A stretch of 64,000 nt of DNA from Pedobacter punctiformis (lineage in GTDB: Bacteria; Bacteroidota; Bacteroidia; Sphingobacteriales; Sphingobacteriaceae): positions 310,001 to 374,000 of the forward strand of contig NZ_JAPWGM010000004.1 in NCBI RefSeq assembly GCF_027213715.1. Reading direction: 5' to 3'. Every line of letters begins with the position of its first letter. Within the stretch, counting starts at the first letter, position 1. Shown here one piece after another: positions 1-64,000 of this stretch. Under the pieces are notes generated by a model that was not told the origin of the DNA, did no database searches, and was given only the letters and a program-made list of their open reading frames with translations. Made by a program: the position numbers and the translations under genes.

Positions 1-1839
1 CTTCCCCTGGGTTTTCGTTTACAATCAACCTTTGGTGCAGGGTACACCAGCACCCATGCCGAATCTTATGCTACTGAGCATACCTTTAGGATAACCGATT
101 ACAGGGGCTATGAATTTGGCCAATATACGCCTAAAACCCCACAGTTTGATGCTTCAAGATTGCCATACGGAGGAGTATTGGCAATGGATGAAGACCGGAA
201 CATGAATTATACCTGGAGAAATGCGTTAAACTATGCCGCCGTATTTAATCAGAAGCATGTGGTTTCGGCCATGGTGGGTATGGAGTTGAGAAGCAACGTA
301 TATAAAGGCTCTTCGAGTACCATCTATGGCTATTTACCTGATCGGGGAAAAACATTTTTTACTCCACCAATAAATACGACCAGATCACCTAGTGCAAACG
401 ATATCTATAGTCCTGGAGCTGTAGAGGCATTTGCATATGGTAATACCGATCAGGTTTCGAATTATGTATCATATTATTTTACAGGTGCATATAGTTACGA
501 TAACCGATATGTATTTAGTGCCAGTTTAAGGGGTGATGCCTCTAACCGCTTTGGGCAGGACAGTCGAAACATGTTTAACCCGATTTGGGCATTAGGTGCC
601 AAATGGAATGTAGCCCGGGAGCGTTGGTTCGATAAAACCGATTGGTTTAACGATTTCAGCATCAGGACGAGTTATGGCTTTCAGGGCAATGTGGCCGAAA
701 ATTATGGCCCTGACCTGATTGCCAGTATCCCTTCTAATTCTCCCATTAGTCCATTAACAGGAGAATACCTTTATCACATCAAAACTTTACCCTATACCAA
801 TTTAAGATGGGAAAAAACACAGACGTTGAATTTAGGCCTTGATTTTAGCCTCTTTAAAAACCGGGTAATGGCCAGTTTGGATTATTACAGCAAGAAAAGT
901 AAAGACCTGATCATTATGAAGGCAATCCCTTATGAATATGGTATTCTCCAGATGCCGATGAATGGTGGAAACCTAAGTAATTATGGTTACGAGGCACAGC
1001 TTACCTTTATTCCGGTAAAAACCAAAACGCTTACCTGGTCAATATCGGTAAACAGTGCCCAAAATTATAATAAGGTTACGGGTTCCCTGCAACCAAATGC
1101 TACCTGGGATAATGCAGCCTCTGGTAATTATTATGTAGAAGGTTATCCGGTATCCTCGTTCTGGGTTTTTGACTATAAGGGCCCTAATGCATCAAAAGGA
1201 TGGCCTGAGTTCAATATCCCAACCACAGCTGATAACCCAAATGTACAAAATGATGCTACAGCCTATATGAAATATGCAGGAAAGCAGAATGCTGATTTTA
1301 CGGGAGGTTTTAGCACTTCGGTAAATTATAAGCAGCTTACGGTTTCCACAAACATGTATGCTTCTTTGGGCGGCTATAAGTTGTTGGCGCCTTTATATAC
1401 GGCAGATATGGTTAATAATATACCTAATGAATATAACAACCTATCTGCAGAATTGATTAACCGTTGGCGCAAGCCTGGTGATGAGGCCTTCACTAACATT
1501 CCTTCGTTGCCATACTATAAGGTACAGGCTGATTACTATTCGTTGCCAGCTAATAAGTTTGTTGATGGCACGTCGCCATCTCCCTATACGATGTATAATT
1601 ACAGTACGGCCAGACTGGTAAATGCCTCTTACCTGCGCATCAACAACATCAATATTTCGTATATCGTACCGGAGAAATTTGCCAAACGGGTGTTCTGCAA
1701 AAACCTGAATATCGGCTATACCTTTAGCAACGTGTACACCTTTGTAAGTAAGGATTTTAAGGGCGTAGATCCTGAAGTAGCCTCGGGTGGACAGCCTTTG
1801 CCAAAAACACATTCATTCACCTTATCTGCAACCTTTTAA
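1..1839 (+). CDS. SusC/RagA-type TonB-linked outer-membrane receptor (C-terminal part)
   Basis: The reading frame is open from base 1 to the stop at 1837-1839, so this is the 3' part of a larger gene whose start lies outside the window; an internal TTG at 160 is not a real start. SusC proteins are 22-stranded outer-membrane barrels that import oligosaccharides or peptides with a SusD lid, powered by TonB. What is visible is the barrel: repeated aromatic strand segments, the phrase FGQDSRNMFNPIWALGAKWNV, typical of SusC barrels, and a C-terminus ending in Phe as barrel proteins do. The SusD gene follows after 11 bases, the standard pair layout. The substrate cannot be read from the sequence, but the protease-rich genes downstream favour peptides over glycans. 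Confidence 0.93.
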   Translation, partial: LPLGFRLQSTFGAGYTSTHAESYATEHTFRITDYRGYEFGQYTPKTPQFDASRLPYGGVLAMDEDRNMNYTWRNALNYAAVFNQKHVVSAMVGMELRSNVYKGSSSTIYGYLPDRGKTFFTPPINTTRSPSANDIYSPGAVEAFAYGNTDQVSNYVSYYFTGAYSYDNRYVFSASLRGDASNRFGQDSRNMFNPIWALGAKWNVARERWFDKTDWFNDFSIRTSYGFQGNVAENYGPDLIASIPSNSPISPLTGEYLYHIKTLPYTNLRWEKTQTLNLGLDFSLFKNRVMASLDYYSKKSKDLIIMKAIPYEYGILQMPMNGGNLSNYGYEAQLTFIPVKTKTLTWSISVNSAQNYNKVTGSLQPNATWDNAASGNYYVEGYPVSSFWVFDYKGPNASKGWPEFNIPTTADNPNVQNDATAYMKYAGKQNADFTGGFSTSVNYKQLTVSTNMYASLGGYKLLAPLYTADMVNNIPNEYNNLSAELINRWRKPGDEAFTNIPSLPYYKVQADYYSLPANKFVDGTSPSPYTMYNYSTARLVNASYLRINNINISYIVPEKFAKRVFCKNLNIGYTFSNVYTFVSKDFKGVDPEVASGGQPLPKTHSFTLSATF

Positions 1840-1850
1840 AAAATTAAAAG

Positions 1851-3491
1851 ATGAAACGTTTATTATATATATTCATCCTTACCCTGGGAATACTGGTTTC
1901 CAATAGCGGATGCAAAAAATTTCTGGCCGAACAAAGCCAGGATGAGATTAAACCCTCTACCATTCAGGAATTGAATTCCATAATGGCGGCAGATGCCTAC
2001 CCATATTCCCCTTTCTGTTTATCTCCATTGTTGAATATCGTTACAGACGATGTGGTTTGTAATGGTGGTCAAGCTCAGTTAAGCTACCAAAATGTGGTAA
2101 AAGCAGGGAAATCGCCTTTTAGTTGGTCCAAAAATATGTTCGAAGAGCTGCTGTTGCCCGGTGGGCTATCAAATACGACTCATCTTGATTCATGGAAAAC
2201 ACTTTATCAGCGCATTGCCTCCTGCAATGTGGGGCTGGCCTATGTAAATAAGGTAAGCGGATCCGAAGAAGATAAACAGAACCTAAAGGCACAGATGCTG
2301 GCTTTAAGGGCATATTATTATTTTAACCTGGTAAATATGTTCGGCAAGCCCTATAATGCACAAGGTGTAAATCCGGCCAACAGCCCCGGTGTGCCCTTAA
2401 AATTAAATATGGAAGTTACTGATGAGTTTTATACAAGAAATTCGGTAGCTGAAGTGTACCAGCAGATCGAGGCCGATTTATTGGAGGCCGCAAACTTGTT
2501 CAGAACCTACCCAAAAAGCAATGGCCCCTATAAAATGAACGAGATAGCCGTATACACGTTCTTATCCAGAATGTATCTGTACGAGGAAAAATGGGATCAG
2601 GCTATAGACTTTGCCAGCAAGGGGTTGGCGAAAAAATCGGCGCTTACACAATTGTATCCTTTTGGTACGGTTGCTGCTGACCCTGCAAACCCTTATGCAA
2701 CAGCCGCTGCTACGTATAATAGTCCTTTAGTTACTTATGAACGTCGGATTTATGACACAAAGTATAGTACAGAAGTGATTTGGGCTTATGCACCTTCAAC
2801 TATTAGTAGTAGTGGTGAAGATGGTTTTTTTAAATCTCAAATGAACCCAGCCTATAAATCTACCTCGAATAATCCGCCGTACGGGATTTCGCCAGATTTA
2901 TTGAATTTGTACGATAGCAAAGGTTCAACAGCCAATTATACCTATATAGGTGATTTAAGACCAAGGTTATATTTTAGTGTTACTGTCATTGTTAATGGTA
3001 TTATACCTGGTAGTAACCCTATAGCACCTAGTTATGCACCTAAGTATTATTTTGGTGGTATGGGATCTAGAACGGATGGTACAGTGGGTGGAGCGGGATT
3101 CCGCGTGGCAGAACTCTATATGAACCGTGCTGAGGCCAATATCCAGAAATTTATCAATACGGGCAACGATGCCCTTAGGGTAGCCGCCCTAAACGACATC
3201 AATACGCTTAGGGTTTCGAGGTACGATCCACGGCAGGCTTATGTACCTATTGACTTAACAGATAAAACGGCCTTATTAAATTTTTGTAGGGATGAGCGCA
3301 GGCGGGAATTCCCTTTTGACGGGCACCGCTGGTTCGATCTGCGTCGATATGGGATGCCTTCCATTTCCCATGTATATAATGAAACAGGTACGCCCGAAAC
3401 CTTTACACTGGTCCAGGGCGATAACCGCTATACCTGGCCAATCCCTCAGGAAGTGCTTGACCGTAATGGCGCATTGACACAAAATCCATAA
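1851..3491 (+). CDS. SusD/RagB family outer-membrane lipoprotein
   Basis: This is the surface lipoprotein partner of the SusC receptor just upstream; it caps the barrel and captures substrate. Length is 546 residues. The N-terminus is a lipoprotein signal (residues 1-20) with the lipobox SNSGC and Lys-Lys after the Cys. The middle has the TPR-like helices of the family (ALRAYYYFNLVNMFGKPY, then AVYTFLSRMYLYEEKWDQAI), and the C-terminus carries the hallmark RDERRREFPFDGHRWFDLRRYG followed by the WPIPQEVLDRN ending. The ATG at 1851 follows an A-rich stretch and is the only sensible start. It is almost certainly co-transcribed with the receptor. Confidence 0.95.
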   Translation: MKRLLYIFILTLGILVSNSGCKKFLAEQSQDEIKPSTIQELNSIMAADAYPYSPFCLSPLLNIVTDDVVCNGGQAQLSYQNVVKAGKSPFSWSKNMFEELLLPGGLSNTTHLDSWKTLYQRIASCNVGLAYVNKVSGSEEDKQNLKAQMLALRAYYYFNLVNMFGKPYNAQGVNPANSPGVPLKLNMEVTDEFYTRNSVAEVYQQIEADLLEAANLFRTYPKSNGPYKMNEIAVYTFLSRMYLYEEKWDQAIDFASKGLAKKSALTQLYPFGTVAADPANPYATAAATYNSPLVTYERRIYDTKYSTEVIWAYAPSTISSSGEDGFFKSQMNPAYKSTSNNPPYGISPDLLNLYDSKGSTANYTYIGDLRPRLYFSVTVIVNGIIPGSNPIAPSYAPKYYFGGMGSRTDGTVGGAGFRVAELYMNRAEANIQKFINTGNDALRVAALNDINTLRVSRYDPRQAYVPIDLTDKTALLNFCRDERRREFPFDGHRWFDLRRYGMPSISHVYNETGTPETFTLVQGDNRYTWPIPQEVLDRNGALTQNP

Positions 3492-3508
3492 ATTTTGAAC
3501 AGAAAGAA

Positions 3509-3561
3509 GATGAAACCATCATGAGCAAACTGCGATGAACATTGCTCATGATAGTTTCATC
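3509..3561 (+). other. Intercistronic hairpin between susD and the next gene
   Basis: Two 20-base arms (3509-3528 and 3542-3561) are complementary except for one C/A mismatch, with a 13-base loop. No run of T follows, so it is not an ordinary terminator. A hairpin of this strength between susD and a downstream gene could protect the upstream mRNA from 3' exonucleases and set a higher SusCD level than that of the downstream genes; that role is inference. Confidence 0.6.
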
Positions 3562-3586
3562 ACCGATAAAAAACAATTATAGACTG

Positions 3587-4552
3587 ATGAAAAAATTTAA
3601 TAGAAATTTTAGAAAGGGGATGTTATCATCCCTGGGGCTATTACTATTACTGATAAATGCCTGTAAAAAAAATGAGGCACCCTTAACACCGTCGGATACG
3701 CCCGAGTTTGGCTATACACTGCCACAGGGCAATCACGATTACGACCAACGGATATTAGGCTATTACAATCGCTGGGGAACTTATGTATTGTACAAGTTTA
3801 CCCAACAGGATATTACCTTTCAGCTTAATGATTATGATAAGAACTATAAAACTGTTCCCGCAGATGGAGCTTACATTAATCCACAGCTGGATCTGCTCGA
3901 AAGTACATTTTTTAAATACTACAGCGATTCTACGCTCAGAAAATACCTGCCTACAAAATTCTTTTTGTGTAGCTCATTGCTATCGGGTACTACATCGGTT
4001 AATGCCTATCTGACAAATCTGGCCAATACCTATCAGGGTGGATTCCAGAGTTTTGCGGCAAATGGAGGGAGCAGTACGGTTTCGACCATTAATAAGACAA
4101 TTTACAGGTCAGATCTAAATTTTAGTTTTTTAAGAAAGATGGATATGGATTTTAAGATACCCGAGTCTCCTCTTTTTCTTAGTTTAAGCGACTATACATC
4201 AAACGTTTTAGCGCCCACTCTAACTCAGCCAATAACTTCACCAACTCTGGCAGATTGGTATAAAAGAGGATTTTTAGGTGGCCCTCTTTATACCAAGCCC
4301 ATCTCACCTGATTTTATTTTAAAAGTTCCTCTTGCTTCATCGGATTGGCAATCCTATATACAAGCTATTGTTTCCAATCCATATTCGTACTTAACAGACC
4401 CCACTACAACGGCTACAGATGCCACTGCCAAAGGAATATTAAGCCCAATAAAGGATACAAACGGATTAATTAAGAGAAAATATGATGCTATTGTAGCGCA
4501 TTATAAAATGCTGTATAACATCGATTTACAAGCTATAGGCAACGGGCAATAA
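3587..4552 (+). CDS. Lipoprotein related to SusCD-associated zinc metallohydrolases, without HExxH
   Basis: The start is taken at 3587 (MKKFNRNF), because the open frame upstream begins with a TTG inside the hairpin. Residues 1-26 form a lipoprotein signal with the lipobox INAC followed by KKNE. The 321-residue protein resembles the 'substrate import-associated zinc metallohydrolase lipoprotein' family that sits next to SusC/SusD pairs: the N-terminal YYNRWGTYVLYKF segment, a central LRKYLPTKFFLCSSLL block and a C-terminal KYDAIVAHYKMLYNIDL block fit that family. No HExxH zinc motif can be found anywhere, so it is probably not a working peptidase. It could instead be an extra substrate-binding lipoprotein of the SusCD complex. 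The family call is by eye and moderate. Confidence 0.55.
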   Translation: MKKFNRNFRKGMLSSLGLLLLLINACKKNEAPLTPSDTPEFGYTLPQGNHDYDQRILGYYNRWGTYVLYKFTQQDITFQLNDYDKNYKTVPADGAYINPQLDLLESTFFKYYSDSTLRKYLPTKFFLCSSLLSGTTSVNAYLTNLANTYQGGFQSFAANGGSSTVSTINKTIYRSDLNFSFLRKMDMDFKIPESPLFLSLSDYTSNVLAPTLTQPITSPTLADWYKRGFLGGPLYTKPISPDFILKVPLASSDWQSYIQAIVSNPYSYLTDPTTTATDATAKGILSPIKDTNGLIKRKYDAIVAHYKMLYNIDLQAIGNGQ

Positions 4553-4756
4553 ATGAAAGTTTAAACCTTTTTTGAACAATGAAAATATTTAAATCTGGGC
4601 TCGATTGAGACCTTAAGCATTTTGATTTGGGATTGCTTTTCCGTTTCAACATTCAGCTCCTGTGGGAGCGGGAAACAGAATGACTGCCCAGGGCAAAAAT
4701 TTTGATAGGGAGGGATTATAATTAATCAAGCCAGGGTTTAATAATAAAAAATAATA

Positions 4757-5773
4757 ATGCGTAAGATACTTTTTTCTCTAACTGCTGTACTGTTGGCATT
4801 TTATGCCCATGCGCAAACTGGTTTTGTTCTAAAGGGCAACATCAAAACAATTACACCAATAACCATTTCGGTAAAATCTTTATCAGGGCAAATCTTTTTC
4901 AAGACAAATATCGATAAGAACAAGGGAGTATTTGAGCTTGGCCCGGTTTCGGTTATTCCCGATTTGTACGTGATTTCTATAGGCAAAACCCAACAAAACA
5001 CTTTCCTGACCAACAACACAGTCACTGTTAACGGATATTATGACGATATAAATAGCCAAAACAGCAGTCTGGAATTTGAGGGGCTGGATGAGCATTTTAA
5101 GCTAATGGAATTTGCTCCTAAAAGAGCATGGGATTTTAACCTGGATCAAAAAGCCTTTACAGCATTAAACTCTACAGAACTAACGGCGCTTGCCTATCTT
5201 TTCCATTCGGATAAATACGATTTTAACAACAATTTCCTGCAAAAGATCGCGGAAAATGAACGTCAAACGGAATCAGCAAAATGGCTGATTAAAACGGTGG
5301 ATAGCCTAAAGCAATATATAACCGGGATTAAAGCGCCTGACTTTGAATTGCCTGATGAGAATAATAAAACGGTGGCACTGGAGAATTTCAGGGGCAAGAT
5401 TGTGGTGCTCGATTTTTGGGCTTCCTGGTGTGGTCCATGCAGAAGAGAGATGGAACATTTCAAAACCTTTTATAAGGAATTTGAACCAAATGTCCAGTTC
5501 ATCAGTATTTCAATGGATAACGATCAGGCAAAATATCAACAAGGCTTAAGAGAGATGAATATACCCTGGATAAAACTCTGGGATAAAACTGGATTTTCAG
5601 CTGATTCGGATGAAAAATCTGGATTTTTTAAATCAAACCTCAGGACCAAATATGGCTTTAAGCAAATCCCTTTCTGTGTGATTATAGGCAAGGACGGTAC
5701 CATACTGAAAAGAGATGTGATCAATGGAGAAGACCTCAAAAAAGCCCTGGCTGAAATAACAAAAGGAAGCTAA
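4757..5773 (+). CDS. TlpA-family thiol-disulfide oxidoreductase with DUF4369-like N-terminus
   Basis: The 338-residue protein has an export signal (cleavage after AHAQ, about residue 20), an N-terminal beta-rich domain of the DUF4369 kind and a C-terminal thioredoxin domain of the AhpC/TSA-TlpA class beginning near APDFELPDENNK. The active site WCGPC is intact (Cys225 and Cys228) and a cis-proline segment (KQIPFCVII) is present. It should act in the periplasm as a disulfide reductase. A 204-base gap containing only small imperfect hairpins separates it from the lipoprotein gene; the next gene starts 94 bases on. Its place in a protease locus suggests it reduces disulfides in substrates to be cut or imported, which is inference. 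Confidence 0.88.
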   Translation: MRKILFSLTAVLLAFYAHAQTGFVLKGNIKTITPITISVKSLSGQIFFKTNIDKNKGVFELGPVSVIPDLYVISIGKTQQNTFLTNNTVTVNGYYDDINSQNSSLEFEGLDEHFKLMEFAPKRAWDFNLDQKAFTALNSTELTALAYLFHSDKYDFNNNFLQKIAENERQTESAKWLIKTVDSLKQYITGIKAPDFELPDENNKTVALENFRGKIVVLDFWASWCGPCRREMEHFKTFYKEFEPNVQFISISMDNDQAKYQQGLREMNIPWIKLWDKTGFSADSDEKSGFFKSNLRTKYGFKQIPFCVIIGKDGTILKRDVINGEDLKKALAEITKGS

Positions 5774-5867
5774 ATCTTGCCACCTTAAGGTATGAAGAAT
5801 CTCTTGGCAAACCCTGAGCGTAGAACTCTTCATCGTGTTCAAATTTGAAACTTGATAACTGAAAAAA

Positions 5868-7025
5868 ATGAAAAAAATAATTTATAAACTCTTTACACTG
5901 CTGGGCTTCTGTTTTCTTACAATGCCCGGTTATGCTCAAGAAGTTTCGATACTGCCCTACAAGGTAGTTGCCAACAAGATGATCATCGAGATCAAACTGA
6001 ATGGAAAACTGGTTCCTATGATCTTTGATACTGGTGGTAAGAATGCCATTACCTCAGCCTTAAAAACGGAATTTGGAGTTGCTGTAACGAGCTCAAATGA
6101 GATTTTAGATGCCAACAGCAATAAAAAGCATGTAGATATTGTAAAATTAAACCAGGTGGAAACACCAGATGGCAAAGCAAACTATAAAGATGTTCCCTTT
6201 ATTGTTGTAGACAATGAATTGTTTACCTGCCTGGGTGTCGGTGGGCTTATCGCGAGTGACCTTTGGCAGAACAATACCATCGAAATCGATGACCAGCGTA
6301 AGGAAATCAAAATCAGGCCGGGGGGGATGGCATCTTTAAAGGATAATAAACAGGCCATTCCATTTGTTGCAGATGCTAATGGGGCACCAATCTTCTCTCT
6401 AAAAGTTGGAAAATTCGATCAGGCCAGGGTACTTTTTGATAGTGGTGCACCAGAATTTTTATCAATCAATTCCAAGGATTATCCAAGGCTGGAACAACAG
6501 GGGGCACTTTACATGGTTAGACAAGGAAAAGGTGGCGGCTCGCTTGGTGTTGTAGGTAGGTCAGAAATAATAGGCAACCGGTTTTTGTTGCAAGTTCCGG
6601 AATTGATCGTAGGAGAAACCAGTTTTACAAAATTTAGAGTAAGCGTAGGTAATTCACCTGAATCCTTAATGGGATACAAGGCATTACATTATGGAAAAAT
6701 AACCATCGACTATATAAATAAGCTGTTCTTGTTTGTGGCCAACATGCCAGGAAAGATAGAGATAGAAGCAGACCTGAACAAAAACTGGGACCTGGAGGTA
6801 CGGGAACAGGACAACCAATTGATTGTTGGAACAGTTTGGGAACAACTGGAAGGAGAGGTGGAAGTGGGCGATGTGGTAACCCATGTTGATGGCAAGGAGA
6901 TCAAATCGATCACTTTTTGTGAAAGTATAACGACCGGTATACCAGCTTTAAAAGAAAAAGGCCAGGTAGTATTGACTGTAAAAACGAAACAGGGCACAAA
7001 AAATATTAAGATTGATAAAAATTAA
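5868..7025 (+). CDS. Two-lobed retropepsin-like aspartic protease with C-terminal PDZ domain (copy 1)
   Basis: The 385-residue exported protein has a signal peptide (residues 1-24, ending GYAQ) and two aspartic-protease lobes. The first lobe has FDTGG (Asp54), the second FDSGA (Asp191), each in the hydrophobic-Asp-Thr/Ser-Gly context that supplies one catalytic Asp per lobe, so one chain can form a complete active site. The last 80 or so residues look like a PDZ domain (VWEQLEGEVEVGDVVTHVDG). The next gene, 21 bases downstream, is a close paralogue. It should be a periplasmic endopeptidase. Both catalytic motifs are intact, in contrast to the two degenerate protease folds further down the locus. 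Confidence 0.82.
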   Translation: MKKIIYKLFTLLGFCFLTMPGYAQEVSILPYKVVANKMIIEIKLNGKLVPMIFDTGGKNAITSALKTEFGVAVTSSNEILDANSNKKHVDIVKLNQVETPDGKANYKDVPFIVVDNELFTCLGVGGLIASDLWQNNTIEIDDQRKEIKIRPGGMASLKDNKQAIPFVADANGAPIFSLKVGKFDQARVLFDSGAPEFLSINSKDYPRLEQQGALYMVRQGKGGGSLGVVGRSEIIGNRFLLQVPELIVGETSFTKFRVSVGNSPESLMGYKALHYGKITIDYINKLFLFVANMPGKIEIEADLNKNWDLEVREQDNQLIVGTVWEQLEGEVEVGDVVTHVDGKEIKSITFCESITTGIPALKEKGQVVLTVKTKQGTKNIKIDKN

Positions 7026-7046
7026 AATAAACGGATATCATCAGAC

Positions 7047-8195
7047 ATGAAATTAATATATCATAAGCTTTTAGTGCTTTTCAGTTGCTGTTTTTTTATC
7101 AATACGTTATATGCTCAGGATGTTACTGTATTGCCTTACAGCGTAATTGCGAATAAAATGATCGTAGAGGTACGCCTGAACGGGAAACCGGTTTCTATGA
7201 TCTTTGATACAGGCGGTAGAAATTCCATTAGCAAGCGGTTAAAAGAAACCCTTGAGCTTTCTGTAGTCCAATCAACAGCACTTACAGATGCCAACAGCAA
7301 TAAAATGGAAACGGATATTGTTAACCTGGATCAGGTGGAAATGTGTGACGGTAAGGTCAAATTCAAGAGTGTTCCCTTTTATGTTTTTGATTACGAATTG
7401 TTTGCCTGTTTGGGCGTGGAAGGCTTTGTTGGAAGCGACCTTTTCCAGAATAATACTGTCGAAATTGATGACCAGGCCAAAGAGATCAGAATCAGAGCGG
7501 GCGGGATGCCGGGTTTATCAAGTGACAGACGGGCCATTCCTTTTACGGATGATGCTGGCGGAATGCCCGTTATCTCCCTGAATATGGGAAAATACGATGA
7601 GGCAAAGGTACTCTTTGATACCGGTTCGGATGGCTTTTTAACGCTTAGGCGTGATGAATATGCACGCCTGGAACAACAAGAGGCACTCCATGTGATCCGT
7701 GAAGGTGAAGGTGGTGGTTCTATAGGTGCTTCGGGCAGAGGAGATATAGGTAAACGGATTTTGGTAGAAGTTCCGGAAATGATTGTGGGCAAGGCCAGTT
7801 TCAGTAATTTCAGGGCAAGTGTAGGTAGCCCACCCAAAACCCTTTTCGGCTACAAATCCCTGCAATATGGAAAGGTAACTATTGATTATGTAAACAAACT
7901 GTTCCGCTTCGAAGCCCTTAAAGCTGGACCAATAGAAGTGGATTCGAAAAAGAGCTGGGATCTGGAAATGCGCATAGATGGCAACCAGATGGTTATCGCA
8001 ACGGTTTGGGATAAGATAAAGGGTGAGGCGGAAGTGGGTGATATAGTTACGCACATCAATGGAAAAGAGATCAAACCTATGACTGTTTGTGAGAGCATTA
8101 CCTCTGGTCTATCGGTTTTAAAGGAAAATGACCAGGTGGTACTGACCGTAAAAACAAAACAGGGCACCAAGGACATCACCATCAATAAACATTAA
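7047..8195 (+). CDS. Two-lobed retropepsin-like aspartic protease with C-terminal PDZ domain (copy 2)
   Basis: This tandem paralogue has the same layout: signal peptide ending LYAQ, FDTGG in lobe 1 (Asp54), FDTGS in lobe 2 (Asp191) and a PDZ-like C-terminus (VWDKIKGEAEVGDIVTHING). The length (382 residues) and the motif positions match the upstream copy exactly, and most of the sequence is recognisably the same, so the pair arose by tandem duplication. The loops after the second Asp differ (SDGFLTLRRDEYARL against APEFLSINSKDYPRL), which could give different substrate preference. The 21-base gap implies co-transcription. The gene ends 81 bases before the subtilisin-like gene. Confidence 0.82.
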   Translation: MKLIYHKLLVLFSCCFFINTLYAQDVTVLPYSVIANKMIVEVRLNGKPVSMIFDTGGRNSISKRLKETLELSVVQSTALTDANSNKMETDIVNLDQVEMCDGKVKFKSVPFYVFDYELFACLGVEGFVGSDLFQNNTVEIDDQAKEIRIRAGGMPGLSSDRRAIPFTDDAGGMPVISLNMGKYDEAKVLFDTGSDGFLTLRRDEYARLEQQEALHVIREGEGGGSIGASGRGDIGKRILVEVPEMIVGKASFSNFRASVGSPPKTLFGYKSLQYGKVTIDYVNKLFRFEALKAGPIEVDSKKSWDLEMRIDGNQMVIATVWDKIKGEAEVGDIVTHINGKEIKPMTVCESITSGLSVLKENDQVVLTVKTKQGTKDITINKH

Positions 8196-8276
8196 CATAA
8201 AAACGCAGATGACCCTTAAACATACACAATTAAATAATTGGGCCATCAAAAAATCAATATACAAAAACTAAAAAAA

Positions 8277-10004
8277 ATGAAAAAACAAACCTTATTGCTT
8301 GTACTGTTGTCGCAGTTTATTGTTATAACGGGACAAGCCCAATTGGTACAAAAGAAGTCGAAAGAAAAAATAGCAGACTGGTACAACCTTTCCCAAGATA
8401 AGGATGGCGTTTATGGAGCAGAAGTGAACAAAGCCTATGAATTTTTGAAGGGAAAACCTGTAAAAAAGAAACCCGTTGTAGCTATTATTGGTTTTGGAAT
8501 GGATGCAGAACATGAGGATCTAAAAAATGTACAGTGGACCAACCTTAATGAAAAGGCGGACGATGGCATTGACAACGATAAAGATGGCTGGATAGATGAT
8601 ATTCATGGCTGGAATTTTTTGGGCAATGCTAAGGGCGAAATGATTGAAAAGACTAATAAAGAAGGTGACCGGGAATATTTTCGCTTAAGAGGGCTTTATG
8701 AAGGGATATTCTTCAATGGTACTGATTATATGAAGTTTGATGACGTACAGCAGAAACCAGTTAAGGTTCCTGCCCCGGTAAATTTGGCAGAGTATAAATA
8801 TTTTCGTTATGCACTTCAAAAAGAATCTCAAATTGCTGCTGCTGCGATCTCCTATCAAGCTTCAAAATTTAATAGGTATTACCTGACCAATGACCTGGAC
8901 GCTGCGGTAAAGAAAATGTATCCGGACCTTTCTAAAGTGGGACAAAAAGAATTTATCAAAGCAACCAATTATCTTGATAGGCAAGGGGCTAAGGTAGATT
9001 CTTTACAACTTATGGCGAGATATTTTTTCCTTATTGGCATGGGGGTTAATAATGGTTATGCCAATAGATCTAAAGGTGATTCTGTAAAGTATGAGTCTTA
9101 CCGGGATTTGGTATTGAAGACTAATAAGTCTAAAAATGATTATGACCAAGCATTGGCCAAGACAGTTGATGCCAGGAAAATTACAGGCGATGACTTTAGC
9201 AACATCAACCAAAAAAACTATGGCAATAACAACTTGTACAGTAATGGTTCATTTTATGGCACCATGTTCTCAGGGGTCATAGCAGCAGATCGGGACAACA
9301 ACATTGGGATCAAGGGCATTATGCCACAGGCTCAACTGATGTCTTTACGTGCCTATCCAAAAGAGGGAGAACCTTATTACAAGGATATTGCCCTGGCCAT
9401 CCGTTATGCGGTAGACCATAAGGCAGATGTAATCCTGTTGGGCTCATCAAATAGCATCTATCCTGCATACGAGGCCAAATGGGTAAACGATGCCTTGTTG
9501 TATGCGGAACAAAAAGGAGTTTTGATAGTATCCTCTGTATGGGACCTTTCCCGCGATCTTTCCAAGCAAAGCTTTTACCCCAACCAATTCATCAATGGCA
9601 AGGAGCTGAACAATTTTATCCAGGTGGCCGCTTCCGATAGCTTGGGCGTACCATTAAAAACGACCAATTTCGGAGCTAAAGAACTGAATCTGTATGCTCC
9701 TGGAGTGGGTATCAGTACCACTTATATGGGTACCACTTATCGTCAGGCAGGAGGTTCGGGCTTATCCGCGGCTTGTGTAGCGGGTACGGCAGCTTTGATC
9801 AAAGCCTATTATCCTCAGCTTACTGGTGCCCAGATAAGGAAACTTATATTGGGTAATGTTACCGACCGTAAAGATGTTGAAGTAGAAAAGCAGGTTGGTA
9901 CAAAAACAGATATGTACCTGTTTAGCCAATTGTGTAGTTCAGGAGGTATATTGAATGCCTATAAAGCTGTTGTTGCGGCCGATAAACAAAGTAAAACTAA
10001 ATAA
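8277..10004 (+). CDS. Subtilisin-fold (S8) protein with all catalytic residues replaced (pseudoprotease)
   Basis: The start is set at the ATG at 8277 (MKKQTLLLV), not the upstream TTG at 8238. Residues 1-22 are a signal peptide. The S8 framework of Bacteroidota is unmistakable: the family's DDGIDNDKDGWIDDIHGWNF block, GVIAADRDNNIGIKGI, DIALAIRYAVDHKADVI, ELNLYAPGVGI and VAGTAALIKAYYPQLT. Each catalytic position is changed. The Asp of VIDSG is Gly72 (AIIGFGMD), the His of HGTHVAG is Tyr327 (FYGTMFSG), the Ser of GTSMAAP is Gly495 (GSGLSAAC), and the oxyanion Asn of AAGN is lost (SSVWD). About 230 residues are inserted between the Asp and His regions. The frame is open and undamaged, so this is a maintained inactive fold, probably a peptide-binding or scaffold protein. 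Confidence 0.85.
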   Translation: MKKQTLLLVLLSQFIVITGQAQLVQKKSKEKIADWYNLSQDKDGVYGAEVNKAYEFLKGKPVKKKPVVAIIGFGMDAEHEDLKNVQWTNLNEKADDGIDNDKDGWIDDIHGWNFLGNAKGEMIEKTNKEGDREYFRLRGLYEGIFFNGTDYMKFDDVQQKPVKVPAPVNLAEYKYFRYALQKESQIAAAAISYQASKFNRYYLTNDLDAAVKKMYPDLSKVGQKEFIKATNYLDRQGAKVDSLQLMARYFFLIGMGVNNGYANRSKGDSVKYESYRDLVLKTNKSKNDYDQALAKTVDARKITGDDFSNINQKNYGNNNLYSNGSFYGTMFSGVIAADRDNNIGIKGIMPQAQLMSLRAYPKEGEPYYKDIALAIRYAVDHKADVILLGSSNSIYPAYEAKWVNDALLYAEQKGVLIVSSVWDLSRDLSKQSFYPNQFINGKELNNFIQVAASDSLGVPLKTTNFGAKELNLYAPGVGISTTYMGTTYRQAGGSGLSAACVAGTAALIKAYYPQLTGAQIRKLILGNVTDRKDVEVEKQVGTKTDMYLFSQLCSSGGILNAYKAVVAADKQSKTK

Positions 10005-10027
10005 GTCTATTCTATTTTTTAACAGAT

Positions 10028-11239
10028 ATGATGATGAGAAGAATGAAAATTATACAGCAATTAAGTTTTTGCATGCTAGCCGTTTTCGCATGTTTTAACG
10101 CTGTGGCACAAAACAATACAACAAACGAGGTATTGCCTTATAAAGATGTAGATGGATACATGATTATTAGGGCAAATGTTGGTGGAACAGAGGGCGATTT
10201 TTTGCTGGATTCGAGGGGAAAGGTTGCAGTAACAGAACAAGCCGCTGCGGTACGTGGTATGAAATCGGATGGAAAGGGGAATAACTACCCGAGAAAAGGA
10301 TTTGAAGTAGTTGGCAATGCAACAGCTATTGGTTTTTTTGTGGGCAAGACGGTTTATGCAAAAGAGATAAGTACCCGCATCATTAAATCGAATGCATTGC
10401 TTGAGAAACTAAAGGTAGATGGTGTACTTGGCTTTGCTGCATTTGCCAATGCGGTTGTAACCATTAACACTAAAGCCAAAACCATTTCCCTGTCAACGCC
10501 TTATAAACCTGCTTATATGAAACTGATAAACCGCGATGATGTTGAATTATCGCAAAAAGAGGGTTTAATTATTCAAACAATCATTAATGGCCAACCGATA
10601 AAAGCGATTGCCGATTTCTATGAAGACCAGCCACTGATACTCTCATCAACCGATGCAAAACTAGTTAACGGTACTACTCCAACAGTAAAATTGGCAGGCA
10701 TATCCGTTAGTAATTTAAAGGTTGCCAAAGATAATACTGCATATACAGTTGTAGGAAAATCAATCCTAAACCAGGGAGTAATTTCTTTCGATATTGGACG
10801 TGGCAAATATTATTTCCAGGCATTTAATCAGGGTGAAGAAAGTTCAGCACCTGCTGCCACGAAAGAAACTCTGGCAATGGTTCCGGGAAAGGTAAATTCA
10901 ATAGATCGGGAGTATTTTCTAAAAAATGTTTACGATTACAAAAGTAGTAAAGAATGGAAAACCATCGGGGATAAACCTGTGGTAATTGATTTCTGGGCAA
11001 CCTGGTGTGGCCCCTGTATGAGAATGATGCCTGTAATGGAAGAACTTGCAGCTAAGTATAAAGACCAGGTTATTTTTTATAAAGTTAATGTTGATAAAGA
11101 AGGCGAATTGAGACAGGTTTTTGAGGCCAATGCTATACCCCTTGTAATCTTCGGATCTTTAAAGGATGGGGCAAGCAGGGAAATAGGAGCCGATACCAAG
11201 GAAAAGGTAGAGGCGAGGATACAACTACTGCTGAAATAA
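10028..11239 (+). CDS. Degenerate aspartic-protease domain fused to a thioredoxin domain
   Basis: The 403-residue exported protein (signal ending AVAQ, about residue 28) has two parts. Residues 35-270 follow the same plan as the neighbouring aspartic proteases (LPYKDVDGYMIIRANVGG), but the first active-site motif reads LLDSRG (Asp61-Ser-Arg) instead of DTG, and the second reads IADFYED instead of FDSG, so catalysis is very unlikely. Residues about 290-403 are a thioredoxin domain with intact WCGPC (Cys327, Cys330) and cis-proline AIPLVIF. The fold may present substrates to the thioredoxin. Several ATGs occur at 10028-10045; the first is used here. It lies 23 bases after the pseudo-subtilisin gene and is probably in the same transcript. 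Confidence 0.8.
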   Translation: MMMRRMKIIQQLSFCMLAVFACFNAVAQNNTTNEVLPYKDVDGYMIIRANVGGTEGDFLLDSRGKVAVTEQAAAVRGMKSDGKGNNYPRKGFEVVGNATAIGFFVGKTVYAKEISTRIIKSNALLEKLKVDGVLGFAAFANAVVTINTKAKTISLSTPYKPAYMKLINRDDVELSQKEGLIIQTIINGQPIKAIADFYEDQPLILSSTDAKLVNGTTPTVKLAGISVSNLKVAKDNTAYTVVGKSILNQGVISFDIGRGKYYFQAFNQGEESSAPAATKETLAMVPGKVNSIDREYFLKNVYDYKSSKEWKTIGDKPVVIDFWATWCGPCMRMMPVMEELAAKYKDQVIFYKVNVDKEGELRQVFEANAIPLVIFGSLKDGASREIGADTKEKVEARIQLLLK

Positions 11240-11311
11240 GCCTAGAATATATTCATTAGGAAGGGATCAAACGGATGGTTTCCCTTTCTATTTATGCGCT
11301 AAAAAAACATT

Positions 11312-11337
11312 CGTCTTTGCGAGGCACGAAGCAATCT
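11312..11337. repeat. Dispersed intergenic repeat, copy A (single arm)
   Basis: The segment contains TTGCGAGGCACGAAGCAATC, which recurs with small changes at 46901-46926, 46950-46975 and 49691-49716. It is non-coding and lies between the thioredoxin-fusion gene and the Prc gene. Such short palindromic elements are scattered between genes in this group of bacteria; no transposase is nearby. Confidence 0.7.
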
Positions 11338-11394
11338 TAAAGCGGTAGCAAGGATGGAACCTGAATTTTAATATTAGAAAACTCATCATTCAAA

Positions 11395-13464
11395 ATGAAA
11401 TTAAAGAAAGTATTTAAATTTTCTATCACCCTTGTGCTTTATGGCCTGTGGACTTTATCCTCTGCAAATGGACAAGCGATAACATTGATGCCCAATGGCG
11501 AGGATTTTGAACCACTACCCCAGCATGCCACTATTGCAAAGGTCATTGCAGATATGGTTGCCAACTACCACTATAAAAAGACCAGGATAGATGATTCCTT
11601 GTCAACACGGATATTCGATATGTACCTGGATAGACTGGACAAATCACATACTTTATTCCTGACATCAGATATAAAGGGCTTTGAGACATACCGTTTTCAA
11701 ATGGATGATGCACTGTTGTCGGGCAATCTTTCTCCTGCCTTTGAAATATATACGGTTTATGCCAAAAGATTAAATGAACAGGTCGATTATACTTTGAGTG
11801 CACTTAAAACAACCCAAAATTTATTCTCTACCGATGTTCTTGATTTTACGCGGGAGCAAATGCCCTGGTTTGGTTCTGCCAGTGAGGAGGAAGCATACTG
11901 GAATAAAAGGCTTCGCTATGAGCTGATGCTGCTTTGTGCAAATAAAAAAAATGAAAAGGAAGCAAGAGGTATATTGACCAAACGGTATGAGAAATTTAAA
12001 GTAAAACTGGAAAACCAGAAAAGTGAGAATGCTTTTGAACAGTTTATGAATGCCTTTGTAGGAACTATAGATCCACATACTGCTTATTTATCACCAAGAG
12101 GAGCTGATGATTTTAATATCATGATGAACAAATCACTGGTTGGGATCGGTATAGAGCTGAATGTTCAGGATGAATACCCAACCATTATGAACGTGATTAA
12201 GGGTGGCCCATCTGAAAAGAGTGGTCAGATTGCAGTAAACGACCGTATCCAGGCTGTTGCTGAGGGCGAAAAAGGTCAATTTGAAGAGATCATTGGCTGG
12301 GATTTGCAAGAGTCGATACAGAAAATTCGCGGTGCTGCAGGTTCGGTGGTACGGCTACGGATCTTACCCGCAGGTGCAACATTAACGGCCAGGGCCAAAG
12401 AGGTTACCCTGATTCGGGATAAGATTGTACTGGAAGACCAAAAAGTAAAGTACGAGGTTAAGACCATAAGGCAAGGGAATAGAGAACGAAAAATAGGGCT
12501 TATTACGATTCCGAACTTTTATTTCGATGCAGTGGCATATAATAATGACGATAAAAACTATACCTCCACATCAAATGATGTTAGAAAAGCACTTGAAGGC
12601 TTTAAAAGCCAGGGTGGAGTAGAAGGTGTCATGATCGATCTCCGAAATAATGGGGGAGGTTCCTTAAAGGAAGCTATTGATCTTAGCGGTTTATTTATCA
12701 AAAATGGTCCGGTGGTGCAATTACGCGATGCACAGGGGAAGATAACGGTCAATTCTGATCCAGATAGCCTATTGGTATACAGCGGGCCGTTAACCGTGCT
12801 CATTAATCGTCTGAGTGCCTCAGCTTCTGAGATTTTTTCTGCAGCGATGCAAGATTATGGAAGGGCGGTAATCATCGGAGAACAAAGTTTCGGTAAGAGT
12901 ACTGCACAGAATATTTATCCACTGAACCGGGTGCTTCAACAACCAGACAAGAATTATGGTCAGTTTAACATGACCTATGCAAAATTCTACCGCATCAATG
13001 GGGGCAGCACCCAAAATCGAGGGGTAACACCTGATGTGAGTTTTCCATCTAGATACAGCTCGTTAAGTATAGGTGAAAGCACAATGAAAAATGCATTAGC
13101 CTACGATGAGATTGCTGCCGCTGCTTTCGCACCTGTATCACAAATGAATGGGATCAATAAAACATTGGAGAAAGACCATGAAGAACGCATGTTGACTAAT
13201 CCAGAGTTCAAGTTTTTAAAAGAAGATATTGAAAAACTTAAGGAAATAAATGCAAGGAAATCACTGGTACTGGACCTGAAGAAATTTGAGGCAATACAGG
13301 CAGAACAGGAGAATGAAGACCTGAAGCGGACAAATGAGCGTAGAAAGCTATTGGGTTTAACACCAATTACAGCCACAGAGGCACAGGAAAAGCCTAAAGT
13401 AGACTATGTCAAAGATGAGAGCTTGCAGGTTACGGCAGAGTTGATCAGTAAGATAGAAAAATAA
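11395..13464 (+). CDS. prc: Carboxy-terminal processing protease, Prc/Tsp type (S41A)
   Basis: The 689-residue protein has a signal peptide (residues 1-27), the alpha-helical N-terminal domain of tail-specific proteases (LDRLDKSHTLFLTSDIKGF), a PDZ domain (VGIGIELNVQDEYPTIMNVIKGGPSEKSG), the S41 catalytic core (DLRNNGGGSLKEAIDLSGLF) and a short basic DUF3340-like C-terminus. The Ser-Lys dyad is intact: Ser476 in SASASEIFS and Lys501 in FGKST, with Asp487 between them, at the same 11 and 25 residue spacings as Ser430/Asp441/Lys455 of Escherichia coli Prc. It degrades periplasmic proteins from unstructured C-termini. A terminator follows at 13518, so it is the last gene of the locus, though a 155-base gap with a repeat means it may have its own promoter. 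Confidence 0.93.
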   Translation: MKLKKVFKFSITLVLYGLWTLSSANGQAITLMPNGEDFEPLPQHATIAKVIADMVANYHYKKTRIDDSLSTRIFDMYLDRLDKSHTLFLTSDIKGFETYRFQMDDALLSGNLSPAFEIYTVYAKRLNEQVDYTLSALKTTQNLFSTDVLDFTREQMPWFGSASEEEAYWNKRLRYELMLLCANKKNEKEARGILTKRYEKFKVKLENQKSENAFEQFMNAFVGTIDPHTAYLSPRGADDFNIMMNKSLVGIGIELNVQDEYPTIMNVIKGGPSEKSGQIAVNDRIQAVAEGEKGQFEEIIGWDLQESIQKIRGAAGSVVRLRILPAGATLTARAKEVTLIRDKIVLEDQKVKYEVKTIRQGNRERKIGLITIPNFYFDAVAYNNDDKNYTSTSNDVRKALEGFKSQGGVEGVMIDLRNNGGGSLKEAIDLSGLFIKNGPVVQLRDAQGKITVNSDPDSLLVYSGPLTVLINRLSASASEIFSAAMQDYGRAVIIGEQSFGKSTAQNIYPLNRVLQQPDKNYGQFNMTYAKFYRINGGSTQNRGVTPDVSFPSRYSSLSIGESTMKNALAYDEIAAAAFAPVSQMNGINKTLEKDHEERMLTNPEFKFLKEDIEKLKEINARKSLVLDLKKFEAIQAEQENEDLKRTNERRKLLGLTPITATEAQEKPKVDYVKDESLQVTAELISKIEK

Positions 13465-13517
13465 AAGATATTACTGAGCAGCAACACAAACCATTCCAAC
13501 GCAGTAAAATGATTGTT

Positions 13518-13547
13518 AAAGGGCTTGCCAAAAGGCAGGCCCTTTTT
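13518..13547 (+). terminator. Intrinsic terminator after prc
   Basis: Arms 13518-13529 and 13534-13545 pair with one G-T wobble around an AAAA loop and run into TTTTT. It closes the + strand locus that began with SusC. Confidence 0.85.
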
Positions 13548-13608
13548 GTGTCAGTCTTTAAAATACCGTTTTTAAGGAATTTAGTTAATATGCTGTCTAG
13601 TGGTTAAT

Positions 13609-16284
13609 CTATTTCCAGTTAAAAGTATAGTGGCCAGAAGCCAATTCCAGTTTGGCACTTGTAATTACTTTTTCATCCAAATAAACTTTTAAGCCATTTT
13701 CTACAGGTAAAATTACCGTGGCAGTAGAATTTGCCGGTACATTAACGTCATAACTTATGGTTAATGCGTTTCTTTTCCATGACGATGTAATTTCACCATA
13801 GGGGCCGGTATGTTTAGCTTCGTAAAAAGATAAGTCTTTAATAAAGTGAGGCTCAAAAATCACATTTTTAAAGCCTGGTTTATTTTGATCGGGTTTAATT
13901 CCGGCAATGCCTTTATATAACCATGCTCCAATTTCGCCAAACATAATGTGATTCATAGAAATATCTGATTTAGCATCGATAGGCCAGTTTTCGTATAAAG
14001 TAGTAGCCCCATTTTCCATCCACCAGCCCCAGCTTGGGTACGTTTTCTGAGCGGCTACTTTATAAGCCAAAGCTACATATCCGTTTTCACTTAAAGCATT
14101 TAAAATAGCCTTTGTACCTAACAAACCCACATCCAAATGAAAACCATCGGCTTCAACACGTTTAGCCAAACTTGCAGCTACCTTAGCTTTGGATTCTTCG
14201 GGTACAATACCCCAAAATAATGGAACACTTAATTCTGTTTGCACACCTTTGTTATAAATACCCGTTTCTTTGTTAAGGTATTTAGCATTAAAAGCATCTT
14301 TAATTTTTTTTGCCAGCGCTGTGTATTTTTCAAAATCCTGTTGCTTACCCAAAACTTTAGCGGCCTTTGCTAAAATCACGGCATCGGCATAATAATAACA
14401 GGTAGAGGTCAGTTCAACCGGTGTGGTTGATTTAACAGGCACCCAATCGCCCAGTCCCCAGGTTGTTAACCCGGAAGGGTAGGTTTCATCAATATGATTG
14501 ACATATTTTTTAATGTTTTCATAGCAATCGGCTAATAATTTTTTATCTCCGTAAAAAAGGTAAATATTCCATGGAATGATGGCAATGGTACTAGTCCAGT
14601 CGGGCCCGTTTCCCCATTCATATCCCCAACCATCCGTAGGAATTATAGATGGCAATACGCCATTGGGTTGTTGCTCATCCCGATGATCTGCCAGCCACTT
14701 TTCGTATACCGTAATTCCATCAAAACCGTATAAACCTGTTTCTATTGCAATTTGTGCATCTCCGGTCCAGCCGTTTTTTTCGCGTTGAGGGCAATCTGTT
14801 GGGTAACCGAAAAGATTAGACAAATAAGAATTGTTGGTTGCATAGTAAATTTTATTTAAAATGGGTTCAGATGAATTCATGCTTCCCGCTACCGGAACAT
14901 CGCTGTGCATAAAATAACCAACCAGACTTGCTTTAGTTAGTTCGACAGGTGCAGAGCTGATTACTTCAACATATTGAAAACCCTTATAATTAAAGTGTGG
15001 CATAAAAGTTTCTTCACCTTTGCCACTCAGCGTTAATATATCGGTTTGAAATGGATCAAAGTTATCCGTAGGGCGGTAGTGCACATCAATATTCGACAGG
15101 TCGGCATGCCCGTTTGGATAAAGCCGTTCAGCATGTTTAAGTTTTAAAACAGTTCCGGCAGGTCCTTTTACAGTGATTTTACTTACACCAGAAATGTTTC
15201 GGCCTAAATCAAACAGATAAGTAGTATCGTTAAATTTCTTCAGGCTTTTGCTTGCTATTTCTTCAACATTTCGAATCGGATGCAGGGCCTGCGCTACAAT
15301 GTTTTTGGACGGGGCAGAACGGTACATCACTTCCTTCCATTTAGAATCATCAAAATCAGCGGTATTCCAACCATCCTTTTCAAGCCTGGCATCATAATGC
15401 TCGGCAGTATAAATGCTGTTAAACACAATCGGGCTTAAAGCCGTTTTCCAGTCTTTACCAGATTTTATCGTCTCAACCGTTCCATCTTCGTAAGTAATTC
15501 TTAAATCCAGACAAAAAGCAGGCCTGTTGCGCCATGGCGCACGGTCAAAATACCATACCGCAGTAGATTGATGATTATACCAGCCATTGCCCAATAAAAC
15601 ACCAATGGCATTCTTTCCGGAAGCGATTGCTTTGGTTACATCATAAGTAACGTATAAAGTCCTTCTGTCAAAACGGGTATACATGGGATCCATGCGGTGG
15701 TTACCAATTTTTGCCCCGTTAACCGATAACTCATATAAACCAGCTGCAGCAATATAAGCCCTCGCTGATTTTATTTTTTTGGAAACTGCAAAGGCATAAC
15801 GAAAATAGGGGGCAGGTTTTAGTTTTATATTCTCTGTATCAGAAATCCACGAGCCCTGCCAGTTTTCAGCATTCATCATACCTGTTTCAAAACTGGAAAT
15901 GGCTATTTTATCATTTTTGTTTTTATTGAAATCTGCAATATCCAGTCTCCAGAAATATTTAGTAAAAGGTTTTAGTAATTGGCCCGAATAAACAGCAAGA
16001 TTGGCATCTGACTTCGTCCAGCCTGTATTCCATAATTTACCCTCGCCTTTTAATAAAGCGAGCGAATCTGTACTAACAATAATGCGGTAGGCTGATTGTT
16101 TTGCACCACGTTCAGGATTAGCCATTTTCCAGGTGAAACGTGGATTTGGACTGTCCAGGCCAATGGGGTTTTCAAGATATTCAGTTTTTAAACCAGTTAA
16201 AACAGGCGCAGACTGTGCCAAGGATGTTAAAACCGGGAGACAGCAAAATAACAGAATAGAAGCTTTTAAAACTTTAGATAGCAT
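13609..16284 (-). CDS. Secreted alpha-L-rhamnosidase, GH78
   Basis: The start is set at the ATG ending at 16284 (MLSKVLKAS), because the longer frame begins with TTG. A signal peptide ends near LAQS. The order is that of GH78 enzymes: an N-terminal beta domain (LKTEYLENPIGLDSPNPRFTW), a carbohydrate-binding beta region (AGLYELSVNGAKIG, DPMYTRFDRRTLYVTYDVT), the (alpha/alpha)6 barrel with DCPQREKNGWTGDAQI and the conserved LPSIIPTDGWGYEWG and WTSTIAIIPW segments, LYENWPIDAKSDISMNHIMFG, and a C-terminal beta domain. The acidic residues in REKNGWTGD and LYENW are the expected catalytic region. It releases terminal L-rhamnose from plant or microbial glycans or glycosides. It stands alone on this strand. 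Confidence 0.93.
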   Translation of the reverse strand: MLSKVLKASILLFCCLPVLTSLAQSAPVLTGLKTEYLENPIGLDSPNPRFTWKMANPERGAKQSAYRIIVSTDSLALLKGEGKLWNTGWTKSDANLAVYSGQLLKPFTKYFWRLDIADFNKNKNDKIAISSFETGMMNAENWQGSWISDTENIKLKPAPYFRYAFAVSKKIKSARAYIAAAGLYELSVNGAKIGNHRMDPMYTRFDRRTLYVTYDVTKAIASGKNAIGVLLGNGWYNHQSTAVWYFDRAPWRNRPAFCLDLRITYEDGTVETIKSGKDWKTALSPIVFNSIYTAEHYDARLEKDGWNTADFDDSKWKEVMYRSAPSKNIVAQALHPIRNVEEIASKSLKKFNDTTYLFDLGRNISGVSKITVKGPAGTVLKLKHAERLYPNGHADLSNIDVHYRPTDNFDPFQTDILTLSGKGEETFMPHFNYKGFQYVEVISSAPVELTKASLVGYFMHSDVPVAGSMNSSEPILNKIYYATNNSYLSNLFGYPTDCPQREKNGWTGDAQIAIETGLYGFDGITVYEKWLADHRDEQQPNGVLPSIIPTDGWGYEWGNGPDWTSTIAIIPWNIYLFYGDKKLLADCYENIKKYVNHIDETYPSGLTTWGLGDWVPVKSTTPVELTSTCYYYADAVILAKAAKVLGKQQDFEKYTALAKKIKDAFNAKYLNKETGIYNKGVQTELSVPLFWGIVPEESKAKVAASLAKRVEADGFHLDVGLLGTKAILNALSENGYVALAYKVAAQKTYPSWGWWMENGATTLYENWPIDAKSDISMNHIMFGEIGAWLYKGIAGIKPDQNKPGFKNVIFEPHFIKDLSFYEAKHTGPYGEITSSWKRNALTISYDVNVPANSTATVILPVENGLKVYLDEKVITSAKLELASGHYTFNWK

Positions 16285-16358
16285 AGTTTGGTAGGGGTTA
16301 CGCAAACTAAGGTATTAAAATTGTGGGCTTTTACAGAAGTGCAATTAATTTTTTACGA

Positions 16359-16395
16359 ATAAAAAAAACACTTCCCGGAATCTGGTGAAGTGTTT
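16359..16395 (-). terminator. Intrinsic terminator after the pyrE/SRPBCC transcript
   Basis: Arms 16366-16374 (AAACACTTC) and 16387-16395 (GAAGTGTTT) form a hairpin; read on the - strand it is followed by eight or more T residues (plus-strand A run 16361-16368). It lies just downstream of the SRPBCC gene. Confidence 0.75.
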
Positions 16396-16453
16396 GATAT
16401 ATTATTTAAGTCAGATTTAGCAAATAAAGCCAATCCGGACCATTTAGATTTGA

Positions 16454-16852
16454 CTATCCTAAAATTTCTTTCAGCTTTTGCGTTTGATGATCGGCTAACT
16501 TTTGTAAAGGACCGGATGCAAGCATCTTCATCATCATATTTAAATCAGCAGAAATAATATGTTTAGCAGTTGTAGTGCCATTTCCATTATCCTTAACTGT
16601 CCATTTAAGCTCTACATCGAAAGGTGCTTTTTCTGTAGGAATTGCTGTTAATTCCTGGTTCTCGACCCTGTTGGAAATTTTTATAGCAAGTTTTGCCATA
16701 TTCTGTATGGTAAAACGGGCTTCATCTTCTGTAGATGACCAGTTATAAATATTTTCAGGCATCAGTTGCTCATGATTGTTCATGTTTGCAAGGAAAGCAT
16801 AAACTTGATCAACAGGTAGATTAACCTCTGTTGCGCTCTCAATAATTGTCAT
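16454..16852 (-). CDS. SRPBCC family protein
   Basis: This 132-residue cytoplasmic protein has the START/polyketide-cyclase fold signature: ATEVNLPVDQVYAFLANMNNHEQLMP at the N-terminus, a central beta sheet, and a long C-terminal helix (GPLQKLADHQTQKLKEIL) that would line the hydrophobic cavity. Such proteins bind small hydrophobic ligands; no ligand can be read from the sequence. It lies 26 bases downstream of pyrE on the same strand, ahead of a shared terminator, and is likely in one transcript with it. The same gene pair is common in this bacterial group, but no functional link to pyrimidine synthesis is evident. Confidence 0.8.
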   Translation of the reverse strand: MTIIESATEVNLPVDQVYAFLANMNNHEQLMPENIYNWSSTEDEARFTIQNMAKLAIKISNRVENQELTAIPTEKAPFDVELKWTVKDNGNGTTTAKHIISADLNMMMKMLASGPLQKLADHQTQKLKEILG

Positions 16853-16878
16853 TATCTATTTTATATTTTAGTTCGAAT

Positions 16879-17544
16879 TTATATTTCAGAATTAAGGGCT
16901 TCATTTTTTCCCCATTCTGAAGGATTTAAGCGCCATTTGCCTAACAATTCCATTTCGCTTTTAGCAATAATGCTGTGTTCAGCGGCATAATCAATTAGTG
17001 CACTATAATTTGAAAGGGTTTGATACCGACATTTTGCAGCAGCAAAATTTTCATCTGCCTGTGCTAAGCCATAAGTAAAAATTGCAGCTAAACCAGCCAC
17101 TGAAAGACCAGCGTTTCTTAAAGCCTCAACAGCCTGTAAGCTGCTTTTTCCTGTCGAAATTAAATCTTCAATAACCACTACGCGTTGTCCTTCAACAACT
17201 TCACCTTCAATAAGGCTGCCGGTGCCATGTTCTTTGGCTTTTGATCTTACATAGATAAAAGGTAAGCCCAATTCTTGTGCTACTAACACACCTTGAGGAA
17301 TACCTGCTGTAGCTACTCCTGCAATTACATCAACTGCTCCAAATTCTTCCTGAATAAGTTGTGCAAGTTTTTGACGGATGAATGTTCTAACCTGTGGATG
17401 GGATAAGGTAATGCGGTTATCGCAATAAATCGGCGATTTCCAACCAGACGCCCAGGTAAAAGGATTATTAGGTTGTAATTTAATTGCCTTTATTTGTAAT
17501 AAAAATTCCGCTACCTTTAATTCAATATCACTTTTATTATACAT
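16879..17544 (-). CDS. pyrE: Orotate phosphoribosyltransferase
   Basis: The 221-residue enzyme makes orotidine 5'-phosphate from orotate and PRPP in de novo pyrimidine synthesis. The PRPP-binding motif VVVIEDLISTGKSS is intact, with the substrate region FTWASGWKSPIYCDNR at the N-terminus, the YVRSKAKEHGTG flexible loop and GVATAGIPQG. The start ATG (17544-17542 on the reverse strand) overlaps the start ATG of the divergent Nudix gene inside a CATG, so no intergenic promoter space exists and the promoter must lie inside the Nudix coding region. This start fits family length. Confidence 0.95.
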   Translation of the reverse strand: MYNKSDIELKVAEFLLQIKAIKLQPNNPFTWASGWKSPIYCDNRITLSHPQVRTFIRQKLAQLIQEEFGAVDVIAGVATAGIPQGVLVAQELGLPFIYVRSKAKEHGTGSLIEGEVVEGQRVVVIEDLISTGKSSLQAVEALRNAGLSVAGLAAIFTYGLAQADENFAAAKCRYQTLSNYSALIDYAAEHSIIAKSEMELLGKWRLNPSEWGKNEALNSEI

Positions 17545-18157
17545 GGCTCAAAATTACAGAATATTTATTAACGATAACACTTTGTTTATCTCAGATGTTT
17601 TACCACAAGTAACAGAAAAAATTCAACAACTTGACATACAGGATTTTGATTTAGAAATTTTTTATAAAAAACTGAAAAATGGCAGCAAAAGAAACTACAT
17701 TTTCTTATCTAAAAACCCACGCGAAACTTTTAAAAAACTTAAAAAGGCCTGTATTGTCATAAAAGCGGCTGGTGGTTTGGTTGAAAGTGCAAACGGTAAT
17801 TATCTGTTTATTTTCAGAAATAAAAAGTGGGATTTGCCAAAAGGAAAGCTTGAAGATGGTGAAAATATGAAAGAAACCGCCGTTCGCGAGGTGGAAGAAG
17901 AATGCGGAATAAAAGTTTTAAAACGTGAAGAAAAGTTATGCAAAACTTATCATGTATATCCGTTTAATGGAAAAATGGCTTTGAAGAAAACCAACTGGTA
18001 TAAAATGACAGTGAAAGGCGAACCTAAATTAATTCCACAGAAAGAAGAAGGAATTGATAAAGCCGTTTGGTTGCATGGTAAAGAAATTGTACCTGTTTTA
18101 AAAAATACGTATCCTTCTATTATTGATGTTTTAAGAGCCGGAAAATTAATTAATTAA
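17543..18157 (+). CDS. Nudix hydrolase
   Basis: The 204-residue protein carries a perfect Nudix box, GX5EX7REVEEECGI, starting at GKLEDGENMKETAV, which binds the divalent metal and catalyses hydrolysis of nucleoside diphosphates linked to another group. An extra N-terminal region of about 70 residues (MAQNYRIFINDNTLFISDVL) is typical of the Bacteroidota version. The substrate is not predictable. Its start codon overlaps that of pyrE by two bases in opposite orientation. A 9-bp hairpin (18173-18199) without a T run lies downstream, before the convergent membrane-protein gene. Confidence 0.92.
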   Translation: MAQNYRIFINDNTLFISDVLPQVTEKIQQLDIQDFDLEIFYKKLKNGSKRNYIFLSKNPRETFKKLKKACIVIKAAGGLVESANGNYLFIFRNKKWDLPKGKLEDGENMKETAVREVEEECGIKVLKREEKLCKTYHVYPFNGKMALKKTNWYKMTVKGEPKLIPQKEEGIDKAVWLHGKEIVPVLKNTYPSIIDVLRAGKLIN

Positions 18158-18172
18158 GGTTGTATTCATATA

Positions 18173-18199
18173 TGAAGAGGATGCAAATATTCCTCTTCA
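18173..18199. terminator. Possible hairpin terminator between convergent genes
   Basis: Perfect 9-bp arms (TGAAGAGGA at 18173-18181 and its complement at 18191-18199) surround a 9-base loop just past the Nudix stop. No T run follows on either strand, so termination is uncertain. Confidence 0.35.
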
Positions 18200-18277
18200 A
18201 TCTGTGATGTTGAACCTATTTAAAAATATTATAAATTCTTGCAGGCTTAGAATGATATACTTTCTTTATTTTATACT

Positions 18278-18889
18278 TTACTCATCATCAAGCTTATCAA
18301 TAATTTTTTTGAGCTCTTTAACATACTTTCCATAATAAAATTTTGCCCATAATTCTGTAATCAATCCAACGATGAGGATGGTAATAAAGCAATTTAAAAT
18401 AATATAAATCATCGATACCTTATCTAAAATATGCTGAAAAATGGTACCCCTAACCATTAAAAGATATACAGCTGCAAACGAAAGAACAATAAAAGCCAGA
18501 ATATAAGTCAGTGCTTTATAAAGCTCAATGTTTAACTTCATTTCATAATAAAACCACAACAAATTTTTACGGGTATCTAGGCTTAAATCGTAAGAATGTT
18601 TGTAGAATACATAAAATTTAAAGAAATAATATGCGCAAAAGCCACAGGTTACAGCATAAAAAGCCATAAATACTGGTTTTATTTCTGGTGGAAATCCAAA
18701 TATTCTTGGTGTAAGTGCAATAAAAAGCAAAGATGCCAGCTGAACGAAAAATTCGCACTTCATTTGCTTTCTTATTTTATCTATAGGTGTATGCGCTTCT
18801 TTTATATGCAACATACTTTGTAATATTTCAGTTTCTTCAGTTTCTGGTTTATTCCAGTCATTTTTTAATTGATCAAAATTCATAACCAT
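18278..18889 (-). CDS. Four-helix membrane protein, possible partner of the adjacent ECF sigma factor
   Basis: I do not recognise a named family. The 203-residue protein has a soluble N-terminal 50 residues (FDQLKNDWNKPETEETEI), four predicted membrane helices (near residues 48-68, 73-92, 120-145 and 155-180) and a charged Lys/Glu/Asp C-terminus. It overlaps the end of the ECF sigma gene by 17 bases, so the two are translationally coupled, and such pairs often encode a sigma factor and a membrane regulator. The N-terminus lacks the zinc-binding anti-sigma motif (HxxxCxxC), so an anti-sigma role is only suggested by position. Confidence 0.7.
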   Translation of the reverse strand: MVMNFDQLKNDWNKPETEETEILQSMLHIKEAHTPIDKIRKQMKCEFFVQLASLLFIALTPRIFGFPPEIKPVFMAFYAVTCGFCAYYFFKFYVFYKHSYDLSLDTRKNLLWFYYEMKLNIELYKALTYILAFIVLSFAAVYLLMVRGTIFQHILDKVSMIYIILNCFITILIVGLITELWAKFYYGKYVKELKKIIDKLDDE

Positions 18890-19379
18890 TCTTTTTTATG
18901 ATGAATTGTAATTTTTCTTTAGTCCGGCTTAATTTAACCCTTGCATTTACTTCTGTAATACCAAGATTTTGGGCAATTTCTTTATGCGATTGATTTTCCA
19001 GAAAAAGAAAGATCAACGCCTTTTCAATTGAGTTTAATTCTTGTACGGCTTTGTACAGATAAGCGAGTTTTTCCTCTTTATCGTAGCTGTAATTAACATC
19101 GGCAAGATCTATATTTTCGTTAAGCGGTGTTTTATCTACCTTTCTGGTTTCCTTTTTTAAAAACAGGAGTGCTGTATTCAATGCAACCCGGTACATCCAG
19201 GTGGTAAATTTACTGTTGCCCTTAAAACCAGGATAAGCTTTCCATAGCTGCATTACAATTTCCTGGAATAAATCCCTTCGGTCTTCGGCATCATCCATAT
19301 ACATTTTCGAAACCTTGTAGATGATGGCTTTATTGTTATTAATCAGTTCCAGAAATATTTTTTCTGTATACTCCTGCAT
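18873..19379 (-). CDS. ECF-type RNA polymerase sigma factor
   Basis: The 168-residue protein has region 2 (DLFQEIVMQLWKAYPGFKGNSKFTTWMYRVALNTAL), which binds the -10 element and core polymerase, and region 4 with the helix-turn-helix LFLENQSHKEIAQNLGITEVNARVKLSRTKEKL. No sigma-1.1 or region 3 is present, as expected for group 4 factors. The downstream overlapping membrane-protein gene is the likely regulator. No target promoter was identified in the window. The 181 bases upstream, to the next gene, contain nothing else I can name. Confidence 0.93.
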   Translation of the reverse strand: MQEYTEKIFLELINNNKAIIYKVSKMYMDDAEDRRDLFQEIVMQLWKAYPGFKGNSKFTTWMYRVALNTALLFLKKETRKVDKTPLNENIDLADVNYSYDKEEKLAYLYKAVQELNSIEKALIFLFLENQSHKEIAQNLGITEVNARVKLSRTKEKLQFIIKKNGYEF

Positions 19380-19560
19380 ATCCCAAACTTAATTTTAGGC
19401 ACTAAAAAGATAAACAATGCTGCTTTTATATATTGACTTGGTTTTAAAATTTTTGGAGGCTTCATATTTTAAATGTCTTAATTTAATCAATTAGTAGTTG
19501 AATAATTAAAACGTTACACTCCTGCTAAAATAATTTTCAGATATAGTGATCTCAGTCAAA

Positions 19561-19896
19561 TTAATCAGGGAAAATAATAGATAGACAAGCAAGTACAATT
19601 AATGACAAAAAAGTTAAGCTTAACACTAATGCACCTGAATATAAATAGAGAGGTGTTTTGGATAATTTTTCATAACGTTTAGCATTTTCGCTAATCACAT
19701 TATTATGCCCATACATACAGTTTTCGCAACTCACTCCAGTATATTTATGAGCAGGCAAAAATGGTATTCCCTGAATTTGATAATATTTTTGAACTATTCT
19801 GTAAGTTAAAGCCTTTTCGCCGCAATTGTCGCATACAGCCGATTCGTCTTCATAGTAATTCAGTAGTCTTTCAGAATGGCCAAAATGAAGAAACAT
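19561..19896 (-). CDS. Small zinc-ribbon protein with C-terminal membrane anchor
   Basis: The 111-residue protein has two Cys pairs, CDNC and CENC, about 35 residues apart, which can form one zinc ribbon, and a single hydrophobic C-terminal helix (LYLYSGALVLSLTFLSLIVLACLSIIF). It resembles 'zinc-ribbon 15'-type small proteins but I cannot name a function. It begins 14 bases after coaD ends and is the last gene of the DUF3822-rsmD-coaD transcript. Confidence 0.7.
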   Translation of the reverse strand: MFLHFGHSERLLNYYEDESAVCDNCGEKALTYRIVQKYYQIQGIPFLPAHKYTGVSCENCMYGHNNVISENAKRYEKLSKTPLYLYSGALVLSLTFLSLIVLACLSIIFPD

Positions 19897-19910
19897 AATT
19901 AATTTTTAAT

Positions 19911-20372
19911 CTACAAAAATCCTAAAGCCTCTTTAGGTACAAAAGGACTCACATCGCCGTGATTTCTTAAAATATCACGAACAATAGTAGAGCTGATGGC
20001 AGAATATTCAGGCTTGCTCAAAAGTAAAATGGTTTCTACTTCCGGCATCATGGTTTGGTTAATTTGAGCGATGGCTCTTTCATATTCAAAATCGGATGCC
20101 GAGCGAATGCCGCGTACCATATATTTGGCGTTAATTTTACGGCAGAAATCGACTGTTAAACCTTCATAAGTTTGAACTTCAATATTTTTGTAGCCCTTAA
20201 AAACCGTATTTAAAATTTGTTCACGCTGCTCTGCACTTAAAAAATTTTGTTTAGAACTGTTTAACCCAATGCCCACCACAATCTTATCAAAAAGCGGGGT
20301 TGCACGTTGTAAAATATTAACATGAGCAATAGTAATAGGGTCAAAAGAACCAGGAAATAGCGCTATCTTCAT
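19911..20372 (-). CDS. coaD: Phosphopantetheine adenylyltransferase
   Basis: The enzyme transfers AMP from ATP to 4'-phosphopantetheine, the penultimate step of coenzyme A synthesis. The 153-residue length is typical. The nucleotidyltransferase signature is GSFDPITIAHVNIL (the family's T/HxGH appears as IAHVN), and the second ATP-binding motif is SAISSTIVRDI. Other family residues present are RGIRSASDFEYERAIAQIN. It lies 49 bases after rsmD, a pairing common in many bacteria. Confidence 0.96.
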   Translation of the reverse strand: MKIALFPGSFDPITIAHVNILQRATPLFDKIVVGIGLNSSKQNFLSAEQREQILNTVFKGYKNIEVQTYEGLTVDFCRKINAKYMVRGIRSASDFEYERAIAQINQTMMPEVETILLLSKPEYSAISSTIVRDILRNHGDVSPFVPKEALGFL

Positions 20373-20421
20373 AAGTCAAATATATAGGTTTATGCTTAAA
20401 AGGTAAAAACTGAAGGTTTTG

Positions 20422-20961
20422 TTATACTATGTATTCAAAAAAGCTAAAAGAAGAATTTCCATATTTACGGGTTTCTTTATATCCAGGCTGATTATCCAGC
20501 TTCATATTGCTTTGATGTTCTACAATTAATAAACCATCGGGTTTTAAAAGTTGCTGCTCTTTTACCAGTATTGGAATCTGCGGAATGTTAGGTAGGTTAT
20601 ATGGTGGATCGGCAAAAATTAAATCATAACCGCCAGTAAGTTGCTTTAATAATTTAAAAACATCTCCCTTTCTAACTTCAACCTGGTCAAATTCATATTG
20701 TTTAGCAGTGTTTTTAACCCAATTTACACAACCAAAATTCATATCAACGGCTAAAATACTTTCCGCATTACGGGAAGCAAATTCGAACGTGAGGTTACCC
20801 GTACCACAAAATAAATCTAAAACGCTGCAATTTTCAAAGTCGAATTTATTATTCAAAATATTGAATAAGGCTTCTTTAGCCATATCAGTGGTTGGCCTAA
20901 CTGGTAAATTTGCAGGTGGCTGCAAACGAATACCTTTTAATCTACCCCCAATTATTCGCAT
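20422..20961 (-). CDS. rsmD: 16S rRNA (guanine(966)-N(2))-methyltransferase
   Basis: The 179-residue methyltransferase uses S-adenosylmethionine to modify G966 of 16S rRNA. Motif I reads VLDLFCGTGNLTFEFASR, and the catalytic motif IV is DLIFADPPYNLP. The N-terminus MRIIGGRLKG is the family standard. It overlaps the end of the DUF3822 gene by 10 bases and is followed by coaD, forming one operon. Confidence 0.95.
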   Translation of the reverse strand: MRIIGGRLKGIRLQPPANLPVRPTTDMAKEALFNILNNKFDFENCSVLDLFCGTGNLTFEFASRNAESILAVDMNFGCVNWVKNTAKQYEFDQVEVRKGDVFKLLKQLTGGYDLIFADPPYNLPNIPQIPILVKEQQLLKPDGLLIVEHQSNMKLDNQPGYKETRKYGNSSFSFFEYIV

Positions 20962-21758
20962 AAATCTAAAGCAAGCAAGCCACTAAAATAATGTTTGGGC
21001 ATATCGGCCAGTAGTTCACTGTGTTGGCTGCCGGTTGGAAGAAAGAAATAAAGTTGATTAAAGTATTTCAGTAAACAATTATAAAGATCATCATCTTCAT
21101 TTATAATGCCTGCCAGATAAACCGGTACGGCATCATTAAGGTTTAACTGTTCAATAATCAGCAATAAAAAGTAGTTAAACTCTTCAGTAGTTTCCGATTG
21201 ATAGTGGTTTTGAAAGTTTATTTTTTTGTCCTTAACGTATAAAACATTAAAAGAAGAAGCTGTAAAATCAATAAGTAAAGCTTCGGCTGTTAAATGACCG
21301 GATAGGGCAAGTAAAGGTTCCGATTGAGCATAAAGTTCCGCTTGCTTGGGCAGGTAATTTTCAAATTTTTCATCCAGGGAGAAAAATGTATTAAAGCCCA
21401 AATCTTTATTGTGGCGTGTATAAACTTTACCATCCAAACCCAGGTATTTAGAATATACAGCTAAATTATCTGCCTCAAACCATTCATCAGGTACAAAAAT
21501 AAAATTGGTGGTATGTACCGCAACTTTTATTGCAGCATAATGAAGAGAAAGATAACGGTCGTTTTTAAAAGCATCTTTTAAGTCTTGCTCAACATCTGTA
21601 CAAGCCTGTTTATCAAAAACTAAATTAATCTGTTCATCGTTTTTATTTACTACCGCATAAGAAAAACTATCATTCGTTATCTTTAATAATAAATGGCAAT
21701 TAACTGATGCATCAGCTTTAAAATTCGGATCGACTAATAAAAGACTGTTGTTACTCAT
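20952..21758 (-). CDS. DUF3822 family protein
   Basis: This 268-residue cytoplasmic protein has the ASKHA-like look of the DUF3822 family: a first beta-rich half (SVNCHLLLKITNDSFSYAVV) and a second half (TAEALLIDFTASSFNVLYVKDKKINFQNHY) reminiscent of actin-like ATPase folds such as pilus-assembly PilM. The family is Bacteroidota-specific and almost always precedes rsmD, as here, with a 10-base overlap. The function is unknown. Confidence 0.75.
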   Translation of the reverse strand: MSNNSLLLVDPNFKADASVNCHLLLKITNDSFSYAVVNKNDEQINLVFDKQACTDVEQDLKDAFKNDRYLSLHYAAIKVAVHTTNFIFVPDEWFEADNLAVYSKYLGLDGKVYTRHNKDLGFNTFFSLDEKFENYLPKQAELYAQSEPLLALSGHLTAEALLIDFTASSFNVLYVKDKKINFQNHYQSETTEEFNYFLLLIIEQLNLNDAVPVYLAGIINEDDDLYNCLLKYFNQLYFFLPTGSQHSELLADMPKHYFSGLLALDLCE

Positions 21759-22007
21759 TAAAACAAAAGTAAAATTTTTTGAGGATTAACCGCAAAGAGA
21801 TTTACGATTTTAGCTTGTTCAATAGTTTATTGGTTCATCAATTGATTGATAAGCCAGCCATTTACAAGTTAATATCGTTATTTGGTCATTTTCATGCTAA
21901 GTGCATCGAACTTCACATATTCTACTTCTTTTTGCTTTCAGCTTTTTTTACCTAAATCAAACCATTTGCATATTAGATATTAGAAATATTCGGCTTAAAT
22001 TCGAAAC

Positions 22008-23147
22008 ATGAGTTATAAACCTACTTATAAAGCGGCTAATACCATTGCAGCTACCATTGAGCAACATTTTATTAAGCTTCATGCTACGGCAACTGCCCAG
22101 GGTGAGATTGATTTGGCTACACAGCCTGATAAAAAAATAATCGAAGCCATAATTGATGTCGCTTTTTGGAGTAGTTTACGAAAAGAAGAAGGACATTCGC
22201 CCCGCATTTCTATTGCTTTTCTGCCACCTTCGCAAACCTCTAAACCTTTGCTTTTTGCCAAAAAACTAGCTTTAAATGCCAATACTTTAACTAAAATAGC
22301 ACCAGGTATCGAACGGTCTGGCATCCATTTAGGCGCTTGGGAAGAAGATGGCGAACTTTATATCTGGGGTACAACGCTAAACATTCCAAACTTTTGTTTT
22401 GTGGTTGATGTATCTGAACCCGGACTCATTGTAATTAAACACCGCCGTATTTATGGCATTGGCAAGTATACCAACGTTGCTGTGTTAAAAGGTGAGCAAA
22501 TCAGAATTGTTGACGATACAAGTTGCAATGAAAGAGATTGCCCGCCAATACTAAAAGCGTTACTGGATTTAACAGTGCTGGCCAGTTGGAACGATCCAAT
22601 TAACATTTTAATTCAGTTTGCAGTTTCTATGCGTGGCCACGGCCGGGGAGGAGCGCTGCTTATTGTACCTAAAAATGATACTAAATGGGAAGAATCTATT
22701 ATCCACCCAATTCAATATTTAATAGAACCACCATTTTGTGGTTTATCTAACCTGGCCAAACAAGGCGGAAATCAAAGTGAAATCTTTTCGCAGGGTGCAT
22801 TAAGAAGAGAAGTAGAACATTTAGCTGGTTTAACTGCTGTTGATGGTGCTACAATTATTAATGAAGAATTTGATTTAATTGCTTTCGGGGCAAAAATTGG
22901 GCGGGCAAAGGGAAAACCAACGGTTGAGCAAATTGCCTTTTCGGAACCAATTATTGGAGGCGAAGATAAAATCCTGTTCCCCGGACAGTTGGGTGGAACA
23001 AGACACTTTTCTGTAGCTCAGTTTGTTAATGATCAGCCACAGGCCATTGGTTTGGTAGCTTCTCAGGATGGTCATTTTACAATATTTAGCTGGAGTAAAC
23101 TGCAAAATATGGTTATGGCGCATCGGATAGAAACCTTACTTTTGTAA
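22008..23147 (+). CDS. DACNV sensor domain plus diadenylate-cyclase-like domain
   Basis: The 379-residue protein has an N-terminal domain (to about residue 165) of the DACNV type and a C-terminal domain matching the diadenylate cyclase (DisA_N) fold in order: RGGALLIVP, then VDGATIINEEFDLIAFGAKI with the DGA motif at 279-281, then GQLGGTRHFSVAQFV with RHF at 332-334, then AIGLVASQDGHFTIF. In known c-di-AMP synthases the second motif is RHR. Thus the ATP-binding Asp-Gly-Ala is intact but the last Arg is Phe. It may make c-di-AMP, or bind a nucleotide without cyclising it. No membrane helices. The gene stands alone with 250-base flanks in which I see nothing further. Confidence 0.8.
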   Translation: MSYKPTYKAANTIAATIEQHFIKLHATATAQGEIDLATQPDKKIIEAIIDVAFWSSLRKEEGHSPRISIAFLPPSQTSKPLLFAKKLALNANTLTKIAPGIERSGIHLGAWEEDGELYIWGTTLNIPNFCFVVDVSEPGLIVIKHRRIYGIGKYTNVAVLKGEQIRIVDDTSCNERDCPPILKALLDLTVLASWNDPINILIQFAVSMRGHGRGGALLIVPKNDTKWEESIIHPIQYLIEPPFCGLSNLAKQGGNQSEIFSQGALRREVEHLAGLTAVDGATIINEEFDLIAFGAKIGRAKGKPTVEQIAFSEPIIGGEDKILFPGQLGGTRHFSVAQFVNDQPQAIGLVASQDGHFTIFSWSKLQNMVMAHRIETLLL

Positions 23148-23407
23148 TCTATAAGTTGTAATTGCAATTATAAACCAGATTTAAAATAAAGGATTTTAAA
23201 GTGATTTGAAAACCAGCGGCATTACTAATCGGATGCTATAGTCTGTCTTTCCGCTAAATCTTTTTGTGCCTGTGTCAATAGAAATTAAAAGGTTGCAAAA
23301 CAAAAAGGATATCGCTGCAATACAGTTTAGACATGTTGGCCAGTTCTAATTACTTTGTTTCTCTTATACTGCAAACAATTTAACCGCAAAACAATTTAAT
23401 AATACCA

Positions 23408-24841
23408 ATGATCCTCAGTAAAAGTTATCTCATTGCGCAGGCTTACCAACATACACCAACCAAAGAGCAATTGCTTTTTTGCGAACGTATGTCGGCATTT
23501 TTGCAGGAGGAAGATGAATACCGTTGTTTCGTTTTAAAAGGATATGCAGGTACAGGTAAAACAACTTCTGTAGCGGCATTGGTAAAGGCTTTGCCAAAAT
23601 TTGGTTTAAAAAGCGAGTTGTTAGCACCTACCGGGCGTGCAGCAAAGGTGATGAGTCAGTATGCATCAAAAAAAGCACTCACGGTACATAAAAGAATTTA
23701 CAGAAAACGATCTGCAGCATCGCCGGAAATGCTGTTTCAAATTGCACCGAATCTTTCAGAAAACACCCTTTTTATTATTGATGAGGCATCTATGATTGCC
23801 GACGAATGGAATGATGCCGGCTCGTCTATTTTAAAAGATCTTTTAGAGTTTGTTTATAACGGTAAAAATTGTTTTTTGCTGTTTGTTGGCGATACTGCTC
23901 AGTTACCTCCGGTTGGCAGCTTAGATAGCCCTGCTTTAAATGAGCAATACCTTAAAGATAAATTTGCATTAACCATCAGCACTGTTGAGCTGAAAGAAGT
24001 AGTACGGCAGGAAAAAAAATCCGGGATTTTGGCAAATGCTACCATGCTCCGGAAGCAGATTACCCAAAACCCCGAAAATCCTTTACCTAAATTTTTAACC
24101 AAATCTTACAAAGATATTTTCAATATGGGCGGCGCCCGTTTGGTAGAAGGTTTAGAATACGCTTATCGCAAATACGGGATGGAAAATACACTGGTGGTTT
24201 GCCGTTCTAATAAATCTGCTAATGTGTACAATCAGCAAATCAGAGCAAGGCTGTTGTATCGTGAAGAAGAATTAACAGGTGGCGATCAGATTATGGTGGT
24301 GCGTAATAATTATTTCTGGCTGCCCGATAATGAAGAAACCGCTTTTATTGCCAACGGAGATATGGCCAAGGTAATCAGGGTGCGTGGAGAAGAAGAACGT
24401 TATGGTTTTCGCTTTGCTGATGCAACCCTTGAATTCATGGATTTTCCTTCAGCAGGTGCAATAAGTTGTAAGGTAATGCTGGATACTTTAAATATAGAAA
24501 CAGCCAATTTGCCTTACGAACAAAATAAACAGCTTTTTGAAGGGCTGAATGAAGATTATTCGCACATTGCCAATAAAAGACAACGCATGCTGGCCATTAA
24601 ACAAGATCCGTTTTATAACGCATTGCAAATTAAGTTTGCTTATGCGGTTACCTGTCATAAAGCACAGGGTGGGCAATGGGATGCCGTTTTTGCCGATCAG
24701 GGTTATTTAACAGAGGAAATGATAGACCTCGATTTTCTGCGCTGGCTGTACACCGCCGTAACCAGGGCAAAAAAAGAATTATACCTCGTTAATTTTGCCC
24801 CTCAACTTTTTGCTGCAGTAGCACAGGAAGATTATTTTTAG
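23408..24841 (+). CDS. RecD-like ATP-dependent DNA helicase (superfamily 1)
   Basis: The 477-residue protein has Walker A GYAGTGKTT (residues 45-52), motif Ia (LLAPTGRAAKVM), Walker B TLFIIDEASM, motif III (LLFVGDTAQLPPVG), an Arg-containing motif IV region and the C-terminal UvrD_C_2 domain with YAVTCHKAQGGQWDAVF and WLYTAVTRAKKELYLV. It lacks the N-terminal RecD2 extensions, so it is the short AAA_30/UvrD_C_2 class that acts 5'-3' on DNA, probably in repair or replication restart. No RecBC-like genes are nearby. Confidence 0.9.
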   Translation: MILSKSYLIAQAYQHTPTKEQLLFCERMSAFLQEEDEYRCFVLKGYAGTGKTTSVAALVKALPKFGLKSELLAPTGRAAKVMSQYASKKALTVHKRIYRKRSAASPEMLFQIAPNLSENTLFIIDEASMIADEWNDAGSSILKDLLEFVYNGKNCFLLFVGDTAQLPPVGSLDSPALNEQYLKDKFALTISTVELKEVVRQEKKSGILANATMLRKQITQNPENPLPKFLTKSYKDIFNMGGARLVEGLEYAYRKYGMENTLVVCRSNKSANVYNQQIRARLLYREEELTGGDQIMVVRNNYFWLPDNEETAFIANGDMAKVIRVRGEEERYGFRFADATLEFMDFPSAGAISCKVMLDTLNIETANLPYEQNKQLFEGLNEDYSHIANKRQRMLAIKQDPFYNALQIKFAYAVTCHKAQGGQWDAVFADQGYLTEEMIDLDFLRWLYTAVTRAKKELYLVNFAPQLFAAVAQEDYF

Positions 24842-24925
24842 TCTTTTGTAATAAGAAAGTTGATTTCTATACCCGTTTTTGCATTAAACCTTTTAATGCT
24901 TACATTTAAGGTTTAACCACTTATT

Positions 24926-25609
24926 ATGAAATTTGCTTTTAGCCTTAAGAACAAACTTAAAATTGCGTTTTTACTTTTCTGTATTATGTGTTGTTCTCTT
25001 CTTATTCGTTTTTTAGAGGATAAAAGCGTTAAAAAAATTAATGAATCTTTCGTTTCCATGTACAACGACAGGTTGGTTCCGGCAACAGACCTTTATTTTA
25101 TTGCCGAAAATTTATATCAAAAAAGCTCAGTTCTGCAAAATATCTTAATCTTTACAGATCAGAATATCACTCCGGCTGCGGGGCTTTTACAATTAACCCA
25201 TCACAACAATAAAATAGATTCTATCATCAATAAATACCAGCTTACCTTACTGGTTAAGCAAGAGCAGCGTTTTTTAAATGATCTGAAAAATACATTGTTC
25301 ATCCAGCAGGAATTTGAAAACAAAATCCTGAATATCGCCCTTAACGATGTGGCAAACGGACGAAAGATTTATGAAACCGCAGGAAGAGATATTTCTGCTA
25401 ATACACTAAATAAATTGTCAGCATTAATTAAAATCCAGTCTAATGTAGGAGACGAGCTAATTAATGATTCCAAAGTTTTTGTTTCAGGAACTAAAATTTA
25501 TTCCACTTTTCAGGTCATTCTGGCCATTGCCATTGGCGTTTTAATTGTTGGAATTATTTCGGCCTCCAACGCAGTAAAAGTTCAAAATAATAAGTTTAAC
25601 TTAAACTAA
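24926..25609 (+). CDS. Membrane protein with four-helix-bundle MCP-type sensor domain
   Basis: The 227-residue protein has a first membrane helix (about residues 12-29), a periplasmic region of about 160 residues rich in helical heptads (INESFVSMYNDRLVPATDLYFIAENLYQKSSVLQNIL), which matches the 4HB_MCP ligand-binding module, and a second helix near residues 196-215. It ends shortly after, with no HAMP, kinase or methyl-accepting domain, so it is a stand-alone sensor-like protein of unknown partner. A bidirectional terminator separates it from the convergent cvfB gene. Confidence 0.75.
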   Translation: MKFAFSLKNKLKIAFLLFCIMCCSLLIRFLEDKSVKKINESFVSMYNDRLVPATDLYFIAENLYQKSSVLQNILIFTDQNITPAAGLLQLTHHNNKIDSIINKYQLTLLVKQEQRFLNDLKNTLFIQQEFENKILNIALNDVANGRKIYETAGRDISANTLNKLSALIKIQSNVGDELINDSKVFVSGTKIYSTFQVILAIAIGVLIVGIISASNAVKVQNNKFNLN

Positions 25610-25615
25610 GCCAAT

Positions 25616-25658
25616 AAAAAAAGCCCCTGAATTTTATTAAAACTCAGAGGCTTTTTTT
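25616..25658. terminator. Bidirectional intrinsic terminator
   Basis: Arms 25620-25630 and 25644-25654 pair with a single mismatch; A runs precede and T runs follow, so it can stop transcription from both the 4HB gene (+) and the S1 protein gene (-), whose ends are only 54 bases apart. Confidence 0.85.
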
Positions 25659-25663
25659 ACTAT

Positions 25664-26509
25664 TTATTCGGCATCATCATCAGTTAAAAGCTTAATTTCA
25701 TCATCAGATATGGTAATTAAACGTTCTTTATATAAGGATCCGATTGTTTTTTTGAAAGCACTTTTGCTAATTTGAAACCTGTGGTAAATTTCTTCAGGAG
25801 AACTTTTATCACCCAGTTCAATTATGCCGCCACTTTTCTTCAATTCTTTCATAATCATAACCTTCGAATCAAGAATGTGTCCGTAGCCACTGGGTTGTAA
25901 GGTTAAGTCAATTTTGCCTTCTACTCTGATTTTTTTAATCCAGCCTTTTCTAACATCTCCAGGTTGTACATCTACAAAAACCTCATTAAAGTATAATAAA
26001 CCAATGTATTTATTGTTAATGATGGCATTAAATCCTAAATCTGTTTCTTCTGTAATCAGTAAATTTACCTCATCACCTTCCTCAAAATCAAAACCTTCTT
26101 CCTCTACAAAATCGTATAATTTAGATGAAGCCAGTAAACGGTCATTACCCTCATCCAGAAAAACATAAACCACATATTTATAACCCTTTTGCATGGGTCT
26201 TTTTTGCTCCCGTTGCGGCACATAAATATCTTTGTCAATCCCCAGATCCATAAAAACACCATCTTCACCATCAGAAACGACTTTAAGAAAGGCAAAATCG
26301 CCAACGGTGGCATAAGCTTTTTGTGTAGTTGCAGTTAATCTGCCATCTTTTTGTACAAATACAAATACGTTTAAGTTATCGCCAATTTCAGCACCTGTGG
26401 GTACGTGTACATAAGGCAACAATACCAGTTTATCACCGTCAGTTAAATTTAATCCGGCTTCTGTTTTACTTAAAATCCGTAATTCGTTGTATTTTCCTAT
26501 CTCAATCAT
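25664..26509 (-). CDS. cvfB: CvfB-like S1 RNA-binding protein
   Basis: The 281-residue protein resembles CvfB/YitL: several S1-like OB-fold repeats (KYNELRILSKTEAGLNL, DGEDGVFMDLGIDKDIYVPQREQ, EETDLGFNAIINNKYIGLLYFNEVF, GDVRKGWIKKIRVEGKIDLTLQ) and a C-terminal winged helix (SPEEIYHRFQISKSAFKKTIGSLYKERLI). It should bind RNA in the cytoplasm and affect gene expression after transcription. The acidic tail ends in DDDAE. It is monocistronic. Confidence 0.88.
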   Translation of the reverse strand: MIEIGKYNELRILSKTEAGLNLTDGDKLVLLPYVHVPTGAEIGDNLNVFVFVQKDGRLTATTQKAYATVGDFAFLKVVSDGEDGVFMDLGIDKDIYVPQREQKRPMQKGYKYVVYVFLDEGNDRLLASSKLYDFVEEEGFDFEEGDEVNLLITEETDLGFNAIINNKYIGLLYFNEVFVDVQPGDVRKGWIKKIRVEGKIDLTLQPSGYGHILDSKVMIMKELKKSGGIIELGDKSSPEEIYHRFQISKSAFKKTIGSLYKERLITISDDEIKLLTDDDAE

Positions 26510-26685
26510 GCTAAATATAAGTTAGCCATTATCTTCAATGGCAATTTTTTAATGTTGCAAAGTTAGCAATCTTTAACGGGTAAATGCCTGCTAAATATTA
26601 AGGAGCATTTTGAAAATTAATCAACAGATAACTATGAGTTTATAAAAAATAATTATTTTCGGGCTTAATCTAAGGAAAATTAAAA

Positions 26686-27288
26686 ATGAGTAAACAAATC
26701 CCAACGTTTTTTCTAAGTGACGAATATTTTATTGATGAAAAGGTAAATTTCTTAAAATTTGCAAACGAATATAAAGTTTACAACGATCAGGGTGCCCAAA
26801 TTGGCATTATTAAACAAAGAATAAGTGGTTGGCATAAGGCTTTAACTTTATTGATTAACAAGGCGATGATGCCCTTTAAACTGGAAATTACTGATGCTAA
26901 CAATCAGTTGCAGGCAACAATAAGCAGAGGCTGGACTTTCTGGATGTCTAAAATTACAGTTACCGATCCGATGGGTGTGGAGGTAGGCATCATTAAACAA
27001 AAATTTAAATTCTTTAAACCAACATTTACAATCAGTGATCCGGCTACAGGTGCTAATATTGCGCAAATTTCTGGCGACTGGAAAGCCTGGAATTTTACCA
27101 TTACCAATAACACAGGTGCAGAAATGGGTAAAATCAGTAAAAAATGGGGAGGTGCATTAAAAGAGGTTTTTACTACTGCTGATAAATATAATGTATCTAT
27201 TGATCCTAATTATGCAGAAAATAATCAAAAAGTAGCCATAGTAGCCACGGCAATTACCATTGATATGGTACTTAAAGAAGGTAAATAG
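26686..27288 (+). CDS. LURP-one/scramblase-related beta-barrel protein
   Basis: The 200-residue protein shows the repeated beta-strand pattern of the Tubby-like LURP-one/scramblase superfamily: FFLSDEYFIDEKVNFLKFANEYKVYNDQGAQIGIIKQRISGWHKALTLL, then MPFKLEITDANNQLQATISRGWTFW, then TDPMGVEVGIIKQKFKFFKPTFTISDP. There is no signal peptide and only a weak C-terminal hydrophobic stretch. The biochemical role in bacteria is not established; lipid binding is possible by analogy only. Confidence 0.75.
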   Translation: MSKQIPTFFLSDEYFIDEKVNFLKFANEYKVYNDQGAQIGIIKQRISGWHKALTLLINKAMMPFKLEITDANNQLQATISRGWTFWMSKITVTDPMGVEVGIIKQKFKFFKPTFTISDPATGANIAQISGDWKAWNFTITNNTGAEMGKISKKWGGALKEVFTTADKYNVSIDPNYAENNQKVAIVATAITIDMVLKEGK

Positions 27289-27306
27289 GTTTATTTTTAA
27301 AAGATT

Positions 27307-27337
27307 AATGGCCGGCGGTATAACTCCCGGTCATTTT
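27307..27337 (+). terminator. Intrinsic terminator after the LURP-one-like gene
   Basis: AATGGCCGG (27307-27315) pairs with CCGGTCATT (27327-27335) with one G-T wobble, and TTTTATTT follows. Confidence 0.55.
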
Positions 27338-27424
27338 ATTTACCAATTGTAATACTTGCCCGGTTTTTCTGTAGTGTTTCAAATAAATCAGCTAAATTTG
27401 AAGGATACAAAGTATCTTCAATAA

Positions 27425-29161
27425 ATGGACAAAACAAAAGAAGCCAAAAAAAGCAGTATTTTTAGCTTATTAGGCTCTTACCGAGGACTAATTTCCTTAC
27501 TCATCTTGTTTGCACTTTTAAGTAATGGTATAAACCTGTTGCTACCTAAAATTATCTCTCATGGAATTGATGCTTATACCAACAAAACTTTTAAGGCAGA
27601 ACCTATTCTCATTCAGTTTGCAGGCGCCATACTATTGGTTTTTATTTTCACTTACCTGCAAAGTATCGTTCAAACTTATGCTTCAGAACGGGTTGCAAGA
27701 GATTTAAGAACAAAACTTTCTGATCAGATTTCCCGTCAAAGCCATGCTTTTGTTATTCAGGCCAATCCGTCAAAATTATTAACAAACTTAACTTCAGATG
27801 CAGACGCTATTAAGATGTTTGTTTCTCAGGCTATTGTTTCTATTGCTTCCTCTATCTTTTTAATTGTTGGTGCCAGTATTTTATTGTTAATGATTAACTG
27901 GAAACTGGCGCTTTGTGTAATTGCTATTGTACCCATTATTGGTGGTGCTTTTTTCTTTGTATTAAGCAAAGTAAAAGTATTATTTAAAAAGAGTCGCGAA
28001 GTAATAGACTGGTTAAATAAAGTAATCAATGAAAGTATTTTAGGTGCCGCATTAATACGGGTAATCAACTCACAACAGCTTGAATACAATAAATTTATAG
28101 ATGCCAACTCTAAGGCCAGAGACCTGGGTTTGTCCATTTTAAGACTTTTTGCAGGTTTAATTCCAATTATTGTATTTGTGTCTAACCTGGCCGGACTAAC
28201 AATTTTAGTGCTGGGTGGTCATTATGTAATTACCAACAGCATGAGTCTGGGCGAGTTTACAGCCTTTTGCAGTTACCTTTCCATTTTGATTTTCCCTATT
28301 CTGGTAATTGGCTTTATGAGCAATGTGATTGCGCAGGCCTCCGCATCTTATCAAAGGATAGAAAATATTTTAAATGCTGCTGAAGTTAAACACGATGGCA
28401 CCATTATGGAAGCGCTTAATGGTGATATAGAAATGAAAAATATTTCTTTGTTATTCGGACAAAAGCCAGTTTTAAAAGATGTTTCCTTTAAAGTTAAAGC
28501 CGGATCAAAAACAGCGGTAATCGGACCAACTGCGGCGGGGAAAACGCAATTGCTTTACATTTTAACGGGATTAATTGAACCCAATGAAGGAGAAGTACTT
28601 TTTGATAACCAGCCGATTAAAAATTATAATCAGGAAAATTTCCATAAACAGGTTGGTTTCGTATTTCAGGATAGTATTATTTTTAATATGAGCATTCGTG
28701 AAAATATTGCATTTAGCGATACCGTAACAGATGAATCTTTAGAAAAAGCAATTGAAACTGCCGAACTTAAAGATTTTGTGGAGGCTTTGCCTGAAAAATT
28801 AAATACCATTGTTTCTGAACGGGGCAGCAGCCTTTCTGGCGGACAAAAACAACGCATTATGCTGGCAAGAGCCCTTGCTGTAAATCCAAAAGTTTTATTA
28901 CTTGACGATTTTACCGCTCGGGTAGATAACAACACCGAGAAAAGGATTTTAGAAAATATTCAACGCAATTATCCCGGTTTAACTTTACTTTCAGTAACCC
29001 AGAAAATAGCCTCTGTTGAGCATTATGAACAGGTTGTTTTATTAATGCAAGGCGAAGTTCTTGCAAAAGGAACCCATCAGGAACTTTTAAAAACCAGTCC
29101 GGAGTACGTTCAGATTTATACTTCACAACAGAGTACCAGCAATTATGAATTACAATCTTAA
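27425..29161 (+). CDS. ABC exporter half-transporter 1 (degenerate ATPase residues)
   Basis: The 578-residue protein has an N-terminal six-helix exporter domain and a C-terminal ATPase domain. Walker A (GPTAAGKTQLL) and the signature LSGGQKQR are intact, but the Walker B catalytic Glu is Asp (LLLDDFTA) and the switch His is Gln (LLSVTQKIAS). These are the changes seen in the inactive half of heterodimeric exporters. The partner is encoded next with a 17-base overlap, giving translational coupling. Together they form a drug- or lipid-type exporter in the inner membrane; the substrate is unknown. Confidence 0.92.
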   Translation: MDKTKEAKKSSIFSLLGSYRGLISLLILFALLSNGINLLLPKIISHGIDAYTNKTFKAEPILIQFAGAILLVFIFTYLQSIVQTYASERVARDLRTKLSDQISRQSHAFVIQANPSKLLTNLTSDADAIKMFVSQAIVSIASSIFLIVGASILLLMINWKLALCVIAIVPIIGGAFFFVLSKVKVLFKKSREVIDWLNKVINESILGAALIRVINSQQLEYNKFIDANSKARDLGLSILRLFAGLIPIIVFVSNLAGLTILVLGGHYVITNSMSLGEFTAFCSYLSILIFPILVIGFMSNVIAQASASYQRIENILNAAEVKHDGTIMEALNGDIEMKNISLLFGQKPVLKDVSFKVKAGSKTAVIGPTAAGKTQLLYILTGLIEPNEGEVLFDNQPIKNYNQENFHKQVGFVFQDSIIFNMSIRENIAFSDTVTDESLEKAIETAELKDFVEALPEKLNTIVSERGSSLSGGQKQRIMLARALAVNPKVLLLDDFTARVDNNTEKRILENIQRNYPGLTLLSVTQKIASVEHYEQVVLLMQGEVLAKGTHQELLKTSPEYVQIYTSQQSTSNYELQS

Positions 29162-30905
29162 CGAGCTTAGCCCACAGCAGGAAAAGCAATCAACATATAA
29201 GGCGCTTAAAAGATTACTTAAATTAATTTCGGCAGAGCGGAAAAACCTTTGGCTGGCTTTAATTGCCATTTTAGTTAACTCAGGTTTACTGCTTTTAGGC
29301 CCCTTGCTTTTTGGCCACACCATTGATGCTTATATTCGTACCAAACAATACCAGGGGGTATTGATGTCTGGGGGCATTCTTTTATGTATGTATTTGGTGG
29401 CCATGGTTACCGGTTATACGCAAACCAAATTAATGGGCGGGGTAGGTCAACGCATGTTGTACACACTGCGTAATGCCATTTTTAATAAATTACAGGAGTT
29501 ACCTGTTTCTTTTTTTAGCCAGAATAAAGCCGGAGATTTAATTTCAAGGGTAAATAACGATACCGATAAACTCAATCAATTTTTCTCGCAATCGCTGATG
29601 CAGTTTATTGGAAGTATTGTAACCATGATTGGTGCAGGCATCTTTCTGCTGTCTATTCACATCGATTTGGGTGCTGCTACACTTGCCCCGGCCGTTTTAA
29701 TTGTATTATTTACGACGGTTTTATCTCCCTGGGTTAAAAGAAAAAATGCAAAAAACCTTAAAAGTGTCGGCGGAATGAGTGCCGAAATTCAGGAAAGTCT
29801 GAATAATTTTAAAGTTATTATTGCTTTTAACCGTCGTGATTATTTTAGAAAACGTTTTGATGAAGCCAACAAAGAAAACTATAAAACAGCTATTGGTGCA
29901 GGCTTGGCAAACAACATTTTTGTACCTGTTTATGGGCTATTTTCAAGTGTAGCACAATTAATTGTATTGTTGTATGGCATTCATTTAATTTCTATTGGTC
30001 ATTTTTCAATAGGTTTATTAGTGAGTTATATTGCCTATAGTACCAACTTTTATAATCCGTTAAGACAGTTAGCAGCGTTATGGACAAGTTTTCAGGTGGC
30101 TATGGCAAGTTGGGACAGGATTTCTCAAATTTTATTGTTAGAAACAGATTTAAAGCAAATAGAAAGCAAAGAAGTGCCTTCTTCTGATGCGTTGCTTGAG
30201 TTTAAAAATGTGCATTTTTCTTATGATGCGGGTAAAGAGATTTTGCATAACATCAATTTAAAGTTTGAAAAAGGTAAAACCTATGCTTTAATCGGTCCAA
30301 CCGGAGGAGGTAAAACGACTACAGCTTCATTAATTGCCCGTTTATATGATGCAACCAGCGGAACGGTTTTACTGAATGGCAAAGATATCAGGACTTTTAG
30401 CGCTGAAGAACGCACAAGAAAGATAGGGTTTATTCTGCAGGAACCTTTCTTATTTACCGGAACCGTTAAAGATAATATTTTGTACGGCAATAGCCAGTAT
30501 AAAGAAGTAAGTGATGAAGAACTGGAAAAAATTATTGAAGATGCGAATCTCAATGCACTTTTAGCCATTTTTGATGAAGGCTTAAATACGCAGGTTACTT
30601 CCGGCTCGGATAGCATTAGTTTAGGCCAGAAACAGCTTATTGCTTTTATGCGTGCGGTTTTACGTAATCCTGATCTTTTGATCCTGGACGAAGCAACCGC
30701 CAACATTGACACGATTACAGAGCAATTGCTCAGCACTATTTTAAATAAACTTTCAAAAGAAACAACATTGGTTATTATTGCACACCGCTTAAATACCATT
30801 GAAAACGCAGACGAAATTTATTTTGTAAATGAAGGAGAGGTGCAACAAGCCGGAACGCTTCAACACGCCCTGGATATGCTTTTAAAAGGAAAACGGGTAA
30901 GCTAG
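29145..30905 (+). CDS. ABC exporter half-transporter 2 (catalytic ATPase residues intact)
   Basis: The 586-residue partner has six membrane helices and an ATPase domain with Walker A GPTGGGKTTTA, Walker B with catalytic Glu (LLILDEATANID) and switch His (VIIAHRLN) intact, but its signature is SISLGQKQ instead of LSGGQ. Combined with its neighbour, one composite site has every catalytic residue (Walker motifs from this protein, LSGGQ from the other) and the second site has none. This is exactly the asymmetric heterodimer plan known from TM287/288-type exporters. Confidence 0.93.
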   Translation: MNYNLNELSPQQEKQSTYKALKRLLKLISAERKNLWLALIAILVNSGLLLLGPLLFGHTIDAYIRTKQYQGVLMSGGILLCMYLVAMVTGYTQTKLMGGVGQRMLYTLRNAIFNKLQELPVSFFSQNKAGDLISRVNNDTDKLNQFFSQSLMQFIGSIVTMIGAGIFLLSIHIDLGAATLAPAVLIVLFTTVLSPWVKRKNAKNLKSVGGMSAEIQESLNNFKVIIAFNRRDYFRKRFDEANKENYKTAIGAGLANNIFVPVYGLFSSVAQLIVLLYGIHLISIGHFSIGLLVSYIAYSTNFYNPLRQLAALWTSFQVAMASWDRISQILLLETDLKQIESKEVPSSDALLEFKNVHFSYDAGKEILHNINLKFEKGKTYALIGPTGGGKTTTASLIARLYDATSGTVLLNGKDIRTFSAEERTRKIGFILQEPFLFTGTVKDNILYGNSQYKEVSDEELEKIIEDANLNALLAIFDEGLNTQVTSGSDSISLGQKQLIAFMRAVLRNPDLLILDEATANIDTITEQLLSTILNKLSKETTLVIIAHRLNTIENADEIYFVNEGEVQQAGTLQHALDMLLKGKRVS

Positions 30906-30992
30906 TTCGTGTAATCTAATTAATTCAAACAAGATTATTACTTGCTTACTGTTTTATAAATAGGCACATTGCAAGCCGCTTAATTTTAGTTT

Positions 30993-31892
30993 ATGAAGAT
31001 TCGTTTTAGCCTGTTGGTTTTATTTTTTACATCAACTTTTTCTGTCGTTTTTGCTCAAAGCAACCAAAATCCATTATTTATTCAGGATAGTTTAAAATTG
31101 ATTTCGTCCCAATTTAAATTTACCGAAGGTGCTTCAGTTGATCGGAAAGGCAATGTTTTCTTTACAGATCAGCCCAATGATAAAATCTGGAAATATGATA
31201 TCAAAGGGAAATTAAGTCTGTATATGGATAAAACCGGAAGAGCAAATGGAACCTATTTTGATAAAAAGGGCAATCTCATTGTTTGCGCTGATGAAAATAA
31301 TGAAATATGGTCTGTTAATAAAAATAAACAGATAAAGGTTTTATTCAGTGATTACGAAGGGAAAAAAATAAACGGACCCAATGACATCTGGCTGGATGCC
31401 AAAGGCGGCATTTATTTTACCGATCCTTATTATCAACGCGATTATTGGAAGCGTAAATCACCAGAATTAACAGGGGAGAAGGTTTATTATTTACCAAAAG
31501 GGAAAAAAACAGCCATAATTGTTGCCGATGATGTACTAAAACCAAATGGTATTGTTGGTACGCCTGACGGCAAATTTTTATATGTAGCAGATGCAAAAGC
31601 AGGTAAAACATATAGGTATAAAATAAATGCAGACGCTTCATTAAGCGATCAGCAGCTGATTTTAAATCAGGGATCAGATGGCATGACACTCGATAACCAG
31701 GGAAATATTTATGTAACCGGCAAAGGCGTAAATGTTTATAAACCAAATGGAGAGAAAATTGCACATGTAAATATTCCCGATAACTGGACTGGTAATATCT
31801 GTTTTGGAGGTAAGAACCGCAATTTTTTATTTATTACAGCCTCAACATCTGTATATGTTTTGCCCATGTACGGAGTTAAAGGCATTGAATAG
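30993..31892 (+). CDS. Secreted SMP-30/gluconolactonase family protein
   Basis: The 299-residue protein has a signal peptide (to FAQS, residue 22) and a six-bladed propeller. Metal-site residues of the SMP-30 family are recognisable: Glu in FTEGASVDRKGNVFFTDQP, Asn in NGPNDIWLDAKGGIYFTDP, Asn in KPNGIVGTPDGKFLYVADA and Asp in SDGMTLDNQGNIYV. It should hydrolyse a sugar lactone or related ester in the periplasm with a divalent metal. It is preceded by an 87-base gap and is probably monocistronic. Confidence 0.88.
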   Translation: MKIRFSLLVLFFTSTFSVVFAQSNQNPLFIQDSLKLISSQFKFTEGASVDRKGNVFFTDQPNDKIWKYDIKGKLSLYMDKTGRANGTYFDKKGNLIVCADENNEIWSVNKNKQIKVLFSDYEGKKINGPNDIWLDAKGGIYFTDPYYQRDYWKRKSPELTGEKVYYLPKGKKTAIIVADDVLKPNGIVGTPDGKFLYVADAKAGKTYRYKINADASLSDQQLILNQGSDGMTLDNQGNIYVTGKGVNVYKPNGEKIAHVNIPDNWTGNICFGGKNRNFLFITASTSVYVLPMYGVKGIE

Positions 31893-31974
31893 GGTAATTT
31901 TATTTTCAATAATTTTTGAAAGTTCAGTAATATAGCTTATGTTTGATTGTAGATAATAAATTAACGATAAGCTC

Positions 31975-32880
31975 ATGAAAAAAATGATTAATCCAAAAGC
32001 GTTAGGTTTCATCGTACCGAATGTTGTTGCAATTTTTATAATCTGGCTAAATAAATATTTAGATGTACAATCAGAAGGGAGTCTGATTTTTTCCGAATTT
32101 GTTATTATTCCATTGTTTATGGGGATAATCAGTATTTGGTTCTGGAGAAAACTCAATTTAAAGAGTAGTGCACTCGTTGGGTATTCTATTGTTAATGGAG
32201 GTATAGCATTATTTCTTAGCTATATTTTTTTGGGAGAAGGTGTATTATGTTTAATTATTGTATCGCCCCTGATATTCGCATTCATTGTTACCGGAGCTTT
32301 TATTGGTAAGATGATGTTTAGAAAGAAGAATCAAACTTTAAATGTTAGCGTACTTTCCTTGTTATTTATTGTCTTCGTAGCAGATTCTGTGTCAGAACAT
32401 CATTATGATAACATGGTGTCGGATAAAATTACAATTAATGCCACGCCTGAGGAAATCTGGAAAAATGTAGTTGCCTTTGAAAAAATAAAGCAACCAGATA
32501 ACTATTGGCTGTTCAAAATTGGAATGCCATCTCCTATGCAAACTACTGTTACCGCTTACAAGAATGGGGCAGGGCGCAAATGTATTTTCAGTAACGGTTA
32601 TATATTTGATGAAAAAATTGTAGCCTTCGATATTAATAAGAACCTGACTTTTGATATTGTAAATCAGCCATTGGATCCTGAAATTATGGGACACATCGAC
32701 ATTACCAGAGGTCAGTTCCTTTTAAAAGATAATGGAAACGGTACCACTACGCTGATTGGAAACAGTTGGTATAAGTTACACGTTTTTCCGGTTTGGTATT
32801 ATGATTTGTGGGCAGAAAGTATTACCAGAAATGTTCATTTAAGGGTAATGGACCATATTAAAGTCTTGAGCGAGAAATAA
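31975..32880 (+). CDS. Membrane-anchored SRPBCC-domain protein
   Basis: The 301-residue protein has four to five membrane helices in residues 8-135, then a C-terminal SRPBCC (START-like) domain starting VSDKITINATPEEIWKNVVAFEKIKQPDNYW and ending in a long helix. A second in-frame ATG (31984) is an alternative start. Its stop codon overlaps the start of the next gene by one base, so the pair is co-translated. Function unknown; the membrane fusion suggests lipid or hydrophobic-ligand handling at the inner membrane. Confidence 0.7.
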   Translation: MKKMINPKALGFIVPNVVAIFIIWLNKYLDVQSEGSLIFSEFVIIPLFMGIISIWFWRKLNLKSSALVGYSIVNGGIALFLSYIFLGEGVLCLIIVSPLIFAFIVTGAFIGKMMFRKKNQTLNVSVLSLLFIVFVADSVSEHHYDNMVSDKITINATPEEIWKNVVAFEKIKQPDNYWLFKIGMPSPMQTTVTAYKNGAGRKCIFSNGYIFDEKIVAFDINKNLTFDIVNQPLDPEIMGHIDITRGQFLLKDNGNGTTTLIGNSWYKLHVFPVWYYDLWAESITRNVHLRVMDHIKVLSEK

Positions 32881-33302
32881 TGTTTGCCTTTGTAGTAAAA
32901 CGGTTGAGTTTTTTAAAATCGATACCATTAGCTGCTCTGGCTTTTGATAGTGGAATTAAAATATGGACATTATTAACTAAATCGGAAAGATTAGATTGGA
33001 TTGATGAAATTGAAGAAGAAGTTTTAACCTGGGAACATGTAAATATTCAGCTTCATAAATTTGGAGGTACCCAGTTTAATTTTGGTGAAAAGGAAATAGG
33101 GCACATTCATAGCAACGGAATTCTGGATATCCTGTTTAATAAAGAGGTAAAGAAACGCTTACTTAATGAAGGAAAAGTTAAGGACCATCATGTTTTTAAA
33201 AAATCAGGATGGATAAGTTTTTATTTACAAAGTAAAGATGATATAACTTATGCAAATTACCTGTTGAAGGAGGCATATTTAAATTTGAAAAACAATGCTT
33301 AA
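32880..33302 (+). CDS. DUF5519/luciferase-fold family protein
   Basis: The 140-residue protein matches the small family annotated as DUF5519 (Pfam 'luciferase' fold): a central EVLTWEHVNIQLHKFGGTQFNFGEKEIGHIHSNGILDILFNKEVKKRLL and HHVFKKSGWISFYLQSKDD. Despite the name there is no evidence of luciferase activity. It starts on the last base of the upstream SRPBCC gene (TAATG), and the two are probably functionally linked. A bidirectional terminator lies downstream. Confidence 0.7.
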   Translation: MFAFVVKRLSFLKSIPLAALAFDSGIKIWTLLTKSERLDWIDEIEEEVLTWEHVNIQLHKFGGTQFNFGEKEIGHIHSNGILDILFNKEVKKRLLNEGKVKDHHVFKKSGWISFYLQSKDDITYANYLLKEAYLNLKNNA

Positions 33303-33426
33303 TGCTTTTATAGCCATTAGGAATGAATAAGTACTTTTAATTTTATTTGTTCAGTTTATTCAAAGCCTGAAAATGTGTAAGGCAATAATTAAATTTACTT
33401 TCCTATTTATATAGGGATAGACAACT

Positions 33427-33457
33427 AAAAAGCCCTGTCAGGATTGAAGGGCTTTTT
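33427..33457. terminator. Bidirectional intrinsic terminator
   Basis: AAAAAGCCCT (33427-33436) pairs perfectly with AGGGCTTTTT (33448-33457) around an 11-base loop, between the convergent DUF5519 and Crp/Fnr genes. Confidence 0.88.
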
Positions 33458-33488
33458 ATTTTAACCGGATTTTTTCTTTATAGCAATC

Positions 33489-34052
33489 TTATAAAAGTTT
33501 AAGCCTGCTGAGTGTTTCTCTCGAAACGCCTAAATACGCCGCAATCATGGATTTAGGAATCCTTTGGAAAAGAGAAGGATAGAGATCAAATAATTGCTGA
33601 TACCTGGATTGAGCATCATTACTCATAAAGGATAATACACGTTTTTGCATGGCCACATAACCCGAAACTGCTTTTTGCCTGAAGAAATGCTCCATTTTAT
33701 GAGAAGCTGCACAAAGTTTGGCTTTATTTTCAGCAGTCAGAATCAATACAGTTGTATCTTCAATACAATCAATATCATAGCTTGCCCTGGTTTGATAAAG
33801 GAGCGCCTGATAGTCTGAAATCCACCAGTTTTCCATTGCAAATTGTATAATATGGAGCTTTCCATCCCGGTTTACATAAGCTTTTAATAAGCCGTCAAGC
33901 ACAAAATATTCCTGGTTAACATAATCACCTTCCTGAGTCAGAAACTGATGTTTTTTATATTTCTTTTGTTGAAAGTGACTGAATACAAAATCAAATTCAG
34001 CATCTGAAAAGGAAATAATTTGTTCTATATGTTGCCTGAAGGCTGTAACCAT
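33489..34052 (-). CDS. Crp/Fnr family transcriptional regulator
   Basis: The start is placed at the ATG ending at 34052 (MVTAFRQHIEQI), giving 187 residues, since the longer frame from 34097 begins inside a perfect palindrome that looks like an operator. The N-terminal cyclic-nucleotide-binding-type beta barrel is visible (KYKKHQFLTQEGDYVNQEYFVLDGLLKAYVNRDGKLH) and the C-terminus is a helix-turn-helix (IPKSMIAAYLGVSRETLSRLKLL). No Cys cluster for an Fe-S centre is present. It is divergent from the DJ-1/PfpI gene, its likely target. Confidence 0.88.
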   Translation of the reverse strand: MVTAFRQHIEQIISFSDAEFDFVFSHFQQKKYKKHQFLTQEGDYVNQEYFVLDGLLKAYVNRDGKLHIIQFAMENWWISDYQALLYQTRASYDIDCIEDTTVLILTAENKAKLCAASHKMEHFFRQKAVSGYVAMQKRVLSFMSNDAQSRYQQLFDLYPSLFQRIPKSMIAAYLGVSRETLSRLKLL

Positions 34053-34088
34053 CTTAAAATTTGTTTTAAAAACATTCACTGTGATCTG

Positions 34089-34109
34089 CATCACCATTAA
34101 ATGGTGATG
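34089..34109. promoter_or_regulatory. Perfect palindrome between the Crp/Fnr and DJ-1/PfpI genes
   Basis: CATCACCATT (34089-34098), one central A, then AATGGTGATG (34100-34109) form a 21-bp perfect inverted repeat. It lies 37 bases upstream of the preferred regulator start and 57 bases upstream of the DJ-1/PfpI start, where a dimeric Crp-type regulator would act on both genes. Binding is inferred. Confidence 0.6.
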
Positions 34110-34165
34110 TACATCCTTGAATCAGATGCTAATTTACAAGCATCTTTGAATAAAAATTACAAAGA

Positions 34166-34954
34166 ATGAAAAACAAATTTAATTTATTATTCACCCTGCT
34201 TTTTAGCGCTATGGCACTTTACAGCTATGGACAAAAAAGTTTAAATAATAACCAGAAAGAAATGAAAACTAAAAGAATTTTATTTGTGCTTACTTCGGTT
34301 GATGAGGTTAAGGCAACAGGACACAAAACAGGTGTTTGGATTGAGGAATTTGCTGCTCCATACTACTTAATGCTTAATCATGGCCTAGAAATTACCCTTG
34401 CAACACCAAAAGGAGGAAAGGCACCCATTGATCCTAAAAGTTTATTACCGGATTTTTCTACTGCTGATGTACAAAAGTTTACTGCTGATAAAGAAGCAAT
34501 TAACAGGTTAAATCATACACTTAAACTTGCAGATCTTAATATCAACGATTATGATGCCGTATACTATCCCGGTGGCCATGGGCCTATGTGGGATTTGCCT
34601 GAGAATAAACTATCAATCAATATTATTGAAACCTTTTATGCCAAAGGCAAACCCGTAGCTTTAGTTTGTCACGCACCCGCAGCTTTACAAAATGTTAAAG
34701 CACCTAATGGCGAACCACTGGTAAAAGGAAAGAAAATATCAGCTTTTACAAACACTGAAGAAGTTGCAGGAAAATCGACCGCGGAAACGCCTTACTCTTT
34801 AGAAGATATGCTTAAAGAGAAAGGAGCGGATTATGTTCGCACAGAAGATTGGAAGCCTTTTGCAATTGCTGATGGTAATTTAATTACCGGACAAAATCCT
34901 GCTTCAGCAGAACTTGTTGGAAAAAAAATTCTGGAAGCTTTAGGTTTTAATTAA
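34166..34954 (+). CDS. Exported DJ-1/PfpI family protein (type 1 glutamine amidotransferase-like)
   Basis: The 262-residue protein has a signal peptide (to SYGQ, residue 23) followed by a DJ-1/PfpI domain of the Hsp31-like subgroup: the acidic segment and YYPGGHGPMWDLPE, and the nucleophile elbow VALVCHAPAAL with the conserved Cys. Family members act as glyoxalases, deglycases or chaperones against reactive carbonyls. A second ATG (MKTKRIL, 34262) would give a cytoplasmic form, but the first is preferred because of the clear signal. Transcribed away from the Crp/Fnr regulator. Confidence 0.85.
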   Translation: MKNKFNLLFTLLFSAMALYSYGQKSLNNNQKEMKTKRILFVLTSVDEVKATGHKTGVWIEEFAAPYYLMLNHGLEITLATPKGGKAPIDPKSLLPDFSTADVQKFTADKEAINRLNHTLKLADLNINDYDAVYYPGGHGPMWDLPENKLSINIIETFYAKGKPVALVCHAPAALQNVKAPNGEPLVKGKKISAFTNTEEVAGKSTAETPYSLEDMLKEKGADYVRTEDWKPFAIADGNLITGQNPASAELVGKKILEALGFN

Positions 34955-35129
34955 CCATAAAAAACTAAATTAATCAGCAGCAGGAAGGTGTTTGGCTGAT
35001 ACTGAAACCGATATATATTTTATAAACAAATACACGCTAATGTTTTTTTAACCTAAAAAAAACTGCATTATAGTAAGTTTAAAGAATAAAGATTTATATT
35101 TAAACTATAAAATCAAAAAAAAGAATAAA

Positions 35130-35321
35130 ATGAAAACAGGTACAGTAAAATTTTTTAATGAAACAAAAGGCTTTGGATTTATTATTGATGACAGCACTAG
35201 CGAGCAAATTTTCGTTCACGTGTCAGGTTTAAAAGACGGAATTAAAGAAGGAGATAAAGTGACTTTTGATACTCAAGACGGTAAAAAAGGTATAAACGCA
35301 GTTAACGTAAAACTTGCATAA
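35130..35321 (+). CDS. Cold-shock domain protein
   Basis: The 63-residue single-domain protein has RNP1 (KGFGFI) and RNP2 (IFVHVSGL), the nucleic-acid-binding faces of the OB fold. It is an RNA chaperone that melts secondary structure. The 176-base upstream region could hold a structured 5' leader, usual for this family; no clear motif was picked out. A strong terminator follows. Confidence 0.95.
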   Translation: MKTGTVKFFNETKGFGFIIDDSTSEQIFVHVSGLKDGIKEGDKVTFDTQDGKKGINAVNVKLA

Positions 35322-35351
35322 TTTTATTAAATCATCCCAATCAACCAACCG

Positions 35352-35388
35352 AAAAATGCAGATAATATAAATTATCTGCATTTTTTTT
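35352..35388 (+). terminator. Intrinsic terminator after the cold-shock gene
   Basis: Perfect 15-bp arms (35352-35366 and 35371-35385) around a 4-base loop, ending in eight T residues. Confidence 0.93.
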
Positions 35389-35435
35389 GCCCTGTTATTT
35401 CACCATAATACCTTTAAAGAATTAGAAGATTTAAT

Positions 35436-36293
35436 TTATACAAGTGTATTATTCTTTGTTTCTATATGTTTTTTGGCATTTTTTTGGAATTCTTCGGGCG
35501 TTTCCCCTGTTTGTTTTTTAAAGAACCGGCTAAAATAAGGGCGATCTGAAAAACCCAGATCATAGGCAATCTCCTTAATTGTAAATTCACTATGTATAAT
35601 TTTACGTTTTGCTTCCAAAATCAAGCGGTCGTGAATGAGTTGAGTGCCGGTTTTATCAAGCTTCTCTTTCAAAATCTGGTTTAAGCGTTTAGAACTAATT
35701 CCAAGTTTACCCGCATAAAAATCTGTATTGCGATCTGCTAAATAATGACTCTCTAAAAGCATCAGAAATTCGTAAACCCTTTTTTGATGAAGATCCTGAC
35801 TCGTAAACTGATGTTCCTTTACCTGGATCAGCTTTAGTAAAAATACCTTTAATAAAGCTTTAACCAATATACTATTGTCTTTGCTGTACTCCTGCACAAG
35901 TAAAGTATAAACACCAAGAAGTTCTTCAGATTCTGGCTGACTTAATCTTAAACAGGAAAACTCGCCCTGAACATTAAAAATTTTAAATAAATCGAGTAGA
36001 AATTCTTTATCCTCCTCCTCAAGGATAGCCCGTTTGAAAGAAATTAACTCTCCATTTTTACCTGCTTTATTTAGTTGATGTACCCGGTAAGGCGGAATTA
36101 AATAAATCCAGTCTCCTTTTACTTCCTCCCGGCTGTCTTTTAGTCCATGTAATGGATTTTCGTTTTTTAGCCATACAATTTCAAAAAAATCTTTGCGGTT
36201 TGGATCATTAAGATAACTAGGTGGACAATCGCCCAGATTACGGATGTAAATTAAAGATTTTTCAAGCTGAGGAAGTGCATTTATATTCATCAT
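35436..36293 (-). CDS. AraC family transcriptional regulator next to hxlBA
   Basis: The longer frame from 36452 runs back through the operator region, so the start is placed at the ATG ending 36293 (MMNINALPQ), giving 285 residues. The N-terminal half is a cupin-like sensing domain; the C-terminal 100 residues have two helix-turn-helix units (ADRNTDFYAGKLGISSKRLNQILKEK and FTIKEIAYDLGFSDRPYFSRFFKKQTGETPEEFQK). It is divergent from hxlB-hxlA and separated by 197 bases with repeated sites, so it is the probable formaldehyde-related activator of those genes (inference). Confidence 0.9.
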   Translation of the reverse strand: MMNINALPQLEKSLIYIRNLGDCPPSYLNDPNRKDFFEIVWLKNENPLHGLKDSREEVKGDWIYLIPPYRVHQLNKAGKNGELISFKRAILEEEDKEFLLDLFKIFNVQGEFSCLRLSQPESEELLGVYTLLVQEYSKDNSILVKALLKVFLLKLIQVKEHQFTSQDLHQKRVYEFLMLLESHYLADRNTDFYAGKLGISSKRLNQILKEKLDKTGTQLIHDRLILEAKRKIIHSEFTIKEIAYDLGFSDRPYFSRFFKKQTGETPEEFQKNAKKHIETKNNTLV

Positions 36294-36325
36294 TGTAAAG
36301 ATAAAAACTCTAAAACAGATGTTGT

Positions 36326-36417
36326 GGATAATCTGGAAATTATGGTGGACTATTCGGAAATCAGGCTTTTTGAGTATTGTTTTATGACTTTTCAAGAACA
36401 AAATTTCCAGATTATCC
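36326..36417. promoter_or_regulatory. Repeated operator in the araC-hxlB intergenic region
   Basis: GGATAATCTGGAAATT (36326-36341) has an exact inverted copy at 36402-36417 and a looser direct copy at 36347-36362 (11 of 16 bases). The two direct copies start 21 bases apart, two helical turns, as in AraC-type half-site pairs. The array lies upstream of a -7-like TACATTTG for hxlB. Confidence 0.6.
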
Positions 36418-36462
36418 CATATTATGCGCCAATCGTATAACCTTCTGGTCACTGGTACAAGT

Positions 36463-36470
36463 TACATTTG
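36463..36470 (+). promoter_or_regulatory. Candidate -7 element for hxlBA
   Basis: TACATTTG fits the Bacteroidota -7 consensus TAnnTTTG and lies 20 bases before the hxlB start. No TTTG is found at the -33 position, which fits an activator-dependent promoter. Confidence 0.45.
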
Positions 36471-36490
36471 ATTGCAATAAAAAATTATAC

Positions 36491-37081
36491 ATGCAAGTCG
36501 TAAATAATTATTCAGCAACATCTAACAGGGAGATTCAATCCAATCTGGAATTGATTTTAAAAGAGCATAATTGGTTAATTAAACAAATTGACTTTGAACA
36601 GCTGGATACCCTGGTTAAGGAAGTTATAAAAGCAAACCACATTTTTTTCTGTGCTGCAGGCAGATCAGGATTTGCCATGCGTGCTGCGGCCATGCGCTTT
36701 ATGCACCTGGGCTTAAAGGTGTATTTTGTAGGCGAAACCACTACTCCAGCCATTCGGAAAGGCGATTTATTAATTGCAGCTTCCGGCTCAGGCACAACAG
36801 GATCAATTGTTAAAGCGGCAGAGAAATCTGCCTCAGTAGGTGCAACAGTAATTGCAATTTCTACACAAACAGAATCACCATTGACCAGATTTTCTACTCA
36901 TTTGGTCGTATTGCCGGCAGCAGAGAAACAAGATTTTGAAAGCAGCCGTTCCGCTCAATATGCAGGAAGCTTATTTGAACAATTTCTCTTATTAATTTTT
37001 GATGCAGTTTTTCAAGGGCTTTGGAAATCCTCCGGACAAGCGGCAGAAGAATTATGGAGAAGACATGCAAACCTGGAATAA
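36491..37081 (+). CDS. hxlB: 6-phospho-3-hexuloisomerase
   Basis: The start is the ATG at 36491 (MQVVNNYSATS), because the longer frame covers the operator and promoter. The 196-residue SIS-domain protein has VKEVIKANHIFFCAAGRSGFAMRAAAMRFMHLGLKVYFVGETTTPAIRKGDLLIAASGSGTTGS, the family's phosphosugar-binding site. It converts hexulose 6-phosphate to fructose 6-phosphate, the second step of formaldehyde fixation in the ribulose monophosphate pathway. hxlA follows after 27 bases, so the two are one operon. Confidence 0.92.
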   Translation: MQVVNNYSATSNREIQSNLELILKEHNWLIKQIDFEQLDTLVKEVIKANHIFFCAAGRSGFAMRAAAMRFMHLGLKVYFVGETTTPAIRKGDLLIAASGSGTTGSIVKAAEKSASVGATVIAISTQTESPLTRFSTHLVVLPAAEKQDFESSRSAQYAGSLFEQFLLLIFDAVFQGLWKSSGQAAEELWRRHANLE

Positions 37082-37108
37082 AATATAAATTATTAACAAA
37101 TAAATATC

Positions 37109-37741
37109 ATGGCAAAATTACAAGTAGCAATAGATTTATTAACAACAGAAGAGGCTTTGGCTTTAGCAGCAAAAGTAGCACCTTATGTAGACATTATTGA
37201 GCTGGGCACGCCCTTAATTAAAAATATGGGATCGACAGTAATTACGGCAATGAAACAGGCGCATCCTGATAAATTAATCTTTGCAGATTTAAAAACAGCT
37301 GATGCAGGAGAATTAGAAGCTGATATCGCTTTTAAAGCAGGTGCAGATTTAGTAACAGTTTTGGGGGCAGCAGGTAATGCAACAATTATTGGTGCTGTTA
37401 AAGCGGCAAAAGCACATGGAAAAGGAGTAGTGGTGGATACCATTGGATATCCTGATCGTGTAAAACGTGCTCAGGAAGTAATCGGCTTAGGTGTGGAGTT
37501 TGTTGAACTTCATGCAGGTTTAGATGAGCAATGGACTGCAGGTTATTCTATCCAGGTATTGATTGATGAAGCCGCAAGAGCAGGTGTTCCGGTATCTGTT
37601 GCAGGCGGTGTTAATTTGGATAATGTAACCAGTGTAATTAGAGCAGGAGCGAAGGTGGCGGTTGCAGGTGCAGCAATTTATGGGGCAGAAGACCCTGCAA
37701 AAGCAGCAAAAGCACTTCGTGAAGCAATTGATGCAACTTAA
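37109..37741 (+). CDS. hxlA: 3-hexulose-6-phosphate synthase
   Basis: The 210-residue TIM-barrel enzyme condenses formaldehyde with ribulose 5-phosphate. Family motifs present: LQVAIDLLTTEEAL, DIIELGTPLIKNMG, IFADLKTADAGELEADIAFKAGAD (with the DLKxxD catalytic segment shared with orotidine decarboxylases), VDTIGYPDRVKRAQE, VEFVELHAGLDEQ and PVSVAGGVNLDNV. With hxlB it gives a complete formaldehyde-detoxifying shunt. A terminator lies 53 bases downstream. Confidence 0.93.
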   Translation: MAKLQVAIDLLTTEEALALAAKVAPYVDIIELGTPLIKNMGSTVITAMKQAHPDKLIFADLKTADAGELEADIAFKAGADLVTVLGAAGNATIIGAVKAAKAHGKGVVVDTIGYPDRVKRAQEVIGLGVEFVELHAGLDEQWTAGYSIQVLIDEAARAGVPVSVAGGVNLDNVTSVIRAGAKVAVAGAAIYGAEDPAKAAKALREAIDAT

Positions 37742-37793
37742 TAGGAAGAGTTTTAAACGGGGATAATCTTGAATCGTTTATTATTAGGGAAAG

Positions 37794-37818
37794 AAGGGGC
37801 CGATTATGGCCCCTTTTT
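37794..37818 (+). terminator. Intrinsic terminator after hxlBA
   Basis: AAGGGGCC (37794-37801) pairs with GGCCCCTT (37808-37815) and is followed by TTT. Confidence 0.88.
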
Positions 37819-38174
37819 GTATTAGGATGTTTTTAAATGAGCGCAAAGCCTTTTTACTGGACGTGGGAATCGAATGACAAAGAGAAAATTCAGTCAATTC
37901 TTGACAAAATTATTTCTATCCATAAAATGACTAGCAAGAATTCATAGCACAAAAGCTATTGGTTCAGGGTGTTGAAGAATATTTTTGATTATTTCTAAAG
38001 AAAACACAGATTGTTCTGAAAAATAGGACAAAACCAATTTTCAATGAAGGCTGATAAAGTACAACTTCACTTATTGTGATAATATCATACATTAATATAT
38101 ATTATATTTTACATTCCGTATATTAGCAGCTCATCACCCCTAAATTTTTTTTAATAAACTAAAATTTACAATTG
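37819..38174. other. Intergenic region without a recognised gene
   Basis: About 350 bases, AT-rich, between the hxlBA terminator and the HExxH lipoprotein gene. The only open frame of note is a 36-codon stretch (37837-37947, KPFYWTWESNDKEK), probably a chance frame or a remnant. No repeat or RNA was recognised. Confidence 0.5.
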
Positions 38175-39674
38175 ATGAAAAAACTTAATGCTCTTTTAAA
38201 ACTACGCTGGATTATCCTATTGTTCAGTGTCTTCCTGGGTGTTCAATCTTGTAAAAAAAACGAGAAAATTGGCATACCTGATCTGACCACGGAACAATTA
38301 AAAAGTTGGTTCGACAAACAATCCGCTCTAAATTCTGTATCAAAAAATGTTTTTACCGGCTACACGCCTAACTGGGAAAATATTCATACCACTTTAGTAG
38401 ATGGCTACCGGGTAACAGAGGTTAATTTCACAAACCCCAATAAGGTTGTCATGCTTCAGGGACAAACATCCGATACGGAACGCGAAAAAGCGCAAAATAA
38501 TACCACGATTAAACTTTTGCTCTTTAACCAAGCGGGAAGCAGTAATATAACCGCTGCGTATATGATGCTTCAGGGTAGTTTACCTCAGGATGGTAAAGAA
38601 GTACATTATAAGGACTTCGGTTCCTTTACCGGAACGCTTTCTTATTATAATATCACGGGTAAATTTGAAAATGGTTATCTCTTAAATTCCGGTAAAATTA
38701 CCAGGAGCCTTGAAAAATCAGTCCTCTCACCTATTCAGATACTGGAATTAAGAGAGAAGCAAAAAACCATTGGTGCTAAACCAGGAGATAAATTATCACT
38801 GTATAATGTAAATGATAATTGTTCCGTTGAGGTTTATGATCTTTACTACGAAAGTTGTACCAGTATACAGGGAATGCCGGAACTTGGTAATGTATGTTCC
38901 TGGGTATATGTCGGTTCCACAACCATAATTAACTGTATTCCAGGCAGTGGAGGCGGAGGTGGTACTTCCCCAGATGGGGGTTATCCAAACATTGGTGGCG
39001 GCGGTGCTCAACCGACCATACCCCCAGTGTCGGTAGACACGATAATGCAATCTAAATTTTATAAAAATCCAAAAGCAATGTGTGCATTAAATAAATTAAT
39101 GCAAAACAACTATTACAGGGCAGCTTTAAACAAATTCATAGGAGAAAATAAGCCAATTGACCTGACGTTCAAGCTAGAAAATATAGAACAGCAGCCCGGT
39201 TTTCAAACATTAGGTACTACTATACCAAACCCTGTTACCTGGAATGCCAACAATATTGATTTAACTCTGGCAGAAAATTTGATTGACAATTTGTCGAGTA
39301 TAGAAGTAGCCCTAACATTATTGCATGAAGGGGTTCATGCAGAGGTATTCAGAAAATTAATTACCATACATGGTCCAAGCCAATTAAACAATGCTAATTT
39401 CCCCACTTTATTTAACTTATATACACAATACAGGGCAAATGCGGCTTATGACCATGAATATATTGCTAGATTTTATGTAGAAACAATCGCAAGTGCTTTA
39501 AAAGAGTACGATAATAACAAATTTGGCATTGATTACTATCAGGCACTTGCCTGGCATGGACTTAAAGGTACAGACGCATATCAGGCCTTGACCGATATAC
39601 AAAAAAGTGAAATTGAAACCAAAAAAGCAACACTATTATCAAATAGAAGTAAAACTAACTGTAATGATCAATAA
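38175..39674 (+). CDS. Large lipoprotein with HExxH metallopeptidase-like C-terminal domain
   Basis: The frame opens at a TTG at 38172, but the ATG at 38175 is preferred, giving 499 residues. Residues 1-26 are a lipoprotein signal with the lipobox VQSC followed by KKNE. An N-terminal beta-rich region (to about 255) is joined by a Gly/Pro linker (GSGGGGGTSPDGG) to a C-terminal domain with HEGVHAEVF near residue 386 and a downstream DHEYIARFYVETIA that could supply the third zinc ligand. This suits an extracytoplasmic zinc peptidase or a toxin-type peptidase domain. No family is recognised with confidence. Its end overlaps the next lipoprotein gene by 11 bases. Confidence 0.7.
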   Translation: MKKLNALLKLRWIILLFSVFLGVQSCKKNEKIGIPDLTTEQLKSWFDKQSALNSVSKNVFTGYTPNWENIHTTLVDGYRVTEVNFTNPNKVVMLQGQTSDTEREKAQNNTTIKLLLFNQAGSSNITAAYMMLQGSLPQDGKEVHYKDFGSFTGTLSYYNITGKFENGYLLNSGKITRSLEKSVLSPIQILELREKQKTIGAKPGDKLSLYNVNDNCSVEVYDLYYESCTSIQGMPELGNVCSWVYVGSTTIINCIPGSGGGGGTSPDGGYPNIGGGGAQPTIPPVSVDTIMQSKFYKNPKAMCALNKLMQNNYYRAALNKFIGENKPIDLTFKLENIEQQPGFQTLGTTIPNPVTWNANNIDLTLAENLIDNLSSIEVALTLLHEGVHAEVFRKLITIHGPSQLNNANFPTLFNLYTQYRANAAYDHEYIARFYVETIASALKEYDNNKFGIDYYQALAWHGLKGTDAYQALTDIQKSEIETKKATLLSNRSKTNCNDQ

Positions 39675-40116
39675 ACTGAATATATTATTAATTTTTGTTG
39701 TATCAAGCTGCATTGCTCAACAAAAACAAAAGTCTGATTTATATTTATATTTTAAGCCTGATTCTTTGACTTATAAGACAACTCAAAAAGAAAATACGGA
39801 TATTGTCCGTAAAGGAAAAGTCTTTTCGGCTAAGTATGATTATGACATATATACCTGGCAATATTTCACTGAAGGAAACATTAGACATCGGTATAGATTA
39901 ATGACAATCAACAAACCTGAATTCAGTTTTAAGGATAGCACCTTTGTCAAAAACAAAGCTATGACATTTGCACAAATAAAATCTAATAAGAGTATTTACT
40001 TTGATTCGACAGATTCAAAGAGATTCCCTTTTAGAAAAGTGTTTGTAGTAGAATATATTTCATCAAATAAATATAAGCTGGTTGAGGTTAAAACATATAT
40101 CGGCTCAGACGATTAA
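39664..40116 (+). CDS. Small lipoprotein of unknown function
   Basis: The start is set at 39664 (MINKLNILLIF), since the longer frame runs into the upstream gene. The 150-residue product has a lipobox VSSC at residue 15, then a beta-rich region (LYLYFKPDSLTYKTTQKENTD and TWQYFTEGNIRHRYRLM). It is translationally coupled to the HExxH lipoprotein by an 11-base overlap, so it may be an accessory or inhibitor of it (inference). No family recognised. Confidence 0.65.
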   Translation: MINKLNILLIFVVSSCIAQQKQKSDLYLYFKPDSLTYKTTQKENTDIVRKGKVFSAKYDYDIYTWQYFTEGNIRHRYRLMTINKPEFSFKDSTFVKNKAMTFAQIKSNKSIYFDSTDSKRFPFRKVFVVEYISSNKYKLVEVKTYIGSDD

Positions 40117-40219
40117 TTATATTGATATCCTTGGCGGCCCATAGTGAATATTTGCAGTTCATTAAAACGGAAGATATTAAAATGCTAAACAACATCTAAA
40201 ATTCAAAAGGGATGCCAGT

Positions 40220-40301
40220 ATGAAAAATTGCATTAAGTGTAATCGTTTTATCTGGTGCCCTTTTAAAAGGATATATTCAAACCACCGATAGCTCTTATTA
40301 A
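40220..40301 (+). pseudogene. Frameshifted remnant of a paralogue of the exported gene at 40657
   Basis: From the ATG at 40220, shifting the frame after the first codons gives KIALSVIVLSGALLKG then YIQTTDSS, which matches KIAFVVILLVGTQLKG then RAQTDST of the intact protein encoded from 40657. The preceding bases (AAAAGGGATG) also match. Two A residues missing after the start break the frame, and only the signal-peptide part survives. Confidence 0.6.
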
Positions 40302-40321
40302 TTAAAAACAAATCGGAATTT

Positions 40322-40552
40322 ATGAAAATATTTCTCATCCTTTTTATTGGACTGTTTCTTATTTCTAATGCATTCGGTTTTCCAAAACCATTTTTTACCC
40401 GAGTAATAACAAAGGTGCCAACAGGAGTCGCAGAGAGCTATCAGTTTATAATTGATTCTATTTTAATTAATTTGATGTTTTGCTTATTGCTTTCACTTAT
40501 TCTAACAGCTATATGGTTTTATAACAAAAAGTCTTTACAGATTAAACATTAA
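40322..40552 (+). CDS. Small membrane protein
   Basis: The 76-residue product has an N-terminal hydrophobic segment (MKIFLILFIGLFLISNAFG), which may be a signal or first helix, and a second helix (SILINLMFCLLLSLILTAIWF) before a basic tail. It lies in the accessory cassette between the gene remnant and the next exported protein. No family recognised; it could be a chance frame, though its helix pattern is convincing. Confidence 0.5.
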   Translation: MKIFLILFIGLFLISNAFGFPKPFFTRVITKVPTGVAESYQFIIDSILINLMFCLLLSLILTAIWFYNKKSLQIKH

Positions 40553-40656
40553 CAATCGCAGGATTTAAAGCCAGCCTAAATATAAAGGAACAGAAGCCAA
40601 TGGCAATAGGGGATATAACAATACCTCAAATTCAACAAACAAAAAGGGATGTTAAA

Positions 40657-41214
40657 ATGAAAAAAATTGCTTTTGTTGTAATACTTCTAGTAGGTACTCA
40701 GTTAAAGGGACGTGCTCAAACAGATAGCACCAGAAAGGAAAAAGAACGATTGTTGTACATCGAAATTTTTAAGGAAATGGCTAAGTTTCCACTTGAAAAA
40801 ATAGATAACAAGTTGGCAATTTTGTCTATGCCGCAGATCTCTACAGATAAGCTAAATTACTACAAGGTTTTTTTTAATGAAAATGGATTAAAAAGTTTTG
40901 ATAAAGAAAATGAATGGGAATTTATAAATAATATAGATTCCTTAGGCCTTTCTAGACAGAAACCATTTAATTTTCAATGTATAAAGACAGAACTGGCATT
41001 AAACAAAATTCACCTTAAGAAAGGAATGACGCTACAATCAATTTTTACACCTTTTGTTTATTCTAAAGATGGGTTAAAAGCATCCTATATGAGTGATGGC
41101 TATTTTAAAACGGGTAAGTTTACAAGCGAGCGAACCGGCCTAACCATTTACTTTTATCAATATTTAGACAACGAATGGAAATTAATATATTCAGAACCAT
41201 TAACTTTATATTGA
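40657..41214 (+). CDS. Exported protein of unknown function
   Basis: The start is set at 40657 (MKKIAFVVILL) rather than 40600, giving 185 residues with a signal peptide ending GRAQ (about residue 20). The mature part is charged and mixed alpha/beta (KEKERLLYIEIFKEMAKFPLEKIDNKLAIL, GLTIYFYQYLDNEWKLIY). A decayed copy of its signal region sits 400 bases upstream, showing local duplication. No family recognised. Confidence 0.6.
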   Translation: MKKIAFVVILLVGTQLKGRAQTDSTRKEKERLLYIEIFKEMAKFPLEKIDNKLAILSMPQISTDKLNYYKVFFNENGLKSFDKENEWEFINNIDSLGLSRQKPFNFQCIKTELALNKIHLKKGMTLQSIFTPFVYSKDGLKASYMSDGYFKTGKFTSERTGLTIYFYQYLDNEWKLIYSEPLTLY

Positions 41215-41277
41215 TAAACCCACAATAAGGAAACTTCTCTTTTGTCGGATTCAAACTTATTGTAAATCAGCGACAAT

Positions 41278-41314
41278 CAAATAAAAAGCGGTATAATCTT
41301 TACATTATACCGCT
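41278..41314 (-). terminator. Intrinsic terminator of tmRNA
   Basis: Perfect 11-bp arms (41287-41297 and 41304-41314) with a 6-base loop directly after the tmRNA 3' end; on the - strand TTTTTATT follows. Confidence 0.9.
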
Positions 41315-41317
41315 TTG

Positions 41318-41681
41318 TGGAGCCGAAGGGAGTCGAACCCTTGTCCAGTTGTGAGATAAATTATACCTTCTACATGCTTATTTTTCAATTAATTGTCGGG
41401 AAGTAAACCGGCTGAAAACCGACCTTGTTTAAATCCTTAGATACTTTATCTCACCTCACGTCGTACCTCCGTTAAGGCCAGCTTTGTTATTTCGATGCCC
41501 CAGATTCTAACCTAACAATGCAGCAGTTAGAGGGACAAAAGCTATTTAGTTCTAAACTAAGCAGCTAAGGCGTAAGTATTTTCGCCAACTAAAATGTGAA
41601 CGTTCACTTTAAGTGCTCTCCGTACAACGCACTGCATGCTAACATAACCTTCGCCACCCTGTCAAATCCAAGAACGGCCCC
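41318..41681 (-). ncRNA. ssrA: tmRNA
   Basis: The 5' end GGGGCCG pairs with the 3' CGGCTCC to form the acceptor stem, including the G3-U70 wobble that marks alanine tRNA-like identity. The T-loop GGGTTCGACTCCC and the 5' GATTTGACAGGG segment are standard. The tag frame (41586 down to 41557) begins with a GGC resume codon after TAGTT and reads GENTYALAA, then TAG. The discriminator A is at 41318 and a full CCA is not encoded (ACAA follows), so CCA must be added. It rescues stalled ribosomes and tags the products for proteolysis. A TATATTTG (41735-41728) upstream is a possible -7 element. Confidence 0.95.
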
Positions 41682-41851
41682 GGTTTCGGTCTGCAATTCA
41701 TAAATAATCAATTTGCAAACTCGTTTACAAATATACAATTATTAAGCCAGTTTGACCGGTCAATAATCAAAAAGTATCGATATTCTGCTCAAAATGAAGT
41801 TTAGCGTCTGGATTTAAATAGACTTCCAAACGCCAAACATTTAAATGCCAG

Positions 41852-43051
41852 TTAGTTTGTCCTGCCTGGATATTGCTGTAAAGCAATCTCTAAACAATCC
41901 ATGGCCGTATTTAAATCATCTGTATTTAAAACGTAAGCCATTCTAACCTCATTTTTACCAGAACCCGGTGTAGAATAGAAACCTGTTGCAGGTGCCATCA
42001 TAACCGTTTGATTGTTGTGGTTAAATTCTTCTAAAATCCACTGACAAAACTTATCCGCATCATCAATTGGAAATTTAGCAACCACATAAAAAGCACCACC
42101 CGGGTTAGGACAAAAAACGCCATCAATCTTGTTTAATCTTCCAACCAAAGTATCTCTGCGTAAAGTATATTCTGTATTTACTTTTTCAAAATAGCTGTCA
42201 GGAGTATCAACAGCGGCACTACCTGCAATTTGCTCTACCATACCCGGACTTAACCTTGCTTGTGCAAATTTTAAGCCCGAAGCAATTACCTCCCTGTTTT
42301 TAGTAATCATGCAACCCAAACGGGCACCACAGGCACTGTAACGTTTAGATACCGTATCCATAATCACTACGTTTTCATCTAATCCATCCAAATGCATTGG
42401 CGAAATAAATTCACGGCCATCATAGCAAAACTCCCGGTAAGCCTCATCAGAGAATAAGAACAAATCGTATTTTAAGCAAAGCGATTTTAAAGCCTCCAAT
42501 TCTTCCCTCGAATATAAATAGCCTGTAGGATTATTTGGGTTGCAAATAATAATCGCTTTGGTTTTATCGGTTATTAGCTTTTCAAACTCCGCAATAGGAG
42601 GCAGGGCAAAACCATTTTCGATATAGGATAAAATTGGTTTAACCACTACATTACTCATGCAGGCAAAACCATTATAGTTTGCATAAAAAGGCTCAGGGAT
42701 AATAATTTCATCACCCTCATTTACGCAGGTTTGCATGGCAATGGTAATGGCTTCAGAGCCACCAACCGTTACCAGTATATTTTCAGGCTTAATGTTATAG
42801 CCTAATTTATTGTAATATTCGGTTAACTTGATGCGATAGCTTAATGTTCCTTCAGATGGTGTATAAGCCCAAACATTAAAATCAATGTTTTTAATGGCGT
42901 TCAACATTCCTTCTGGGGTTTCAATATCCGGCTGACCAATATTTAAGTGGAAAACCTTTTTACCATTTTGTTTAGCTTTATCGGCAAATGGTGTTAACTT
43001 TCTGATGGGCGATGCAGGCATCTGCAAGCCTTTTTGTGAAATCTTTGGCAT
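41852..43051 (-). CDS. Class I pyridoxal-phosphate aminotransferase
   Basis: The 399-residue enzyme belongs to the aspartate/aromatic aminotransferase group (fold type I). Visible are NIGQPDIETPEGM at the N-terminus, VTVGGSEAITIAMQTCVNEGDEIIIPEPFYANY, AIIICNPNNPTGYLYSREEL (Asn and substrate contacts), FLFSDEAYREF and the PLP-binding Lys in TVSKRYSACGARLGCMI. It could be the transaminase for phenylpyruvate or hydroxyphenylpyruvate, given the aromatic amino-acid genes 4 kb away, but other amino acids are equally possible. Confidence 0.9.
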   Translation of the reverse strand: MPKISQKGLQMPASPIRKLTPFADKAKQNGKKVFHLNIGQPDIETPEGMLNAIKNIDFNVWAYTPSEGTLSYRIKLTEYYNKLGYNIKPENILVTVGGSEAITIAMQTCVNEGDEIIIPEPFYANYNGFACMSNVVVKPILSYIENGFALPPIAEFEKLITDKTKAIIICNPNNPTGYLYSREELEALKSLCLKYDLFLFSDEAYREFCYDGREFISPMHLDGLDENVVIMDTVSKRYSACGARLGCMITKNREVIASGLKFAQARLSPGMVEQIAGSAAVDTPDSYFEKVNTEYTLRRDTLVGRLNKIDGVFCPNPGGAFYVVAKFPIDDADKFCQWILEEFNHNNQTVMMAPATGFYSTPGSGKNEVRMAYVLNTDDLNTAMDCLEIALQQYPGRTN

Positions 43052-43062
43052 GGCACAAAAAT

Positions 43063-43093
43063 AAAAAAGTCCCGATGAAAATCGGGACTTTTT
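43063..43093 (-). terminator. Intrinsic terminator after the DUF1573 gene
   Basis: Perfect 13-bp arms (43064-43076 and 43081-43093) around GAAA; on the - strand the stem ends in a T run. It separates DUF1573 from the aminotransferase gene 12 bases further on. Confidence 0.93.
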
Positions 43094-43112
43094 AAATATA
43101 ATTGGTTAAAAA

Positions 43113-43505
43113 TTATTTTGAAGCAGCTGCAACAGTTTCTCCTTTGATGTAAAGCACTTTAACAGGTGTTTTTGCATTAGAAGTAATGGTAACAGTTTTT
43201 GTAAATGGCATTGGGCTACCTGCAGGATTAAAAGTAACTGAAATGGTTCCACTTTCACCTTTTTTCAAAGGCGTAGTAGTATATTTAGGTACTGTACAAC
43301 CACAGCTGCCTTCAGCTTTAGTAATAATTAAAGGCTCTTCGCCAGTGTTGGTGTATTTAAAATCAAAAGAAACCGGTTTGTTTAAAACTACTTTACCAAA
43401 ATCGTGTGTTTCTGATTCAAATTTAAATTCAGCAGGTTTAGTTTGAGCTTGAGAAGCTAAACCGAAACCCATTACAAAAGCGAATAATACTAAGATCTTT
43501 TTCAT
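43113..43505 (-). CDS. Exported DUF1573 protein
   Basis: The 130-residue protein has a signal peptide ending SQAQ (residue 20) and one immunoglobulin-like beta domain with the DUF1573 pattern ETHDFGKVVLNKPVSFDFKYTNTGEEPLIITKAEGSCGCTVPKY. Two nearby Cys residues (CGC) may form a disulfide. Such proteins are abundant in the periplasm of Bacteroidota; function not established. Monocistronic, divergent from the E1 dehydrogenase gene. Confidence 0.88.
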   Translation of the reverse strand: MKKILVLFAFVMGFGLASQAQTKPAEFKFESETHDFGKVVLNKPVSFDFKYTNTGEEPLIITKAEGSCGCTVPKYTTTPLKKGESGTISVTFNPAGSPMPFTKTVTITSNAKTPVKVLYIKGETVAAASK

Positions 43506-43675
43506 GTTATGTTTTTGAATGTTTTTTAACTTTTTGTTAAAACAAATTTAATTGTTTTCAATATAAAACAAAAACTATTCCAATAATATTTTAATAACCA
43601 ATATATAATTTTACTGTTTAGTGTAAAGGCAAACTTTTAATTTTGTTTATATTTGCCCGCAACCAATATTAGATC

Positions 43676-46102
43676 ATGATGCAGAATGAAAAACTTATTA
43701 CCAATTCTATTGATGCTTCTGAATTAAGTTTTAACGATTTTAAATCTATCGTTACAAACGATTATAAAATTGCTTTTGAGAGTAGACAAGCCAGTGTTTT
43801 AGGGCGCAGAGAAGTATTAACAGGTAAGGCTAAGTTTGGGATTTTTGGTGACGGTAAAGAAGTGCCTCAAATTGCTATGGCTAAGGCATTTAAAAAAGGC
43901 GACTGGCGTTCTGGCTATTACCGCGATCAAACCTTTGCATTCGCAGCAGGCATATCAACCCTAAAAGAATTCTTTGCCCAGTTATATGCAAATCCAGCCA
44001 CTGATGCCGATCCGTTTTCTGGCGGAAGACAGATGAACTGCCATTTTGCAACCAAATCTATTAATGAAGATGGAAGCTGGAATGATTTAACTCAAATTAA
44101 AAACAGTTCTTCCGATATCTCACCTACAGGTGGGCAAATGGCTCGTTTAGTGGGGCTTGCGTATGCTTCTAAACTCTTCAGAAATAATAAAGAACTCGAT
44201 TACCTGAAACATTTTTCTGTTGGCGGTAACGAAGTTGCCTTTGGTACCATCGGCAATGCATCGACCTCAGAAGGTGTATTTTTCGAGGCCATTAATGCTG
44301 CAGGCGTTTTACAGGTTCCTATGGCCATTTCTATTTGGGATGATGCCTATGGTATTTCTGTTCCGGCTAAATATCAAACCACAAAAGAAGATATTTCAGA
44401 GGTTTTAAAAGGTTTTCAGCGTGATGCCAATAACCCCGGCTATGAAATTTACAAAGTTAAAGGCTGGGATTATCCCGCTTTATGCGAAGTTTATGAAAAA
44501 GCCATAAATGTATGCAGGGAAGAACATGTCCCGGTTTTGATACATGTTACCGAGCTTACCCAACCACAGGGCCACTCTACTTCAGGCTCGCATGAGCGCT
44601 ATAAATCAAAAGACAGGTTAGGCTGGGAAACCGAGCACGATTGTATTTTGAAAATGAGAGAATGGATGCTCGAATCGGCAATTGTTACCGAAGAGGAAAT
44701 TGCTGAAATTGAGAAAAATGCAAAAATATTGGTTCGCAATGCACAAAAAGAGGCCTGGAATGAGTTTCTGGAAAGCATTAAACCTGAACAAAAACAAGTT
44801 GTAGATTTTATTGGCGGATTGGCTAAGCATCAACCTGAACTGGCCAGAATTGTAGCTCAACTGGCTTCAACAGCTGATGCCCAACGCAGAGAAGTGTTTA
44901 CTGCTGCCCGCAAAGCCATTCGTTTATCCGCCCAGTTTGATACCCCCGAACGTCGGGCATTTTTAGCATGGTACGAAAGTCAGGATGTTTTAAACTATGA
45001 TAGATATAATTCAAAATTACATACAAACGGAAAAGACTGCCCGGATAATATTCCCGTTGTAGCTCCTCAATACGATGACTTATCTAAAATGGTGGATGGC
45101 AGGGAAGTGTTAAACGCTTGTTTTAACGAAAACTTTGCCCGTGATCAAAGATTAGTTGCCTTTGGGGAAGATTTAGGAAATATTGGTGATGTAAATCAGG
45201 GTTTTGCCGGTTTACAGGCTAAATATGGCGAATTAAGAGTCACCGATACCGGGATTCGCGAAATGACCATTATGGGGCAGGGCATAGGTTTGGCCATGCG
45301 TGGACTAAAACCCATCGCCGAAATTCAATACCTGGATTACCTGATTTTTGCACTCAATGTGCTAAGTGATGATCTGGCTTCGTTATCCTATCGTACAAAA
45401 GGCATTCAGAAAGCACCAATGATTGTACGGACCAGAGGACACCGTTTAGAAGGCATCTGGCATTCAGGTTCGCCCATTTCGATGTTACTGGGCTCATTAA
45501 GAGGTTTGCATTTATGTGTGCCCCGCAATATGACTCAGGCTGCAGGGATGTACAATACTTTATTCAGGGCAGATGAACCCGCTGTAGTAATAGAATGTTT
45601 AAATGGTTACCGTTTAAAAGAAAAATTACCCAATAACGTTGGTGAATTTACTGTACCATTTGGTTTAGCCGAAGTTTTAGAAGAAGGAACTGACATTACC
45701 GTTGTATCTTATGGCTCTACCTTAAGAATTGTACAGGAAGCCGCAGAAGAATTGGCTTTAATGGGCATTTCAGTAGAAATTGTCGATCCACAAACCTTAT
45801 TGCCATTTGATACCACACATGTGTGTGCTACATCTTTACAAAAAACAAATAAACTTTTAGTGGTTGATGAAGATGTGCCAGGAGGAGGGTCAGCTTATAT
45901 TTTACAGAAAATATTAGAGGAACAAAAAGGGTATTTTTACCTGGATGCACAACCTAAAACACTAACAGCTAAAGCCCACCGTCCACCATTTGGTTCAGAT
46001 GGAGATTATTTTAGCAAACCATCCGTGGACGATGTAGTGGAAACCATTTATCAAATGATGCATGAAAGCAGACCCGATAAATACCCGGCTATTTTTAAGT
46101 AA
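43676..46102 (+). CDS. 2-oxoacid dehydrogenase E1, alpha and beta subunits fused
   Basis: The 808-residue protein joins an E1 alpha half (residues 1-410, with YYRDQTFAFAAGIS and SGSHERYKSKDRLGWETEHD, which carries the phosphorylation-loop-like region) to an E1 beta half (NACFNENFARDQRLVAFGEDLGNIGDVNQGFAGLQ, DTGIREMTIMGQGIGLAMRGLKPIAEIQYLDYL). It should decarboxylate branched-chain 2-oxo acids or pyruvate with thiamine diphosphate and pass the acyl group to an E2 partner encoded elsewhere. The usual GDG of the cofactor motif reads GNA here, and the distal NN reads DD. Confidence 0.9.
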   Translation: MMQNEKLITNSIDASELSFNDFKSIVTNDYKIAFESRQASVLGRREVLTGKAKFGIFGDGKEVPQIAMAKAFKKGDWRSGYYRDQTFAFAAGISTLKEFFAQLYANPATDADPFSGGRQMNCHFATKSINEDGSWNDLTQIKNSSSDISPTGGQMARLVGLAYASKLFRNNKELDYLKHFSVGGNEVAFGTIGNASTSEGVFFEAINAAGVLQVPMAISIWDDAYGISVPAKYQTTKEDISEVLKGFQRDANNPGYEIYKVKGWDYPALCEVYEKAINVCREEHVPVLIHVTELTQPQGHSTSGSHERYKSKDRLGWETEHDCILKMREWMLESAIVTEEEIAEIEKNAKILVRNAQKEAWNEFLESIKPEQKQVVDFIGGLAKHQPELARIVAQLASTADAQRREVFTAARKAIRLSAQFDTPERRAFLAWYESQDVLNYDRYNSKLHTNGKDCPDNIPVVAPQYDDLSKMVDGREVLNACFNENFARDQRLVAFGEDLGNIGDVNQGFAGLQAKYGELRVTDTGIREMTIMGQGIGLAMRGLKPIAEIQYLDYLIFALNVLSDDLASLSYRTKGIQKAPMIVRTRGHRLEGIWHSGSPISMLLGSLRGLHLCVPRNMTQAAGMYNTLFRADEPAVVIECLNGYRLKEKLPNNVGEFTVPFGLAEVLEEGTDITVVSYGSTLRIVQEAAEELALMGISVEIVDPQTLLPFDTTHVCATSLQKTNKLLVVDEDVPGGGSAYILQKILEEQKGYFYLDAQPKTLTAKAHRPPFGSDGDYFSKPSVDDVVETIYQMMHESRPDKYPAIFK

Positions 46103-46117
46103 AATAATTTATAATGT

Positions 46118-46153
46118 AAAAGAGCCCTGATTGTTCACAATCAGGGCTCTTTT
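46118..46153. terminator. Bidirectional intrinsic terminator
   Basis: Perfect 16-bp arms (46118-46133 and 46138-46153) around TTCA with A and T runs at the two ends, between the convergent E1 and DUF1684 genes. Confidence 0.93.
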
Positions 46154-46166
46154 ATGAGCTTGAAAT

Positions 46167-46775
46167 TTATTTTTTATGCTTTTTTTCACCCGAATAAAGC
46201 TTTTCCCCAGCCTTTATTGCTAAAGAAAGATCGTTTTCTTCAGGTGGCACCGGACAACGATAACCATCACTATAAGCACAGTAAGGATTATAAGCCTTAT
46301 TAAAATCGATTTCAATTTTTCCATCCTTTATATCAGTCGAACTTAAATCGATGTATCGGCCACCACCATAGGTTTCTTTATGATTGGTTTCATCCGTAAA
46401 AGGCAAAAAAAGTAAGTTTTTATATGCAGGATTTGCAGCCAGTGCAATGCTTTTATACAAAGTCATTTTAACAGGATTGCCGTTGATAATCAGGTTAATG
46501 TGCGCATAACGGTAAAATTCTTTACTCGTTCCATCATAAGTAGGCATTTTAAAAACTTTTTCATTTTCCAGTACCTCTACCGCTGCTGTAACCCTGTAAC
46601 TGCTGTCAGCATCATAAAAATGCAGGTCTTTTAAATCTGCTTCTTTTAAAGGAGAATGACTTTCTTTAACAAAATCCTGCTTGTAATTTTCACGGTGCAA
46701 GGCAATTTGATCGTTATGCGATTGCCCAAAAGCAGTAGTACTGATGATCAGAAGAAAAGGAATCAGATATTTCAT
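46167..46775 (-). CDS. Exported DUF1684 protein
   Basis: The 202-residue protein has a signal peptide (to AFGQ, residue 18) and the DUF1684 core: EVLENEKVFKMPTYDGTSKEFYRYAHINLIINGNPVKMTLYK and the hallmark YGGGRYIDLSSTDI, IEIDFNKAYNPYCAYSDGYRCPVPPEENDL. The conserved Cys and acidic residues suggest a metal or substrate pocket, but no activity is assigned. Monocistronic. Confidence 0.88.
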   Translation of the reverse strand: MKYLIPFLLIISTTAFGQSHNDQIALHRENYKQDFVKESHSPLKEADLKDLHFYDADSSYRVTAAVEVLENEKVFKMPTYDGTSKEFYRYAHINLIINGNPVKMTLYKSIALAANPAYKNLLFLPFTDETNHKETYGGGRYIDLSSTDIKDGKIEIDFNKAYNPYCAYSDGYRCPVPPEENDLSLAIKAGEKLYSGEKKHKK

Positions 46776-47109
46776 AATTCAAAATTACACCAAATATGTA
46801 TAAATTATAAACACCAGTGTCACCCAAAAATGATCTTTTCAATTTTGTATAACCTCATTTCAGGAAAGAAAAACTTAATTCTAATGGTAAACCAGTATTG
46901 AGATTGTTTCGTGCCTCGCAAAGACGCCCCATTTCGGTCATCCTACTTCCGTCATTGCGAGGTACGAAGCAATCTCCCTTTTTAGTATTCCTGTTACTGT
47001 GGGTAGAATTCTGTTCTTTTACTATTAATTATCTTTGTCAATCTTTAAGCATAAAGCGATAAAAGTTCACAAAGATTTTAGAGCAATTGTGCAATATGCT
47101 CCAGGTGTA
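46776..47109. other. Intergenic region with one palindromic repeat
   Basis: The 334 bases between the DUF1684 start and the aroC stop hold the dispersed repeat at 46901-46975 and otherwise nothing I can name. Confidence 0.6.
46901..46975. repeat. Dispersed intergenic repeat, copy B (both arms)
   Basis: Two 26-base arms, 46901-46926 and 46950-46975, are inverted copies with few mismatches around a 23-base spacer, both containing the GAGGYACGAAGCAATCT core or its complement. The unit can fold as a long hairpin. Confidence 0.75.
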
Positions 47110-48207
47110 TTAAACAATACTTGCTTTATTTCTTAAAAATTGATCAGCCAGTACCAATGCAGCCATGGCCTCTACAATAACCACAGCTCTGGGTACTACA
47201 CATGGGTCGTGGCGGCCTTTACCTTTAATTTCTGCAGCTTCGCCAGCCGCATTTATAGTTTGCTGATTGTGCATAATCGTTGCTACAGGTTTAAAAGCAA
47301 CTTTAAAAGTAATGTCCATTCCGTTTGAAATGCCACCTAAAATGCCACCCGCATGGTTTGTAATGGTTTTAAATACCTTAGCATCAGCAGCTTTGGGCTG
47401 AGGAATATCGTTATGTTCCGATCCTCTTAACTCACTTCCCGCAAAGCCCGATCCGTATTCAAAGCCATGTACCGCATTAATGCTCAACATCGCTTTACCT
47501 AAATCAGCATGGAGTTTATCAAAAACAGGTTCGCCTAAACCAGCAGGGCAGCCTTTAACTATACAACTAATTTTGCCGCCAACCGTATCGCCATCTTTTC
47601 TAACAGAATCTATAAAATCAATCATTTCATGAGCCGTAGCCGGATCGGCACAGCGCACAATATTTTCTTCCCTGATGGTTAGTAATGCTTTTAAATCATT
47701 ACTTTCCAAATTTGGTGCTTCAATAGTTCCAACAGCGGTTACATGCGCAAAAATTTCAATGCCCTGTTGTTTTAAAAACAATTTGGCAACAGCTCCCGCT
47801 GCTACACGTGCTGCGGTTTCGCGTGCTGATGAACGACCACCTCCACGATGGTCTCTGATGCCATATTTTGCATCGTAAACATAATCTGCATGACTTGGCC
47901 GGTAAACATCAACATTATGTCCGTAATCTTTAGACCGTTGATCTTCGTTAGGAATTAATAAAGCAATAGGTGTACCCGTACTTTTTCCTTCAAAAACACC
48001 GGATAAAATTTGAACCGTATCACTTTCTTTTCTTTGTGTGGTAATTTTAGATTGCCCTGGACGACGTTTATCCAGTTCAGACTGTATGAATTCTAAATCA
48101 ATATCTAATTGTGCCGGACAGCCGTCAATAATTACCCCGATGGCAACGCCATGAGATTCGCCAAAAGTGGTAATGCGAAATAGTTGTCCGAATGAGTTTC
48201 CTGCCAT
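47110..48207 (-). CDS. aroC: Chorismate synthase
   Basis: The 365-residue enzyme turns 5-enolpyruvylshikimate 3-phosphate into chorismate using reduced FMN. Signatures present: [71 protein letters not shown] and the C-terminal [26 protein letters not shown]. It is the last gene of the - strand aromatic run, 77 bases after aroA. Confidence 0.97.
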
Positions 48208-48284
48208 ATTTATTTTAGATTGATGATTTTAGAGTTACGATTTTCGTATTGTTTTAACTTTTAGTTCCTGATACTTGATTTTAG

Positions 48285-49553
48285 CTACCTGATATTTATA
48301 TCAAATCCTGCCTTTTTCAAATCTTCCCAAAAATAAGGATAAGATTTTTCAACAACCTGCATTTCTTCAATTTCTACCTCATTAATTAATAAAGCCAAAG
48401 GTGCAAAAGCCATTGCCATGCGGTGGTCCTCGTAGGTTGCAATGCTAATTTTATCCGGGAAATGAAGATTATCGCAATTTAAGGTATAAACCAGGTTATC
48501 CTCATTTAAAGTAACCCCAATTTTAGCCAATTCGTTTTGTAAAGCAGCAATACGATCTGTTTCTTTGATTTTTAAAGTTTCTAAACCTGTAAAAGCCATG
48601 TTTTTACCTAAAGCCGCTGCAATAACAACAATGGTTTGAGCTAAATCAGGACAGGTTTTTAAATCTAATATCTCAACAGTATCCAATGAAATCCCTAAAT
48701 TACTAATGGAAATTCCAGTTTGGCTTTTACTCGTTGCAATGCCAAAAATCTTCATAATCTTTTGAATCTGACTATCTCCCTGCAAACTTTTTTCTTTCAA
48801 AGCAGGTAAACTTATTTCAGCTTCTTCAGCTAAAGCCGCAATGCTGTACCAATAAGAGGCTGCACTCCAGTCGGGTTCTACAATTAAAGTTCCGGCTTTA
48901 AAAGCCTGTGGCTCAATTGTAATGGAGTTTCCGGTCCAGGAATGTTCAATTCCAACAGATTTAAGCATATCTAAAGTCATATCTACATATGGTTTAGACG
49001 TTAACTCACCCTCAATTTCTAAAGTTAAACCCTGAGAAAGGATAGGGGCAATCATTAATAAAGCAGAAATATATTGGCTGCTTACATCGCCTTTTATTTT
49101 AACTTTTGAAGCCGTTTGTTGTAACGGACCGCTAATATTTAAAGGCGGAAAACCTTCATTTTCTGCGTAGGAAATATCGGCTCCGATTTTTTTTAAGGCT
49201 TCGGTCAAAATACCAATCGGGCGTTGTTTCATACGCTCAGTTCCGGTTAAAAGGAAATTTCCGTTCTTTGCAGAAAGATAAGCAGATAAAAAACGCATAG
49301 CCGTACCCGCAGGGCCAACATCTATTAGTCTTGAGTCTTGAGATTTGAGTTCGGACTCTTCTTTCAAAGAAGTTAAAATACCATCAAGTGTAACGGTATC
49401 GGCTGCATTCGATAGATTTTCTACTTTAACCAGTCCTTTGCTTAGTGCGCTAATAATCAGCGCCCGGTTACATTCACTTTTTGAGCCTGTTAAAAGGATT
49501 TCCGTATCAATATTCTTATTTCCTTTAAAAGAAACTAAGGCATTTTTAGACAT
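48285..49553 (-). CDS. aroA: 3-phosphoshikimate 1-carboxyvinyltransferase (EPSP synthase)
   Basis: The 422-residue enzyme joins phosphoenolpyruvate to shikimate 3-phosphate. Motifs: LTGSKSECNRALIISALS, VGPAGTAMRFLSAYLSAKNGNFLLTGTERMKQRPIG (the PEP-site region), SSQYISALLMIAPIL, EPDWSAASYW and LKIKETDRIAALQNEL, then YEDHRMAMAFAPL. It lies between the DAHP synthase/chorismate mutase gene and aroC; a 239-base gap upstream contains a palindromic repeat. Confidence 0.96.
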   Translation of the reverse strand: MSKNALVSFKGNKNIDTEILLTGSKSECNRALIISALSKGLVKVENLSNAADTVTLDGILTSLKEESELKSQDSRLIDVGPAGTAMRFLSAYLSAKNGNFLLTGTERMKQRPIGILTEALKKIGADISYAENEGFPPLNISGPLQQTASKVKIKGDVSSQYISALLMIAPILSQGLTLEIEGELTSKPYVDMTLDMLKSVGIEHSWTGNSITIEPQAFKAGTLIVEPDWSAASYWYSIAALAEEAEISLPALKEKSLQGDSQIQKIMKIFGIATSKSQTGISISNLGISLDTVEILDLKTCPDLAQTIVVIAAALGKNMAFTGLETLKIKETDRIAALQNELAKIGVTLNEDNLVYTLNCDNLHFPDKISIATYEDHRMAMAFAPLALLINEVEIEEMQVVEKSYPYFWEDLKKAGFDINIR

Positions 49554-49648
49554 TTTTATTCTGTTTTTTTCTTAAATGGGTGGTGATTTCTATTTTTTAT
49601 TGGGTTTGTCATGTTGAATAATCACAACGCCACTTTAATTTAATAAAT

Positions 49649-49716
49649 CGTCATTGCATGATACGAGTTGTATAAACAACTATTGTTGTAAGATTGCTTC
49701 GTACCTTGCAATGACG
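49649..49716. repeat. Dispersed intergenic repeat, copy C
   Basis: The right arm 49691-49716 matches the core of copies A and B; the left arm from 49649 (CGTCATTGCA, then degenerate) is its eroded inverted partner. It lies between aroA and the DAHP synthase gene. Confidence 0.7.
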
Positions 49717-49792
49717 TTATGCAAAGCGATATATGAATGATTAAACGTTTTGGTTTTACCCTCCACCTTTAACCTTTAAACCCTTTACCTTT

Positions 49793-50932
49793 TTACGCTT
49801 TAACTTCAGCATGTTGTTCAGCAGCAATTCCTTTTTCAGCTTTGCCGGCATTCATAATTTCTGTTTGCTTACGAATAGATTCTCCGTGTACCAGCTCCAG
49901 AAATTTCTCTGTAAAGTTTAAATCCAGTTTTAAGGCTTTAGCAAAAGCGTGTCCTTTTTTAATAATGGCATCCCAACGGTTAACCTGTAAAATAGTTACC
50001 TGATTATCACGTTTAAACTCACCAATTTTTTCAACGATAGCCATACGTTCACCTAATTTTTGCAATAAAATATCGTCAATTTTATCAATCCCTTTACGTA
50101 AATCAGCTAACTTATCTGCAAAAGCCTCATTTGGTGCTTCAGGTTCACGTACCGTTAAACGATCAACCAATTCTGCCAAAGCCGCTGGTGTTACCTGCTG
50201 TTTAGCATCGGTCCATGCCACTGAAGGATCAACATGCGATTCGATCATTAAACCTTGCATATCTAAATCCAAAGCTTTTTGAGAAATGTAAGGAATTAAC
50301 TCGCGGTTACCACAAATGTGACTTGGATCGTTAATGATTGGCAAATCAGGGCAAAGTGTTTTTAACTGAATGGCAAGTTCCCACATTGGCTCATTACGGA
50401 AAGAACTTTTCTCGAAAGAAGAGAAACCGCGGTGAATGGCGCCAATTTTAGTAATACCTGCACCATTAATACGCTCAATTGCACCTATCCACAATTGCAA
50501 ATCAGGGTTAACCGGGTTTTTAATTAACACAGGTATATCATGACCTTTTAAAGCATCGGCAATTTCCTGAACCGTGAATGGATTTACTGTAGAACGTGCT
50601 CCAATCCATAAAATATCTACTCCGGCTGCTAAAGCCTCTTCAACGTGTTTTGCATTTGCAACTTCAACTGCAGTTGGTAAACCAGTTTCTGCTTTTGCAC
50701 GTTTTAACCACTCTAAACCAATGCTTCCGATACCTTCAAATTCTCCCGGACGGGTACGCGGTTTCCAGATACCTGCTCTTAGTACAGATACTTTTCCGGT
50801 TGCAGCTAATAAATGAGCTGTCGTTAATAATTGCTCTTCAGTTTCTGCGCTGCATGGCCCTGAGATCAATAATGGTTCGTTGTTGGTGTTTAACCAAGTG
50901 TTTAGTGGCTGAATGTTTAAATTAAGTTTCAT
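49793..50932 (-). CDS. Bifunctional DAHP synthase / type II chorismate mutase
   Basis: Residues 1-265 are a class I beta (KDO8P-synthase-like) DAHP synthase, with PLLISGPCSAETEEQLL, VSVLRAGIWKPRTRPGEFEGIG, PVLIKNPVNPDL and IINDPSHICGNREL; it opens the shikimate pathway from PEP and erythrose 4-phosphate. Residues about 280-365 are an AroQ chorismate mutase (LRKGIDKIDDILLQKLGERMAIVEKIGEFKRDNQ). The fusion is normal for Bacteroidota; the mutase domain is known in such enzymes to give feedback control by prephenate. It is 119 bases downstream of pheA, in a gap that holds an inverted repeat. Confidence 0.95.
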   Translation of the reverse strand: MKLNLNIQPLNTWLNTNNEPLLISGPCSAETEEQLLTTAHLLAATGKVSVLRAGIWKPRTRPGEFEGIGSIGLEWLKRAKAETGLPTAVEVANAKHVEEALAAGVDILWIGARSTVNPFTVQEIADALKGHDIPVLIKNPVNPDLQLWIGAIERINGAGITKIGAIHRGFSSFEKSSFRNEPMWELAIQLKTLCPDLPIINDPSHICGNRELIPYISQKALDLDMQGLMIESHVDPSVAWTDAKQQVTPAALAELVDRLTVREPEAPNEAFADKLADLRKGIDKIDDILLQKLGERMAIVEKIGEFKRDNQVTILQVNRWDAIIKKGHAFAKALKLDLNFTEKFLELVHGESIRKQTEIMNAGKAEKGIAAEQHAEVKA

Positions 50933-50977
50933 GTTTTATGGATTGTAATATTTTATAATTCTGTTTATTGTTTAATC

Positions 50978-51021
50978 GGTTAACTGTTTTATGTGGTTTA
51001 TTGATGCTTGTACAGTTAACC
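50978..51021. promoter_or_regulatory. Inverted repeat upstream of the DAHP synthase gene
   Basis: GGTTAACTGT (50978-50987) and ACAGTTAACC (51012-51021) are perfect 10-base inverted copies 24 bases apart, in the 119-base gap between pheA and the DAHP synthase gene. It could be an mRNA hairpin or an operator; no T run follows. Confidence 0.45.
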
Positions 51022-51051
51022 AATTTGTACAATTTCAATGTTTAATCTATT

Positions 51052-51885
51052 TTATACTTTATCGTTTTTTTGATACTCTCCGAGGATATTGAAGTTCGAC
51101 GTATATTTTAAAGCCTTTCTAACTGCTTTATCATATTTTTCTGTGCTAGGCCATTCCAAATCAACATAAAAATAATATTCGTTTCTTTTTCCAAGTACCG
51201 GCATAGATTGTATTTTGGTTAAGCTTACCTCTTGTTCTGCGAAGATGTTTAACACTGTTGCCAACGAACCCGCTTTATGTCCTACCTGGAAACAGATTGA
51301 AGCTTTATTAATTTTCTTGCCTTCATCTGTTTTATCTTTTTTAAGAATCAGAAAACGAGTATAGTTTTTCTTGTTTGATTCTACTCGACGTTCTAAAATG
51401 TTTAAACCATATAGCTCTGCCGCAAGGCTATTTGCAATGGCCATTGTATCTGTCAACTGCTCTTCCTGAATGCGTTTTGCACAAGCCGCAGTATCATTAC
51501 TTTCTACAATTTTAATGTTTGGGTAATCATAAAAGAAATCAATACACTGGCGAATGGCGATAGGGTGAGAGGTAACCACCTTAATGTCTTCAAATTTTAC
51601 ACCTGGTAAAGCCATCAGGTGCAATTGAATTGGAAGGTAAACTTCGCCAACAACCGAAAAACCATAATCGCGAATCAAGGTGTAATTTGGTAGTAAACTG
51701 CCTGCAATTGAATTTTCAATGGCCATTACCACAAAGTCTGCATCGTTTTTTTCAAGCTTATCACAGGTTTCTTTAAAAGAATTACATTCTATGGTTTCAA
51801 TATCCTTACCAAAGAACTTGTAAGCGGCTTCTTCATGAAAAGATGCTTTAATGCCTTGAATCGCTATTCGTTTTGTCGTTTCCAT
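51052..51885 (-). CDS. pheA: Prephenate dehydratase
   Basis: The 277-residue enzyme converts prephenate to phenylpyruvate, the committed step to phenylalanine. Catalytic domain: RIAIQGIKASFHEEAAYKFFG, VMAIENSIAGSLLPNYTLI, the SHPIAIRQCIDF segment, and a TRFLILKKD end to the domain (consensus TRF with the catalytic Thr). The C-terminal ACT domain (KASICFQVGHKAGSLATVLNIFAEQEVSLTKIQSMP) binds phenylalanine for feedback inhibition; the usual GALA reads AGSLA and ESRP reads IQSMP. Expression is predicted to be under an attenuator directly upstream. Confidence 0.95.
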   Translation of the reverse strand: METTKRIAIQGIKASFHEEAAYKFFGKDIETIECNSFKETCDKLEKNDADFVVMAIENSIAGSLLPNYTLIRDYGFSVVGEVYLPIQLHLMALPGVKFEDIKVVTSHPIAIRQCIDFFYDYPNIKIVESNDTAACAKRIQEEQLTDTMAIANSLAAELYGLNILERRVESNKKNYTRFLILKKDKTDEGKKINKASICFQVGHKAGSLATVLNIFAEQEVSLTKIQSMPVLGKRNEYYFYVDLEWPSTEKYDKAVRKALKYTSNFNILGEYQKNDKV

Positions 51886-51898
51886 TTTTGCTTAAAAC

Positions 51899-51928
51899 AA
51901 AAAAGTCCCGGCTGTTTGCCGGGACTTT
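51899..51928 (-). terminator. Attenuator terminator in the pheA leader
   Basis: Read on the - strand, AAAGTCCCGGC (51928-51918) pairs perfectly with GCCGGGACTTT (51912-51902) around a 5-base loop, followed by T residues to 51899. It lies 13 bases before the pheA start codon and 40 bases after the leader-peptide stop, so when it forms it stops transcription before pheA. Confidence 0.9.
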
Positions 51929-51967
51929 CTTATACAATTTAATATTTGTTATATATCTTTTTGCATA

Positions 51968-52033
51968 TTAGCCCCGGCTCTCACTAAAATAGTAAAAGTA
52001 ACCAAAGCTATAATATGTGTTTTTATTTTGCAT
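51968..52033 (-). CDS. pheA leader peptide
   Basis: A 21-codon frame, ATG at 52033-52031 and TAA at 51970-51968. Residues 7-16 read YYSFGYFYYF: five Tyr and three Phe in ten codons. Such a run directly before a terminator in front of a phenylalanine-synthesis gene is the mark of ribosome-mediated attenuation. Starvation for charged tRNA-Phe or tRNA-Tyr would stall the ribosome in this run. The start lies about 17 bases from the -7 element with an AAGAAAAAA stretch before it. Confidence 0.85.
   Translation of the reverse strand: MQNKNTYYSFGYFYYFSESRG
51970..51978 (-). promoter_or_regulatory. Antiterminator segment
   Basis: GCCGGGGCT, at the very end of the leader frame, can pair over 9 bp (one G-U) with AGTCCCGGC, the 5' arm of the terminator (51926-51918). 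A ribosome reaching the leader stop would cover this segment and let the terminator form; one stalled on the Tyr/Phe codons would leave it free. Confidence 0.75.
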
Positions 52034-52049
52034 TTTTTTCTTGTTGAGC

Positions 52050-52079
52050 CAAATGTACAAACAAAATTTAATTTGTCAA
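52050..52079 (-). promoter_or_regulatory. Promoter of the pheA leader transcript
   Basis: On the - strand TTG (52079-52077), 19 bases, then TACATTTG (52057-52050), an exact fit to the Bacteroidota -33/-7 promoter. Transcription would begin roughly 5-8 bases further on, about ten bases before the leader-peptide ATG. Confidence 0.8.
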
Positions 52080-52224
52080 TAGCAAAGTGAAATTTTTTTA
52101 AACAAAATTTAATTTTCTTTTGGATAGCCTGTTTCTAAAATGAAGTTAAGGTGAGGCTATTTTTAATGCAAAACAAAATTTTAATTGGTTTTGTGCTTAA
52201 TGAATAAGACTTCGCTGATGTTAA

Positions 52225-53175
52225 TTAACCTGCAGAGCTTAGTTCCCGTTGATGTTCGTTCATGTCCTTAACCTTTTCTTTTGCTTCAGCTTCCCTCAGT
52301 TCCTGTTGCATAATTTTAGCAATTTTGGTGCTGCCATCATGACTCCAGCCCGGGGGGTTAATAACGTATTTTATTTTATCGATAAAAGTCGGTGCTTTTT
52401 TAACATCATCTTTTAAGGCAATAAACTCATGGAAAATAATATTTACAGGTCCTGTATCTTTAGGCTGAGTAGTTAATCCGTATTTAATGGCATCTTCCGG
52501 TAACTCCTCCTGAAAAGTACCAAACCACCTGTCCCATAAAATTAAAACCATACCCATGTTTTTATCCAGATAACGAACATTGCTGGCGTGGTGTACCCGA
52601 TGGTGTGATGGCGTTACAAAAATATACTCAAACCATGGATGTAATTTGCCAACCGTTTGCGTATGTACCAGGTTGCCATAAATTTGAGTAACCAGATAAG
52701 CAAAAAGAATATCCATTGCACTAAAACCCATAAAAGCTAAAGGCAGGTAAAAGAATACGCGGTATAACGGTTCAAAAACAGTAGAACGGAAACCTGTTGT
52801 CAGGTTAAAATGTTCTGATGAATGGTGCGTAACGTGCATGGCCCAAAAAAAGCGTACGTAGTGGCCAACCGTGTGCAAAAACCAGTATAAAAAATCCTGG
52901 GCAAGAATTAAAACAATCCAGTAGGCCCAAACATTCGAAATTTGAAATAACCTGAACTGATAGCAATAATCAAGCAAAAAGAAAGTCGCCGTTTTCATGC
53001 CTAAATTAATCACCACAGCAGCGGTCATTAAGTAAATATTAGTCCAGGTATCTCTTTTAGTGTATAATTTTTTATCGTGTTGATAACTAAAATACATTTC
53101 CACGATGGTAAGTACAATTACGAAACCGAATAGTGCACCAACAGAAATATCTCCACTTGAAAAACTCGCAGTCAT
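52225..53175 (-). CDS. Sterol desaturase / fatty acid hydroxylase family membrane protein
   Basis: The 316-residue inner-membrane protein has several helices and the eight-histidine diiron signature of the superfamily: HTVGHYVRFFWAMHVTHHSSEHFN and THHRVHH-type SHHRVHHASN. These enzymes hydroxylate or desaturate lipids using oxygen. The substrate is unknown. It begins one base after aroB stops, so it is co-transcribed with aroB even though a link to aromatic synthesis is not obvious. Confidence 0.9.
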   Translation of the reverse strand: MTASFSSGDISVGALFGFVIVLTIVEMYFSYQHDKKLYTKRDTWTNIYLMTAAVVINLGMKTATFFLLDYCYQFRLFQISNVWAYWIVLILAQDFLYWFLHTVGHYVRFFWAMHVTHHSSEHFNLTTGFRSTVFEPLYRVFFYLPLAFMGFSAMDILFAYLVTQIYGNLVHTQTVGKLHPWFEYIFVTPSHHRVHHASNVRYLDKNMGMVLILWDRWFGTFQEELPEDAIKYGLTTQPKDTGPVNIIFHEFIALKDDVKKAPTFIDKIKYVINPPGWSHDGSTKIAKIMQQELREAEAKEKVKDMNEHQRELSSAG

Positions 53176-53176
53176 T

Positions 53177-54235
53177 TTATAAGCTGTTGTAGTAATCTAA
53201 ACTGCCTAAAATATCGGCGGTACTTACACGGCAGTTGAAAGTGCATTTACCAATGTTTTCTAATAAGGAGAACAAAATATTGCCATCCTCATTTTTCTTA
53301 TCGCTTTGCATTAACTCCAGTAAAGCATCAAAACTTTCTTCTTTGATATTGTATTTAGGGTATAATGAAATTATATATTGACTAATGTCTGCCAGTTCAG
53401 CATCGCTAAGGTTGCTGTTTTTAACAGATAAATAAGCTTCAGTTACAAAACCAATGGCAATTGCTTCGCCATGGGTTAATGGACTTTCATCATTTGCCAG
53501 CGAATAACTTTCTACAGCATGACCAATGGTATGGCCATAGTTTAAAATTTTACGCAGGTTTTTTTCATGTGGATCAATGGTAACCACTTCGTTTTTAATT
53601 TCTACAGAACGGTAAATATCTTCTGCTGAAGGCGTTAAATGATTGCTTTTTTGTAATTTTTCGTAATAAGCTTTGTCAGCAATCAAGCCATGTTTAATCA
53701 TTTCAGCAAAACCCGAAAGCAGCTGCCTGTCTGATAATGTTTTTAAAAATGCAGTTTCAATGTAAACAGATTGAGGCAGGGTAAAAGTACCCACCATGTT
53801 TTTTACGCTGTCTATATCAATTCCGGTTTTACCACCAACAGAAGCATCAACTTGCGAAAGCAGGGTAGTAGGAACATTAATAAAATCGATGCCCCGTTTA
53901 TAAGTTGAAGCGATAAAGCCACCCATATCCGTTATCACGCCACCACCAAGGTTAATCATTAAACTTTTACGGTCTGCCTCAAAATCCAGTAAGGTTTTCC
54001 AGATCCCGATGCAAAAATCGATATTTTTATTTTCTTCCCCGGCGGAAGTTTCAATCAGATCAAAACTGTTGTAATCATCCAGTAAAGCCTGAAAAACAGG
54101 TAAACACTGTTCACTGGTATGTTCATCGGCAAGTACAAAAACTTTGCTGTACTTATTTTCGTCCAGTAAAGTTTTTAAAGTAGCTAAACCACTTTCAAAA
54201 TATAGACTATGTCCTGCGCTGGTTAGTGGTTCCAT
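53177..54235 (-). CDS. aroB: 3-dehydroquinate synthase
   Basis: The 352-residue NAD- and metal-dependent enzyme makes 3-dehydroquinate, the second shikimate-pathway step. Motifs: SLMINLGGGVITDMGGFIASTYKRGIDFINVPTTLLSQVDASVGGKTGID, KNMVGTFTLPQSVYI, GFAEMIKHGLI, EKNLRKILNYGHTIGHAVES and LTHGEAIAIGF with metal-binding Glu and His residues. Its ATG overlaps the stop of the S4 gene (TAATG), so translation is coupled. Confidence 0.97.
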   Translation of the reverse strand: MEPLTSAGHSLYFESGLATLKTLLDENKYSKVFVLADEHTSEQCLPVFQALLDDYNSFDLIETSAGEENKNIDFCIGIWKTLLDFEADRKSLMINLGGGVITDMGGFIASTYKRGIDFINVPTTLLSQVDASVGGKTGIDIDSVKNMVGTFTLPQSVYIETAFLKTLSDRQLLSGFAEMIKHGLIADKAYYEKLQKSNHLTPSAEDIYRSVEIKNEVVTIDPHEKNLRKILNYGHTIGHAVESYSLANDESPLTHGEAIAIGFVTEAYLSVKNSNLSDAELADISQYIISLYPKYNIKEESFDALLELMQSDKKNEDGNILFSLLENIGKCTFNCRVSTADILGSLDYYNSL

Positions 54236-54441
54236 TAAATTATTTCAATTTTATGTTCGGCAAATTCAACTATATCTCCTTTTTTTACTTTTAAACGCTT
54301 GCGATAATCTACAACACCATTGTATTTAACCAGGCCGTCTATCACAACCATTTGCGCATCGCCACCACTGCTTACCAAACCGGTAGCTTTTAAGAGCTGA
54401 ATTAAGGGAATAAATTCGCCTTCTAATTTAAATTGTATCAT
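54235..54441 (-). CDS. Small S4-domain RNA-binding protein
   Basis: The start is set at the ATG ending 54441 (MIQFKLEGEF), because the 54450 start would be TTG. The 68-residue protein is a single S4 domain (IPLIQLLKATGLVSSGGDAQMVVIDGLVKYNGVVDYRKRLKVKKGDIVEF) of the YbcJ type, which binds structured RNA. It is the first gene of the S4-aroB-desaturase transcript. Its divergent neighbour is proline dehydrogenase, 93 bases away. Confidence 0.88.
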   Translation of the reverse strand: MIQFKLEGEFIPLIQLLKATGLVSSGGDAQMVVIDGLVKYNGVVDYRKRLKVKKGDIVEFAEHKIEII

Positions 54442-54534
54442 TTTGTGCAAAAATACAATTATTTACAGGTTTTTGGTTTTAACAAGCCAATGCTTTTTAT
54501 AATTTTGCATCCGTTTGACTAAAAGAACCCTAAA

Positions 54535-55719
54535 ATGGAGATATCCCCCAATAAACAACCAAATTTTGATAATACTGAAGTCGCTTTCAGACAAAAGTCT
54601 AACGGAGCGCTTAAAAAAGCATATTGGTTATTTAAACTGATCAGCAGTAATTTCTTAACAAAAATAGGCCCGCCGATTACAAATTTTTTCCTCAATATTG
54701 GTTTGCCGATTCAAGGGGCTATTAAATCGACCATTTTCCAGCAATTTTGCGGTGGCGAAACCATTGCCGAATGTGATAAAGCCATTGAGCAGTTGAATAA
54801 AGGTGGTGTAGGCACTATTTTAGATTATTCGGTAGAAGGCGAAGAAGAAGAGCAAGTTTTTGATGAAACTTGTGAAGAGATTATCCGCACCATTTTAAGA
54901 GCAGATGGCGATAAAAGAATCCCGATTACCGTATTTAAAGTGACGGGAATTGGCCGTTTTGCTTTATTACAAAAATTAGATGCCAAAGAAACCTTAACGA
55001 TAGAAGAAACAGCAGAATTTGAAAAGGTAAAAATACGTTGCGAAAGAATTTGCCGTACGGCTTACGAGCGTAAAGTGCCAATTATGGTTGATGCAGAAGA
55101 AACCTGGATTCAGGATACAATTGATGAACTGGCTTTGGATATGATGCGCAAATTTAACCGTGAAGGCATTATTGTTTACAATACTTACCAAATGTACCGC
55201 CACGATAAACTGACAGATATGAAGGCTGACCATTTAATAGCTAAAGCTGCAGGTTTTATTTTAGGAGTAAAAATGGTTCGTGGTGCTTATATGGAAAAAG
55301 AAAGAAAGAGAGCTGCAGAAATGGGCTATCCTTCACCCATTCAACCTGATAAAGCAGCCTCAGATCGTGATTACAATGAATCATTAAGGTATTGTGTAGA
55401 CCATATCGAAGATATTGCAATTGTTGCAGGTACACACAATGAGGAAAGCAGCCGCTTATTAACCTATTTACTGGAAGAAAAACAAGTTGCTCACAACCAT
55501 CCTCATATTTATTTTGCTCAACTTTTAGGAATGAGCGATAATTTGAGCTTTAATTTGGCAGATTCGAACTACAATGTTGCTAAATACGTGCCTTATGGGC
55601 CAATTAAAGCCGTAATGCCTTATTTGTTTAGAAGGGCACAGGAAAATACATCTGTTGCCGGACAAACCGGAAGAGAGCTGGGGTTGATTGAAAGAGAGCT
55701 GAAAAGAAGAAAAATATAA
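54535..55719 (+). CDS. Proline dehydrogenase
   Basis: The 394-residue FAD enzyme oxidises proline to pyrroline-5-carboxylate. Signature regions of the TIM barrel are present: PIMVDAEETWIQDTIDELALDMM, GIIVYNTYQMYRHD, GVKMVRGAYMEKERKRA, IAIVAGTHNEESSRLL and the C-terminal YVPYGPIKAVMPYLFRRAQENTSVAGQTGRELGLIERELKRR, where paired Arg residues bind proline. It is a stand-alone enzyme without the PutA aldehyde dehydrogenase part. A terminator follows 24 bases downstream. Confidence 0.93.
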   Translation: MEISPNKQPNFDNTEVAFRQKSNGALKKAYWLFKLISSNFLTKIGPPITNFFLNIGLPIQGAIKSTIFQQFCGGETIAECDKAIEQLNKGGVGTILDYSVEGEEEEQVFDETCEEIIRTILRADGDKRIPITVFKVTGIGRFALLQKLDAKETLTIEETAEFEKVKIRCERICRTAYERKVPIMVDAEETWIQDTIDELALDMMRKFNREGIIVYNTYQMYRHDKLTDMKADHLIAKAAGFILGVKMVRGAYMEKERKRAAEMGYPSPIQPDKAASDRDYNESLRYCVDHIEDIAIVAGTHNEESSRLLTYLLEEKQVAHNHPHIYFAQLLGMSDNLSFNLADSNYNVAKYVPYGPIKAVMPYLFRRAQENTSVAGQTGRELGLIERELKRRKI

Positions 55720-55742
55720 AACTATTTATCTTAATAAACAGG

Positions 55743-55773
55743 AAAGGAATTACCATTTGGTAGTTCCTTTTTT
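55743..55773 (+). terminator. Intrinsic terminator after proline dehydrogenase
   Basis: Arms 55743-55754 and 55759-55770 pair with one G-T wobble around ATTT and end in TTTTTT. Confidence 0.85.
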
Positions 55774-56299
55774 GTTAGGTACTAATCCCAATGGCTTTGA
55801 ATTTGGTTTATAAAATTCTTGTTATAATAGAGATAGCTATATATAAATTAATAAATTGGAGCTATAGATTAAAACCGGAACCAACAACTATTATTTAAAT
55901 AGACGAGTAACAGACTTGATTTTATTAAAAAAAAGCTCAATAAAAATTAACTAACCAATAATTTTTATCCGGCTGACAGTTCTTTTTTAATATGATCGGT
56001 AATTAAATTGGAAATCATTGATTTTTAACTTAATTATTATATAAATGTTATTATTTATTTTATTTCAGTAGAACCAACTAAACTAAAAAGAATGAATGTA
56101 ATTATTGCCTCAGCTAACACATCATTTAATGCTAATCCTCCCTCAAGTATTTTAAAAATTAAAATTTTACAATATAACCTGCATAGGCTTTTGTTTCGGA
56201 AAATGAACAATTAAATTTTGTTAAACGCTAGTGTTTAATGCATTAGTAACAAAATAATTTCGAGTGTAATTGTGATTTTTTTTAACAAAATCTATTGCC
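55774..56299. other. AT-rich region without a recognised gene
   Basis: About 525 very AT-rich bases before the second AraC gene. A 40-codon frame at 56092-56214 (MNVIIASANTSFNANPP) has no recognisable features and is not called. No repeat or RNA was recognised; the araC promoter presumably lies in its last 100 bases. Confidence 0.5.
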
Positions 56300-57187
56300 A
56301 TGAAAGCTATAAACTTTGTATTACAGTCAGCATCAGACAATTCAATAATTGTTCAGGAAGATTTATTGCCTAAATTTTATAATTATTTACATTACCACAA
56401 AGAATATCAAATCACCCTCATTATAAAAGGTGAGGGAAATGTTATTGTCGGAAATTATAATCAATCATTTAAAGCAGGCGACATTTATTTTATCGGCCCT
56501 AATCAACCCCATATTTTTAATTCAGTTAATGCAGAATCGGATGGCATCCATGCCGTTCACCTGTTCTTTGACCTTGACAAACTAACAAACCTTTTAAATC
56601 TTCCGGAAATGGAAGGCGTAAAAAAAATAATTGAAAGTAGTTTGAAAGGATTGCAAGTGCCTGCAAAACAGCGTTTTTTAATTTCTGAGTATATCTTAAA
56701 TATTAAAAAAAGTGATGGGTTAGACCGGTTGATTAACCTGATCAAAATATTTCAGTATTGCGAAAAAAATATTAAAGATTTTAAATCTCTATCAACGGGG
56801 TTTGTGAAGCATAATATACCTGAAACAGAAAATTTCAGACTAAATGAGGTGCATCAATATACTTTAGAACATTATTGTGAAGATATTTCTTTAGAAAAGG
56901 TAGCCTCAATTGCTTGTATAACTTTGCATGCATTTTGTAAATTCTATAAAAAACATACCCGAAAGACTTATTATACTTTTTTAAACGAAGTTCGGATTAA
57001 CGAAGCCTGTAAAAAGATTATAAATTCTGATTTTGAGCACTTATCAGATATTGCCTACGCAACCGGTTTTAATAGTATAATTACATTTAACAGGGTGTTT
57101 AAGAAAATCACCGCGATGTCTCCCAGAGATTATTTGAGATTATACAGATTTAAACAATCACCTTACCATTTACCAAAAGTAGGTTAG
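56300..57187 (+). CDS. AraC family transcriptional regulator upstream of the second SusCD locus
   Basis: The 295-residue protein has an N-terminal cupin (YHKEYQITLIIKGEGNVIVGNYNQSFKAGDIYFIGPNQPHIF) and a C-terminal pair of helix-turn-helix units (ISLEKVASIACITLHAFCKFYKKHTRKTYYTFLNEVRINEACK and LSDIAYATGFNSIITFNRVFKKITAMSPRDYLRLYR). It is transcribed in the same direction as the SusCD genes, 328 bases upstream, and is likely their regulator. Confidence 0.9.
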   Translation: MKAINFVLQSASDNSIIVQEDLLPKFYNYLHYHKEYQITLIIKGEGNVIVGNYNQSFKAGDIYFIGPNQPHIFNSVNAESDGIHAVHLFFDLDKLTNLLNLPEMEGVKKIIESSLKGLQVPAKQRFLISEYILNIKKSDGLDRLINLIKIFQYCEKNIKDFKSLSTGFVKHNIPETENFRLNEVHQYTLEHYCEDISLEKVASIACITLHAFCKFYKKHTRKTYYTFLNEVRINEACKKIINSDFEHLSDIAYATGFNSIITFNRVFKKITAMSPRDYLRLYRFKQSPYHLPKVG

Positions 57188-57515
57188 TGTAATTTAAAGC
57201 ATAAAATCTTTTTATAAGGATACTTATGCCTTTTTATTCCAAATTTCATTAAAATTTAAATAAACGCCTGTTTTAAATTAAACAGGATGGGGTTTATTGT
57301 GCACTAAGTTTTGAGTTTATGGCTAAAATCTCCATTTAAAGGCGAATTGTAACATTAATTTTAATGTTTTAAACGATAATGGATAATTTTTGATAAGTAA
57401 GCGACAATAATACTCATATTATCATTTTTCCCAAATATAAATTTGTTTACTCGATGAGTTGAAGCGTTAAAAAGCTTCATTATTTATCAATTCAACTTAA
57501 TAAATCAAACAAATT
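57188..57515. other. Leader region of the second susC
   Basis: 328 AT-rich bases. TAAATTTG at 57438-57445 fits the -7 consensus and may be the susC promoter, though no -33 TTTG is properly placed. Downstream, TGAAGC and GCTTCA near 57462-57478 can form a small hairpin in the untranslated leader. Confidence 0.4.
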
Positions 57516-60500
57516 ATGAAAAAAATCTTACTTCTGTTTTTCTTTCTGATTTCTATTTATGCTGTCTCCAATGCGCAGGATAAAAAAATTAGCGGGACGG
57601 TAATTGGAAAGAGTGACAAATTACCTTTACCTGGAGTTTCAGTAAAGGTAGAGGGTACATCCATTGGAATGACAACTGACTCCAAGGGGCAATTTTTACT
57701 TTCAGTTCCAAATGGTGCAGTATTAGTTTTTAGTTCTATAGGCTATGTAACGCAAAAGATTAGTGTCGGAGATAAAACATCCTTCCAAATTGCACTGGAA
57801 GATGAAGCCAATAAGTTAGAGGATGTAGTGATTACTTCATTCGGTATTCAGAGAGATAAAAAAACGATCGGGTATGGAGTAAGTACGGTAACATCAGAAA
57901 AACTAACAAAGGCACCTACGCCTGATGTATCCAACGCATTGGCTGGAAAAGTTGCCGGGGTTCAGGTATCCGGATCTGGTGGTGCCTTTAATAGTTCGAA
58001 CATAACCATTCGTGGATTTTCGTCTATCACAAGAAGTAATCAGCCGTTATATGTGATAGACGGTGTTCCGGTTGATAACAGCGGTGGTGGTAATTCGGTA
58101 AATGCAGGTTCATCAACATCAAGCAGAGGATCTGACATTAACCCGGAAGATATTGAAAGCATGAGTGTTTTAAAAGGCGCTGCAGCGACTGTATTATATG
58201 GTTCGAGAGCGGCATCTGGAGTAATTTTAATTACAACGAAAAAAGGAAAATCAGGTACCAGGGCACAAGTTTCTTTTACGTCGAGCGCTAATATTGGTAC
58301 GATCAACATATTTCCTGAATTTCAAAATGAGTATGCTCAGGGCACCAATGGAATCTATGGAACCGTAGCAGATCCATTTGGTTGGTCGGCCAGGTCTACT
58401 TCCTGGGGCCCACGCATTGCAGGACAACAAGTTACCAATATAATCGGACAAAAAGTGGCTTTACAAGCCTATCCGGATAATGTGAGAGACATTCTGCAAA
58501 ATTCGTTCGGAATGGATAACACCATTAATTTTTCTGGTGCTTCTGATAAATTTAATTATCGTGTTTCTTATGGTAACAGTACAACTGATGCATTGGTACC
58601 TGGAAATAAGCTAGACAGAAATAATTTAACCGTAAACGCGGGAACCAACATTACTGATAAATTTAAAATCAGCACCTCGTTTTCGTATGTAAATAATATA
58701 TCTGATCGTACTCAGGCCGGTAATCAGGGTGCAAACCCTTTGTGGAGAGCAATTTATACCCCAAGATCGTATGACATTCAGGGTTTACCGGTTACAGATT
58801 TAGTAGGGAATCAAATCTGGCATTCAACTTCTGAAGAAAACCCATATTGGTCAATTGATCACATTACCCGTAGCGAAGAGTTAAACCGCTTTTATGGTAA
58901 CATTAACTTAAAATATGATTTTACCAATTGGTTGCAAGCCGATTTAAAAGTTGGCGCTGATGTTTTTAGTATTAGTAATACAGGTTTTGATGATAAAGGG
59001 GTGCGTAGTAATGCCAATACGAGCTCAATAGGCGCAGGAGGTTTAATCCAAACGCGTAATATGAGAAGGAATTTAAATAGTTACCTTACTTTAACCGGTA
59101 ACAAAACTTATGGCGATTTCAATTTATCGATGACAGTTGGTAATGAGATTATTTCTAATTATGCTAACAACCTTTCTACTACCGGTAAATCTATCATTAT
59201 TCCGGGTTTTGTTAACTTAAGTAACTTTACCAATTTTAGCTCTACTGATTCGTATAGTAAAAACCGTTTGATGGGTTTCTTTGGTGATTTATCTGTTCAG
59301 TACAAAACATGGTTAAACGTAAATGTTAAAGCCCGTAATGATTACTCATCAACTTTAATTGCCGAAAACAGATCTATTTTTTATCCAGCTGTTGCGGTAA
59401 GTTTTGTGCCAACTGAAGCCTGGCCGGAATTAAAAAGCAAAGCGTTAAACTCCTTAAAAATCAGGGTAAATGGTGGAGAAGTTGGTAAGGGCGGATCTCC
59501 GTATGAAACAGGAACTTATTATGTAACGGCCAGTTCTGCAGATGGGTTTAGCTCTACAACCGTAAATTTCCCTTTTAACGGATTGGCTGGTTTTACTTAC
59601 GCAAATGGTTCAGGAAATCCACTTCTAATGCCTGAATTTACCAGAGAGTTTGAGTTGGGTACTGATATTGCAATGTTTGATAACCGCTTAAATTTAGATT
59701 TCTCTGTTTATCAACGTGATTCCAGGAATTTGATTTTTGATGTACCAGTTGCCCGATCTTCAGGTTTTACAAGCCGGGTAGCTAATGCAGGTAAATTATC
59801 AACCAAAGGATTAGAATTTTTACTAAGTGGTGTACCTGTTAAAACCGAGAATTTTACCTGGGAGGCTTCATTAAACTTTACCAAATTCAAATCAATAGTT
59901 AAAGAATTGGCACCAGGGGTTGATTTGATTTCTTTAGGCGGTTTTACTTCACCTAATATTCAGGCTGTAGCCGGACAGGAGTATGGCTTAATTTATTCTA
60001 ACCGATATCTTCGCGATGCACAGGGTCGTATGATTATTAAAGCAAACGGTTTACCGCAGGCAACCAGCGATGTTGGCGTGGTGGGTAATCCAAATCCGAA
60101 ATTTACGGCTGGTTTAACCAACTCATTTAAATATAAAGCATTTAGTTTCTCATTCTTGTTAGACTTTAAATACAAAGGTGATGTAATGTCGCGTACCATT
60201 GGCGATTTACGAATTAATGGTGTTGCTGCTGAAACCGCTGAATTTGATCGCTTTAATGCTGATGGTACCGTTTCTAAACCTTATTTATTCGAAGGTGTTT
60301 ATGCAGACGGAACTCCAAATAAAACTTATGTAAGCGCACAAGAATATTGGGGTTTAGCAGGTAAATATGTATCGTGGGAAGGTTATGTACTGGATGCCAC
60401 ATTCTTAAAATTAAGGGAAGCAACGTTTAGTTACGACTTTCCAAAGGAGTTAATTGCAAAAACTAAATTTATAAGCAAATTGCAATTATCAATATATGGG

Positions 60501-60644
60501 CGGAATTTATGGACTTATGCTCCAAATTTTCCACACCTGGATCCTGAGCAAAACTTATTGGGTATTTCAAATGCCAGAGGATTGGAATTTGGTATAACAC
60601 CGGTATCCAAAGTATACGGTGCAACCTTAAGAGCAACCTTTTAA
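57516..60644 (+). CDS. SusC/RagA family TonB-linked outer-membrane receptor
   Basis: The complete 1042-residue receptor has a signal peptide (to SNAQ, residue 20), a carboxypeptidase-regulatory-like domain (KKISGTVIGKSDKLPLPGVSVKVEGTSIGMTTDSKGQFLLSVP), the linker QIALEDEANKLEDVVITSFGIQRDKK with the family's TonB-box-like region, the plug (DVSNALAGKVAGVQVSGSGG, TIRGFSSITRSNQPLYVIDGVPVDN, IESMSVLKGAAATVLYGSRAASGVILITTKKGK) and the 22-strand barrel ending in RATF. Its SusD partner follows after 33 bases. The substrate is unknown; the S10 peptidase downstream suggests peptides. Confidence 0.96.
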   Translation: MKKILLLFFFLISIYAVSNAQDKKISGTVIGKSDKLPLPGVSVKVEGTSIGMTTDSKGQFLLSVPNGAVLVFSSIGYVTQKISVGDKTSFQIALEDEANKLEDVVITSFGIQRDKKTIGYGVSTVTSEKLTKAPTPDVSNALAGKVAGVQVSGSGGAFNSSNITIRGFSSITRSNQPLYVIDGVPVDNSGGGNSVNAGSSTSSRGSDINPEDIESMSVLKGAAATVLYGSRAASGVILITTKKGKSGTRAQVSFTSSANIGTINIFPEFQNEYAQGTNGIYGTVADPFGWSARSTSWGPRIAGQQVTNIIGQKVALQAYPDNVRDILQNSFGMDNTINFSGASDKFNYRVSYGNSTTDALVPGNKLDRNNLTVNAGTNITDKFKISTSFSYVNNISDRTQAGNQGANPLWRAIYTPRSYDIQGLPVTDLVGNQIWHSTSEENPYWSIDHITRSEELNRFYGNINLKYDFTNWLQADLKVGADVFSISNTGFDDKGVRSNANTSSIGAGGLIQTRNMRRNLNSYLTLTGNKTYGDFNLSMTVGNEIISNYANNLSTTGKSIIIPGFVNLSNFTNFSSTDSYSKNRLMGFFGDLSVQYKTWLNVNVKARNDYSSTLIAENRSIFYPAVAVSFVPTEAWPELKSKALNSLKIRVNGGEVGKGGSPYETGTYYVTASSADGFSSTTVNFPFNGLAGFTYANGSGNPLLMPEFTREFELGTDIAMFDNRLNLDFSVYQRDSRNLIFDVPVARSSGFTSRVANAGKLSTKGLEFLLSGVPVKTENFTWEASLNFTKFKSIVKELAPGVDLISLGGFTSPNIQAVAGQEYGLIYSNRYLRDAQGRMIIKANGLPQATSDVGVVGNPNPKFTAGLTNSFKYKAFSFSFLLDFKYKGDVMSRTIGDLRINGVAAETAEFDRFNADGTVSKPYLFEGVYADGTPNKTYVSAQEYWGLAGKYVSWEGYVLDATFLKLREATFSYDFPKELIAKTKFISKLQLSIYGRNLWTYAPNFPHLDPEQNLLGISNARGLEFGITPVSKVYGATLRATF

Positions 60645-60677
60645 TTAACCGATTAAGAAATTTCAAGATATATTATT

Positions 60678-62201
60678 ATGAAAATCAATAAAATAATAGC
60701 GTGTGCAGGGATTGTGATGCTGGTTTCTACGTTTCAATCATGCAAAAAGTTTTATGATGTAAACGAAAGTCCAAATAACATTAAAGTAGCACCTATAGAT
60801 CAGTTATTGCCGTCTATTACAGTTGGTGTAGGTTATACCGGTGCAAGTGATTTATATCGCTACAGCGGATTAATCATGCAACAGTTTACAGGTAATACCA
60901 CCAATTTATCTGAAACATTTAAGTTGTATGAAAGATATAATATCAATAATTCTGATGTTAACAATCAATGGACAAATATCTACTCGGGTGTTTTAGCAGA
61001 TATAGAAAAGTTAATCCCCTTAGCGCAGGATGGAGGAAGCCCGCATTACGCTGGTGTTGCCAAGTTATTAAAAGCTTATATGTTTCAGCTTACGGTAGAT
61101 GCCTGGGGCGATGTTCCATATTCAGAATCCGGAAAGTTTTTAGATAATTTAACGCCTAAATTTGATAAGGCAGAAGATATTTATACAGATTTAATCCGCT
61201 TAATTGATGAAGGTATTGCCGATGTAAATAAAACAACTTCGCTATTAAGCCCAACCAAAAATACAACCATTTATCAGGGCGATGACTGGAATGTTGTAAA
61301 ACAGCAATGGACTAAATTTGGAAATACACTAAAACTGCGTATCTATCTGCATTATACAGCTAAAGACCCTGCATTTGCCAGCTCAAAAATCAATGCTTTA
61401 ATCAACAGCGGTGCCCAGTTTATGGGGGCTAACACCGATAACTTTATGATGAAGTTTTCAACAGAAACGGGTCGTGCAAACCCCAATGTAAGTATTGAAG
61501 GCGGACAGTTCAGAAATGCGTTTTTTCCTAATAAAACGATTGTGGATATGATGAATGGCAAATCAGATCCGAGAAGAGTTTCCTACTTTGTGCCGTTTCC
61601 TTATAATTCATCACCTGCAACTTATAAAGGCGGTAATGCCACTGAGGCGGCAACTGTTGCTTATTCCAGATTAAATACTTTTTTAAAGGGGGCTGCCAAA
61701 ATTAATACAGTTATTGTAAATGCTGATGGCACCATTACCGATAACTCGATCACCTGGAGTGGTGATGGTCCTGCCAGATTATTAACCTTTGCCGAATATA
61801 ACTTTATCCGGGCTGAAGCGGCATTAAATTTAAGTGCTCCGGGCGATGCACAGGCATTTTATCAGGCAGGTATCCGGGCTTCTATGGAAGATGCAGGTGT
61901 TCCTTCGGCCAATATCACAAACTACATTGCTGCAAATGGAACACTAGCCGGAACAAATACCCAGAAACTGGAGCAAATTATTAACGAAAAATACATCGCG
62001 AATTTTGGAGTAGTTATGGAGCCCTGGAGCGATTGGAGAAGAACAGGTTTCCCTAACATTACACCTCTTCCGATTTCAGTAGCGGTTTATGATAAAATCC
62101 CCAGAACTTTAGTGTACCCTCAATTTGAGAAAAGTAGTAATCCTAATGTTCCAGCCAGATCGGACATGCTGGGTAGGGTATTTTGGGATACCCGTCAATA
62201 A
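60678..62201 (+). CDS. SusD-like lipoprotein (SusD_2 type)
   Basis: The 507-residue lipoprotein (lipobox FQSC at residue 22, then KKFYDVNESPNN) is of the second SusD subtype: LLPSITVGVGYTGASDLYRYSGLIMQQFTGN, VAKLLKAYMFQLTVDAWGDVPYSE, NTLKLRIYLHY and the C-terminal ITPLPISVAVYDKIPRTLVYPQFE, with INEKYIANFGVVMEPWSDWRRTGFPNI. It is the substrate-binding lid for the adjacent SusC receptor. Confidence 0.93.
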   Translation: MKINKIIACAGIVMLVSTFQSCKKFYDVNESPNNIKVAPIDQLLPSITVGVGYTGASDLYRYSGLIMQQFTGNTTNLSETFKLYERYNINNSDVNNQWTNIYSGVLADIEKLIPLAQDGGSPHYAGVAKLLKAYMFQLTVDAWGDVPYSESGKFLDNLTPKFDKAEDIYTDLIRLIDEGIADVNKTTSLLSPTKNTTIYQGDDWNVVKQQWTKFGNTLKLRIYLHYTAKDPAFASSKINALINSGAQFMGANTDNFMMKFSTETGRANPNVSIEGGQFRNAFFPNKTIVDMMNGKSDPRRVSYFVPFPYNSSPATYKGGNATEAATVAYSRLNTFLKGAAKINTVIVNADGTITDNSITWSGDGPARLLTFAEYNFIRAEAALNLSAPGDAQAFYQAGIRASMEDAGVPSANITNYIAANGTLAGTNTQKLEQIINEKYIANFGVVMEPWSDWRRTGFPNITPLPISVAVYDKIPRTLVYPQFEKSSNPNVPARSDMLGRVFWDTRQ

Positions 62202-62233
62202 TTTGATTTATAGAAAGTTATAATCGTTATAAA

Positions 62234-63760
62234 ATGAAGAAACTAATAATTTTTCTCCTGTCTTTGAGTATGCAATTTGCATATGCTCAAAAAAAAGATC
62301 CTGATGCGGCTGCTCCAGCCGCACAGGAAAATATTAAAACTGTGGAAGGTGTTGTAAAAACTAAAGGTTCTGTTACCATTAATGGAAAAGTAGTTAATTA
62401 CACGGCAACAACAGGTTACATGCCGATGAAATCAGAAGATGGTAAACTAAGGGCAAATATTTTTTTTACGGCTTATACCAAAGATGGAGTAAGCGATTTA
62501 GATAAAAGGCCCATTACCTATACATTTAATGGAGGGCCCGGTTCAGCTTCAATTTGGTTACACATGGGCGTAATCGGCCCTAAACGCATTGTAATGTCAG
62601 AAAAAGGCGATGCATTAGCCGCACCATATTCTTATACAAATAATGAATATTCATGGTTAGATCAAACCGATTTAGTTTTTATTGACCCTGTTGGAACAGG
62701 TTTTTCAAGAGCCGCTCCCGGTGTAGATAAGGCAGAATTTCAAGGTTATGTAGAGGACATCCAATCGGTAGGAGAGTTTATAAAATTGTATACCTCAAAA
62801 AATAAAAGATGGGGTTCGCCTAAATTTTTAGCCGGAGAAAGTTATGGCACAACCCGTGCCGCTGGTTTGTCAGAATATTTACAAAGCGCTTTTAAAATGT
62901 ACGTAAATGGTGTTGTGTTAATTTCTGCAGTTTTAAATTTTCAAACCATTCAGTTCGTTGTCGGTAACGATTTACCATATCCTTTATATTTGCCAAGTTA
63001 TGCCTCCACATCCTGGTATTATAAAAAGTTAAGTCCTGAATATCAGTCAAAAGACCTTAAATCACTTACCGGAGAAGTTGAAAAATTTGCAATGACCGAA
63101 TATGCTACTGCGCTAATGAAAGGAGATCAACTTCCAAAAGCCCAATACGATGCAGTAGTAAATAAATTGGTAAAATACACGGGTTTATCTGAAGCATTTA
63201 TCCGACAAACAAACCTTCGCATAAATTTAGCCCAGTACAACAAAGAATTATTGCGTGATGAAGGTAAAACAGTGGGGCGCTTAGATTCCAGGTTTACCGG
63301 AATTGATTATAATGACACAGGTTCATCTACAGAATATGATCCGAGTAATACCGGAACAATTTCCGGTCCTTATACACACGGATTATTAAATTATTTAGGT
63401 AAGGAATTAAATTATACAAATGATTTAACCTATTATACTTTAGGTGGCGGAATAGGCAGATGGAATTATAGTAATGTTCAAAATAAGTATTTAAATGTTG
63501 CCGAATCGTTAAGAAAAGCAATGTCGGTAAGTCCAACACTTAAGGTTTGGGTTTTAGGTGGGTACTATGATTTTGCATGTCCGTATTATGCTTCAAAATA
63601 TGTAATTAACCATATGGGCCTAAGACCAGAACAGCAAAAAAACATCGATTTTACTTACTACGAGGCTGGGCACATGATTTACATTCATATGCCATCACTT
63701 AAGCAAATGAAGATTGATGCCGATTCTTTTTACGATAAAACTTTAAAAGAAATTAAATAG
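62234..63760 (+). CDS. S10 family serine carboxypeptidase
   Basis: The 508-residue exported protein (signal to AYAQ, residue 18) has the S10 signatures: FNGGPGSASIWLHMG, which forms the oxyanion region, the nucleophile Ser in AGESYGTTRAAGL, Asp in LGGYYDFACPY and His in YEAGHMIYIHMPSL. These enzymes release C-terminal amino acids from peptides. It starts 32 bases after susD and is likely co-transcribed, consistent with a peptide-uptake locus. Confidence 0.93.
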   Translation: MKKLIIFLLSLSMQFAYAQKKDPDAAAPAAQENIKTVEGVVKTKGSVTINGKVVNYTATTGYMPMKSEDGKLRANIFFTAYTKDGVSDLDKRPITYTFNGGPGSASIWLHMGVIGPKRIVMSEKGDALAAPYSYTNNEYSWLDQTDLVFIDPVGTGFSRAAPGVDKAEFQGYVEDIQSVGEFIKLYTSKNKRWGSPKFLAGESYGTTRAAGLSEYLQSAFKMYVNGVVLISAVLNFQTIQFVVGNDLPYPLYLPSYASTSWYYKKLSPEYQSKDLKSLTGEVEKFAMTEYATALMKGDQLPKAQYDAVVNKLVKYTGLSEAFIRQTNLRINLAQYNKELLRDEGKTVGRLDSRFTGIDYNDTGSSTEYDPSNTGTISGPYTHGLLNYLGKELNYTNDLTYYTLGGGIGRWNYSNVQNKYLNVAESLRKAMSVSPTLKVWVLGGYYDFACPYYASKYVINHMGLRPEQQKNIDFTYYEAGHMIYIHMPSLKQMKIDADSFYDKTLKEIK

Positions 63761-63762
63761 TT

Positions 63763-64000
63763 ATGGATATGACATTTATAAAAAATAAACGATGTGTAGC
63801 TATCGCAGGCGTATTATCATTTTTAGCTTTAAATGGTATGGCTCAACCCGGCGGTAACCGCCAGCAACAAGGACAAGCTGCAGCCGTAATACCTCCAACC
63901 GATTCAAAAGGATCGGTAGTTGCTTTACCTGTAGATCCTACCGGGTATATTGTTTCCAATTCGCCTAATATTCCACCTCCGGTTGTAACTAAGCATAGCG
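63763..64000 (+). CDS. Exported protein, 5' part only
   Basis: The frame starts at the ATG at 63763, two bases after the carboxypeptidase stop, and runs off the window after 79 codons. A signal peptide ends near NGMAQ (residue 26), followed by a Gln/Gly/Ala-rich stretch (PGGNRQQQGQAAAVIPPTDS). Too little is visible to assign a family. Its spacing shows it belongs to the same operon. Confidence 0.7.
   Translation, partial: MDMTFIKNKRCVAIAGVLSFLALNGMAQPGGNRQQQGQAAAVIPPTDSKGSVVALPVDPTGYIVSNSPNIPPPVVTKHS

Follow-up and report, generated by a model that had tools for sequence, protein, structure and literature searches.

A conserved Tyr/Phe leader and mutually exclusive hairpins before pheA in Pedobacter punctiformis: a predicted ribosome-mediated attenuator found in many families of Bacteroidia

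Results and Discussion

Features of the pheA locus

The window, which here means the whole 64-kb stretch of Pedobacter punctiformis DNA that was analysed, carries a pheA gene on the - strand, preceded by a compact regulatory region and followed by three further genes. The features are listed below in the direction of transcription.

52077 to 52079, - strand: -33 promoter element TTG, Bacteroidota type (sequence; kept in relatives)
52050 to 52057, - strand: -7 promoter element TACATTTG (sequence; kept in relatives)
51968 to 52033, - strand: leader peptide gene MQNKNTYYSFGYFYYFSESRG, 21 codons (ATG at 52033, stop at 51970-51968)
about 51964 to 52017, - strand: 1:2 hairpin within the leader frame (folding and pair counts)
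51970 to 51978, - strand: segment 2 GCCGGGGCT, the final codons of the leader frame (sequence and comparison)
51918 to 51926, - strand: segment 3 AGTCCCGGC, common to the antiterminator (2:3) and the terminator (3:4) (sequence and comparison)
51899 to 51928, - strand: intrinsic terminator hairpin (11 bp, loop AAACA) and T-run (sequence and comparison)
51052 to 51885, - strand: pheA, prephenate dehydratase (PDT + ACT; domain and homology matches)
49793 to 50932, - strand: DAHP synthase/chorismate mutase fusion (DAHPS/CM), gene 2 of the unit (homology; gene order)
48285 to 49553, - strand: aroA, EPSP synthase, probable unit member (homology; gene order)
47110 to 48207, - strand: aroC, chorismate synthase, probable unit member (homology; gene order)

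In the promoter, TTG (52079-52077) is separated by an N19 spacer from TACATTTG (52057-52050). The leader contains five Tyr codons (positions 7, 8, 12, 14 and 15) and three Phe codons (positions 10, 13 and 16), and its residues 7-16 constitute an aromatic stretch. The terminator is formed by the arms AAAGTCCCGGC (51928-51918) and GCCGGGACTTT (51912-51902) around the loop AAACA, with the T-run extending to 51899, and the ATG of pheA (51885) lies 13 bases beyond the T-run. An earlier note on this DNA had described the promoter, the 21-codon leader with more Tyr than Phe codons, the segment at its end, the perfect 11-bp hairpin with its T run, and pheA, and all of these were reproduced exactly to the base, including the codon excess (5 vs 3). 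The 9-bp complementarity that it had claimed between the segment and the hairpin arm was likewise confirmed, segments 2 and 3 forming nine pairs, of which one is G-U. To that description we add a third helix, the 1:2 hairpin inside the leader frame, with outer arms CATAT...ATATG and inner arms CTTTTAC/GTGAGAG. With this helix present, the anatomy fits the full classical scheme of 1:2, 2:3 and 3:4 pairings.

Of all ATG frames in the 64-kb window that are 10-45 codons long, the leader alone reached 8 aromatic residues in 10, the runner-up having 6, and a value of 8 or more was obtained in 0.04% of trials with first-order Markov versions having the base composition of the intergenic region. Scans with sigma-70 and terminator patterns gave no excess compared with shuffles; the simple terminator pattern did not list the real pheA hairpin, which marks the limit of that pattern. 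Elsewhere in the window, a perfect 18-bp inverted repeat at 46117-46154 lies between convergent genes and is probably a two-way terminator.

Conservation and distribution of the leader

We compared 90 pheA loci from about 20 genera, which were assigned to Sphingobacteriaceae from named members. As a result, an aromatic leader was found before pheA in all 90, mostly 125-220 nt upstream, and also in 80 of the 80 named loci. The terminator was found by script in 87 of the 90 family loci, and in the remaining three the hairpin was visible by eye, with a T-run interrupted by G. A strict TTG-N17-22-TAnnTTTG promoter was located upstream of the leader in 72 of the 90, and Tyr codons outnumbered Phe codons in 66 of the 90 leaders. 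Among 43 non-redundant leaders, the 8-codon run was 86% aromatic, compared with 11% on either side, and its positions held Tyr, Phe or Trp identity despite codon changes, one position being occupied by TAT, TAC, TGG, TTT or TTC. Furthermore, a covariance model of the region (R1) gave a single outstanding match per genome, located upstream of pheA wherever compared, weaker matches elsewhere in the genomes, from about 1e-4 upward, being taken as noise. A weak R1 match in the window, at 43064-43093, is a 13-bp hairpin with A/T flanks located 13 nt upstream of an aminotransferase gene (41852-43051); it stands 3' of another gene and is probably an ordinary terminator.

Outside the family, an aromatic leader preceded pheA in 54 loci of 17 other families, with both Tyr and Phe codons in all 54, a downstream terminator found by script in 49, and more Phe than Tyr codons in 40. 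Most of the Bacteroidia families sampled thus have the device before pheA, and the conserved leader frame that the earlier note had proposed to look for in relatives was present well beyond Sphingobacteriaceae. The leader was absent from the inspected loci of the Bacteroidia families f12, f24, f53 and part of f15, and from the inspected loci of other classes with more distant PheA.

Four of the 17 outside families (f69, f72, f81 and f87) are labelled as belonging to the same phylum and not to the same class. Their PheA scores as the Bacteroidia type, and therefore a transfer of the operon, together with its control, into these lineages is possible. The attenuator and a Bacteroidia-type PheA occur in genomes labelled outside the class at loci L282, L283, L284 and L285. 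In family f61, the leaders (L263 and L264) carry Cys besides Phe and Tyr (TCFCFFFYFY), as if further codons had entered the run.

Helix support by pairing and covariation

Pairing in the three helices was counted in 40 distinct family sequences. The terminator (3:4) was 96.3% paired, with double-sided changes in 7 of 10 pairs. The antiterminator (2:3) was 93.3% paired, compared with 17-59% when slid, and showed double-sided changes in three pairs (five cells). The 1:2 hairpin, for which 16 pairs were counted, was 93.1% paired, compared with 33-47% when slid, and its 24 double-change cells were matched by 0 of 500 shuffles, a count that is not a probability because the sequences are related. 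Compensatory changes, which the earlier note had named as a check on the terminator and the antiterminator alike, were therefore evident in the terminator, and likewise in the 1:2 hairpin, whereas the antiterminator kept its pairing with weak covariation owing to the near invariance of segment 2; its support comes mostly from conservation.

In the 1:2 hairpin, synonymous TAC/TAT swaps in a Tyr codon accompany G/A swaps in the opposite arm. The leader frame does double duty in providing both the codons and the pairing of the 1:2 helix, and the conservation of the codons TAC TTT TAC could be partly due to the helix and not to sensing.

Switching between the helices and the predicted mechanism

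The effect of ribosome position was evaluated at 42 loci: the transcript was folded as far as segment 4, leaving out the ribosome footprint, which was taken to reach 12 nt downstream of the A-site start. The antiterminator pairs were formed at an average of about 93% when the ribosome was stalled at the aromatic codons and at 88% when it was at the last aromatic codon, compared with 0% when it was at the stop codon. At one locus (L088) the value was 0 throughout, perhaps owing to a wrong choice of segment 2 by the script. In the ribosome-free equilibrium fold, the antiterminator reached 82% and was favoured in most loci, so that the outcome without translation would hinge on the order of folding. 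The mutual exclusion claimed for the segment pairing and the terminator also holds, as both use segment 3 (51918 to 51926), and the folding agrees with it.

The region thus combines a run of aromatic codons in a leader predicted to be translated, an intrinsic terminator between the leader and pheA, a 1:2 hairpin, and an antiterminator, incompatible with the terminator, that no longer forms in folding once the ribosome occupies the stop codon. We therefore consider it highly probable that this is a classical leader-peptide, ribosome-mediated transcription attenuator of the pheA unit, sensing the charging of Tyr-tRNA and Phe-tRNA. The parts are present and conserved and their pairings are mutually exclusive; from these we infer ribosome stalling, ribosome-polymerase coupling and the direction of the response, as follows. 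The transcript would start about 15-20 nt upstream of the leader ATG. When Tyr and Phe are ample, the ribosome would reach the stop codon and mask segment 2, which would allow the 3:4 terminator to fold and transcription to end before pheA. When Tyr or Phe is scarce, the ribosome would stall in codons 7-16, opening the 1:2 hairpin and exposing segment 2, and the 2:3 pairing would then form before segment 4 is transcribed, letting the polymerase continue into the operon.

Genes and amino acids in the predicted control

In the named loci, pheA was followed by DAHPS/CM in 80 of 80, and the order pheA-DAHPS/CM-aroA-aroC was found in 77 of 80. The spacing between the DAHPS/CM and aroA matches was 3-7 nt in about a quarter of these relatives, and the gaps in the window are 119 nt from pheA to DAHPS/CM and 239 nt from DAHPS/CM to aroA. 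Given the conserved gene order and the gap sizes, control of pheA and DAHPS/CM by the attenuator is likely, and that of aroA and aroC is probable, not certain. A REP-like palindrome lies inside the 239-nt gap; the REP-like sequence CGTCATTGCRAGGNACGAAGCAATCT occurs four times in the window (49691-49716, 46950-46975, 46901-46926 and 11312-11337), with a chance expectation of 0.

The earlier note had weighed the Tyr codons against the premise that pheA serves phenylalanine only. This premise does not hold, as the attenuator precedes the gene row pheA-DAHPS/CM-aroA-aroC, with tyrA included in the homologous operons of most other families. DAHPS/CM, aroA and aroC lie on the route to both products, so that Tyr and Phe codons match the operon output, and joint control of the unit by the two amino acids would be expected. 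A clear tyrA match was located close behind pheA in 15 of 20 operons examined from other families, mostly at an interval of about 1.2 kb, and in 10 of these 15 DAHPS/CM followed within the stretch examined.

In the window genome, a tyrA-like gene is located on a different contig (G000:C1 about 229200-230400; L204:619-1875) without an aromatic leader. It encodes a 418-aa prephenate dehydrogenase-like protein with a weak Pfam PDH_N score, which we take to resemble the yeast TYR1 type, and a weak PDH_N match of this kind is all that many Pedobacter genomes show. The idea that Pedobacter lacks TyrA and obtains Tyr solely via PheA and phenylalanine hydroxylase was rejected as the only explanation of the Tyr codons in view of this enzyme. 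Hydroxylase-like halves are also present, and both Tyr routes, by the TyrA-like enzyme and by the hydroxylase, may exist in this genome. Four stand-alone canonical tyrA genes were checked in relatives, and none had an aromatic leader.

A Trp codon within the run (TYWFGYFYY) was found in 30 of the 90 family leaders, 31 of the 80 named loci and 19 of the 54 others, and is absent from the leader of the window. A broader reading, which we hold tentatively and regard as rather doubtful, is that of one ancient Bacteroidia attenuator integrating all three aromatic amino acids, in which the Trp-codon leaders also sense Trp-tRNA and ribosome and polymerase are tightly coupled. If it is true, the Trp-codon leaders would adjust the shared pathway steps (DAHPS, aroA, aroC) to the overall need for aromatic amino acids. 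The trpE gene of the window genome (G000:C1 about 1295400-1295700; L205:1250-1440) has a Trp-containing leader of its own, MNRNTHTWLWQSNSKKNCAGCVCKI; downstream of it come a hairpin, GCCCGACGT...ACGTCGGGC, with a T-run, and together these elements are probably a separate Trp attenuator. Bacteroid-trp (Rfam RF01692; PMC2864571) is a Bacteroidetes cis-regulatory RNA that takes its name from trp; its model gave no match at 45000-55000 of the window, and the trpE upstream region scored below the gathering score of the model.

Alternative explanations

One alternative is that only one amino acid is sensed and that the other aromatic codons serve the 1:2 helix, whose inner CTTTTAC sits in the Tyr-Phe-Tyr codons TAC TTT TAC with nearly invariant bases; the shift from mostly Tyr-rich leaders in the family to mostly Phe-rich ones elsewhere would also suit it. 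However, every leader outside the family contains both residues, codons beyond the inner helix remain Tyr, Phe or Trp even though their bases change, and the operon serves both products, and we consider single sensing unlikely.

That the hairpin merely terminates the upstream aroB-hydroxylase genes, the leader frame being accidental, could be suggested by its position about 300 nt past the stop codon of the preceding gene, which has the same orientation. Nevertheless, a conserved promoter, leader and 1:2 helix stand directly before the hairpin across the family, and the device is retained upstream of pheA in many other families, which makes this explanation extremely improbable. An additional action in trans of the terminated leader RNA or of the aromatic peptide, besides attenuation, has a precedent in the trans-acting leader peptide peTrpL of Sinorhizobium (PMC7298713). 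The strong conservation of the leader, including the Gly of FGYFY in much of the family, would be in line with such a role, but the 1:2 helix, through its GG:CC pairs, accounts for this Gly codon, and we regard action in trans as very unlikely. Attenuation by a ribosome translating the mixed Tyr/Phe leader is the reading that we retain.

Comparison with known systems

The pheA region is not a member of the Rfam family Phe_leader (RF01859), the match being 24.3 bits with an E value of 1.7 against a gathering score of 55. No T-box or other Rfam cis-regulator reached its gathering score at 45000-55000 of the window (AgrB, BSnc120 and others remaining below), and no Rfam model gave a match at gathering score in the pheA loci of four relatives or in the trpE locus. 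The attenuator, which is unlisted in Rfam, would provide a concrete and widespread form of aromatic amino acid control for the class Bacteroidia, whose members include bacteria of the gut, of soil and of fish. Translation start in Bacteroidota does not rely on Shine-Dalgarno sequences, and the leader could be a natural reporter of transcription-translation coupling in bacteria that initiate in this manner. The mixed Tyr/Phe(/Trp) codons also make joint amino acid sensing directly testable.

The enterobacterial pheL-pheA system likewise has a leader peptide and a terminator before pheA, with equal logic. The pheL leader of Escherichia coli is rich in Phe and lacks Tyr, whereas the Pedobacter leader mixes Tyr and Phe codons, and the unit adds DAHPS/CM and probably aroA and aroC. 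Enterobacterial leaders for several amino acids are found at ilvGMEDA (Ile/Leu/Val) and thr (Thr/Ile); there, too, one leader has codons for several amino acids, although the amino acids and operons differ.

Within the phylum, a putative attenuator has been listed for pheA>hisHb>aroAIb-aroQ>tyrA of Bacteroides thetaiotaomicron, from Merino's predictions (Table 7 of PMC1173090); this entry concerns the same gene and, as far as the table goes, is a listing without leader or structure. In Flavobacterium psychrophilum, a structured 5' element without an Rfam match, kept in other Flavobacteriaceae genera, was reported before pheA, and leader-peptide attenuation was also proposed for amino acid operons (PMC9723704). 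It is very likely, judging from the available part of that report, that this element is the same device as the Pedobacter attenuator; compared with the present analysis, the main text, to the extent available, comes without the leader sequence, a three-helix analysis, a Tyr/Phe assignment or a distribution past Flavobacteriaceae. Taken together, the pheA attenuator, with its predicted mechanism, appears to be a well-supported new case among the ribosome-mediated attenuators.
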